Part shown: one piece after another, positions 1 through 33,792 of the stretch
Layout of the letters: each line of letters begins with the position of its first letter
Position numbering within the stretch: the first letter of the stretch is position 1
IMG/VR virus record: IMGVR_UViG_3300027733_000911
Location: 1 to 33,792 of that record
Source of the DNA: a virus
Strand: one strand, 5' to 3'
DNA: 33,792 bases
Notes under the pieces: generated by a model
Seen by the model: only the letters and a program-made list of their open reading frames with translations
Databases searched by the model: none
Told to the model about the DNA's origin: nothing
Program-made: the position numbers and the translations under genes

Positions 1-81
1 CTCGGGACTCCAGTTCCAAGGCGTGATGACTGAATAAGGAGCAAAATCATGGCTGATTACGTCACCGATGGAAAAATTGGT
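1..81. repeat. Terminal direct repeat, left copy (genome closure)
   Basis: These 81 bases are repeated at 33712-33792 with a single difference (C at position 10, T at 33721). The repeat covers the end of the major capsid gene and the start of the next gene, so it is an overlap that closes the sequence into a circle of about 33.71 kb rather than a special end structure. Closure through an ordinary coding region fits a circular assembly of a circularly permuted or concatemeric genome. The true packaging ends cannot be read from it. Confidence 0.9.
2..37 (+). CDS. Major capsid protein, C-terminal fragment (partial)
   Basis: Eleven codons and a TAA stop encode SGLQFQGVMTE, identical to the C-terminus of the capsid gene at 32768-33748. 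This is the same gene seen through the terminal repeat, not a second copy. One leucine codon is CTC here and CTT at the other end, which is a silent difference. Confidence 0.9.
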   Translation, partial: SGLQFQGVMTE

Positions 82-582
82 ATTGATCTGACCGCAACTT
101 ATGCGTCCACTTCTGCCGGTTCTACAACTTTGTTCCCCGTTACCCCTGGTACTCGGGTGAACACTTCCAACAACGGCGTGTATATGTTTGTTCGCGCCGA
201 ATCCACTATCAACGCATTTGATGCGGTGATCATGAGCACTTACGCAAACTCAGCGAGCTTGACTCCTGTGATGCGAGCTGTGCCTGTGACCACCACAAAC
301 GCTAAAGATTTGGGTTTTAACATGGTTGGCTTTGCACAAACCGCGATTGCTTCTAGCTACTACGGCTGGGTTGGCTTGAACGGTATGTTGCAGGTTAACT
401 TGCTGGTTGCTTGCCAGCCTAAAGTGCCTTTGTACACCACCTCTACCGCTGGATCACTGGACGATACAACTGTGTCTGCTGGCTTCATCCAAGGTATTGT
501 GGCTAATACATCTGCCACTTCTGCATCCGCACCATTCTGTATGGTCAACAATGCAGGCTTGATCATGGTTGGCGCAGGCTAA
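49..582 (+). CDS. Capsid accessory (decoration/cement-like) protein, 177 aa
   Basis: A 177-residue protein rich in Ala, Thr, Ser, Val and Gly, without charged clusters or membrane segments, as expected of a beta-rich structural protein. An AGGAG ribosome site lies about 8 bases before the ATG. It follows the major capsid gene directly and is closed by a strong terminator. In podoviruses this position typically holds a decoration or head-stabilising protein, and that role is inferred from position, size and composition. No catalytic motif is visible. Its first 11 codons are repeated at the right end of the window. Confidence 0.6.
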   Translation: MADYVTDGKIGIDLTATYASTSAGSTTLFPVTPGTRVNTSNNGVYMFVRAESTINAFDAVIMSTYANSASLTPVMRAVPVTTTNAKDLGFNMVGFAQTAIASSYYGWVGLNGMLQVNLLVACQPKVPLYTTSTAGSLDDTTVSAGFIQGIVANTSATSASAPFCMVNNAGLIMVGAG

Positions 583-594
583 ACCAGACTGATG

Positions 595-622
595 CCCCGC
601 CCACAAAGCGGGGTGTCTTTTT
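595..622 (+). terminator. Rho-independent terminator after the capsid genes
   Basis: The stem CCCCGC (595-600) pairs with GCGGGG (608-613) around a 7-base loop and is followed by TGTCTTTTT. It lies 13 bases after the decoration-like gene and would cap abundant capsid mRNA, while partial read-through reaches the tail and modification genes. The U-run abuts the next start codon at 624. Confidence 0.85.
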
Positions 623-623
623 A

Positions 624-2255
624 ATGAGTTCTGTCCCTTTAAAAATTGTTGGTAAATGTGTCGCAGAAGACGAGACACTGTTTGCCCACATGGATGCAGC
701 GATTGCCCGAGGTTTTCCACAGGTTAAACAAGCCGAGCCAGCAAATACTGGTTCTATCTTGTTGGTGGCAAGCGCCCCGAGTGTCAAGGGTCAATTAGAG
801 GTCATTAAAAAGATGCAAGCTGCGGGGTCGCCTATTGTGGCGATCAAGGGCGCACACGATTGGCTTATTGCCCAAGGCGTAATCCCAGACTATGCTTTAG
901 CTATTGACCCGCAAGAGCACAGAATAGCGTTTTACAAGCCCCACAAGGCAGTGCATTACATGATTGCCAGCCAATGCCATCCAGCAATGTTTGACAACCT
1001 TGATGGGCATCAGGTCACGATATGGCATCCATACGTTAAAAAGGGTCAGGATCGCCCCAAAAACTCTATGCTGATAGGTGGAGGCACAACCTCTGGTTTA
1101 AGGGCTATATCGTTGTTCTACGTCCTTGGCTACCGCCAGTTTGAGCTGTTTGGCTTTGATTCCTGTAATACGGGCGATATGCTCAGGGTCAACGGCGAGG
1201 GTCTAAAAGACGGTGACGATCTGGTTGAGGTTAGGATTGACCCAGAGGGCGAGACCTTTTATTGCAACACGGCAATGGCCTTGCAGTCCGAGCATTTTCA
1301 AACCTATTACGATTACCTGCCAGATGCCACATTTAATGGGCATGGGCATGGGTTGATTCAAGCAATTATCAAGAAGCGCCAGCAAAACATCATGGAGCTT
1401 GGCGGCATTATTGATGTTAAGGCAAACCTAAACAATCGCACTTCATTCATTCATTGGGGCGACAAGAACGCGGCGAGTTGGCGCTATCGAGCCAAGATAC
1501 CGGCGGGGGATTGGGCAAGCCAAAACGATCTGACCGCTGACACATTGGTGTTTGCCAAACCGCAAGCCAATGAGCTGATGGACATGGCGCGAGCAAAGGC
1601 TCGGGGCGCATGGGTGGTGGTGGACTTTTGTGATGATCATTTTGATTGGATGCACTACCAAGAGGCGTTGCGCCTTGCGGATGCGGTAACTTGCCCAACC
1701 GTTGAAATGGCAAAAAGAATTAAAGAATTGGGCAAGGACGCTACGGTGATCCCAGACCCTTATGAGTACCCCGAGATGCCACCGCACTGTAATGGGGTTA
1801 ATTTGCTTTGGTATGGGCATCATGTCAACCGTGAAAGCCTGCAACGCATACTGCCAGACCTCAAGGGTTATCCTTTTGCGGTGGTATCAAACTTTGATGG
1901 GGCAATCCCTTGGTCTTACGAGACCATGCTGAGAGAATTTGCCCGAGCCGATATAGTGGTGATCCCTGCCACAGCGCCCTACAAAAGCGCAAACAGGGCA
2001 ATTGAGGCAATCAGGCAAGGGTGTTATGTGGTTGCAGAGCCACATCCATCTTTGGAGGGTTTCCCCATTTACATCGGCAACATCAAAGAGGGCATCGAAT
2101 GGACAACACAGCAGAACATGAACGAACTCATTTCCAAGGCGCAGAAGTTCGTGAGGAAAGAATTCTCGCCAGCAACACTGATCGACAAGTGGAAGACAGC
2201 TACGAAACGGCCTACAACCTCGGATGTGGTTCAAAGAAATGGGACGGTTGGATAA
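624..2255 (+). CDS. Two-domain DUF115 (MptE-like) / GT-B glycosyltransferase-like protein, 543 aa
   Basis: The N-terminal half (about residues 45-240) has the DUF115/MptE-like pattern: a SAPSVKG nucleotide-binding-type loop, a GAHDWLIAQGVIPDY segment, then GGGTTSGLRA and the FELFGFDS strand. The same module forms the whole of the protein at 2683-3420. The C-terminal half resembles the end of a GT-B glycosyltransferase, with YKSANRAIEAIRQGCYVVAEP near its end. Such proteins are linked to sugar or nucleotide-sugar chemistry, and the substrate is unknown. The ATG directly follows the terminator U-run and has no clear ribosome site. The 3' end overlaps the methyltransferase gene by about 157 bases in another frame. 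Confidence 0.7.
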   Translation: MSSVPLKIVGKCVAEDETLFAHMDAAIARGFPQVKQAEPANTGSILLVASAPSVKGQLEVIKKMQAAGSPIVAIKGAHDWLIAQGVIPDYALAIDPQEHRIAFYKPHKAVHYMIASQCHPAMFDNLDGHQVTIWHPYVKKGQDRPKNSMLIGGGTTSGLRAISLFYVLGYRQFELFGFDSCNTGDMLRVNGEGLKDGDDLVEVRIDPEGETFYCNTAMALQSEHFQTYYDYLPDATFNGHGHGLIQAIIKKRQQNIMELGGIIDVKANLNNRTSFIHWGDKNAASWRYRAKIPAGDWASQNDLTADTLVFAKPQANELMDMARAKARGAWVVVDFCDDHFDWMHYQEALRLADAVTCPTVEMAKRIKELGKDATVIPDPYEYPEMPPHCNGVNLLWYGHHVNRESLQRILPDLKGYPFAVVSNFDGAIPWSYETMLREFARADIVVIPATAPYKSANRAIEAIRQGCYVVAEPHPSLEGFPIYIGNIKEGIEWTTQQNMNELISKAQKFVRKEFSPATLIDKWKTATKRPTTSDVVQRNGTVG

Positions 2256-2701
2256 ACGTAGACCTGCATTCTGATATTGCAGACATCCAGTGTGATCTAA
2301 GAAAACTTGAGTTAGCTACCGATTCAGCCGATGCGGTGGCAGCAATCCACGTTCTGGAACACTTTTACGAGTGGGAAGTCTATGACTTGCTAACCGAATG
2401 GAAGCGGGTTTTAAAGCCTGGCGGCAAGATGATCCTCGAGTTGCCCTGCATGGACAAGGTATTTGCCTATGTCCACAATTGCGTTGTCAACAAAGAGCCG
2501 CTACAGCCGTTTATGACCTTAAATGCGTTATACGGTGATCCTAAATACAAGTCAGAAGCAATGTGCCACCATTGGGGCTGGTTTCAGCGCCCATTAAGGG
2601 ATATGCTGGAAACCGTAGGAATGCAGAACATTGAGTTTCACGAGCCTCGATACCATTTCCCATTTCGTGACATGAGGGTGGAATGCTTAAAGGTGTCTTA
2701 A
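2099..2701 (+). CDS. Class I SAM-dependent methyltransferase, 200 aa
   Basis: The SAM-binding motif I reads NLGCG at residues 40-44, followed by an acidic NVDLH strand, the post-motif HVLEHF at about 84-89 and LKPGGKMILELP. This is the FkbM/UbiE-like class I fold often found with phage glycosyltransferases. The ATG at 2099 is preceded by AGAGGG at good spacing, which favours it over a GTG at 2189 nearer the domain. That choice adds about 36 N-terminal residues that overprint the previous gene. Its position between two DUF115 proteins suggests methylation of a sugar or surface structure. Fold is confident, substrate is not. Confidence 0.75.
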   Translation: MDNTAEHERTHFQGAEVREERILASNTDRQVEDSYETAYNLGCGSKKWDGWINVDLHSDIADIQCDLRKLELATDSADAVAAIHVLEHFYEWEVYDLLTEWKRVLKPGGKMILELPCMDKVFAYVHNCVVNKEPLQPFMTLNALYGDPKYKSEAMCHHWGWFQRPLRDMLETVGMQNIEFHEPRYHFPFRDMRVECLKVS

Positions 2702-3420
2702 CCAACACCGAGCGCCATGAGCAGATGGCAAAAGCAATTCACTTGCCGCTGCTTAAGAAAAAGGGCAAGTTCAACGACCGGCGCATGACCATTGCGTGTT
2801 ATGGCCCAAGCCTTGAAGATACTTGGCGGCAGCTCAAGCACCCAATCATGACGGTTTCGGGGGCGCATGATTATTTGGTGGAAAGGGGCGTTATTCCTGA
2901 TTTCCATGTGGACTGTGACCCTAGACCGCACAAGGCGCAAATGTTAAAAAAGCCGCAAAAGAACACCAAGTACCTGATGGCCTCGGTATGTCACCCAGAC
3001 TTCTGGGAAATTCTTAAGGGGAAAAATGTTAAGGTATGGCATCTGGTTAACGGTAACGATTTCGAGACGGTGGCATGGGTTGCCCAGCACCACCCAGAGG
3101 GAATGGAAAGCCTGATAGGTGGCGGTTCGAGTGTAGGAATGCGAGCAATGAATGTTTCGGCGGCTTTAGGGTTTCGCCGGTTTGACATTCATGGCATGGA
3201 TTGCTCATTTGTAAAAAACCGTCACGCAGGTGCTCATACTGGCAAGGATCAGACTAAAATCATGGTCAGAGTTGGTTTGAGAACTTTCCAAACAACACAG
3301 CAAATGCTCCAAGCGGCGATTGAGATGGAGAATTTCATAGAAACGCAGGATGCTGAAGTTGTGTTTTACGGTGATGGACTTATGCAGGAAACTGCTTTCA
3401 AACTCAAGGAATTAGCATGA
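2683..3420 (+). CDS. DUF115/MptE-like protein, 245 aa
   Basis: A single-domain relative of the N-terminal half of the 624-2255 product. Shared marks are YGPSLED near residue 40, GAHDYLVERGVIPDFHVDCD, the LMASVCHP strand, LIGGGSSVGMRAM and FDIHGMDCS. The family includes 6-hydroxymethylpterin pyrophosphokinase MptE and flagellin-glycosylation MAF proteins, so a diphosphate- or sugar-nucleotide-binding role is likely but the reaction is unknown. The gene overlaps the methyltransferase by 19 bases and the next gene by 4 (ATGA), so the three modification genes look co-translated. Confidence 0.75.
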   Translation: MLKGVLTNTERHEQMAKAIHLPLLKKKGKFNDRRMTIACYGPSLEDTWRQLKHPIMTVSGAHDYLVERGVIPDFHVDCDPRPHKAQMLKKPQKNTKYLMASVCHPDFWEILKGKNVKVWHLVNGNDFETVAWVAQHHPEGMESLIGGGSSVGMRAMNVSAALGFRRFDIHGMDCSFVKNRHAGAHTGKDQTKIMVRVGLRTFQTTQQMLQAAIEMENFIETQDAEVVFYGDGLMQETAFKLKELA

Positions 3421-4007
3421 AAAACGAAGTGGCAGGTTGGACTAACGAGAGCTGGATGGAAGACAACCGAGGCAAGATGGCGGTGTTTTTTTATACCAAG
3501 CAGGTGCAGAATTCATTCAAGACGGCACAGGAAAACCGTCCGATCTTTGATGAAAAGATTTTCTTGAAGAAACTTGTGCCTGGCGACTCCACCTTGGTGG
3601 TTGACCGCCCAATGCGTCCGACCGATGTTGAGGATCACCCAATTGAGTGGGCGCGGTTTGAGCAGAAAAAAGAAAACCGTGTGTCTGGTACGCCTTTGGA
3701 TGCGTGGTCTATTCTGAGCGACACCCAAAAAGCCGAGTTCAATGCTTTGCATATTTTCACAATTGACCAGTTTGCACAGCTCCCCGACTCAGTTGGCAAC
3801 AAGATCATGGGCTTTAATGATTTGCGCGACAAGGCTCGCACGTTCATTCTGGCGGCAAAAGACTCTAAGCTGATGGACAATGTACGAGCTGAGACTGAGA
3901 AAGTAATGCAGACCCAAGCTGCTGAAATTGCCCAATTGCGTGAGATGATCAACGATCTGACCACCAAAAAAGCAGGCAGACCTAAAAAAGAAACCGTAGA
4001 GGAATGA
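3417..4007 (+). CDS. Hypothetical protein with C-terminal coiled coil, 196 aa
   Basis: Not recognised as an enzyme. The start overlaps the previous stop as ATGA. The N-terminal 100 residues are mixed and charged. The segment around residues 100-145 resembles a small helical DNA/protein-binding hairpin fold (TIDQFAQLPDSVGNKIMGF). The C-terminus forms a predicted coiled coil (about 150-182) and ends in a basic KKAGRPKKE stretch. Genes like this precede head-tail adaptor genes in several podoviruses and may be minor virion or assembly proteins. This is inference from position. Confidence 0.55.
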   Translation: MKNEVAGWTNESWMEDNRGKMAVFFYTKQVQNSFKTAQENRPIFDEKIFLKKLVPGDSTLVVDRPMRPTDVEDHPIEWARFEQKKENRVSGTPLDAWSILSDTQKAEFNALHIFTIDQFAQLPDSVGNKIMGFNDLRDKARTFILAAKDSKLMDNVRAETEKVMQTQAAEIAQLREMINDLTTKKAGRPKKETVEE

Positions 4008-4008
4008 T

Positions 4009-4926
4009 ATGAGCTACACGTTACTGCAACTGGTTGACCAAATGTCCGCAGAGTTGGGCCTAACTCAGCCAGCGGCAGTAATCGGCTCATCAAACAATCA
4101 GACCATTCAGATTCTTGCTTTGGCTAACCGGCTGGGCAAGGATTTGGTCAGGGATTTTGAATGGCAGCGTCTGGTGCAAGCCTACATCTGGCAAACAGAG
4201 GTTGCGGTGAGCACCACGGGAAACATTACGGCAGGCTCTAAGGTCATCACAAATATCCCTACCACGGCAGCGTTGTCGGTCGGTAATGTGATCACCGGCA
4301 CAGGTCAGACACCGTATGCTGAGATTCTGACGATTGACAGCAGCACCCAAGTAACGCTAAACGCGCCGGTTGCTACTTCTACGTCCTCGGTGTCAATGAC
4401 ATTTGCCAAACAGGACTATGACCTGCCAGGCGGGTACGACCGCATGATCTCAGACACCAACTGGGATAGGACAGACCATTGGCGCAACCTTGGAACTAAG
4501 TCATCTCAGGATTGGCAGTTCTTGCAGGGCGGCATTATCTCAATTGGCCCGCGTGAGCGTTATCGGATATACAACAACAAGTTTAGGATTTTCCAAGCCC
4601 TGACAACGGTTTACAACTTTTCCTTTGAGTATGTGTCGAACTGGTGGGTATGCGCCACAGGCTCAGATCAGGGATCAAAATCGGCTTATACGGTAGACAC
4701 AGACACCTGTGTGTTTCCTGATGACTTGATGCTGGCGGGGCTAAAGTTTTACTTCTTAAAAGCCAAAAAGCTGGATTATTCGGTGGAGCTGGGCGAGTTC
4801 ATGCGATCACTTTCATACTGTAAAGCTCAGGATGTCCCAGTTTCTGCAATGTCCCTTGCACCAGTGGGAATGAACCAATTGGTCGGGCCGTGGAGTGTGC
4901 AAGATGGCAACTGGCCTAGTGTTTAA
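4009..4926 (+). CDS. Head-tail adaptor / tail tube A-like protein, 305 aa
   Basis: A 305-residue protein whose N-terminal helices (TLLQLVDQMSAELGL, then LALANRLGKDLVRDFEWQRL) match the pattern of podoviral adaptor proteins of the T7 gp11/P22 gp4 class that bind under the portal. A Gly/Thr/Val-rich insert at about residues 60-135 looks like a small beta domain. The C-terminal part carries a YVSNWWVC motif and a FPDDLMLAGLKF helix typical of these adaptors. GAGGA precedes the ATG. The nozzle gene lies just downstream, which supports the assignment. No sequence search was possible. Confidence 0.65.
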   Translation: MSYTLLQLVDQMSAELGLTQPAAVIGSSNNQTIQILALANRLGKDLVRDFEWQRLVQAYIWQTEVAVSTTGNITAGSKVITNIPTTAALSVGNVITGTGQTPYAEILTIDSSTQVTLNAPVATSTSSVSMTFAKQDYDLPGGYDRMISDTNWDRTDHWRNLGTKSSQDWQFLQGGIISIGPRERYRIYNNKFRIFQALTTVYNFSFEYVSNWWVCATGSDQGSKSAYTVDTDTCVFPDDLMLAGLKFYFLKAKKLDYSVELGEFMRSLSYCKAQDVPVSAMSLAPVGMNQLVGPWSVQDGNWPSV

Positions 4927-4935
4927 GGGGATGAC

Positions 4936-5094
4936 ATGAAATTAGATGGACTGTACGCAAACATTCACGCCAAGCAAGAGCGCATTAAGGCTGGATCAGG
5001 CGAAAAAATGAACAAGGTTGGCAGTAAAGCAGCGCCGTCTGCTGCTGACTTTAAACAAGCCGCTAAGACCGCTAGGCCAGAAAAAAAGAAATAA
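4936..5094 (+). CDS. Small basic phage protein, 52 aa
   Basis: A 52-codon gene too short for routine gene finding. The product begins MKLDGLYANIHAKQERI, has a Gly-Ser-Gly-Glu-Lys middle and ends in a Lys-rich tail. The YANIHAKxERIxxGSGEKM pattern is widespread among small genes between adaptor and nozzle genes of phages, and its role is not known to me. It is preceded by AAGGGG and ends exactly where the next ATG begins, so both are probably translated in series. Confidence 0.75.
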   Translation: MKLDGLYANIHAKQERIKAGSGEKMNKVGSKAAPSAADFKQAAKTARPEKKK

Positions 5095-6642
5095 ATGCTT
5101 AATTCATTTGCCAAGATACCCCGCCAACAGTCTGCCCAGACGGTAACTGTTGCCGCGCCAATTGGTGGATGGAATGCAAGGGATGCGCTGGGGGCTATGG
5201 ATCCCTTAGATGCGGTGACGTTGACCAATTTTTGGCCTGGCACAAACTCTGTAATCCTGCGAAGTGGGTACACGCAACACGCCACGGGGTTGCCTGGTCA
5301 GGTTGAGAGCCTGATGGCATATAACTCAGGCACGGCAAGCAAGCTGTTTGCGGCATCTGTTGACAGTATTTATAACGTGACCAGCGCCGGTGCGGTGGGG
5401 TCTGCTGATGTCACCAGTTTAAGTAACGCTAAGTTTCAGTACATCAACATGACCACCACGGCGGGGTCTTACCTGATGGCGGTCAATGGTGCAGACAAGC
5501 TCAGAATCTACAACGGCACGACTTGGTTTAAAGACGGTGACGGCGCACCTTATGACATTACTGGAGTAAATACTGCGACTTGTTCAAACATCACACTGTT
5601 TAAAAATCGGGTGTGGTTGATCGAAACAGGCACATTAAAAGCATGGTATTTACCGATTAACTCAATTGGTGGAGCTGCAACCAGTCTGGATATGTCTAGT
5701 CTGGTGCAAGAGGGCGGCTACATCATGGCGGGAATGACGTGGACGCTAGATGCTGGTTACGGCATGGACGATTACTTAGCGTTTATTACCTCATCTGGCG
5801 AAGTTGTAGTCTGGCGATTAACTGATCCAACCACGCCATCTGGTATTTCTATGATTGGGGTTTACACGGTAGGCGCGCCAATTGGACGCAGATGTTGGAC
5901 TAAATTTGGCGGTGACCTACTGATCATTACTCAGGATGGCGTAGTGCCTATGAGTGGCTCATTGCAAAGCTCTAGGCTTGATCCAAGGGTGTCTATTACC
6001 AATAAGATTCAGTACGCCATGAGCGCCGCTATATCGACTTATGGGGCTAATTTTGGTTGGTGCTTGCTGTATTACCCTAAAGAGAATCAATTGCTGTTAA
6101 ACGTGCCAATTACGGTGGGAACTCAACAGCAATATGTGATGAACAACATTACAAAAAGCTGGTGTAACTTTACCGGCTGGGCGGCAAATTGTTGGGAATT
6201 GCACAAAGACAATCCTTACTATGGCGGCAATGGGTTTGTGGGTTTGGCATGGAACGGCGATACAGACAATACTTCTAATATTGAGGGATTTGGGCTACAG
6301 AGCTTTCAATCTTACGGCACTGCTTTGCAAAAGCAATGCAAGATGATTCGCTACCACCTCCAAACAAATGGAACTCCTGCGGTGTTTGGTAACGTAAATG
6401 TGGATTACAACCTTGCCGATGAATCAGCCCAGCTTAACTTTTCCACAAGTGTTTATGGCTTGTGGGACACAGGATTGTGGGATTCTGCTATTTGGGGCGC
6501 TGGACTTGTGCCATTGGCTGATTGGCAGGGGGCGACAAATATTGGATATACGTTTGCCCCGCTGTTAAAAACTGCCACTCAGGGCATACAATTACAGTGG
6601 GTCGCAACCGATCTGGTATTCGAGGGTGGCGGTGTGCTTTGA
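5095..6642 (+). CDS. Tail nozzle / DNA stabilisation-like protein, 515 aa
   Basis: A 515-residue beta-rich protein that begins with VAAPIGGWNARDALGAMDP and LTNFWPGT, a start seen in podoviral nozzle/stabilisation proteins of the P22 gp10/T7 gp12 kind. Repeated WRL, FGGDLLIIT and NQLLLNVP strands suggest a beta-propeller. It would cap the adaptor and close the tail channel. Size and position after the adaptor support this. The ATG at 5095 directly follows the previous stop. Confidence 0.7.
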   Translation: MLNSFAKIPRQQSAQTVTVAAPIGGWNARDALGAMDPLDAVTLTNFWPGTNSVILRSGYTQHATGLPGQVESLMAYNSGTASKLFAASVDSIYNVTSAGAVGSADVTSLSNAKFQYINMTTTAGSYLMAVNGADKLRIYNGTTWFKDGDGAPYDITGVNTATCSNITLFKNRVWLIETGTLKAWYLPINSIGGAATSLDMSSLVQEGGYIMAGMTWTLDAGYGMDDYLAFITSSGEVVVWRLTDPTTPSGISMIGVYTVGAPIGRRCWTKFGGDLLIITQDGVVPMSGSLQSSRLDPRVSITNKIQYAMSAAISTYGANFGWCLLYYPKENQLLLNVPITVGTQQQYVMNNITKSWCNFTGWAANCWELHKDNPYYGGNGFVGLAWNGDTDNTSNIEGFGLQSFQSYGTALQKQCKMIRYHLQTNGTPAVFGNVNVDYNLADESAQLNFSTSVYGLWDTGLWDSAIWGAGLVPLADWQGATNIGYTFAPLLKTATQGIQLQWVATDLVFEGGGVL

Positions 6643-7075
6643 AATAACTTCAGACCATTCGGCGGGTCATTGGACTGCCGAGCAAATTGAGGGCGGTTAT
6701 TTTGAGGCCAGATGCCGATCAATCGGATTGAAAAAAGACGGCGAGTTTGTTGCCGGTGTGATTTACGAGAATTGGAATAGGCGGTCAATCACTTGCCATA
6801 TTGCCATTTCTGGTCGGTTGACACCGAAATACTTGTGGGCTATTTTTGACTATCCATTTCGGGTTTGCGATGTCAAAAAGATCATTGTCCCAGTAGATGC
6901 AACAAATTCAAAAAGTGTCAAATTGGTTGAAAAGATGGGCTTCACAGAAGAAGCTCGAATCAAAGATGGCATGGCTAGTGGGGACTTGATCCTGTACACA
7001 TTGGCTAAGAATGATTGCAAATATTTAGGGGAAAGATATGGGAAAAGCAGCACCAGCCGCACCACCAGCGCCTGA
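6632..7075 (+). CDS. GNAT-family acetyltransferase, 147 aa
   Basis: The product shows a GNAT pattern: EITSDHSAGHW at the start, a core VIYENWNRRSITCHIAI, and the C-terminal VPVDATNSKSVKLVEKMGFTE, which matches the N-x-x-S-x-x-x-x-E-K-x-G-F signature near the acetyl-CoA pyrophosphate site. Similar proteins occur in virion operons of many phages; the acetylated target is unknown. A GTG at 6632 is preferred because GAGGG lies 5 bases before it; a GTG at 6626 is also in frame. It overlaps the nozzle gene by 11 bases and the next gene by 38. Confidence 0.75.
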   Translation: MCFEITSDHSAGHWTAEQIEGGYFEARCRSIGLKKDGEFVAGVIYENWNRRSITCHIAISGRLTPKYLWAIFDYPFRVCDVKKIIVPVDATNSKSVKLVEKMGFTEEARIKDGMASGDLILYTLAKNDCKYLGERYGKSSTSRTTSA

Positions 7076-8129
7076 TTACGCGGGCGCAGCAGTCGCCCAA
7101 GGCGCGGCAAACATTGAATCTGCAAGGGCTACTGCCAAGCTCAACAACCCCAATATGTACACGCCTTATGGCACTCAGTTGGTAAGTTACGAGGGCGATG
7201 TTCCAACAGTACGGCAAACCCTTAATCCGACATCGCAAAAGTCTTTAGAAGCGCAACAAAATGTTGGCTTGTCATTGTCAAACCTTGCCCAAAAAGGGAC
7301 GGGTATTGCGTCTGATGTGCTAGACAAACCATTTAATTTTGGCGGCCCTGCGGTTCAGACATCGCTGGACACAAGCGGCATAGCCAAGATGCCGGTTAAT
7401 GCAGGCATGACAGGCCAAGAAGCAATCATGGCTCGACTTGAACCGTCTTTAGCAAGACAGCGGGTTAGCACTGAGACACAGTTAATCAATCAGGGACTGC
7501 GACCAGGCACAGAGGCATACAACAACGCCATTAACTTGCTGGGTCAACAAGAAAACGATGCTAGAACACAAGCTGTTACCCAAGGTCTTAACCTTGATAT
7601 TGGCGCAAATGCTCAAGGATATAACCAAGCATTACAAAGCGGTCAGTTTGGCAATACTGCACAGCAGCAGGCTATGGCACAAGCAATCCAACAACGTCAA
7701 ATGCCGTTAAATGAAATCAACGCACTGACCAGCAGTTCACAAATTCAGAATCCGCAATTTGCTGCCTACACAGGCGCAAATGTTGCACCTCCACCAATTG
7801 CACAGGCAACAGCTCAACAAGGTCAATATGCTCAAAATGCTTATAACCAACAAGTTGCCGCACAAAATGCAAACACATCTGGATTATTTAGTTTAGGCGC
7901 GTCTGCTTTAATGTCGCCAGCAGGTACGTTTGCTTCATTTTCTGACCGCCGATTGAAATCAAATATTGTCAGACTTGGCACTCACCCAATAGGTGTGGGA
8001 ATCTACGAATACGACATCTTTGGCGGTCGCCAGATTGGTGTGATGGCGCAAGAGCTGATGGAAGTAATGCCAGAAGCAGTAATTGAGCATCCAAGCGGTT
8101 ATCTAATGGTTGATTACGGGAGACTTTGA
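7038..8129 (+). CDS. Virion protein with C-terminal S74 (intramolecular chaperone) segment, 363 aa
   Basis: The first 60 residues are Ala/Pro-rich and include MYTPYGTQLVSYEGD. The middle (about 120-290) is rich in Gln, Ala and Asn and probably helical. The last 62 residues carry the peptidase S74 signature SDRRLKSNIVRLG and GVMAQELMEVMPEAV, the self-cleaving chaperone of phage fibre trimers. Here it ends soon after VDYGRL, lacking the usual long C-terminal helix. Position before the ejection-type genes suggests a minor virion or internal protein. Confidence 0.6.
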   Translation: MGKAAPAAPPAPDYAGAAVAQGAANIESARATAKLNNPNMYTPYGTQLVSYEGDVPTVRQTLNPTSQKSLEAQQNVGLSLSNLAQKGTGIASDVLDKPFNFGGPAVQTSLDTSGIAKMPVNAGMTGQEAIMARLEPSLARQRVSTETQLINQGLRPGTEAYNNAINLLGQQENDARTQAVTQGLNLDIGANAQGYNQALQSGQFGNTAQQQAMAQAIQQRQMPLNEINALTSSSQIQNPQFAAYTGANVAPPPIAQATAQQGQYAQNAYNQQVAAQNANTSGLFSLGASALMSPAGTFASFSDRRLKSNIVRLGTHPIGVGIYEYDIFGGRQIGVMAQELMEVMPEAVIEHPSGYLMVDYGRL

Positions 8130-9115
8130 TGATTGACATTAATTTAAGCCCATACACTGGTGAGCAGCAAGCGTTGGATCGCCGCCGCAGGATGGCTGAA
8201 GCGTTGCAGCAGCAAGCTATGTCGCCAATTGAAATGCCTACTATGCCAGGGGTGGCAATCAGTCCTTATGCTGGTCTTGCAAAGTTGTTGCAAGGATATA
8301 TTGCTGGTAAAAATCTTAGTCGCGCCGATGAAGAACAAAAAGCCTACGAAACTTCCTCACAGGAAGACATAGCTAGATTGTTAAGGAATATTGGTCAATA
8401 TGAGACTGTGCCTGGTCAAGTAATTACGCCTGGAAAAGAAGCGATATATGAACCGTCTGTGCCTATTCAAGAAAACTTAGATCGTAAACAAGAATTAGTA
8501 AATTTAATTGCACCTGATCCAACAAATGCGGCAAGGGCAGCAATTGGTTACAACTTAATGCGCCCAGAAGATAGGGAAAGAATCACAAACTTGCCAAGCA
8601 TGACTGAGGGCAGAGATATCCCTGCTGTTGCTGAGGAAAGAGGGCCAAGCCGACAAGTGCCTTACTTGTCAACAGAATTGTTAGACCCCACCAAGCCTAA
8701 TGCCATGAAGACCGGCACTGGTCGCATGATGCTGGCTCAAGTTTTGATGCAACAAGAAGCACAGAAACAAGCTGCGGCACAAGCTGAATTGGCGGCTTCA
8801 CGACAAATTCACACATTAAATCCAGAACAAACCGCAGGTAGATTTGTTAATGGGCAATTTGTGCCACTTGTTACAGGCAAGCCTAAAGAATTAACCGATT
8901 ATCAAAACTATCAATTGCAAATACAAAATAATGCAAATGCAATTGCCGCAGCAAACGCTCAAGATAAATCAGGATTAACAGTGAATCCAGAGGCTCTTCA
9001 AATAAATCCTAAAATTAAAGGCGTGCCGCCGCTTGCAAAAAAGACTAACCGAATAGATGTAAAAACTAAAAAACCTATTTATATATTTAACGGCGAAGAA
9101 TACATAGAGGATTGA
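8129..9115 (+). CDS. Putative internal virion (ejection) protein, 328 aa
   Basis: Not assigned to a named family. It starts at ATG 8129, overlapping the previous stop by one base (TGATG) with GGGAG upstream. The N-terminus has an Arg/Gln/Ala-rich helix (GEQQALDRRRRMAEALQQQAM) and a GLAKLLQGYIAGK segment; further Gln/Ala-rich helices follow at about 200-235. Together with the next two genes it forms a set of three helical proteins between nozzle and fibre, the position of ejection proteins in podoviruses. Base composition becomes AT-richer than in the structural genes before it. Confidence 0.55.
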   Translation: MIDINLSPYTGEQQALDRRRRMAEALQQQAMSPIEMPTMPGVAISPYAGLAKLLQGYIAGKNLSRADEEQKAYETSSQEDIARLLRNIGQYETVPGQVITPGKEAIYEPSVPIQENLDRKQELVNLIAPDPTNAARAAIGYNLMRPEDRERITNLPSMTEGRDIPAVAEERGPSRQVPYLSTELLDPTKPNAMKTGTGRMMLAQVLMQQEAQKQAAAQAELAASRQIHTLNPEQTAGRFVNGQFVPLVTGKPKELTDYQNYQLQIQNNANAIAAANAQDKSGLTVNPEALQINPKIKGVPPLAKKTNRIDVKTKKPIYIFNGEEYIED

Positions 9116-9116
9116 T

Positions 9117-9809
9117 ATGGCTAAATTCACAGGTGAATCAATAATTGACGAATCGCAAGTACAGGCTAAACCCGCGGTCAATCCTGCATTGGCTACTGCA
9201 TTAGTCCCTAAAAGCGCTGCTGTTGCGCCAAGGCCTGCATTAACGTCAATACCTTTATCCCCGCAAGATGAAAGATCATTTGCTTTATCTCAAACAAACA
9301 GGTTGGCGGCAGAAAAATTAAAAATAGCTGAAGAAGCAAGACAACAAGTAATAAGGCAAGCGGATGAAGCACGGCGTTTGCAAATGGAATCTGAAAAATC
9401 AGATCAGAAAAAAGCTAAAAATCTTGAAAATTTGCCAACTTTAATTGCAAGAGCTAAGTCAGTTTTAAAAGGTGAAAATGTTGATGAAACAGGCGTTGTA
9501 TCAAAAGCGCCATTACCAACCCAAAGTTTAGGTGGATCAATAATTGATGTTATGGGTGGATTAGTTGGAAAAACTCCACAGGGCGCAGCACAAGCAGACC
9601 GATTAAAAGTAATTGGCGGCGCAATGGTGATGGCAATGCCACGCATGGAAGGCCCGCAATCTGATGCCGACACCAAGCTATATAGAGAAATGGCTGGCAA
9701 AGTTGGCGATGAGACTATTTCAATTGAAAGACGGCTCAATGCTTTGGATGAAGTTGAAAAAATATATTCCAAATACAACAAAACTTCTGGATGGAAAGTG
9801 GTTAAGTAA
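9117..9809 (+). CDS. Putative internal virion protein, 230 aa
   Basis: A 230-residue, strongly helical and charged protein. A long Ala/Glu/Arg/Gln-rich helix spans about residues 55-105 (AAEKLKIAEEARQQVIRQADEARRL is its core) and a Gly-rich hinge with GGSIIDVMGGLVGKTPQGA follows. There is no enzyme motif and no clear membrane span. The stop overlaps the next start by one base (TAATG). The segment AKFTGESIIDES at the start is polar. By context it is likely an ejection or internal core protein; the precise role is unknown. Confidence 0.55.
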   Translation: MAKFTGESIIDESQVQAKPAVNPALATALVPKSAAVAPRPALTSIPLSPQDERSFALSQTNRLAAEKLKIAEEARQQVIRQADEARRLQMESEKSDQKKAKNLENLPTLIARAKSVLKGENVDETGVVSKAPLPTQSLGGSIIDVMGGLVGKTPQGAAQADRLKVIGGAMVMAMPRMEGPQSDADTKLYREMAGKVGDETISIERRLNALDEVEKIYSKYNKTSGWKVVK

Positions 9810-11815
9810 TGGCTGACCAAATCTACAAAGTCCAAGACCCGCAAGGAAACATTCGCCAGATCAGCGGCCCTGCCGGTGCGTCTGAAGCTGAAATTATTGA
9901 ACAAGCACAAAAGCTATTTACACCAACACCTGCTACACCAGCACCTGCTACGCCAGCGCCGCCACCAGTTGCTGCGCCAAAAAGTAAATATGTAAATTTG
10001 ATGTCAATGTTGCCGCCAAAAGAAGAAAGCCCAATGCCAGGCATATTGATGGGCGCGGGTGATCCTTTCTTAGCGGGTACACGTTTGCTAATGGAAACAG
10101 GATTGGGTGACAAATTAGACAAACGCGCAATGGATGCCGTTATTGCTGAACGTGAAACAAAATACCAAGCGCAACGACAAAACAAAGGCTTTGACACAAG
10201 CCGTTTAGCTGGCAACATTCTTAGCCCTCCCAATGTTGCATTGACGTTGGCTTTGCCAAGCTCACTGGTTTCTACTGTGCCAAGATTGTTGGCAACTGGT
10301 AGTGTTGTAGGTGCAGGCACAAGCCTGATGAATCCTGTAACCGAACCAACCCAGCAAAAAGATTATGGCAGTACGCTGAAATCAAACATGATGATGGGCG
10401 GTATTCTTGGGCCTGTATTCCAAGGTGGCGCTAGAACTGCTGGCGCTTTAGGTAGCAATGTTGTTCAAAGGTTTAGTGAAAGCTCTGCGGCTGAAGCGGC
10501 AAAACTCAAACTTGCCGAAGTATTGTCCAAAAGCGGCATAGGTTCATTGTTTGAGTCTGGCGGGGGTGGTAATGCTTTAACTCAAATTGAAGCTAAATTA
10601 GCCAAACTTGGGCCAGAGGCAACTTTATTTGATGCGGCGGGGCAACCCACCAAAGTTTTACTTGACACGTTGGCAACCCTGCCAGGGCAGGCTAAAACTT
10701 ATGTAGAACAGCTTATTCGCAATAGGCAAGCCACACGCCCACAAAGAATAATGACTGCTGCTGATGAATCTTTAAAAACTGGTGGCGCTGGTTACAAAAC
10801 AACATTGGATGCGTTGGTTAAACAAAAACAAACCGAATCTGCGCCTTTTTATAAACAAATTGAAAATATGTCTGTTCGGGTTGATGACAACCTACACAAG
10901 CTAATTCAACGTGCTCCTGATGCGTGGAAAGCCGCAGAAGATTTGGCAATAAGAGAGGGCAAAGTTCCAATAGATTTGTCAAAAATTAACGCTGGCGATG
11001 ATTTGTCATTTGAAGCGTTGGACACGTTAAAAAAGGCATTATTTACAATAGCCGAAAAAGAAAAAGTAAACTTTTTGCCCACAGCAGAAAGCCGAGCAAC
11101 TAATGAACTTCGCAAACAATTAACTCGCAAACTTGATGATTTGTCGCCTAAAGACAAAGATGGTAAGTCAATTTATAAGATGGCTCGGGAGGCGTTTGGA
11201 GGGCCAGCGGAACTTGAAACCGCCGTCATAGCGGGACGTACCGCAATGAAAAACGATCAAATTGGCGTTTCTGAGTTAATGAAAGACATGAGCGCTAGTG
11301 AGTTAGAAGCGTTCAGAATTGGTGCTTTACAGGCTTTGCGGGATAAAGTTGGAACAAAGGCAGGTCAAACTTCATTGCTTGATTTTTGGCGAGAAACAAA
11401 AACTAGCGGCCCATTAAAAGAAATCTTTGGCAATGATTATCGAAAATTTACTGCGGCGCTTTTTAGAGAAGAAAGTTTAAAAAAGATTGAATCAGTAGGC
11501 CGAGGATCGCAAACAGCGCAGCGCTTATTGTCAGCGGGTGAATTGGATGCCCAAGACGCAATGCAAGCCGGTCAAGCGGTTGCAAGCGCTAGCCAGGGTA
11601 ATGTTGGGCCATTGACAAGCACAGTTTTAAATTTTGGTAAAAAGATTTCTACACCAGAACAAACACGCAATGAGATGGCAAAATTGCTATTAGAAAAAGG
11701 CCCATTTGCTATGCGTACATTGAGAGACTTGCCTGAGACTGTAAGAAAGTTTAATGAAGCTCAAGCCAAGCAAGCGGCTTTGGCAAATGTTTTAGCACAA
11801 CAACCTAATAGGTGA
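9809..11815 (+). CDS. Large internal virion / ejection protein, 668 aa
   Basis: The N-terminal 45 residues form a small domain (VQDPQGNIRQISGPAGAS, then EAEIIEQAQKLF) seen at the start of many phage internal proteins, followed by a Pro/Ala/Thr-rich linker (about 40-60). Two hydrophobic stretches at about 140-165 and 195-220 could enter a membrane. The remainder is helical with Gln/Lys-rich segments. Length, location and composition fit a DNA-ejection protein that leaves the virion with the genome. No lytic transglycosylase motif was found, so any wall-degrading activity must lie elsewhere. Confidence 0.6.
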   Translation: MADQIYKVQDPQGNIRQISGPAGASEAEIIEQAQKLFTPTPATPAPATPAPPPVAAPKSKYVNLMSMLPPKEESPMPGILMGAGDPFLAGTRLLMETGLGDKLDKRAMDAVIAERETKYQAQRQNKGFDTSRLAGNILSPPNVALTLALPSSLVSTVPRLLATGSVVGAGTSLMNPVTEPTQQKDYGSTLKSNMMMGGILGPVFQGGARTAGALGSNVVQRFSESSAAEAAKLKLAEVLSKSGIGSLFESGGGGNALTQIEAKLAKLGPEATLFDAAGQPTKVLLDTLATLPGQAKTYVEQLIRNRQATRPQRIMTAADESLKTGGAGYKTTLDALVKQKQTESAPFYKQIENMSVRVDDNLHKLIQRAPDAWKAAEDLAIREGKVPIDLSKINAGDDLSFEALDTLKKALFTIAEKEKVNFLPTAESRATNELRKQLTRKLDDLSPKDKDGKSIYKMAREAFGGPAELETAVIAGRTAMKNDQIGVSELMKDMSASELEAFRIGALQALRDKVGTKAGQTSLLDFWRETKTSGPLKEIFGNDYRKFTAALFREESLKKIESVGRGSQTAQRLLSAGELDAQDAMQAGQAVASASQGNVGPLTSTVLNFGKKISTPEQTRNEMAKLLLEKGPFAMRTLRDLPETVRKFNEAQAKQAALANVLAQQPNR

Positions 11816-11819
11816 TCGA

Positions 11820-13430
11820 ATGAGTTACAACGGCAGCGGAACATTTGTAATAAACACTTCTGGGCAACCAGTAGTTGCAGGCACGGTCATATCCTCGACC
11901 GCTTTTAACGCCCTCACAGCGGACTTGGCAACAGGTCTGTCCACGGCTATCACTAAGGACGGTCAGACGGCTACAACGGCGCGTATACCGTTTGCGGCGG
12001 GTATTAGCTCCACACTGGTCACAGACTCCTCTAGCGTCTCCACAGGGTCAATCATTACGGCTGGTGGTGTGGGTGTGGCTAAGGCGCTGTATGTGGGTAC
12101 TACGGCTAATATTGCGGGGGTCTTATCGACAACCTCACCCAATATAACCACCAGCATCACAACGCCAAGCACATCGTTTGATTTGATAAATGCTACAGCG
12201 ACCACCTTAAATTTAGGCGGGGCGGCTACTGCGGTTAATGTTGGTGCGGCTACCGGCACGATGACCGTAGCAAACACCACATTGGCTGCAAAAGCCATTA
12301 CAGCATCCACCACCTTGGGGGTAACTGGAACTACTACCCTGACAGGCGTTGCAACCCTCACAGCCAATCCTGTGTTGTCTGCGGGTACTGCAAATGGCGT
12401 TACGTATCTGAATGGTAGTAAGTCTCTTACTTCTGGTTCTGCAATTACATTTGACGGTACTAACTTTGCCACAACAGGTACAGCAACCGCAACCAAGCTG
12501 ATTCCTACAGGCACATCTGTCACTGGTAACGGTCTGTATCTTCCTGCGGCAAATGCGCTTGGCTTGTCTACTAACGGCACAAATGCTGTTTACATAGACT
12601 CAAGTCAAAATGTGGGGATTGGTGGGACTCCTGCATCAGGTCACAAGTTAAATATAATTGGCACTGCCGCAACTACATTGGCTGCTTGGGGTGTAACAGG
12701 AACAACAACTTCTGGTTCATTTGCTCAATTTATAAATACAGGCAACACAACTATCATTGGCGTTGAAAGTTCCGCTGGGGCAAGTCTTATTGGAGGCACA
12801 TCAGCCTACGCTTCAATATTTGGAACTTCTAGTGCCGCATCTGTGCAGTTTGTTACAAACAACAGTACTAGAACAACCATCGACTCCAGCGGTAATTTTT
12901 TGGTGGGGACTACAGTTACGCCAACAGGTGCAACAGGTGGGTCTGGTTTCATTGCTGAATCAAGCTCACGAAGAACGCTTTTAGTCGCCAGCACTTCAAC
13001 TTCTGCAATAGCTTTGGCTGCGTTTATTAACCCTAATGGTACTGTAGGAACAATTCAGACAAGTGGTTCTGCAACTTCATACGTCACTTCTTCTGATTAC
13101 CGCTTAAAAAATAGTATTGCACCCATGACAGGCGCATTGGCAAAAGTAACCTTGCTTAAACCCTGCACCTACAAATGGAATGTAGACGGCTCAGATGGTC
13201 AAGGTTTTATTGCTCACGAACTACAAGAGGTTGTGCCAGAGTGTGTGACTGGCGCAAAAGACGCTGTAGAAACTTACACCGATAAAGATGGAAATGAGGC
13301 TACACGCCAAGCCTATCAAGGCATTGACACCAGCTTCTTGGTTGCCACATTGACAGCCGCAATTCAGGAGCAACAAGCCCTCATCACAGCCCTGACAGCA
13401 CGAATCACAGCACTTGAGACAGCACCATGA
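11820..13430 (+). CDS. Tail fibre/spike protein with C-terminal S74 chaperone domain, 536 aa
   Basis: The first 30 residues (SYNGSGTFVINTSGQPVV) are typical of phage fibres. A long Thr/Ala/Gly/Ser-rich beta region follows, with repeated LGVTGTTTL-like units. The C-terminus holds an S74 domain starting at SSDYRLKNSIAPM, with FIAHELQEVVPECVTG and a final coiled coil of Leu/Ala/Ile heptads. In this family the domain trimerises the fibre and cleaves itself off at the Ser of the start motif. The protein probably sets host binding. It overlaps the next gene by 4 bases. Confidence 0.8.
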   Translation: MSYNGSGTFVINTSGQPVVAGTVISSTAFNALTADLATGLSTAITKDGQTATTARIPFAAGISSTLVTDSSSVSTGSIITAGGVGVAKALYVGTTANIAGVLSTTSPNITTSITTPSTSFDLINATATTLNLGGAATAVNVGAATGTMTVANTTLAAKAITASTTLGVTGTTTLTGVATLTANPVLSAGTANGVTYLNGSKSLTSGSAITFDGTNFATTGTATATKLIPTGTSVTGNGLYLPAANALGLSTNGTNAVYIDSSQNVGIGGTPASGHKLNIIGTAATTLAAWGVTGTTTSGSFAQFINTGNTTIIGVESSAGASLIGGTSAYASIFGTSSAASVQFVTNNSTRTTIDSSGNFLVGTTVTPTGATGGSGFIAESSSRRTLLVASTSTSAIALAAFINPNGTVGTIQTSGSATSYVTSSDYRLKNSIAPMTGALAKVTLLKPCTYKWNVDGSDGQGFIAHELQEVVPECVTGAKDAVETYTDKDGNEATRQAYQGIDTSFLVATLTAAIQEQQALITALTARITALETAP

Positions 13431-13618
13431 GTTTAGATACAGACTTCTACGCTCACCAAGCATCTTGCGATGAGCGATACAAGAACATCGAAGAGAAGCT
13501 GGAGTCAGGCAAAGCTCGTATGACGCGAATTGAGTACCTGATCTACATTGTCATCGCCGCTGTGCTGCTTGGCCCAGGCTTTGCTGCTGAAATGGTTAAG
13601 AAACTTTTGGGGCTGTAA
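13427..13618 (+). CDS. Small single-span membrane protein, 63 aa
   Basis: A polar N-terminus with a short helix (residues 10-35) is followed by one membrane segment, YLIYIVIAAVLLGPGFA, at about 38-54 and a Lys-containing tail. This helix-plus-TM design resembles the XhlA/hemolysin-type lysis accessory proteins and small holins. It opens the cassette that leads to the endolysin, which supports a lysis role. The start overlaps the fibre stop as ATGA. A tail-related membrane role is the alternative. Confidence 0.6.
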   Translation: MSLDTDFYAHQASCDERYKNIEEKLESGKARMTRIEYLIYIVIAAVLLGPGFAAEMVKKLLGL

Positions 13619-14149
13619 ATTGAACCTATCACATTGGCACTGGCTGCAATTGCTGGAATTAAGCAATCTGTGGCTTTGTACAAGGAGGCGAAAGCCGCAG
13701 GGACAGACCTTTACAAGATAACCAAGGAAATATCTGGATTCATTGGACAATTCTTTGACTCGCATGAAGAGATAAAAAAAGAAGTTAAGCGGCAAGAGCT
13801 TGACCCACCAAAAACTAAATCAATGAAAGCACAGGCGCTTGAGAATGTGTTTCACCAGATTGAGTTGGAACGACAGTCAGTAGAATTGCGTGAGTTTTTG
13901 ATCTATCACACAGACCCAGCACTAGGTGCAGTCTGGTCACGGTTTGAAGAAGAATATAAAAAACTAAACGAGGAAAACGAAAAACAGATTGAAATGGAAC
14001 GTCAAGCGGAGTTACAACTCAAATGGCAACGCAAAAGAACAATAAGCAACCTACAAGACAAGGCGCTAATAATCGCAGCAGTTCTGACAGTTACTATATA
14101 CCTCCACCTGATGCTGTGGTCGATAAAACAAATGAGCATGGACAAGTAG
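13619..14149 (+). CDS. Helical protein with C-terminal membrane anchor, probable ATT start, 176 aa
   Basis: Open from an ATT directly after the previous stop, reading I/M-EPITLALAAIAGIKQSV. As I recall, related phage proteins begin Met-(Glu/Asp)-Pro-(Ile/Leu)-Thr, placing the initiator exactly at this ATT. The first ordinary start in frame is TTG at 13634. The protein has a long coiled coil (about 75-145) and one membrane span near the C-terminus (ALIIAAVLTVTIYLHLMLW). It lies in the lysis cassette and could be a spanin-like or holin-accessory protein; this is inference. Confidence 0.6.
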   Translation: MEPITLALAAIAGIKQSVALYKEAKAAGTDLYKITKEISGFIGQFFDSHEEIKKEVKRQELDPPKTKSMKAQALENVFHQIELERQSVELREFLIYHTDPALGAVWSRFEEEYKKLNEENEKQIEMERQAELQLKWQRKRTISNLQDKALIIAAVLTVTIYLHLMLWSIKQMSMDK

Positions 14150-14304
14150 TTTTTTTAATTTGTTTGGTTGTGATAATGCTGATTTTGCCGCTGTTCTTGT
14201 ATTTGATGGCATCAATGTATTTTGATATGCTCGTTGTTCAGCAAGAAAACAAACAACAGCAAAAAGCTGTCCAGAAATTGATTGACAAAGCAAAGGAAAA
14301 ATAA
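14023..14304 (+). CDS. Small membrane protein embedded in the previous gene's end, 93 aa
   Basis: The first 127 bases overlap the end of the preceding gene in another frame. The N-terminal 40 residues are polar and Gln/Asn/Ser-rich; a strong hydrophobic span follows at about 42-65 (VVFLICLVVIMLILPLFLYL). The C-terminus is a Lys/Gln-rich helix. The next gene begins at its stop (TAATG). The topology and nested arrangement recall overlapping spanin or holin genes, but no lipobox is present. A lysis or membrane-stress role is likely by position. Confidence 0.6.
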   Translation: MATQKNNKQPTRQGANNRSSSDSYYIPPPDAVVDKTNEHGQVVFLICLVVIMLILPLFLYLMASMYFDMLVVQQENKQQQKAVQKLIDKAKEK

Positions 14305-14813
14305 TGCTCCCAATACTTGCATCATTGCTTGGCACACTAGCCGAAAACGGTTTGGGGCTGTTGTCCAGCGCCATTCAAGCCAAGGGCAAGGACGTAGTCG
14401 AAAAAACGTTAGGCGTAAAAATCCCTGACGCACCGACTTCTGAGGATGTTGCCAAGCTGCGCCAGCTTCAATTTGAACATGAAGAGCGCCTCCTTGAGCT
14501 GGGCATTGAAAAAGCCAAAATGGAATTAGCCGAACTTGATCTGTTGGCTAAAGCTGCTCAGAATGACGCTGACAACATCACAGACCGCTGGCAGGCAGAT
14601 ATGTCTAGTGATTCATGGTTGTCCAAAAACATACGCCCTATGAGCCTTATAGCCATTTTCTTGGGCTACTTCTTGTTTGCCATGATGTCAGCCTATGGAT
14701 TGAACGCTAACGAATCCTATGTGACCCTATTGGGCAACTGGGGGATGCTAATCATGGGTGCTTACTTTGGCGGTCGCACAGTTGAGAAACTGGCAGAAAT
14801 GAGAAAAAAATGA
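14304..14813 (+). CDS. Holin, 3TM-type (GTA-holin-like), 169 aa
   Basis: A hydrophobic N-terminus (LPILASLLGTLAENGLGLL) precedes a charged helix (about 45-100) and two C-terminal membrane spans, SLIAIFLGYFLFAMMSAYGL and WGMLIMGAYFGGRTVEKL. The W-x-S-K-N-I-R-P-x-S motif before the spans is typical of the Holin_3TMs family. It would form membrane lesions that release the endolysin encoded two genes downstream. It overlaps the next gene by 4 bases. Confidence 0.8.
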   Translation: MLPILASLLGTLAENGLGLLSSAIQAKGKDVVEKTLGVKIPDAPTSEDVAKLRQLQFEHEERLLELGIEKAKMELAELDLLAKAAQNDADNITDRWQADMSSDSWLSKNIRPMSLIAIFLGYFLFAMMSAYGLNANESYVTLLGNWGMLIMGAYFGGRTVEKLAEMRKK

Positions 14814-15031
14814 AAGCCAAATTAACTTTTTTTGTAACCCTGATGGTTAGTTTTACTTTGTGCGTTGTCATCCTTAGCATGGTTGGCGTTTTGATGACAG
14901 GATTGTTTGACGAAAAAGTGGACAACGCTGAAATCTTTAAACTGATTAGCCCGGCATTTCAAACCATTGTGGGCGGGTTTATTGGGTTGTTGGCTGGCGT
15001 GAAACTATCGCATGATGAGGAAGAAAAATGA
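14810..15031 (+). CDS. Second holin-like membrane protein, 73 aa
   Basis: Two hydrophobic spans (about residues 4-31 and 46-66) are joined by an acidic loop, and the C-terminus is acidic (HDEEEK). Length and topology match class II holins or their antiholin partners. It is translationally coupled to the 3TM holin upstream and the endolysin downstream by ATGA overlaps. Two adjacent holin-type genes suggest a holin/antiholin pair; which is which cannot be told from sequence. Confidence 0.65.
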   Translation: MKAKLTFFVTLMVSFTLCVVILSMVGVLMTGLFDEKVDNAEIFKLISPAFQTIVGGFIGLLAGVKLSHDEEEK

Positions 15032-15399
15032 GCTTAAGCACTGAACAAGCCGCATTCCTATTGGATGCCTGCAAACTAATCCAATACGCCACTGAGCAGG
15101 GTTTTATGGTTACCGGCGGGGAGCTGTCCCGTACACCAGAACAACAGGCCATCTACTTTAAAACAGGTCGTTCCAAGACCATGAACTCCATCCACCTAAA
15201 ACGCTGCGCCATTGATCTGAACTTCTTTAAGGATGGAAAGATTATTTGGGATAAAAATGTTTTAGAGCCAATTGGTGCTTATTGGGAAAGCCTTAATAAA
15301 ACTAATTCGTGGGGTGGCAATGGTGTATCATTAGTAGATACGCCACACTTTTCTAGGGGATTAGATGGAAAACCAGAATTTAGAAGAATCACCAGTTGA
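15028..15399 (+). CDS. Endolysin: M15-family L-alanyl-D-glutamate / D-Ala-D-Ala-type peptidase, 123 aa
   Basis: The zinc-peptidase signature is complete: SxHxxxxxxD with His56 and Asp63 (SIHLKRCAIDLNFF), and the C-terminal His107 in DTPHFSR. GGELSRTPEQQAIYFKTGRS is also typical of phage M15 endolysins, which cut the peptide cross-links of peptidoglycan. The length is normal for the family, so the HNH gene that overlaps its last 35 bases has not truncated it. There is no signal peptide, which fits holin-dependent release. Confidence 0.85.
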   Translation: MSLSTEQAAFLLDACKLIQYATEQGFMVTGGELSRTPEQQAIYFKTGRSKTMNSIHLKRCAIDLNFFKDGKIIWDKNVLEPIGAYWESLNKTNSWGGNGVSLVDTPHFSRGLDGKPEFRRITS

Positions 15400-15889
15400 A
15401 AAATTTGCAACAAAATATGATTTTTTGTTAATTTCAAAATGCGGTAGGGTATTTAGCAAAGACAGAATAAAACATAGTTTTTCAAGAAACCGTGCGCCTT
15501 ATTCTTGCAAGATCAATGGCAAAGAATTGAAATTGCGAAAAGACAAAAATGGTTATTTGCGTTTCAATATTGTTGAAAACGGTAAACACATAACCATTCT
15601 TGTTCATAGATTGATGGCAGAAACTTTTTTAGGGGATCGACCAAATAACCTTGTTATTGATCATATAGACAGAAACAACAATAACAATAAAATTGAAAAT
15701 TTGCGGTATGTTTCTTATGCTGAAAATACAAGAAATTCTAATTTTCACAAAATGACTGATGAAAAAAAACAAAAAGCTATGCAAATGAAAAACATTGGTT
15801 TGTCTATTGCCGCTATTGCAAGGGCTTTAAATGTTTATCATGGATCAATTAAATATTATTTTTCCAAAATTCAATCCGCAAAAATGTAA
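15365..15889 (+). CDS. Free-standing HNH homing endonuclease, 174 aa
   Basis: The HNH core reads LVHRLMAETFLGDRPNNLVIDHIDRNNNNNKIENLRYVS (shown here only as motif positions about 75-113), preceded by an NUMOD4-like KCGRVFS segment. A C-terminal helix-turn-helix (about 140-165, NIGLSIAAIARALNVYHGSI) would bind DNA. AGGGG precedes the ATG. The gene is clearly AT-richer than its neighbours, as is usual for recently acquired mobile genes. It starts inside the end of the endolysin gene. It probably cuts an allele lacking the insert; the target is likely near the endolysin end. Confidence 0.85.
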   Translation: MENQNLEESPVEKFATKYDFLLISKCGRVFSKDRIKHSFSRNRAPYSCKINGKELKLRKDKNGYLRFNIVENGKHITILVHRLMAETFLGDRPNNLVIDHIDRNNNNNKIENLRYVSYAENTRNSNFHKMTDEKKQKAMQMKNIGLSIAAIARALNVYHGSIKYYFSKIQSAKM

Positions 15890-15966
15890 AGCAGTAGGAC
15901 AACCCCGCCAATGCCAATAAGTGCGCCGACCGCCATGACCAAAATGGTGATAATTATTTCTCCCAT
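15871..15966 (-). CDS. Tiny hydrophobic single-span peptide, 31 aa
   Basis: A 31-residue reading frame on the minus strand, almost wholly hydrophobic after an N-terminal Met-Gly-Glu: three Ile, then Val/Leu/Ala/Gly residues, then GGVVLLLYIFAD. It is one membrane helix. An AAGGAG lies 11 bases before the ATG, longer than ideal. It overlaps the previous minus-strand gene by 13 bases and meets the HNH gene tail-to-tail by 19. As the last gene of the leftward arm it could be a membrane-acting early protein. Moderate confidence that it is translated. Confidence 0.45.
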   Translation of the reverse strand: MGEIIITILVMAVGALIGIGGVVLLLYIFAD

Positions 15967-16118
15967 TGTTTACATAGCTCCTTAACGGCTTTGGTCTTGC
16001 GGGGTTTGTTGCAGACCTTGCTAACAGACTTTTGTTTAGCTTTATACATCAACTCGGCAACGGTCGGCGGTTGGGGATGCCAGCTCATTGCCATTGACAA
16101 CAAGATCAGCCAGCGCAA
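15954..16118 (-). CDS. Small basic protein with hydrophobic leader, TTG start, 54 aa
   Basis: The frame opens at TTG 16118 with AAGGAT about 5 bases upstream. The product begins with Met-Arg and a short hydrophobic leader (WLILLSMAMSW), then PQPPTVAELMYKAK and a Lys-rich tail with two cysteines. It overlaps the upstream gene by 13 bases. ATG codons at 16094, 16088 and 16049 are possible later starts, but the TTG has the best ribosome site and gives a signal-like sequence. The leader suggests export or membrane association; the function is unknown. Confidence 0.5.
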   Translation of the reverse strand: MRWLILLSMAMSWHPQPPTVAELMYKAKQKSVSKVCNKPRKTKAVKELCKQWEK

Positions 16119-16507
16119 TTTTTATCCTTGAGTTTGGCTTCAATGGCTTTGGCAAAAATATGGTGAGGTTGCTTCTCTTTCCACAAGTCTTTGTTCCAGC
16201 AAGCATCAATCTGCTCATCACTTAGCCCTACCCATGTGCGCTGTGGTGAATAGCGTTCATATTGGCATTTATCACCTTTTTCATGGTCGTTAAAACAAAC
16301 CAGCAAATCATTTCCATCAAACTCAACATTCCAACGCTCTCTAACATTGCGTGGCTCCTGCTTTGGCTGTGCCAAGGCTTCTTTGATGGTGGCAATTGCT
16401 TCGTACATCTTTTCTGCTGACTCATTAAACTCATCATTGTTTGTCCAATCAATAGACAATTCTGTTTCCAACGCATCAAGCGCCAGCTTCAATGCTTCTT
16501 GTGTCAT
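16106..16507 (-). CDS. Hypothetical early protein, 133 aa
   Basis: The N-terminal 50 residues follow the pattern TQEALKLALDALETE...AIATIKEALAQP, a helical repeat common at the start of small early proteins in phages of Proteobacteria. The C-terminal half contains WVGLSDEQIDACWNK, another shared block. No catalytic motif is visible. It overlaps the preceding minus-strand gene by 4 bases (ATGA). It may be an accessory host-takeover protein, but nothing in the sequence shows its target. Confidence 0.65.
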   Translation of the reverse strand: MTQEALKLALDALETELSIDWTNNDEFNESAEKMYEAIATIKEALAQPKQEPRNVRERWNVEFDGNDLLVCFNDHEKGDKCQYERYSPQRTWVGLSDEQIDACWNKDLWKEKQPHHIFAKAIEAKLKDKNCAG

Positions 16508-16734
16508 GATTCAATCCCAAAATGTTCTTTCAACTGACCGCCATCTGCATAAGAAACAACTTCGCCGCTATGTTCGTCTATGTCAAATGCGGCATCAACC
16601 AAGGTTGCACATTCCAGAATAATCAACTCGGCAAATTTTGATTCAAATGCTTCAGACCACGTAGGTTCACCTCTAAAGTTTTCATCAGCATATTTTTCAG
16701 CCTGTTCCGAAAGTTGTTTAATCCGTTTATTCAT
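16504..16734 (-). CDS. Hypothetical early protein, 76 aa
   Basis: A 76-residue acidic, helical protein with the blocks MNKRIKQLSEQAEKYADE, KFAELIILECATLVD and LKEHFGIES. This N-R-I-x-x-L-A/S-E-Q-A start with a (K/R)FAELI(V/I)xECA core recurs in early regions of many phages of Proteobacteria; I know no function for it. It overlaps both neighbours by 4 bases, showing tight translational coupling in the leftward operon. Confidence 0.7.
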   Translation of the reverse strand: MNKRIKQLSEQAEKYADENFRGEPTWSEAFESKFAELIILECATLVDAAFDIDEHSGEVVSYADGGQLKEHFGIES

Positions 16735-16997
16735 GCTTCATTTCTGGCTCGGATGACGGCGGCGCAAGCATGAACTGCATTGTCGTGAGTCAACCACGCA
16801 TCTTCACCATCGTCTCGATAGCCTTTACCCCACTCTGACTCACACACTTTTGCACAGGCTTCACGCTCTTTGTAAACAGCGTTTTTCCATGCAATCTCAC
16901 ACATACGCATAGTGTGTTCTTCGCAATCATGGTGCGTGTATGGGGCTTGACTGCCTTCGTTGTGCCACCATGTTTTAAAGTTTTCATCTTGTGTCAT
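16731..16997 (-). CDS. Hypothetical early protein, 88 aa
   Basis: An 88-residue protein with an aromatic start (FKTWWHNEGS), a His/Cys/Glu-rich region (THHDCEEHTMRMCEIAWKNAV) and a C-terminal helix with CAAVIRARNEA. Short proteins ending in CAxxIRAR(x)E accompany the previous family in phage early operons. The cysteines and histidines might bind a metal, but they are not spaced like a known zinc finger. Function unknown. It overlaps its neighbours by 4 bases. Confidence 0.65.
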   Translation of the reverse strand: MTQDENFKTWWHNEGSQAPYTHHDCEEHTMRMCEIAWKNAVYKEREACAKVCESEWGKGYRDDGEDAWLTHDNAVHACAAVIRARNEA

Positions 16998-17323
16998 GCT
17001 TGTTCTCCTTTTTTCCTAAGCGCATCACAAGTTTTACAAAGCCGCCATTCACGTTCTGCCCTGCCAGACTTGGACTTGGTGTTCTTGCCGGTAAGCTCAA
17101 CAATGCCCAGTTTGGCAAGCTCAGGCAACCGCCTGGCTACCTGATTGCCATCCAACCCTGTTAACTCGGCAATGCCATCCTTGCCTCTAGCGCCAAACCG
17201 CTGAAGACATTCCACAATTTTGTCAAAGTGCTGGTTGGCAAAGGTGGCTTGATCGGCAGCGGCGTGGCTGGTCACTGGATCAAGTGACCGTGCGCGTTTA
17301 AAAAGGGATATTGGTGTCATCAT
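16994..17323 (-). CDS. Winged-helix DNA-binding protein, 109 aa
   Basis: The central part, KIVECLQRFGARGKDGIAEL followed by TGLDGNQVARRLPELAKLGIVELTGK, is a winged helix with recognition helix QVARRLPEL. The block DPVTSHAAADQA precedes it and CKTCDALRKKGEQA, with two cysteines, ends it. The start at ATG 17323 is chosen because GAGGG lies 5 bases upstream; a longer frame upstream would overprint the SSB-like gene. It overlaps that gene by 26 bases. It could regulate an operon or assist the recombination genes upstream. Confidence 0.7.
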   Translation of the reverse strand: MMTPISLFKRARSLDPVTSHAAADQATFANQHFDKIVECLQRFGARGKDGIAELTGLDGNQVARRLPELAKLGIVELTGKNTKSKSGRAEREWRLCKTCDALRKKGEQA

Positions 17324-17537
17324 ATTTACCCTCTGGCTTATTTGTCTTTTCCTCCAAGTCATAGCAATTTGCCCATCCTGTCCAGCCACCATCTGCCAAA
17401 GGTATGGTGTCTAATTTAATTTTAAAATTTTCGCCATCTTCAAACAAACTGCCAATGGTCTGGTAGCGTTTCTTTTCTACGCCCTCGCGGTTGGTGTATG
17501 TGCCAGTAACGACTACGATGTTTTTGATTTTCTTCAT
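17298..17537 (-). CDS. Small SSB-like protein with SSB-type C-terminal tip, 79 aa
   Basis: A 79-residue beta-rich protein (KNIVVVTGTYTNREGVEKK, then RYQTIGSLFEDGENFKIKLD) that could form a compact OB-like barrel. It ends KYDDTNIPF, strikingly like the acidic -DDDIPF tip by which bacterial SSB recruits partner proteins. It lies directly beside the YqaJ exonuclease, sharing a 4-base overlap, and four genes from the ERF annealing protein. A single-strand-binding or SSB-mimic role in phage recombination is likely but inferred; I do not know a characterised member. Confidence 0.6.
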   Translation of the reverse strand: MKKIKNIVVVTGTYTNREGVEKKRYQTIGSLFEDGENFKIKLDTIPLADGGWTGWANCYDLEEKTNKPEGKYDDTNIPF

Positions 17538-18154
17538 GGGAGGCTTTCAAGTTGTTGGATTTTTAGGTCTACGTCACCCAAGAATTGGATGACTGAATTC
17601 TCAAGCAAATTAACCATTTCGGGGTCATAGTTAATGCGTTTGATGAATAGTTGATGTCTTTCTGGAAGACGAGGATCGAATGAAACGAAGTCGCACCAAG
17701 GGCGGTCGGCACAAGCCATTTGCCACATCATTTGCGTTATGTATTTGGCTGGCACAGTTCGACTTAACAGCGTGTCAATGTGGGTTGCGGTGTTTGGGCA
17801 TTTGATTTCGACCATGCCCTCATTTGCCAAACCGTCTGGGGACGCACCAGACATGGAAATCCAAGGGTGGTCAATGAATCCCACCTCGGTCACTAGCAAG
17901 TCCATTCTGGCCTCGTAAGCAGCTCTAGCAAACGGCTCGGTGTCTGTACCCCATTGCATGGCTGAATTGTTGTAGGACTCGGCAGGCTTGCCGGTCATGC
18001 GCTCACAGACAAGTTGGGCAAGGTAGTTATCCCTGCTGGCGCTTGCACCTGTTTTGGTCTTGGCAATGATGTCTGCCACACGGCTGGCGGTGACCTTGCC
18101 GACCCTCAATTGATGCCAGGCATCAGTCCTTTGTTGAACTTCTTGAATATCCAT
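17534..18154 (-). CDS. YqaJ-family viral recombinase / lambda-exo-like nuclease, 206 aa
   Basis: A complete PD-(D/E)xK nuclease: RTDAWHQLRVGKVTASRVADII opens the fold, Glu73 lies in GTDTEPFARAAYEA, and the active site is Asp107 in GASPDGL with Glu116 and Lys118 in VEIKCP. The family includes lambda exonuclease, which resects DNA ends to feed an annealing protein, here the ERF protein upstream. AGGGG precedes the ATG, and that ribosome site lies inside the end of the HNH gene, which overlaps by 32 bases. Confidence 0.9.
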   Translation of the reverse strand: MDIQEVQQRTDAWHQLRVGKVTASRVADIIAKTKTGASASRDNYLAQLVCERMTGKPAESYNNSAMQWGTDTEPFARAAYEARMDLLVTEVGFIDHPWISMSGASPDGLANEGMVEIKCPNTATHIDTLLSRTVPAKYITQMMWQMACADRPWCDFVSFDPRLPERHQLFIKRINYDPEMVNLLENSVIQFLGDVDLKIQQLESLP

Positions 18155-18710
18155 TTAAAGTACCCCTTTTTAATCTTAAATGAGCAGCACCCCTAGAGAT
18201 GCCAAATTTTGTTGCTACATCATTTATGTGAAAAACATTTTTGCCGTTTGTCACATATACCGAATTGCTTTTGTTTCTTTGCTGCTGTGTTTTGGTTGCC
18301 CATCGAACATTGTTTGGCTCATACCCTTTCAAGTTATCTATTCTGTCAATGGAATGCTGGGCAGATGGAGCAAGGCCAATGTGTTCAAAAAAAGCCTCAA
18401 AACTATTTGCCCATTCACTACAAATTAAAATTCCTTTGCCGCCATATCTATAAAAATCTTTTGATTCAACGTGAATACATCTAGCTTTCATTGCAGACCA
18501 AGTGGAATATTCTTTTGAATTTCTCATTCCATGAGTTTTTATTTTTTCTGCACTAGCTTTGATTGCACATTGTTTGCATTGATTTACTCGGTTATTTCGT
18601 ACCCTTGTGGCAATGTATTCAGATACATCACCACAAAAGCATTTACATAACCATTTGATATGCCCATCTTTAGACTTTGATTCAGATACAGCAATAAAAG
18701 ACAAGTTCAT
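18123..18710 (-). CDS. Free-standing HNH homing endonuclease, 195 aa
   Basis: An N-terminal zinc-ribbon-like part (CKCFCGDVSEY, CKQCAIKA) is followed by an HNH module (about 75-150): WSAMKARCIH, then HSIDRIDNLKGYEPNNVRWAT. A C-terminal helix-turn-helix contains INDVATKFGISRGAAHLRLK. This is the layout of phage homing endonucleases such as those with AP2/NUMOD parts. It is AT-rich, sits between the 72-residue gene and the exonuclease, and is preceded by AAGGGA and a 12-bp hairpin. It probably targets the exonuclease region of related phages. Confidence 0.85.
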   Translation of the reverse strand: MNLSFIAVSESKSKDGHIKWLCKCFCGDVSEYIATRVRNNRVNQCKQCAIKASAEKIKTHGMRNSKEYSTWSAMKARCIHVESKDFYRYGGKGILICSEWANSFEAFFEHIGLAPSAQHSIDRIDNLKGYEPNNVRWATKTQQQRNKSNSVYVTNGKNVFHINDVATKFGISRGAAHLRLKRGTLNGYSRSSTKD

Positions 18711-18721
18711 AAAATCCCTTT

Positions 18722-18754
18722 GTAATGGTTTATAAGCGAATCATAGACCATTAC
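18722..18754 (-). other. 12-bp hairpin before the HNH gene
   Basis: The arm 18722-18733 pairs with 18743-18754 (outer eight bases GTAATGGT/ACCATTAC perfect, then three Watson-Crick pairs and one G-U) around a 9-base loop. On the minus-strand transcript it ends 12 bases before the HNH start codon. No U-run follows, so it is not an ordinary terminator. It may limit translation of the homing endonuclease from read-through mRNA or mark the insertion border. Confidence 0.6.
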
Positions 18755-18763
18755 GCTGTTCCA

Positions 18764-18982
18764 TTATGCTTTCCTCGCTTTTAACATTGCATCTGCTAGG
18801 TCGTAGGCTTCTGCCGCCAAGCGGCTGTTAGCCCATTCCATACCTGCCGGGCTTGCACACAAGCCTTGCATAGCCTTTGCCGCAAAGTAGTCACGCAATG
18901 TCATGCCGTCTTTTGTCCAATCTGAAAATGCGGGGTCAATGCCTTGATATTTTTTTGTTGAAAATGGTGATTGGTTGTTCAT
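18764..18982 (-). CDS. Hypothetical early protein (MTLRDYFAAKAMQ type), 72 aa
   Basis: A 72-residue protein with the block DGMTLRDYFAAKAMQGL and the C-terminal block AYDLADAMLKARKA. This G-M-(T/S)-L-R-D-Y-F-A-A-K-A-M/L-Q pattern is widespread in phages and prophages of Proteobacteria, usually near recombination genes. Its function is not known to me. It overlaps the ERF gene by 4 bases, so it is co-translated with it. Confidence 0.75.
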   Translation of the reverse strand: MNNQSPFSTKKYQGIDPAFSDWTKDGMTLRDYFAAKAMQGLCASPAGMEWANSRLAAEAYDLADAMLKARKA

Positions 18983-19560
18983 TTGGCCTCCAATTGTTTT
19001 TTCTTTTCATCCTTACGCGCAATGACTTTCTTTTGCCAAGCTGGGTCGCCATTGGCTGCGGCATAAGCGGCTTTGTAGGTTTTCTGGAGTTCTTCCAGCG
19101 TGGTGGTTTCGTCCATTGCCGCCATCAGGTCAAGGATTTGGTTTTCATTGACCGTGGACTTAATTTCGGTGCGGCGGCTGGCGTGGTTGCCATCGTCATC
19201 TTCTGGGGCAAGGCCAGTGGCGGCAAGCAGGCTGTAGCGTCTGGCGTAGGTCAAAGCTGAACCGTAACCCTGTGGGTCTTGTTTACCGGCAGGGACGTGC
19301 AGCATTCCGCATTCCATAACTTCGCCTGATTCGTGGACAAATACGGTCTCCACCATCACGCCGTCTTTACATTCAAAGGTACGTTGCATAAGAGCTATGC
19401 CATTGGCGTTTAAAGCGTCTACAACGGCTTCCACGCAGTTAGCCAGGTCAGCATACTTAGACTTGAAATGCGGGTTTGTGGACGTTTTGAGCGCAGGGCC
19501 AAAAGCACGTTGAGCTTTGACAAAGGCTGCGGCGATATTCTTTCCGATTGGTGTTTCCAT
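18979..19560 (-). CDS. erf: ERF-family single-strand annealing protein, 193 aa
   Basis: The ERF core is clear: PHFKSKYADLANCVEAVVDALN at about 30-51, a beta stretch, then QGYGSALTYARRYSLLAATGL at 97-117, the family's hallmark segment. P22 Erf anneals complementary single strands and helps circularise or recombine phage DNA. The C-terminal 60 residues are a charged, Lys-rich helix typical of these proteins. GGAG lies before the ATG. With the YqaJ exonuclease and the SSB-like protein it forms a Red-like recombination set. Confidence 0.9.
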   Translation of the reverse strand: METPIGKNIAAAFVKAQRAFGPALKTSTNPHFKSKYADLANCVEAVVDALNANGIALMQRTFECKDGVMVETVFVHESGEVMECGMLHVPAGKQDPQGYGSALTYARRYSLLAATGLAPEDDDGNHASRRTEIKSTVNENQILDLMAAMDETTTLEELQKTYKAAYAAANGDPAWQKKVIARKDEKKKQLEAK

Positions 19561-19569
19561 GTTGTCTCC

Positions 19570-19803
19570 TTAATAAAATTTTGGGCCACAGGTCACATCC
19601 ACCAGCGTCTCGGCGGTGTAACCATTGATTTTGCGTTTGCCGTAGATCGTAATTGCGCGCAAACCATTCTTTTCGCACTGCTTAATTGCGTCTATCACCT
19701 CATTTCTGCCCATTGGCTGAATGTTTTTGTCCATGATTAGCGTTTGAGCTGTCTCTGGGTCGCTGGCGCAAGCTGCCAATAAAAGCAAAAGGATGTATTT
19801 CAT
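19570..19803 (-). CDS. Small lipoprotein, 77 aa
   Basis: The start MKYILLLLLAACASDPETAQ contains a short signal peptide and a lipobox (LAAC) with the modified cysteine at about residue 12. A soluble domain of about 60 residues with NEVIDAIKQCEKNGLRA and CGPKFY follows. The ATG at 19803 is chosen because it gives the signal; longer in-frame starts would place it internally. Expressed from an early operon, it might act at the envelope, for example in superinfection exclusion, but only the location is supported by sequence. Confidence 0.7.
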   Translation of the reverse strand: MKYILLLLLAACASDPETAQTLIMDKNIQPMGRNEVIDAIKQCEKNGLRAITIYGKRKINGYTAETLVDVTCGPKFY

Positions 19804-19805
19804 GA

Positions 19806-20081
19806 TTAAAAAATGTTGTTGGCTAAACCGTTGATGACAAACCCAACACGCTGGGCGCTGGGTGGCTCGTAACCGGCACGTTCTTTCACGCACTGATAAA
19901 TGTATTTAAATGCTGCTTTGGGGATATCGTAAGTAATGTCCAGCTCGCCGCATTTGATAAATACGTCAAAGTAACCGTCTGTGTCCCAATCGTCACCGTC
20001 CCACCAAGTCCATTCAACCGTGACTTCACCGTAGTTGTTAAGGTATTCCTCAAATGTGCCTTGTTCGCCGTCATTTAGCAT
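19806..20081 (-). CDS. Hypothetical acidic early protein, 91 aa
   Basis: A 91-residue acidic protein rich in Trp, Asp and Tyr: EVTVEWTWWDGDDWDTDGYFDVF in the middle and IPKAAFKYIYQCVKERAGYE toward the end. The start at ATG 20081 follows GGAGGG; a TTG at 20093 is also open. Acidic, aromatic-rich early proteins are sometimes DNA mimics or inhibitors, but there is no direct evidence for that here. It overlaps the upstream small membrane gene by 7 bases. Confidence 0.6.
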   Translation of the reverse strand: MLNDGEQGTFEEYLNNYGEVTVEWTWWDGDDWDTDGYFDVFIKCGELDITYDIPKAAFKYIYQCVKERAGYEPPSAQRVGFVINGLANNIF

Positions 20082-20197
20082 GATGCCCTCCAAACTAAAA
20101 CGTCAAGGGAGACCACCACAATGGCGGCTATGGATACTGCATACAGGGCAATTTGCGCCCAATCGGTAGGTTTTTTGTAGGTTTCTATGTCAAACAT
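20075..20197 (-). CDS. Small single-span membrane protein, 40 aa
   Basis: A 40-residue frame with a polar N-terminus (MFDIETYKKPTDW) and one membrane helix (ALYAVSIAAIVVVSLDVLVW). AAGGA lies 6 bases before the ATG, a good ribosome site. It is the second gene of the leftward operon and overlaps the next start. Early membrane peptides of this kind may block superinfection or change host membrane properties; the role is unknown. Confidence 0.65.
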   Translation of the reverse strand: MFDIETYKKPTDWAQIALYAVSIAAIVVVSLDVLVWRASC

Positions 20198-20215
20198 GGT
20201 TGTTCCTTAAAAACT

Positions 20216-20338
20216 TTATGCGGTTTGAATATGGCAATTAATGCCTTGAGCGCGAAGCTGTTGAACTAATTGCACAGCGTTTTCGTAAAGCATTGCTGTG
20301 GTTGGCTTGCGGTAACTTGCTATAACAACGTATTTCAT
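20216..20338 (-). CDS. First gene of the leftward operon, 40 aa
   Basis: A 40-residue product beginning MKYVVIASYRKP and continuing with a helix, YENAVQLVQQLRAQG. AAGGAG lies 5 bases before the ATG, about 40 bases after the predicted transcription start, so it should be well expressed immediately after infection. The beta-alpha layout resembles half of a small two-layer fold. No known family recognised. Confidence 0.65.
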   Translation of the reverse strand: MKYVVIASYRKPTTAMLYENAVQLVQQLRAQGINCHIQTA

Positions 20339-20384
20339 TTTGACTCCTTAAAGACCCTATGCGAAATTGCTGGGGCATGGATGT

Positions 20385-20413
20385 ATTGTTAAGCAGACTT
20401 AACCACAAGTCAA
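20385..20413 (-). promoter_or_regulatory. Leftward early promoter (pL-like)
   Basis: On the minus strand the -35 box TTGACT (20408-20413) and the -10 box AACAAT (20385-20390) are 17 bases apart. They match the sigma-70 consensus at 5 of 6 and 4 of 6 positions. Transcription would start near 20378, ahead of the 40-residue first gene. A perfect palindrome lies in its spacer. Confidence 0.75.
20388..20403. promoter_or_regulatory. Operator-like palindrome within the leftward promoter
   Basis: GTTAAG (20388-20393) and CTTAAC (20398-20403) form a perfect inverted repeat with a 4-base centre. It fills most of the spacer and touches the -10 box of the leftward promoter, so a bound dimer would block it. 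The Cro-like protein encoded just to the right is the obvious candidate ligand. Confidence 0.6.
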
Positions 20414-20434
20414 CAACTATTTGCAATTAATTTC

Positions 20435-20449
20435 TAGGGATTTTCCCTA
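20435..20449. promoter_or_regulatory. Second operator-like palindrome
   Basis: TAGGGA and TCCCTA flank a TTT centre, giving a perfect 6-3-6 inverted repeat between the leftward promoter and the cro-like gene. Its sequence differs from the 20388 palindrome, so the two may bind different proteins, or one may be fortuitous. Confidence 0.45.
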
Positions 20450-20487
20450 ATGTCGCTTTTTTGTTAATCTACCTTTACAATGCCCGC

Positions 20488-20643
20488 ATGACCAAACAGC
20501 AATTAACCCAGTTGGCAGGCTCACAGGCTGAGCTTGCAAAGATTCTCGGCATCAATCGGGCGGCAGTCTGCCAATGGAAAGCCGTGCCAGAGCTGAGATT
20601 ACGCCAATTGAAAGATTTGCGACCACAGTGGTTTACAACTTAA
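20488..20643 (+). CDS. Cro/YdaS-like helix-turn-helix protein, 51 aa
   Basis: The product starts MTKQQLTQLAGSQAEL, with the helix-turn-helix QAELAKILGINRAAVCQWK and the conserved end PELRLRQLKDLRPQWF, a pattern of small phage Cro/YdaS-type repressors. The start at ATG 20488 has no ribosome site. A TACAAT box at 20476-20481 would start transcription almost exactly at this ATG, suggesting a leaderless mRNA. It would repress the divergent early promoters. No CI-type partner was found. Confidence 0.75.
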   Translation: MTKQQLTQLAGSQAELAKILGINRAAVCQWKAVPELRLRQLKDLRPQWFTT

Positions 20644-20659
20644 CAAAATCATGTATAAT
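20632..20659 (+). promoter_or_regulatory. Strong rightward promoter at the end of the cro-like gene
   Basis: TTTACA (20632-20637) and the perfect consensus -10 TATAAT (20654-20659) are separated by 16 bases. It overlaps the cro-like stop codon and would start transcripts near 20666, feeding the structured RNA region and the replication genes. The start at 20651 of a long open frame lies inside this -10 box. Confidence 0.75.
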
Positions 20660-20665
20660 CAATCC

Positions 20666-20826
20666 CGTCTAGAGTGGCATCTGGACGTAGACGGAAATCG
20701 GAGAACCCTACAGATACCTGTGCGGTCTTGTCAGACGACAAACGAACTTTTGATTTCCGTCATACGTTTTGTTGTTGCTCTCGCCAAGAGCCAAGACCGC
20801 AGAGAGATTTGTAGGGTTTTTGCTTT
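20666..20826 (+). ncRNA. Candidate structured RNA with interlocked long helices
   Basis: Two long inverted repeats interleave. Helix A pairs 20690-20699 with 20752-20761 perfectly (GACGGAAATC/GATTTCCGTC) and extends by five pairs (20685-20689 with 20763-20767) past one bulge. Helix B pairs 20701-20730 with 20792-20821, with about 27 of 30 positions pairing, including ends AACCCTACA/TGTAGGGTT and GCGGTCTTG/CAAGACCGC. The order A-B-A'-B' is that of a pseudoknot. A hairpin GCTCT/AGAGC (20777-20791) and a third helix (20734-20744 with 20765-20776) lie inside. Helix B is followed by TTTTTGCTTTT-like sequence. Function unknown: sRNA, cis-control of the replication operon, or an origin structure. 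Confidence 0.7.
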
Positions 20827-21063
20827 TGGACAACGCAATGCGGTACGTCAGTGGTTGCGTTTGAGATACCCCGATACACGAGCAGACCAGATCGGGGAGC
20901 GTGGGCTTAGTCCTAGAGCGCGGTGGTTGAAACAGTCTGGGACAGTGCGAGGCGATGACATGGCTCCGAAAGGCAAGCATCGAGGCACAGGCGAACTTTG
21001 ATTTTGATCACGGTAAGGCTGTGCTTTGCTCCAACATTCACCAAAAGGCAATAAGGGATATAG
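20827..21063 (+). other. Non-coding leader with several hairpins before the replication genes
   Basis: No convincing gene occupies this stretch; an open frame through 20651-21001 is rejected. It holds AACGCAA/TTGCGTT (20832-20838 with 20855-20861), CCCCGAT/ATCGGGG (20869-20875 with 20891-20897) and CGATG/CATCG (20953-20957 with 20978-20982). These suggest that the structured transcript continues toward the zinc-ribbon gene. Alternatively this could be the replication origin region, since replication genes follow, but no iterons were seen. Confidence 0.5.
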
Positions 21064-21252
21064 ATGAGACAGTGCAAATGTGGCGGGACGATAAGAGAAC
21101 ACCAACTGACAAACAACAGGGTTGCATGGACTTGTAACCAATGCGGTCGATATGAACAATTGGAGAATCAAAAATGTTTGAATCAAATTTTGAAAGATTC
21201 TGGGCAACTTGGCCTATTAGCTCCCGAAAAGGCGGCAAATCAGATTGTTTGA
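21064..21252 (+). CDS. Zinc-ribbon protein, 62 aa
   Basis: The first half has two Cys pairs, CKCGG near residue 4 and CNQCG near residue 24, which would bind one zinc. The second half overprints the next gene in another frame for 79 bases and may be less constrained. AAGGG lies about 6 bases before the ATG. Small zinc ribbons of this kind occur next to phage replication genes; a nucleic-acid or polymerase-binding role is plausible but unproven. Confidence 0.6.
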   Translation: MRQCKCGGTIREHQLTNNRVAWTCNQCGRYEQLENQKCLNQILKDSGQLGLLAPEKAANQIV

Positions 21253-21527
21253 AACGGTGGGAAAAGTATTATTGTGATAGCTGTTCTGACCAAATAATCA
21301 AGCACATTGAATGGATGAAAACCACCGACCAATGGCGCAAAGATGGCGGTGCTTACATACCCTCACCCGCTGTTTACCTTAACCAACGCCGCTGGGATGG
21401 CGCTGAGATACCTGAGATTAAAAAAACCGTCCACATTTTGGACAAGCTGGCAGAAGAAAGCGCCAGGGCAGTGCCAATGCCTGCGGAAATAAAAGCCCGC
21501 CTAGATGCATTACGGGGTCGCAGATGA
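21174..21527 (+). CDS. Small phage replication protein, 117 aa
   Basis: The product carries FWATWPISSRKGGKSDCLKRW near the start and GGAYIPSPAVYLNQRRWDGAE at about 63-83. The Y-I-P-x-P-x-x-Y-L-N-x-R-R-W block is typical of the C-terminal part of lambda O/DnaT-like replication organisers. The protein lacks the N-terminal origin-binding winged helix of full-length organisers. It probably loads host replication proteins. No helicase, loader or primase is encoded nearby. Its stop overlaps a shadow ATG at 21524. Confidence 0.7.
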   Translation: MFESNFERFWATWPISSRKGGKSDCLKRWEKYYCDSCSDQIIKHIEWMKTTDQWRKDGGAYIPSPAVYLNQRRWDGAEIPEIKKTVHILDKLAEESARAVPMPAEIKARLDALRGRR

Positions 21528-21530
21528 CGC

Positions 21531-21803
21531 ATGAAAGACTTGTTGCAAACTCAATCCTTAGCCGACTCAAAGACGGTGAAGAATTTAGCCAATCTGTCAT
21601 CCGAACAGCGCTTATTGATGCAGGAGACCTTGCGCCAGACCGAGGCCAAGGATTGGATCAAACGTTACAAGAAGAAGATTCGGGAGGAGGGAAAAGCCGA
21701 GGCATTAGCCTGGTGGCAGAAAACCTTATCAGACGTAGTAAAGCGGCGTGGGCAGAAAGCTGCTGATGACTTACGAAAGCGCATGAATGAGATACGCAGC
21801 TAA
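21531..21803 (+). CDS. Hypothetical helical protein of the replication region, 90 aa
   Basis: A 90-residue highly charged helical protein: ANLSSEQRLLMQETLRQTEA, KDWIKRYKKKIREEGKAEAL and AWWQKTLSDVVKRRGQKA, ending in RKRMNEIRS. It is basic and could bind nucleic acid or a replication protein. The ATG at 21531 is 4 bases past the replication gene's stop, and its end overlaps the nuclease start by 17 bases. No named family is recognised. Of two overlapping frames here this one is favoured by its protein-like composition. Confidence 0.65.
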   Translation: MKDLLQTQSLADSKTVKNLANLSSEQRLLMQETLRQTEAKDWIKRYKKKIREEGKAEALAWWQKTLSDVVKRRGQKAADDLRKRMNEIRS

Positions 21804-22053
21804 GGTGGACAGTAACCAAGATGCCATAGTCAGCACGTTAAGGGCTGCTGGCGCTTACGTTTGGATTATTGGCTTGCCAGTTGATCTTTTGGTGGGTTAC
21901 AAATCTCACACATTCCTTGTGGAAATCAAACGTACCGCTAAAAGCCGTTTTACGCCGTTACAACGCAACTTTTTTGAAAATTGGTGCGGAGGTACGCTGG
22001 CAAGGATTGACAGCCCTGACGGGGCTTTAAAAATGATTGGGGTGATCAAATGA
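21787..22053 (+). CDS. VRR-NUC-like nuclease, 88 aa
   Basis: The compact PD-(D/E)xK fold of VRR-NUC proteins: LRAAGAYVWIIGLPVDLLVGY supplies Asp33, followed by FLVEIKRTAKSRFTPLQRNFF with Glu46, Lys48 and Gln59. Stand-alone VRR-NUC enzymes cut branched or flap DNA and can resolve Holliday junctions. Placed before NinB and an HNH nuclease, it likely processes replication or recombination intermediates. The stop overlaps the next gene as ATGA. Confidence 0.85.
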   Translation: MRYAAKVDSNQDAIVSTLRAAGAYVWIIGLPVDLLVGYKSHTFLVEIKRTAKSRFTPLQRNFFENWCGGTLARIDSPDGALKMIGVIK

Positions 22054-22178
22054 GAAATCCTTTAGATGAAGCTCAATTTTGTTTTGATTTAAGTCAAATT
22101 TTGCCTAAAGATAAAAAATGGTTTGAAAGATGGACTTGGTATTACCTTTTAATTTGGGCAGAAAATGCGAAGCCTTGA
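22050..22178 (+). CDS. Small acidic/aromatic protein, 42 aa
   Basis: A 42-residue frame linked by ATGA to the nuclease upstream and overlapping NinB by 14 bases. The product begins MRNPLDEAQFCFDL and contains KKWFERWTWYYLLIW, an aromatic amphipathic helix. It fills what would otherwise be a 111-base gap in a tightly packed operon, which supports it being a gene. Function unknown. Confidence 0.55.
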   Translation: MRNPLDEAQFCFDLSQILPKDKKWFERWTWYYLLIWAENAKP

Positions 22179-22443
22179 GCAAAACCGCCTAATGTGGGCA
22201 AACCTTGAGGACATTGCCCAGCAAGTGGTCTGGCATGGGTTAAAGCTGGACAAACACGAATGGAAAGACGTATTGACGGCGGGGCTAAAAAAGCAAAAGA
22301 TCGTGCCAGGCATCGAGGGCGGGTTTGTGGTCATTGGAGCAAGGACAAGCAAAATGAGCATTGCAGAGATGAACGAGCTGATTGAGTTATCCACAATGTT
22401 TGGCGCGCAGCAAGGCGTTAAGTTCAGAGCACTTGAAGAATGA
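22165..22443 (+). CDS. ninB: NinB-like recombination protein, 92 aa
   Basis: The NinB pattern runs through the whole protein: RSLEQNRLMWANLEDIA at the start, WHGLKLDKHEWKDVLTAGL, VPGIEGGFVVIGARTSKMS and a C-terminal MNELIELSTMFGAQQGV. Lambda NinB (Orf) binds single-stranded DNA and SSB and replaces RecFOR functions in phage recombination. At 92 residues it is shorter than lambda's 146, as in many NinB homologues. It overlaps both neighbours, in a nin-like operon. Confidence 0.8.
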   Translation: MRSLEQNRLMWANLEDIAQQVVWHGLKLDKHEWKDVLTAGLKKQKIVPGIEGGFVVIGARTSKMSIAEMNELIELSTMFGAQQGVKFRALEE

Positions 22444-22625
22444 GATGCCCAGAGTGCGGCACATGGACAATAGTCAAAGAAACGCGAACAAGCACCGGCA
22501 ACACACGCAGGCGGCGGCTGGAATGCGCCAATGAACACCGATTTACAACACTGGAGACAATAATTGTTTCAAAAACACGAATACGTCAGATCAAAAAAAC
22601 TGCTGAAACTGGTGGCGGGGCTTGA
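22440..22625 (+). CDS. NrdR/Ogr-like zinc-ribbon protein, 61 aa
   Basis: MRCPECGTW at the start and RRRRLECANEHRFTTLET give a zinc ribbon (Cys3, Cys6, Cys29, His33) very like the N-terminal zinc domain of NrdR and of phage Ogr/Delta activators. There is no ATP-cone, so it is not an NrdR repressor. A role as a small transcription factor or nucleic-acid-binding protein is possible, including activation of the late promoter just downstream. It overlaps the HNH gene by 62 bases. Confidence 0.65.
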   Translation: MRCPECGTWTIVKETRTSTGNTRRRRLECANEHRFTTLETIIVSKTRIRQIKKTAETGGGA

Positions 22626-22917
22626 TTGCCAAGCCTGCGGGTCGGGCAACATGGTGCAGGCGGCACACACAAATTGGGGTGGGGGCAAGGGTAGGGGCGT
22701 TAAGGCTGATGACAATCTAGTGGCTGCGCTGTGCCTTAAATGCCATTATGAAATTGACCAAGGCAAGGATTTGACCAAAGAAGAACGGCAAGAAAAATGG
22801 CAGCAAGCCCACATTGCTACGGTTGCAAAACTTTACAACCAAGGTTTATGGCCTGTTGACGTACCCATTCCAGCGTTTACAATAGAATTGCAGTTGTCTC
22901 CTTTAGAGGGTCTGTGA
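22564..22917 (+). CDS. YbcO/DUF1364-type HNH recombination nuclease, 117 aa
   Basis: Cys22/Cys25, His35 and the CLKCHYEID core (Cys57, Cys60, His61) form a treble-clef HNH site; VQAAHTNWGGGKGRGVKADDNLVAALC matches the DUF1364/YbcO pattern (residues about 31-57). Such nucleases sit in nin-type regions beside NinB, as here. The start is TTG at 22564 with GGAG 7 bases upstream. The stop codon lies inside the loop of a terminator hairpin. Confidence 0.75.
   Translation: MFQKHEYVRSKKLLKLVAGLDCQACGSGNMVQAAHTNWGGGKGRGVKADDNLVAALCLKCHYEIDQGKDLTKEERQEKWQQAHIATVAKLYNQGLWPVDVPIPAFTIELQLSPLEGL
22856..22883 (+). promoter_or_regulatory. Strong promoter before the late region (pR'-like)
   Basis: TTGACG (22856-22861) and TACAAT (22878-22883) are 16 bases apart and each matches sigma-70 consensus at 5 of 6 positions. 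It lies inside the end of the HNH gene and would start transcripts at about 22890, only some 15 bases before the terminator. The layout recalls lambda's late promoter, whose transcripts stop at a nearby terminator until antitermination. Confidence 0.7.
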
Positions 22918-22929
22918 CCCTCTTTTTTT
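22905..22929 (+). terminator. Perfect intrinsic terminator at the early/late junction
   Basis: AGAGGGTC (22905-22912) and GACCCTCT (22916-22923) form a perfect 8-bp stem with a 3-base loop, followed by six further T residues. It closes the early rightward operon and also lies at the very start of transcripts from the 22856 promoter, giving a possible 40-base terminated RNA. Confidence 0.9.
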
Positions 22930-23357
22930 GAGAGCTAATAAGTCTGAGAGTTGGTGGGTATGAAGTCGGTCATGTGGCCTCTGAGGTGTGGTGTCTTGCA
23001 AGTTAGCCTAGCCCAAGTCATTAATCCCGATGCTCCATGCGGATCGCAACCGCAACAGCTTTCAGTCTTGTTGGTGCGTGTAGCATTGAATCGGAGTAGA
23101 TCACGTTTGCCCACTGCAAGGCGTGACGAAGCTGGCGGCTAGAACTGTGGTGAAACCGTCCGCACCAACAACTAACACGCATGGGGACTAAACGTGCGGC
23201 AACGGGTGGTAATGGGCCTAAATGCCAGCAAACCAAATCCACTCAGTCCCCAGCCGTGTTGGTGTCGAGTAACGAAACTGTACGCCAGATACCTGATCGG
23301 GTGGGTCTGCAAACCTGTAGGTCGCAACGCTGGTCACCGACAACTTTAAGGAAAAGT
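22930..23357 (+). ncRNA. Candidate large structured RNA / late-operon leader
   Basis: About 430 bases without a credible gene. Helix D pairs 23068-23078 with 23161-23171 (11 perfect pairs), enclosing hairpin TCACG/CGTGA (23101-23105 with 23122-23126). Helix E pairs 23171-23179 with 23255-23263 (9 pairs) and, after a 2x2 loop, 23182-23189 with 23245-23252 (8 perfect pairs); D and E abut and could stack. TGCGG/CCGCA (23038-23042 with 23050-23054) and a 3' domain at 23284-23335 also pair. TGTTGGTG occurs at 23069 and 23257, and both copies complement CACCAACA at 23163, allowing two exclusive folds. It lies between promoter/terminator and the late genes. Function unknown. Confidence 0.65.
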
Positions 23358-23714
23358 ATGAAAAAAGACGTTGCCGACTTTATTTCCACAATGTTTCACA
23401 GTAGCACCGTGACGCATTTCATGCACTTAGCCACTGATTCATTTTCAGTTCACATGGCGCTGGGGGCTTACTACGTTGAAATTGTTGACTTGGCTGATCA
23501 GTTTGCCGAGGCTTACGCAGGGTGCTACGAAAAGATCAAGGATTTCCCTGAGAACTTTCACAATGCCAAAGACCCTGTTAAGTACCTGACCAGCATCAAG
23601 GATTACGTCTACAAGAACCGTGAGGCATTGCCAGACGACACCCAGCTCCAAAATATCGTGGACGAGATAGCGGCGCTGATTGACACAACCCTGTACAAGT
23701 TGACCCTCAAATGA
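23358..23714 (+). CDS. DUF5856-like protein, 118 aa
   Basis: An all-helical protein beginning MKKDVADFISTMFHSSTVTHFMH, with ALGAYYVEIVDLADQFAEAYAG in the middle. I recognise the DUF5856 pattern known from tailed phages; the His/Glu-containing helices resemble a ferritin-like bundle, but no diiron site is assured. The ATG at 23358 is chosen because AAGGA precedes it; the frame is open further upstream through the structured RNA. It is the first gene of the late region and overlaps the next by 4 bases. Confidence 0.7.
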   Translation: MKKDVADFISTMFHSSTVTHFMHLATDSFSVHMALGAYYVEIVDLADQFAEAYAGCYEKIKDFPENFHNAKDPVKYLTSIKDYVYKNREALPDDTQLQNIVDEIAALIDTTLYKLTLK

Positions 23715-24391
23715 TTAGGATATTTGCTGGCTACGACCCAAGGGAAGCTATTGGCTACCATGTGTTTTGCCAAAGCCTAATTGAGCGCACTAGCGAGCCG
23801 GTCGCCATCACGCCGTTTTTCGGTAAGCAGCGGGACGGCACAAACGCATTTATCTACCAGCGGTTTTTAGTACCCTACTTTACCAAGTTCACCGGCAAGG
23901 CAATATTTTTGGATGCCAGCGATATGCTGATGCTGGCAAACATTGACGACTTGAGCAAGCTGTTTGACCCAACCAAGGCGGTGCAGGTAGTTAAGCACGA
24001 ATATCAGACCAAGCACCCAAAGAAATATATTGGCACACCGATGGAAGCGGCGAATCGGGACTATCCCCGAAAGAATTGGTCAAGTTTAATACTTTGGAAT
24101 TGCGAACACCCAAGAAACAAGGTGTTGACACCAGAATTTGTAGACGACCAGACAGGCGCAGACTTGCACCGATTCGGTTGGTTGCCCGAAACACTTATCG
24201 GTGAGCTACCGAAAGAATGGAACGTACTGATTGGCGAACAAACAAACAAAAACGCCAAGATAGCGCACTACACGCTGGGCATACCCGAGTTTGACTATTA
24301 CCAAGACTGTGACTTCAGCAAGCAATGGTTTAACACCAAAAGCCGTATGATGAATGGCTTGATCAAGATGAAAGAGGTGGTCGATGCCTAG
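23711..24391 (+). CDS. GT8-like glycosyltransferase, 226 aa
   Basis: The start MIRIFAGYDPREAIGYHVF, then YQRFLVPYFTKFTGKAIFLD, match phage and bacterial GT8-type enzymes that use nucleotide sugars. Asp68 and Asp71 in FLDASDMLM stand where the family has its metal-binding DxD; here there are two residues between them. Further marks are KNWSSLILWNC and a C-terminal HYTLGIPEF, whose His may bind metal. It could modify phage DNA, virion or host surface; nearby late modification genes at 0.6-3.4 kb may work with it. Confidence 0.75.
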   Translation: MIRIFAGYDPREAIGYHVFCQSLIERTSEPVAITPFFGKQRDGTNAFIYQRFLVPYFTKFTGKAIFLDASDMLMLANIDDLSKLFDPTKAVQVVKHEYQTKHPKKYIGTPMEAANRDYPRKNWSSLILWNCEHPRNKVLTPEFVDDQTGADLHRFGWLPETLIGELPKEWNVLIGEQTNKNAKIAHYTLGIPEFDYYQDCDFSKQWFNTKSRMMNGLIKMKEVVDA

Positions 24392-24539
24392 TCATTCTGC
24401 AAAACAAGCCCGATTCATGCAAGCTGCGGCGCATAACCCAGATTTTGCAAAGAAAGCCGACATTCCTGTTAAGGTTGCCCAAGATTATGTGGCGGCTGAC
24501 AAAAAAATGGCGCTGGCAAAAGCCTTAGCGAGAAAATAA
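24384..24539 (+). CDS. Small basic phage protein (MPSHSAKQARFM type), 51 aa
   Basis: A 51-residue Lys/Ala-rich protein with the pattern S-x-K-Q-A-R-F-M-x-A-A-A-H-N-P-x-F-A-K-K, then IPVKVAQDYVAADK. This short family is frequent near terminase and portal genes of tailed phages; its role is unknown to me. It overlaps the glycosyltransferase by 8 bases and the next gene by 1 (TAATG). Confidence 0.75.
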   Translation: MPSHSAKQARFMQAAAHNPDFAKKADIPVKVAQDYVAADKKMALAKALARK

Positions 24540-25618
24540 TGGCTGATTACCGTGACTTAGCTGCGGCACTAGGTGGTGGGTATGGTCAGGACACTGGCCC
24601 AATCACGCCCGATACATTGCTTACGCTGAAAAACGGCAAAACGGCTAGTGCTGGCGACCTGCTTGGCTTGCTTAAAGGTTACGGTCAAGCGGTTGGTAGT
24701 AATTTGGAATCATTAGGGCGGGGTGGCTTATCTCAGTTTTTGGGCGCGCCTGTGGATACCGCCAACACGATCAGAACACCATACCCAATGGAAGTATTTG
24801 GGGATGTCAACTACACGCCTGACAAACAATTGCCTGGCGGGTCTGCTGACATTTTGGGCATGATGCCAAGAGTTACAAAACCCACACCACAAGCGGCTGG
24901 CATGGAAATTATGGGCGGGTTTATGGCGCCAGCGACCGCTAAGGTATTAAAACCTGCGGTAGTGGCTACTGGTCGAATGATTGGAAAAGAAATTAACGCT
25001 GGCTTAATTGGTCAGCCTACACGGTCATTGCTGGGTGACATTACGCCTAAACCACTAATGGCGGTTGAGCCTAGCCAAAATGCTAGTTTGTTAGGTCAAA
25101 CAAAGCCAAAAGATGAGTCTGTACGAATTTATAGAGGCAGTTTTGAAACAAATCCAGAATATTCAGTATTAGAAAATTACCCAAATGCTGTATATAACGG
25201 CGTTTTTGGAAGTTCTAATTTGCAATCAGCGCAAGCACATGGAAATGGAACAATTCATTTTACTGATATACCAAAAAATAAAATTGTCACTCACTACGAA
25301 TTAAATTACGAAATTCCTTATGAAAAAACAAAAAACGCATTATTGAAAGAACGTCCTGATTTAAAGAATAATTCAAAATTATTTGATGAACTTTATGATA
25401 TTGTTGTTGGAGATGCAGGACAAGATTTGCAAAATCTTGATGACAATAAAATAATAAATTTATTTCGTACCTCGCCTGATGAAGCTAACAATGAAGCGCA
25501 AAGATTAAGAGGTCTAGTAGCTAAAAATCTTGGCTATAAAGCCATAGAAATGACTGACGAACATGGAGCTGGAACTTATTTAGTTACGCCAGGTGCTAAA
25601 TTTAAATCCATTAAATAA
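24539..25618 (+). CDS. Modular virion-associated protein with ART-like C-terminal domain, 359 aa
   Basis: The N-terminal half (about 1-185) has a Gly/Leu-rich start (DYRDLAAALGGGYGQD), a FLGAPVDTANTIRTPYP segment and hydrophobic helices. The C-terminal half (about 190-359) starts ESVRIYRGSFE, has a GVFGSSNLQSAQAHGNG segment and ends YKAIEMTDEHGAGTYLVTPGAKFKSI. The (Y)RGS start, mid Ser-containing strand and late Glu suggest an ADP-ribosyltransferase-like fold, but the catalytic residues are not certain. The DNA becomes strongly AT-rich from about 25085, exactly at the domain boundary. It lies before the terminase genes and may be an injected effector. Confidence 0.6.
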   Translation: MADYRDLAAALGGGYGQDTGPITPDTLLTLKNGKTASAGDLLGLLKGYGQAVGSNLESLGRGGLSQFLGAPVDTANTIRTPYPMEVFGDVNYTPDKQLPGGSADILGMMPRVTKPTPQAAGMEIMGGFMAPATAKVLKPAVVATGRMIGKEINAGLIGQPTRSLLGDITPKPLMAVEPSQNASLLGQTKPKDESVRIYRGSFETNPEYSVLENYPNAVYNGVFGSSNLQSAQAHGNGTIHFTDIPKNKIVTHYELNYEIPYEKTKNALLKERPDLKNNSKLFDELYDIVVGDAGQDLQNLDDNKIINLFRTSPDEANNEAQRLRGLVAKNLGYKAIEMTDEHGAGTYLVTPGAKFKSIK

Positions 25619-25628
25619 AAAGTTTAAC

Positions 25629-25940
25629 ATGGAAACTAAAGTAGTTAAAACTAGAAAGAAAGCAGGCGGTAGGTCTGTGGGTACGCCTAATAAGGTCACA
25701 GCACAGGCTAGAGAGGCCATTGCGATGTTTGTGGATGGTAATGCCCACCGACTTGCACAGTGGCTTGATGAGGTTGCCATGGGTGTTCCTGAGCATGACA
25801 TAAAACCCAATCCTGCCAAAGCCTTTGAGCTATTCCAATCAGTGGTTGAATACCATGTACCCAAGCTAGCAAGGACAGAGATCACCGGCAAGGACGAAGG
25901 GCCGGTAGAAATGGTGGTGACATGGGGCGGCGTGAAGTAA
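25629..25940 (+). CDS. terS: Terminase small subunit-like protein, 103 aa
   Basis: A basic start (KTRKKAGGRSVGTPNKVTAQAREAI) precedes helices FVDGNAHRLAQWLDEV and AFELFQSVVEYHVPKLARTE. This resembles small terminase subunits that often read K-x-G-G-R-x-x-G-T-P-N-K and end with a P-K-L-A-R-T/V helix. It lies next to TerL and overlaps its start by 19 bases. The ATG at 25629 is preferred to an earlier in-frame codon at 25593, because that would overlap the previous gene; its ribosome site is weak. Confidence 0.7.
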   Translation: METKVVKTRKKAGGRSVGTPNKVTAQAREAIAMFVDGNAHRLAQWLDEVAMGVPEHDIKPNPAKAFELFQSVVEYHVPKLARTEITGKDEGPVEMVVTWGGVK

Positions 25941-27241
25941 TCCTGCCCTACAGCCCTCGGACGGCATTTATGCCATTCCATGAGCGCACCGAGCGCTGGT
26001 CGTGCTTACTTGCCCACCGCAGGGCTGGAAAGACCGTAGCCGCAATCAACGACCTGATCAAGCGAGCAATCACTGAGGGCGGTCGGGGCGCACAGTATGC
26101 CTACATAGCCCCATTCAGAAGCCAAGCCAAGCGGGTGGCATGGGATTACATCAAACATTACGCCGCACCAGTAACCAAAGCCACAAACGAAGCAGACCTA
26201 ATGGTGGAACTGGTGAACGGCGCAAAGATCATGCTGTTTGGGGCAGACAACGCTGACGCTATGCGGGGCATGGGCTTTAATGGCGTATACATGGACGAGT
26301 ACGGTGACTTTAGGCCAAGCGTCTGGGGAAACATCATTCGGCCTTGTCTCAGTGATCGGCTTGGATGGGCTGTGTTTGGGGGTACGCCAAAGGGCAAAAA
26401 CCAGTTCCACGACATCTACAAGGTAAGCCAAGTCGTACCAGATTGGTTTCTGCTGCGCCTACCGGCATCGGTGTCCAAGTTGTTGCCTGACTCAGAATTG
26501 CAGGCGGCTCGGTCACAGTTAAGCCAAGATCAGTACGATCAGGAATATGAGTGCAGCTTTGATGCCGCCTTACTGGGGGCGTTCTTTGGTCAGGAAATGC
26601 GCCAGGCTGATGCTGAGGGCAGGATTTGCGAACTACCATTTGAGCCAGAATCGCCGGTTTACACCGCATGGGACTTAGGTTATCGGGACGACACCGCAAT
26701 TTGGTTCTATCAGGTGGTTAGGGGCGAGATTAGGGTAATGGACTATTACGCCGTATCAGGCGCAAGCATTGAGGAAATATGCGATGCGGTCATAGCTAAG
26801 GGTTACCGATACACCCGCCACCATTTGCCGCATGATGCCAGAGCCAAGACCCTTGCAAGCGGTGGTAAGTCCATTGTTGAGCAATTGGCTGCACATCTAG
26901 GCGGCATCAGCAAACTTGCAATTGTTCCCGAAATCGGTGTGCAAGATGGCATTCAAGCGGTTAGAATGATTTTACCGCTGTGCTACTTTGATCCACGCTG
27001 TGAGGAAGGATTAGAAGCACTCAGACAGTATCAACGTGAATATGATGAAGACAAAAAAGCATTTCGTCAGACTCCGAGGCACGATTGGACAAGTCACCCG
27101 AGCGATGCTTTTCGGATGATGGCAGTAGCTTATAGACAAGAAGCAAAAGATCAGACACCGCCCAAGGGCAAGACCCTACAAACCATCACATTAGATGAGC
27201 TGTGGGACTTTGAGATGCAACATAGAGAGGAACGAATATGA
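25922..27241 (+). CDS. terL: Terminase large subunit, 439 aa
   Basis: The ATPase has Walker A AHRRAGKT at 31-38, Walker B VYMDE at 122-126 and the coupling motif GGTPKGKN at 153-160. The nuclease domain starts at WDLGYRDDTAIW (Asp251), continues through PHDA (about Asp305), and ends with SHPSDAFR (Asp395), the expected RNase H-fold acidic residues. The enzyme pumps DNA into the prohead and cuts concatemers. Full length and undamaged. Its stop overlaps the next start as ATGA. Confidence 0.95.
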   Translation: MGRREVILPYSPRTAFMPFHERTERWSCLLAHRRAGKTVAAINDLIKRAITEGGRGAQYAYIAPFRSQAKRVAWDYIKHYAAPVTKATNEADLMVELVNGAKIMLFGADNADAMRGMGFNGVYMDEYGDFRPSVWGNIIRPCLSDRLGWAVFGGTPKGKNQFHDIYKVSQVVPDWFLLRLPASVSKLLPDSELQAARSQLSQDQYDQEYECSFDAALLGAFFGQEMRQADAEGRICELPFEPESPVYTAWDLGYRDDTAIWFYQVVRGEIRVMDYYAVSGASIEEICDAVIAKGYRYTRHHLPHDARAKTLASGGKSIVEQLAAHLGGISKLAIVPEIGVQDGIQAVRMILPLCYFDPRCEEGLEALRQYQREYDEDKKAFRQTPRHDWTSHPSDAFRMMAVAYRQEAKDQTPPKGKTLQTITLDELWDFEMQHREERI

Positions 27242-27516
27242 GCCAGCCAGTAGCAGAAGTCGGTGGATACAAAAACATCACCGCCACAGGCGCAGTCAGC
27301 ACAGGCCCTTGCCAGTTGATTGGTTTCTACGTTAACAACACAACCATAGGCACATTGGTGTTACGCAATGGCGGCGCTAGTGGCGAGGTCATGAGTGGCA
27401 CGATCACGCCAGCTATCGGTTTTCACCGATTTCCCGCTAACGTGGGTGTCAGTCTGTACGCCACGATTGGCGGCACTGGATTGGATGTGACATTCTTCTT
27501 TGCCGCTGGTAGCTGA
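27238..27516 (+). CDS. Small beta-rich structural protein, 92 aa
   Basis: A Gly/Thr/Val-rich protein (ITATGAVSTGPCQLIGFYVN, LVLRNGGASGEVMSGTITPA, GVSLYATIGGTGLDVTFFF) with the look of a single beta-sandwich. Similar 90-residue genes lie between TerL and portal in some phages. A minor head or decoration role is possible; the sequence gives no catalytic hint. It starts within the TerL stop (ATGA). Confidence 0.6.
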   Translation: MSQPVAEVGGYKNITATGAVSTGPCQLIGFYVNNTTIGTLVLRNGGASGEVMSGTITPAIGFHRFPANVGVSLYATIGGTGLDVTFFFAAGS

Positions 27517-27518
27517 TC

Positions 27519-29822
27519 ATGTACGAAGAAAACGGCGCATATGAGGGCGAAGACCCAGGCCCGTACTGGCATGACCAGATTGAGACCGCCATCAAGATAT
27601 TTGACAAGTGGGAGAAGCGTGGCCTAAAGGTTGTCAAGCGGTATCGGGACGAGCGTGATGCCATTGAGATGCCAAGGATGAAATTCAATATCCTTTGGTC
27701 AAACATTCAAGTCTTATTCCCAGCCCTGTACGGTCGCCAAGCCAAACCCGAAGTTTCACGCCGCTACATGGATCAAGACCCTGTCGGTCGGTTGGCATCC
27801 ACGATGCTCGAGCGCGTGATGGAGTACGAGACCACCCAATTCGGTGACTTTGACGCTGCCATGTCTGGGGCGGTGCAGGACAGATTGCTGCCTGGTCGCG
27901 GTACAGCATGGATTCGCTACGAGCCGGTCATTGTCAATGAGCAGCCCGAGGCAACCGAGACCGCAGGGCAGATGGAAGAACCAACCGAGCCTCAAGTTAG
28001 CGGCGTGGTGGAAGACCCCACAGAGCGCATTGACGCAGCTCACAGCCCAATTGATTACGTCTACTGGTCAGACTTCTTGCATTCACCAGCTCGCACATGG
28101 GATGAGGTGTGGTGGGTAGCTCGGGCGGTCTACATGACCAAGGACGAGGGTGTAGAGCGTTTTGGGGACGTATTTAAAAACGTCAGTCTGACTAGCTCAA
28201 ACACCGACATGGACGGTAAGAATCCATTGACCGCCAAGATGACCTATGACAAAAAGGCGATGGTCTATGAGATTTGGAATAAGCGCAGCGGTAAGGTTTG
28301 CTGGATTGCTAAAGGTTATCCACAGGCGCTAGACGAGCGTGATGACCCACTAGAGTTGGAAGAATTCTTTCCATGCCCCAAACCGCTGATGGCGACCACC
28401 ACCACCGGCACGATGATTCCTGTGCCTGATTACTGTGAATACGAAGATCAGGCGCAAGAGTTGGACAATTTGACCCAACGCATTTACCTGCTGACCAAGG
28501 CTTGTAAAGCGGTCGGCGTGTTTAATGCTGAGTTCAAAGAACTCGCGCGGATGTTTAGCGAGGGCGTGGACAACAAGCTATTCCCAGTGACCGGCTGGGC
28601 GGCAATGTCGGAAAAAGGCGGCTTAAAGGGCGCTATCGACATGATGGACACATCGCAGATCATTGTGACCTTGCGGGAGCTGTACGCCGCCCGAGAGCAG
28701 GTCAAGCAGTCGATCTACGAGATCATGGGCATATCGGACATCCTGCGTGGATCGTCTAAGGCTCAGGAAACCCTCGGTGCTCAACAGCTCAAGGCCAACT
28801 TTGGTAGCCTGCGGTTAAAGAGTAGCCAAGGCGATGTGGCTCGATTTGCTACCGACATCTTCAAGCTCAAAGCGCAGGTCATTTGCAAGTTTTACCCGCC
28901 TGAGTTAATTGTGGAGATGTCTGGGGTGATGAACACACCAGACGGTCAAGACCCGCAGATGTTGCAAGCGGCGATCCAGATGCTGTCCAACAGCACAATC
29001 AGGGATTTCCATATTGCGGTTGAAGCTGACAGCCTGGCGCAGATTGACGAGCAAGCTGAGAAGCAGGGCGCACAAGAGGCCATCCAAGCTATTGGTTTGT
29101 TCTTGCGTGAGGCAATCCCCATGATTGCCCAAGCACCCGAAACCCTGCCTATGGCCTCCGAGATGCTGTTATTCCTTGTGCGCCGATTCAGAGCCGGTCG
29201 AGGGTTAGAGAGCGCGGTTGAAAGGGCAATGAAAGCCCTGCAAGACAAAGCAGACGCTGCCAAGCAGCAACAGCCTGGCCCACCGCTAGAGATGATGCAA
29301 ATGCAAGCCGAGCAACAAGCCGAGCAAATGCGGATGCAGGCACAGGCGCAAACTGAGCAAATGAAAGTGCAAGCGCAAGCTCAGATTGAGCAGGGTAAGG
29401 CACAGCTTGAGATGCAGATGCACCAGGCTAAGACGCAAGCAGAGATGCAATTGGCTCAAATGAAAGCCGAGTTTGAGGTTGCTAAACAAAACAACGAAAT
29501 GCAAATAAAGGCCAGAGAGATGGCCGGACGGGAAGAATATGAGCGATGGAAAGCAGAACTTGATGCAGCGACTAAAGTCTTGGTGGCACAAATTGGCGCA
29601 AAAGCTGGGCTTGATCAAGCCGCAATGAGCGCACAAATGGCGGCATCCGAGGAAGTTGACTCTACCTTGGGTGACGGCATGAGTGAGGCAATTAACCGTT
29701 TGGCTGATATGCACGGTCAGACGCTGGGACAGATTACAGGTGTGATGCAGGCAATCAGCGCACCCAAGCGCATTATTCGTGGGCCTGATGGTCGGGCGGC
29801 GGGTGTTGAGATTGTCACATGA
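27519..29822 (+). CDS. Portal protein, 767 aa
   Basis: A large podovirus portal. The first 500 residues include GLKVVKRYRDERDAIE, MKFNILWSNIQVLFPALYGR, QDRLLPGRGTAWIRYEPV and YVYWSDFLHSPARTWDEVWW, followed by LRELYAAREQVKQSIYEIMG and SDILRGSSKAQETLGAQQLK, blocks typical of this portal class. Residues about 585-685 are an unusual Gln/Met/Ala-rich coiled coil of repeated QAEQM-like units. It forms the DNA entry ring. The previous and next genes are 2 bases away and overlapped by 4. Confidence 0.85.
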   Translation: MYEENGAYEGEDPGPYWHDQIETAIKIFDKWEKRGLKVVKRYRDERDAIEMPRMKFNILWSNIQVLFPALYGRQAKPEVSRRYMDQDPVGRLASTMLERVMEYETTQFGDFDAAMSGAVQDRLLPGRGTAWIRYEPVIVNEQPEATETAGQMEEPTEPQVSGVVEDPTERIDAAHSPIDYVYWSDFLHSPARTWDEVWWVARAVYMTKDEGVERFGDVFKNVSLTSSNTDMDGKNPLTAKMTYDKKAMVYEIWNKRSGKVCWIAKGYPQALDERDDPLELEEFFPCPKPLMATTTTGTMIPVPDYCEYEDQAQELDNLTQRIYLLTKACKAVGVFNAEFKELARMFSEGVDNKLFPVTGWAAMSEKGGLKGAIDMMDTSQIIVTLRELYAAREQVKQSIYEIMGISDILRGSSKAQETLGAQQLKANFGSLRLKSSQGDVARFATDIFKLKAQVICKFYPPELIVEMSGVMNTPDGQDPQMLQAAIQMLSNSTIRDFHIAVEADSLAQIDEQAEKQGAQEAIQAIGLFLREAIPMIAQAPETLPMASEMLLFLVRRFRAGRGLESAVERAMKALQDKADAAKQQQPGPPLEMMQMQAEQQAEQMRMQAQAQTEQMKVQAQAQIEQGKAQLEMQMHQAKTQAEMQLAQMKAEFEVAKQNNEMQIKAREMAGREEYERWKAELDAATKVLVAQIGAKAGLDQAAMSAQMAASEEVDSTLGDGMSEAINRLADMHGQTLGQITGVMQAISAPKRIIRGPDGRAAGVEIVT

Positions 29823-30916
29823 GCTTAGTTTTAGCCGATAGGGTTCAGGAAACCACAACCACCACAGGTTCTGGGACGCTGACGCTAAACGGCGCTGTAA
29901 CAGGCTTCCAAGCCTTTTCTGCGCTGGGCAACGGGAACACCACCTATTACACAATCCAAGGCGAAACGCAGTGGGAAGTGGGGCTAGGGACGTATTCGGC
30001 TAACACGCTGACCCGCGATACAGTCATCAGCTCATCAACTGGCGGGGCAAAGCTGAGCCTGGCCGCTGGCACAAAGCAAGTCTTTGTAACGCTGCCTGCT
30101 GAGAAGACAATAACGTCAATTGCCTCTGCTGATGCAAGCATCATCGTTACAGCGGTTGGATCACTTATTGATCTTTCGGTATCGCAAACGTCACCAGCCT
30201 CTGTGTTGGTTGAGAGAGTGCGAAATTCCACTGGTGCGACCTTAACAAAAGGCACGGCGGTCTATATTTCTGGTGCTACGGGACAGCTTCCAACTGTTTC
30301 CAAGGCGCTAGCTACAAGCGATGCCACATCAGCGCAGACTTTAGGATTGATTACAAGTGACTTGGCAAACAATTCAAATGGATATGTAACCATCATTGGG
30401 TTGGTTGATGACCTTGACACATCGGCCTATACAGATGGGGTGCAGCTTTATCTCAGCCCAACGACAGCGGGAACTTTGACGGCCACCAAGCCTTACGCAC
30501 CACAGCATTTGGTCTATGTGGCTGTTGTTGCCCATGCTCACCCCGTTCATGGCAAGCTAATTGTTAAGGTGCAAAACGGCTACGAGATGGATGAGCTGCA
30601 CAATGTGTCGGCACAAAACCCAGCAAACGGTAGTGTTTTAATCTACAACACAAGCACAAGTTTGTGGGAAAAACAGGCGCAATCCGCTTTGACAGCGGGT
30701 AATGTGTCTGGGATCGTAGCCGTGGCAAATGGCGGCACAAATGCGGCAACGGCAACGGATGCAAGAACAAATTTAGTAGCAGCCAAAAGCGGCGCAAATA
30801 CTGACATCACCTCAGTGGGCTTGACAACCGGCACGATCTCCACTGCACCAAGCGCAGCCACAGACATTGTGAACAAGACCTATGCGGATGGCCTGCCTGC
30901 CCTTTGGGGGGCTTAA
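29819..30916 (+). CDS. Phage structural fibre-type protein, 365 aa
   Basis: The N-terminal 90 residues (LADRVQETTTTTGSGTLTLN, GFQAFSALGNGNTTYYTIQG, TYSANTLTRDTVISSS) are a small domain widespread in phage fibre and head-fibre proteins. The C-terminus has AVANGGTNAATATDARTNL and GTISTAPSAATDIVNKTYAD, shared with tail-fibre ends. The middle is Ala/Thr/Ser/Val-rich beta structure. Placed between portal and scaffold, it may be a head-associated fibre. Confidence 0.65.
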   Translation: MSLVLADRVQETTTTTGSGTLTLNGAVTGFQAFSALGNGNTTYYTIQGETQWEVGLGTYSANTLTRDTVISSSTGGAKLSLAAGTKQVFVTLPAEKTITSIASADASIIVTAVGSLIDLSVSQTSPASVLVERVRNSTGATLTKGTAVYISGATGQLPTVSKALATSDATSAQTLGLITSDLANNSNGYVTIIGLVDDLDTSAYTDGVQLYLSPTTAGTLTATKPYAPQHLVYVAVVAHAHPVHGKLIVKVQNGYEMDELHNVSAQNPANGSVLIYNTSTSLWEKQAQSALTAGNVSGIVAVANGGTNAATATDARTNLVAAKSGANTDITSVGLTTGTISTAPSAATDIVNKTYADGLPALWGA

Positions 30917-31279
30917 ATGTTTGGCTATGCTGCCTTTGCACAACTACCATTTGCCACCATTGGCACAACAGTCATACCGCCACCACCACCGGCAGAGGTC
31001 TTTTTAGGTGGTCACTTTGGCTTTGATGAGCGCGACAAAGGCTGGGAACAAGACAGGAAACTAGAATCCAAGCGCAGGGAAAGGATCAAAACCGCATTGT
31101 TTGGCTTACCGCCAGAACAGCGGGAACAGATTACCAGCGCACCTACCGAAACAATAAATATTGCGGCACAAACAGTAATCACTTATGATGCGGTCATGGT
31201 TCAGATTGAAACGCTGAGAAAGCGGATTGAATTTGAGCAGGATGAGGAAGATTTTGAAACACTTTTGGAGTTGCTTTGA
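30917..31279 (+). CDS. Hypothetical virion-operon protein, 120 aa
   Basis: Starts FGYAAFAQLPFATIG with a Pro run (VIPPPPPAEV), then a charged helical part: DERDKGWEQDRKLESKRRER and EQREQITSAPTETIN. The A-F-A/S-Q-L-P-F-A start is common in small genes after phage fibre genes, with unknown function. The gene starts one base after the fibre stop. Its own stop overlaps the TTG start of the next gene. Confidence 0.6.
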   Translation: MFGYAAFAQLPFATIGTTVIPPPPPAEVFLGGHFGFDERDKGWEQDRKLESKRRERIKTALFGLPPEQREQITSAPTETINIAAQTVITYDAVMVQIETLRKRIEFEQDEEDFETLLELL

Positions 31280-31698
31280 GAACTACATGGGTTTTTCCAT
31301 CAGACGGCAGTGAGCCTTACGAAAAGAGTAAAGGCCCAGCCGCTGAATACACCACAGTGATGGGTGACATTGCCCCATTTATGTCGCCTGATGGCAAGAT
31401 GATTGAGGGTAGAAAGCAGTGGCGTGACCACCTTAAGCGCACCGATTCCATCGAAATGGGGCATTCGGATGTTAAGTATGCCCAGCAAGAGTGGAACAAA
31501 AAGAAAGAAGCACATCGAGACCGATTGCGCGGACAGTTGCAGACCGTGCAAGAGTTTGACCGACCAGGCGCACCGATAGCACCTGTTAAGATGTCTAACC
31601 TAAACATAGAGATGGCAAACCGCCTACACAACCGTCCCATGCCTGAGCGCAAGGAGATGATCAAAATGACTTTGGAACAAATGAAAAGGATGAAGTGA
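31276..31698 (+). CDS. Hypothetical virion-operon protein, TTG start, 140 aa
   Basis: Begins at TTG 31276 overlapping the previous TGA (TTGA), with GGAG 5 bases upstream. The product has TTWVFPSDGSEPYEKSKG at the start, VMGDIAPFMSPDGKMIEGRK and a basic helical end. The V-M-(G/P)-D-I-x-P-(F/Y)-x-S-(P/M)-x-(D/T)-G pattern recurs in phage structural operons next to scaffold genes. Function unknown, possibly an assembly factor. Confidence 0.65.
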   Translation: MRTTWVFPSDGSEPYEKSKGPAAEYTTVMGDIAPFMSPDGKMIEGRKQWRDHLKRTDSIEMGHSDVKYAQQEWNKKKEAHRDRLRGQLQTVQEFDRPGAPIAPVKMSNLNIEMANRLHNRPMPERKEMIKMTLEQMKRMK

Positions 31699-32756
31699 TG
31701 GAAAACGAAGTTGTCGCACCCGACACGATAGACACACCAGCACCAGAAACCCCAGCGGTCGAAGCGCCCCAAACAGCGCCAGCAGAGCCGCAAAGCAGAG
31801 CCGATACGATTCGTGAGGCACTGACCAAGACACCGACAAACCGTGGCAAACACGCCGCCACACAGCCCCGCGAGGGGGGCAAGTTTGCTCCCAAGTTTCC
31901 AACCGACCAGACCCAAGCACCGCAAATGGCTGAAAAGCCACGCACCGAGATGCCGAAAAGCCTGCGGTTGGAGTTGAAAGATCATTGGGAAAAAGCCCCG
32001 CCAGAACTCCAACAAGCCTTTGCCCAGCGGGATGCCGATTACGAAAAGGGCATCAGTCAGTACAAGCAGCGGGATGCCGAGGTTCGCGCCATTACCGAAC
32101 AATTTGCCCCGTATGAGTGGATTTTGCGGAATGAGGGCAGTACACCGGCGCAAGCTATCGGCCCATTGCTCCAGACGGCGGCATTGCTGAGAACTGGTAC
32201 ACCGCAGCAGAAGTCGCAGGCGGTCGCCCAAATGATCCAGCAATTCCAGATTCCTTTGGATCAAGTGGCTGCTTACTTTGGCGGCGAAGCCCCACCACAG
32301 CAAGATTCACACTACAATCAACTGGCGCAACAAGTACAGCAGCTCACGCAACACATCACGCAGAGCCAGTACGAGGCACAGAAACAGAATGAAAACAGAG
32401 CACTCTCTGTAATCCAGCAGTTTGCAGGCGACCCTGCTAACGCACACTTTGAGGCAGTCCAAGACCGGATGCTGTCGCTTCTCCAAGCGCCGCAGGTACT
32501 AGGGGACATCAGTAATATGTCAGAACGCGAGAAATTGCAACTGGCGTATGACACCGCTGTAAGGCTTGATCCACAGTTGGCACAAAGTTTATATGCTCAA
32601 CAGCAACAAAGCTATGCCGCACAGAATCAGGTACAGAAAGCAAAACAAGCGGCTGTACAGGTAAGGGGAGCGCCAGGCGGCGCAGTCTCTGGCCCAGTAA
32701 GTCAAACAGACCGCCGAGCTGTTATCGCAAATGCGTTACGGTCGGCAAACTTTTAA
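31698..32756 (+). CDS. Scaffolding-like protein, 352 aa
   Basis: Acidic Pro/Ala-rich N-terminus (about 1-50), then a helical body rich in Gln, Ala and Glu (YEKGISQYKQRDAEVRAI, QAVAQMIQQFQIPLDQVAAYF, QLAQQVQQLTQHITQSQYEA), with a basic C-terminus ending DRRAVIANALRSANF. Such composition and the position just before the coat gene fit a scaffold that interacts with the coat through its basic C-terminus. The ATG at 31698 (AAGGA upstream) is preferred to the GTG at 31695. Confidence 0.7.
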   Translation: MENEVVAPDTIDTPAPETPAVEAPQTAPAEPQSRADTIREALTKTPTNRGKHAATQPREGGKFAPKFPTDQTQAPQMAEKPRTEMPKSLRLELKDHWEKAPPELQQAFAQRDADYEKGISQYKQRDAEVRAITEQFAPYEWILRNEGSTPAQAIGPLLQTAALLRTGTPQQKSQAVAQMIQQFQIPLDQVAAYFGGEAPPQQDSHYNQLAQQVQQLTQHITQSQYEAQKQNENRALSVIQQFAGDPANAHFEAVQDRMLSLLQAPQVLGDISNMSEREKLQLAYDTAVRLDPQLAQSLYAQQQQSYAAQNQVQKAKQAAVQVRGAPGGAVSGPVSQTDRRAVIANALRSANF

Positions 32757-32767
32757 AGGGGTAAATC

Positions 32768-33748
32768 ATGGCATACGCCAATAGTAATTACTCAGACGTT
32801 TTGGCAACCACCATTGAATCACGTTCCGGCATCGTTGCTGATAACGTGACCAAAAACAATGCGTTGCTGACTCGCCTGCGTGAAAAAGGCCGTTACAAGC
32901 CGTTCACAGGTGGATCGACCATTCTTCAAGAATTGTCATTCCAAGCAAACTCAACCGCCATGTACTACTCAGGCGCTGAAGTATTGAACATCTCCCCAGC
33001 GGACGTGATCAGTGCAGCTCAGTTCCCGATTAAACAGGCAGCCGTAGCAGTCACGATCAATGGCTTGGAAATGCTCCAAAACAGCGGCGAAGAACAGATC
33101 ATTGATTTGTTTGACGCACGTTTGGACGTTGCCGAGGCATCCATTGAGAACTTGATCTCTACTGGTATCTACTCTGACGGTACAGCCAACAACGGTAAGC
33201 AGATCACTGGTTTGCAAGCTATGGTGGTTGCGTCCCCATCCACCGGCGTGGTTGGCGGCATTGACCGTGCCACTTGGTCATTCTGGCAAAACCAGACTTT
33301 CGACTTCTCTACTGACTTGGGCTCTTCTGCATCCAGCTCAAACATCCAGACCGGCTTCAACCGTCTGTATGCAAAGACAAGTCGCGGCTCTGACGTAGTT
33401 GATTTGATCCTGTTGGATAACAACCTGTGGGGCTTCTTTATGTCCTCACTGCAAAACATTCAGCGTTTCCCAGGATCAAGCAAAATGGCCGAACTCGGCT
33501 TTGTTGCATCCAAGTACATGAATGCTGACGTTGTTCTTGACGGTGGTATCGGCGGTAATATTCCCGCAAGTACCGGCTATTTCTTGAACACGAAATACAT
33601 TTTCTTCCGTCCTCACGCAAATCGTAACTTTGTTCCGATTGGTGATGAGCGTATGTCCACCAACCAAGATGCCATCGTGCGCTTGATCGGCTGGGCTGGC
33701 AATATGACTGCCTCGGGACTTCAGTTCCAAGGCGTGATGACTGAATAA
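32768..33748 (+). CDS. Major capsid protein, 326 aa
   Basis: A 326-residue protein with SGIVADNVTKNNALLTRLRE, GGSTILQELSFQANST and YYSGAEVLNISPADVISAAQ near the N-terminus and NRNFVPIGDERMSTNQDAIV and LIGWAGNMTASGLQFQGVMT at the C-terminus. These are marks of a podoviral HK97-fold coat family. AAGGGG precedes the ATG. Codon use is conspicuously uniform and the gene has a dedicated terminator after its downstream partner, as expected for the most abundant protein. The gene crosses the window join. Confidence 0.85.
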   Translation: MAYANSNYSDVLATTIESRSGIVADNVTKNNALLTRLREKGRYKPFTGGSTILQELSFQANSTAMYYSGAEVLNISPADVISAAQFPIKQAAVAVTINGLEMLQNSGEEQIIDLFDARLDVAEASIENLISTGIYSDGTANNGKQITGLQAMVVASPSTGVVGGIDRATWSFWQNQTFDFSTDLGSSASSSNIQTGFNRLYAKTSRGSDVVDLILLDNNLWGFFMSSLQNIQRFPGSSKMAELGFVASKYMNADVVLDGGIGGNIPASTGYFLNTKYIFFRPHANRNFVPIGDERMSTNQDAIVRLIGWAGNMTASGLQFQGVMTE

Positions 33749-33792
33749 GGAGCAAAATCATGGCTGATTACGTCACCGATGGAAAAATTGGT
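33712..33792. repeat. Terminal direct repeat, right copy
   Basis: Matches positions 1-81 at 80 of 81 bases; the difference is T here versus C at position 10, a silent leucine codon change in the coat gene. It marks circular closure of the assembled sequence. Confidence 0.9.
33760..33792 (+). CDS. Capsid accessory protein, N-terminal fragment (partial)
   Basis: Eleven codons (MADYVTDGKIG) identical to the start of the gene at 49-582, cut by the end of the window. This is the same gene seen again through the terminal repeat. Confidence 0.9.
   Translation, partial: MADYVTDGKIG

Follow-up and report, generated by a model that had tools for sequence, protein, structure and literature searches.

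The late leader of this virus is an array of four structured modules, in the order A1-B1-A2-B2, placed between a conserved promoter with its immediate terminator and the first late gene. Modules of the same two kinds were found in other viral loci, in other orders and with other neighbours, and most relatives that keep the promoter and terminator lack them altogether. Our preferred reading, to which we give a probability of roughly 60%, is that the array is a mobile cassette array of non-coding RNAs, read when RNA polymerase passes the late terminator and processed to small RNAs that act in trans. Below, the window denotes the whole 33,792-nt stretch of DNA that was analysed (IMG/VR record IMGVR_UViG_3300027733_000911), and numbers beginning with L are our handles for the loci compared with it.

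Conserved late promoter and immediate terminator

The late promoter lies on the + strand at 22856–22883, inside the 3' end of an HNH endonuclease gene. It consists of TTGACG (22856–22861), a 16-nt spacer and TACAAT (22878–22883), with 10 of 12 matches to consensus. Three promoter-like sites were observed in 2.5 kb and 2.3 were expected from shuffled sequence, which is not above chance, and thus comparison with relatives has to decide whether the promoter is real. Relatives were retrieved with the first late protein (23358–23714, DUF5856) as the query. Results showed that the exact arrangement TTGACG-16-TACAAT is kept in 82 of 87 related loci, and that promoter and terminator stand together upstream of the DUF5856 gene in about 85 related viral contigs. 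The codons of the HNH gene that overlap the −35 and −10 boxes (GTT GAC and TTT ACA) showed no synonymous exchange in 49 sequences, against a background in which just 13 of 86 conserved codons of that gene were invariant. Synonymous change was also nearly absent from the codons that follow the −10 box (GCAGTTGTCT, up to 49 sequences).

The likely transcription start (~22890) coincides with the element GCAGTTGTC (22890–22898, +), whose codons CAG TTG TCT were invariant or nearly so. No 7-mer was more enriched than GCAGTTG in the 30 nt before 92 strong terminators (17 observed, 0.31 expected), these terminators coming from loci that had been fetched by array patterns. Besides the window, the loci concerned are L127, L140, L141, L145, L147, L152, L156, L159, L178, L180, L183, L272 and L278. 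GCAGTTG can fold into a GCA-GT-TGC hairpin similar to the ops loop recognised by RfaH. This likeness prompted us to consider a NusG-type (RfaH-like) factor; the candidate was rejected, a PF02357 (NusG-type) search of the window record having given no match.

An intrinsic terminator occupies 22905–22930 (+), between the promoter and the late genes. It begins about 15 nt past the likely start and is formed by an 8-bp stem (22905–22923) with a 3-nt loop, followed by T7. Relatives keep the terminator with other perfect stems (AGAGGGTC/GACCCTCT, GCAGGGG/CCCCTGC and GGGGGGC/GCCCCCC). Because the promoter and terminator are conserved, the codons are synonymously constrained and the stems have been swapped for other perfect ones, we concluded that both are real signals. 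The promoter, the GCAGTTG element and the terminator are all selected at the nucleotide level.

The gene order around these signals is lambdoid: NinB (22165), the HNH gene (22564–22917, +; phrog_131, with a weak match to DUF968), promoter, immediate terminator, leader and late genes, beginning with the DUF5856 gene (23358–23714, +; phrog_858). The HNH gene, which in the window is the last gene before the late promoter, was present in 75 of 75 relatives. The window holds a sigma70 promoter, an immediate intrinsic terminator and then the late operon, as in a lambda-type switch, with nin-type genes upstream as in lambda. In lambda, the terminator lies much farther from the +1 position than the ~15 nt seen here; the window also differs from lambda in that no Q homologue was found among the ORFs scanned and an RNA array takes the leader's place. 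A preliminary description of this DNA had placed the promoter at the same position, a terminator about 15 bases downstream and a non-coding leader of about 430 bases after it, had likened the layout to lambda pR'/tR', and had recognised no Q-like protein; our comparisons bear out each of these points.

No Q-family match and no conserved antitermination factor were found among the ORFs scanned; at least five unrelated types of Q antiterminator are known (PMC8022706). A 61-aa zinc-ribbon ORF that adjoins the late promoter (22440–22625, +; NrdR N-terminal / Ogr-Delta-like) is a weak candidate for a late regulator because it was present in just 50 of 75 relatives, which also speaks against it as a Q substitute.

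The leader itself (22931–23357) is non-coding. Extended to its longest ORF (23181–23714, +), the first late gene would begin within module A2, but all relatives start this gene at 23358, and the ORF from 23181 is a mechanical extension. The true start is thus likely to be 23358, and annotation programs may take the array for coding sequence.

Structure and covariation of the leader modules

An A module is a long hairpin in which a constant clamp, CYAACACG-CAT-GGGGATTG ... CAGTCCCC-AGC-CGTGTTGG, encloses an exchangeable cargo that varies widely in both sequence and length. A B module is multi-branched and closed by GTTGGTG/CACCAAC; it starts with the GTTGG that ends the A module and closes with CCAAC. 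Since an A module and the B module that follows it use one GTTGG strand, either closing helix excludes the other over about 5 bases.

Module A1 (22935–23074, +) has the clamp CTAATAAG..CTTGTTGG, an inner helix CTGAGAGTTG..CAGCTTTCAG and a conserved cargo of ~95 nt (GTCGGTCA..GGTGTCTTGCAAG..CCCGATG). Module B1 (23070–23169, +) is closed by GTTGGTGCG/CGCACCAAC (23070–23078 with 23161–23169) and carries a covarying long arm and two short arms. Module A2 (23172–23262, +) has the canonical clamp CTAACACGCATGGGGA..TCCCCAGCCGTGTTGG around a cargo of its own, and module B2 (23258–23341, +) has the closing stem GTTGGTG/CACCGAC and the cargo GAGTAACGAAACTGTACGCCAGATACCTGA.... The features that define the class are found in the window, namely the clamp mismatch, a 10-bp inner helix ending AUUG/CAGU and B modules of the form GTTGG..CCAAC; the inner helix of A2 ends ACTA, not ATTG.

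We searched IMG/VR with a degenerate clamp pattern, which gave at least 120 stretches, and all counts derived from them are lower bounds. The fetched loci yielded at least 138 distinct A elements, A2 being one of them (one randomised copy of the same sequence gave 0), and at least 129 B candidates. A1, B1, B2 and the clamp recur independently of each other; B2, for example, was found in 11 viral contigs behind differing A modules. A looser clamp pattern had no match in 84,980 cellular species genomes, and a second scan of these genomes, for the A1 core, gave no copy either; close relatives of the freshwater form were not found in them. The next ORF was on the same strand for ~74% of A elements (99 same versus 34 opposite), a bias that is approximate because gene calling in fragments is crude.

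Covariation analysis, which the preliminary description had called for, gave strong results for A1, B1 and the A clamp. Among 22 homologues of A1 with differing neighbours, 99.5% of cells were paired and 19 of 35 pairs showed two-sided change, a score reached in 0 of 500 shuffles; two pattern matches, L277 (unrelated) and L274 (rearranged), were excluded from this alignment. The pairing of A1 collapsed once partners were slid by one column. Shuffle controls leave the kinship between sequences in place, whereas the slid-partner control removes it, and the two agree. The clamp was compared across 30 sequences that included enterobacterial phages and both A1 and A2 of the window, and two-sided change was seen in 15 of 18 pairs (0 of 500 shuffles). 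By inspection, the clamp contains a pyrimidine-pyrimidine mismatch; it also has a U.G wobble in 24 of the 30 sequences, the others having C-G or U-A. For B1, 10 homologues gave seven pairs with compensatory changes, and one pair of the long arm occurred in as many as five pair types. One class of B modules, class I, opens with the closing stem and AAT, continues with a 4-bp arm, a variable part and a 5-bp arm, and ends with the other strand of the closing stem; pairing was 95.2% across 22 sequences taken from phages of freshwater, of enterobacteria and of Burkholderia (0 of 500 shuffles). Covariation, wobble and mismatch together are constraints of an RNA type. The folding energy of the whole leader was weak evidence (z = −1.75), so the case for structure rests on the covariation instead.

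Two strong helices, D and E, had been named in the preliminary description without coordinates. They most likely correspond to the closing stem of B1 and the clamp of A2 (23172–23190 with 23244–23262), both of which recur and are conserved. That description had also said that a lack of conservation of these helices in relatives would count against its reading. The objection stands in so far as most relatives have no leader, but it fails where a module recurs, because there the helices are kept with compensatory changes.

Two observations concern the cargos. At L274 (1045–1140), an A clamp encloses a cargo in which part of the A1 core (GGTGTCTTGCAAGCTAGCC) stands in rearranged surroundings, which suggests recombination within cargos. 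Sequences resembling a tRNA T arm (GGTTCGACTCC) occur in A cargos at L126 (2848–2960, minus strand) and L080 (3778).

Absence of the array from most relatives

The array was absent from 42 of 56 distinct relatives. In these, the terminator is followed directly by a ribosome-binding site, and the gene starts ~10 nt downstream. The other 14 carry inserts of ~100–380 nt, giving promoter-to-ATG distances of 190–471 nt (~508 in the window). Loci L111, L123, L224 and L229, which have a similar first gene, carry the array between the upstream gene and the GCAGTTG-terminator, and in L136 it comes immediately after the promoter region and leads to the gene without an intervening terminator. Since the leader is missing in 42 of 56 relatives and the position of the array relative to the terminator varies, the leader is not a necessary part of the switch. 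We concluded from these comparisons that the array is an insert, and that the conserved promoter and terminator ahead of it stand without modules in most relatives.

Relatives of the modules in cultured phages

Searches of the window with ARAGORN and Rfam RF00005 found no tRNA, and Rfam at the gathering score and at E ≤ 10 gave no family, including RF02076, GOLLD and ROOL. Elsewhere, tRNAs occupy equivalent slots. At four loci with real tRNA genes, the array meets or overlaps these genes to the base. In L001, L188 and L145, module A begins with the 3' CCA of a tRNA; in L161, the 3' end of A doubles as the 5' strand of the acceptor stem in a tRNA that GTTGGTG/CACCAAC closes; and Rfam tRNA matches stand in the B position in L161, L142 and L203.

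A query with the class I core retrieved 174 INPHARED records at E ≤ 1, the matches being short. The core was held by all 14 of the regions that were read, among them HK620, PY54, N4-like IME11, P1-like RCS47, PMG1 and Klebsiella phage Magnus. The order in HK620 is Q, pR', qut, early terminator, RNA array and holin, so that its array takes the same place as that of the window, and this match also fits the lambda pR'/tR'-like layout.

The Rfam model of the STnc100 RNA (RF02076) shows the B layout. STnc100 and its likely homologue PasD (PMC13192938), which are enterobacterial prophage sRNAs, share with B a 7-bp closing stem (..GGUG/CACC..), the AAU, the arms and a last arm stacked on the closing stem. 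In RCS47, STnc100 directly follows an A clamp but scores 38.3 bits against a cut-off of 47, and in Klebsiella phage Magnus it exceeds the cut-off with 52.9 bits. B1 and B2 of the window, in contrast, differ from STnc100 in sequence and arms, and RF02076 was unmatched. Two published studies treat STnc100 as a single sRNA and not as one slot of an A/B array (PMC13192938, PMC5331693); STnc100 copies are transcribed in EHEC, one of them confirmed by Northern blot (PMC5331693). Genes for tRNAs are known near the 5' end of lambdoid late operons; those of phages L and Sf6 resemble the window array in lying directly behind the late start and ahead of the lysis genes (PMC8022706), whereas the window has no recognisable tRNA and has A hairpins interleaved.

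We also noted, in enterophage arrays, a tmRNA-like piece with a resume codon and tag (GCAAACGATGATGTTGTTCTGATGGCGGCGTAA, ANDDVVLMAA; in HK620, ANEEMYLAVA). Such pieces lie at 1192–1340 of L242 (IME11), 1222–1345 of L241 (Bas80), 1685–1847 of L249 (Magnus) and ~1740–1840 of L246 (HK620). The match of the IME11 piece to Rfam tmRNA_permuted (33 bits) is below the cut-off of 47. Annotated hypothetical proteins overlap RNA modules at L241 1211–1576, L245 1513–1683 and L249 1907–2041, and such annotations over modules in cultured phages are probably spurious.

No Rfam families were found for the array class beyond STnc100 and tRNA, and we did not find the array described in the literature on phage tRNA-like arrays, late-operon non-coding RNA or phage tmRNA. 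The array modules belong to a large, mostly undescribed family of phage RNAs, with STnc100 among the relatives.

Discussion

The immediate terminator suggests that the late operon is transcribed only if RNA polymerase is made to read through. Under the logic of lambda pR'/tR', the late promoter would fire into this terminator, and some factor would bring about read-through. We suggest that the phage acquired the cassette array A1-B1-A2-B2 behind this gate, and that modules spread through recombination between clamps. The array would be made as the head of the late mRNA once the terminator is passed. Each B module is a tRNA-sized branched RNA, with its closing stem where the acceptor stem sits in arrays that contain tRNAs, and the closing helices of A and B would compete for the GTTGG strand. 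Most likely, the array would then be processed to small structured RNAs, which may serve in trans as accessory RNAs of a tRNA-like or sRNA-like kind. Three points favour trans action: most relatives have the same operon without the array, its modules are found again at other sites in a different order, and RNAs known for trans action are among its members. As counterpoints, 0 of the 4 window modules are recognisable as a tRNA or an Rfam member, the ORFs scanned gave no conserved antitermination factor, and no more than ~74% of A elements have their next ORF on the same strand.

The least unlikely of the alternatives, although improbable, is a leader that acts in cis, as HK022 put sites or a protective 5' UTR do, and either helps polymerase to read through or stabilises or regulates the late mRNA. 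The array resembles put in being a structured RNA with which a phage transcript begins, in the window as in HK620, and in L136 it stands right behind the promoter region of a gene with no preceding terminator. However, put-like action for the window operon, raised in the preliminary description, is unsupported because the 42 relatives without the leader have the same promoter, terminator and gene, and because the modules occur elsewhere. Arrays lie before the terminator (L111, L123, L224) or after it (window), they are found at unrelated loci, including beside tRNAs, and their cargo is highly diverse. The preliminary description had also offered a large phage RNA of the GOLLD or ROOL type. The array is phage-borne and of ~430 nt, and related arrays lie near tRNAs; nevertheless, we consider one large ornate RNA very improbable, since Rfam gave no match and the four modules are separable and have recombined independently.

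Near-palindromic clamps, shuffled modules and the common junctions CAAC/GTTG would also suit mobile palindromes or recombination sites that act as DNA (attC-like or REP-like), in cruciform or single-stranded form. Integron attC arrays likewise consist of imperfect palindromes in series, whose tips vary and whose borders are AAC/GTT. Yet the clamp keeps its U.G wobble, other helices have G-U variants, A elements are biased to the direction of transcription, and B cargos have internal covarying arms or are real tRNAs. The R-box consensus of attC is GTTRRRY, and GTTGGTG does not conform to it: by inspection, the A/B borders read CYAAC and GTTGGTG, where attC has R'' RYYYAAC and R' GTTRRRY. Given this RNA-type covariation, we rate a DNA-level role as improbable, next after action in cis. 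Below both we place the view that the modules are neutral remains, decayed phage tRNA clusters that spread as selfish or drifting insertions with no function. Arrays do adjoin tRNAs, vary and are dispensable at the window locus, but the covariation score was reached in 0 of 500 shuffles in each of three tests (A1, B class I and clamp), and conserved loop sequences are unexpected under decay.

Processing to trans-acting RNAs thus remains the reading that we favour. Because B-type arrays are present in tractable phages (HK620, PY54 and BASEL Bas77-80), array function is directly testable. The array class brings together three isolated sets of facts: the tRNA genes found where lambdoid late operons begin, STnc100 as an orphan prophage RNA, and the structured DNA that many cultured phages carry without annotation. 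More tentatively, and at somewhat less than even odds, tailed phages of Proteobacteria, from lakes and laboratory collections alike, may share an exchangeable platform in which clamp-closed A hairpins alternate with tRNA-shaped B modules that compete for a common strand. Its slots would be filled by tRNAs and tRNA-like RNAs, by RNAs of the STnc100 type, by tmRNA-like pieces and by dozens of RNAs not yet described. Carried at the front of late transcripts, such a platform would deliver variable trans-acting RNAs, perhaps as decoys or substitutes against host defences directed at tRNA.
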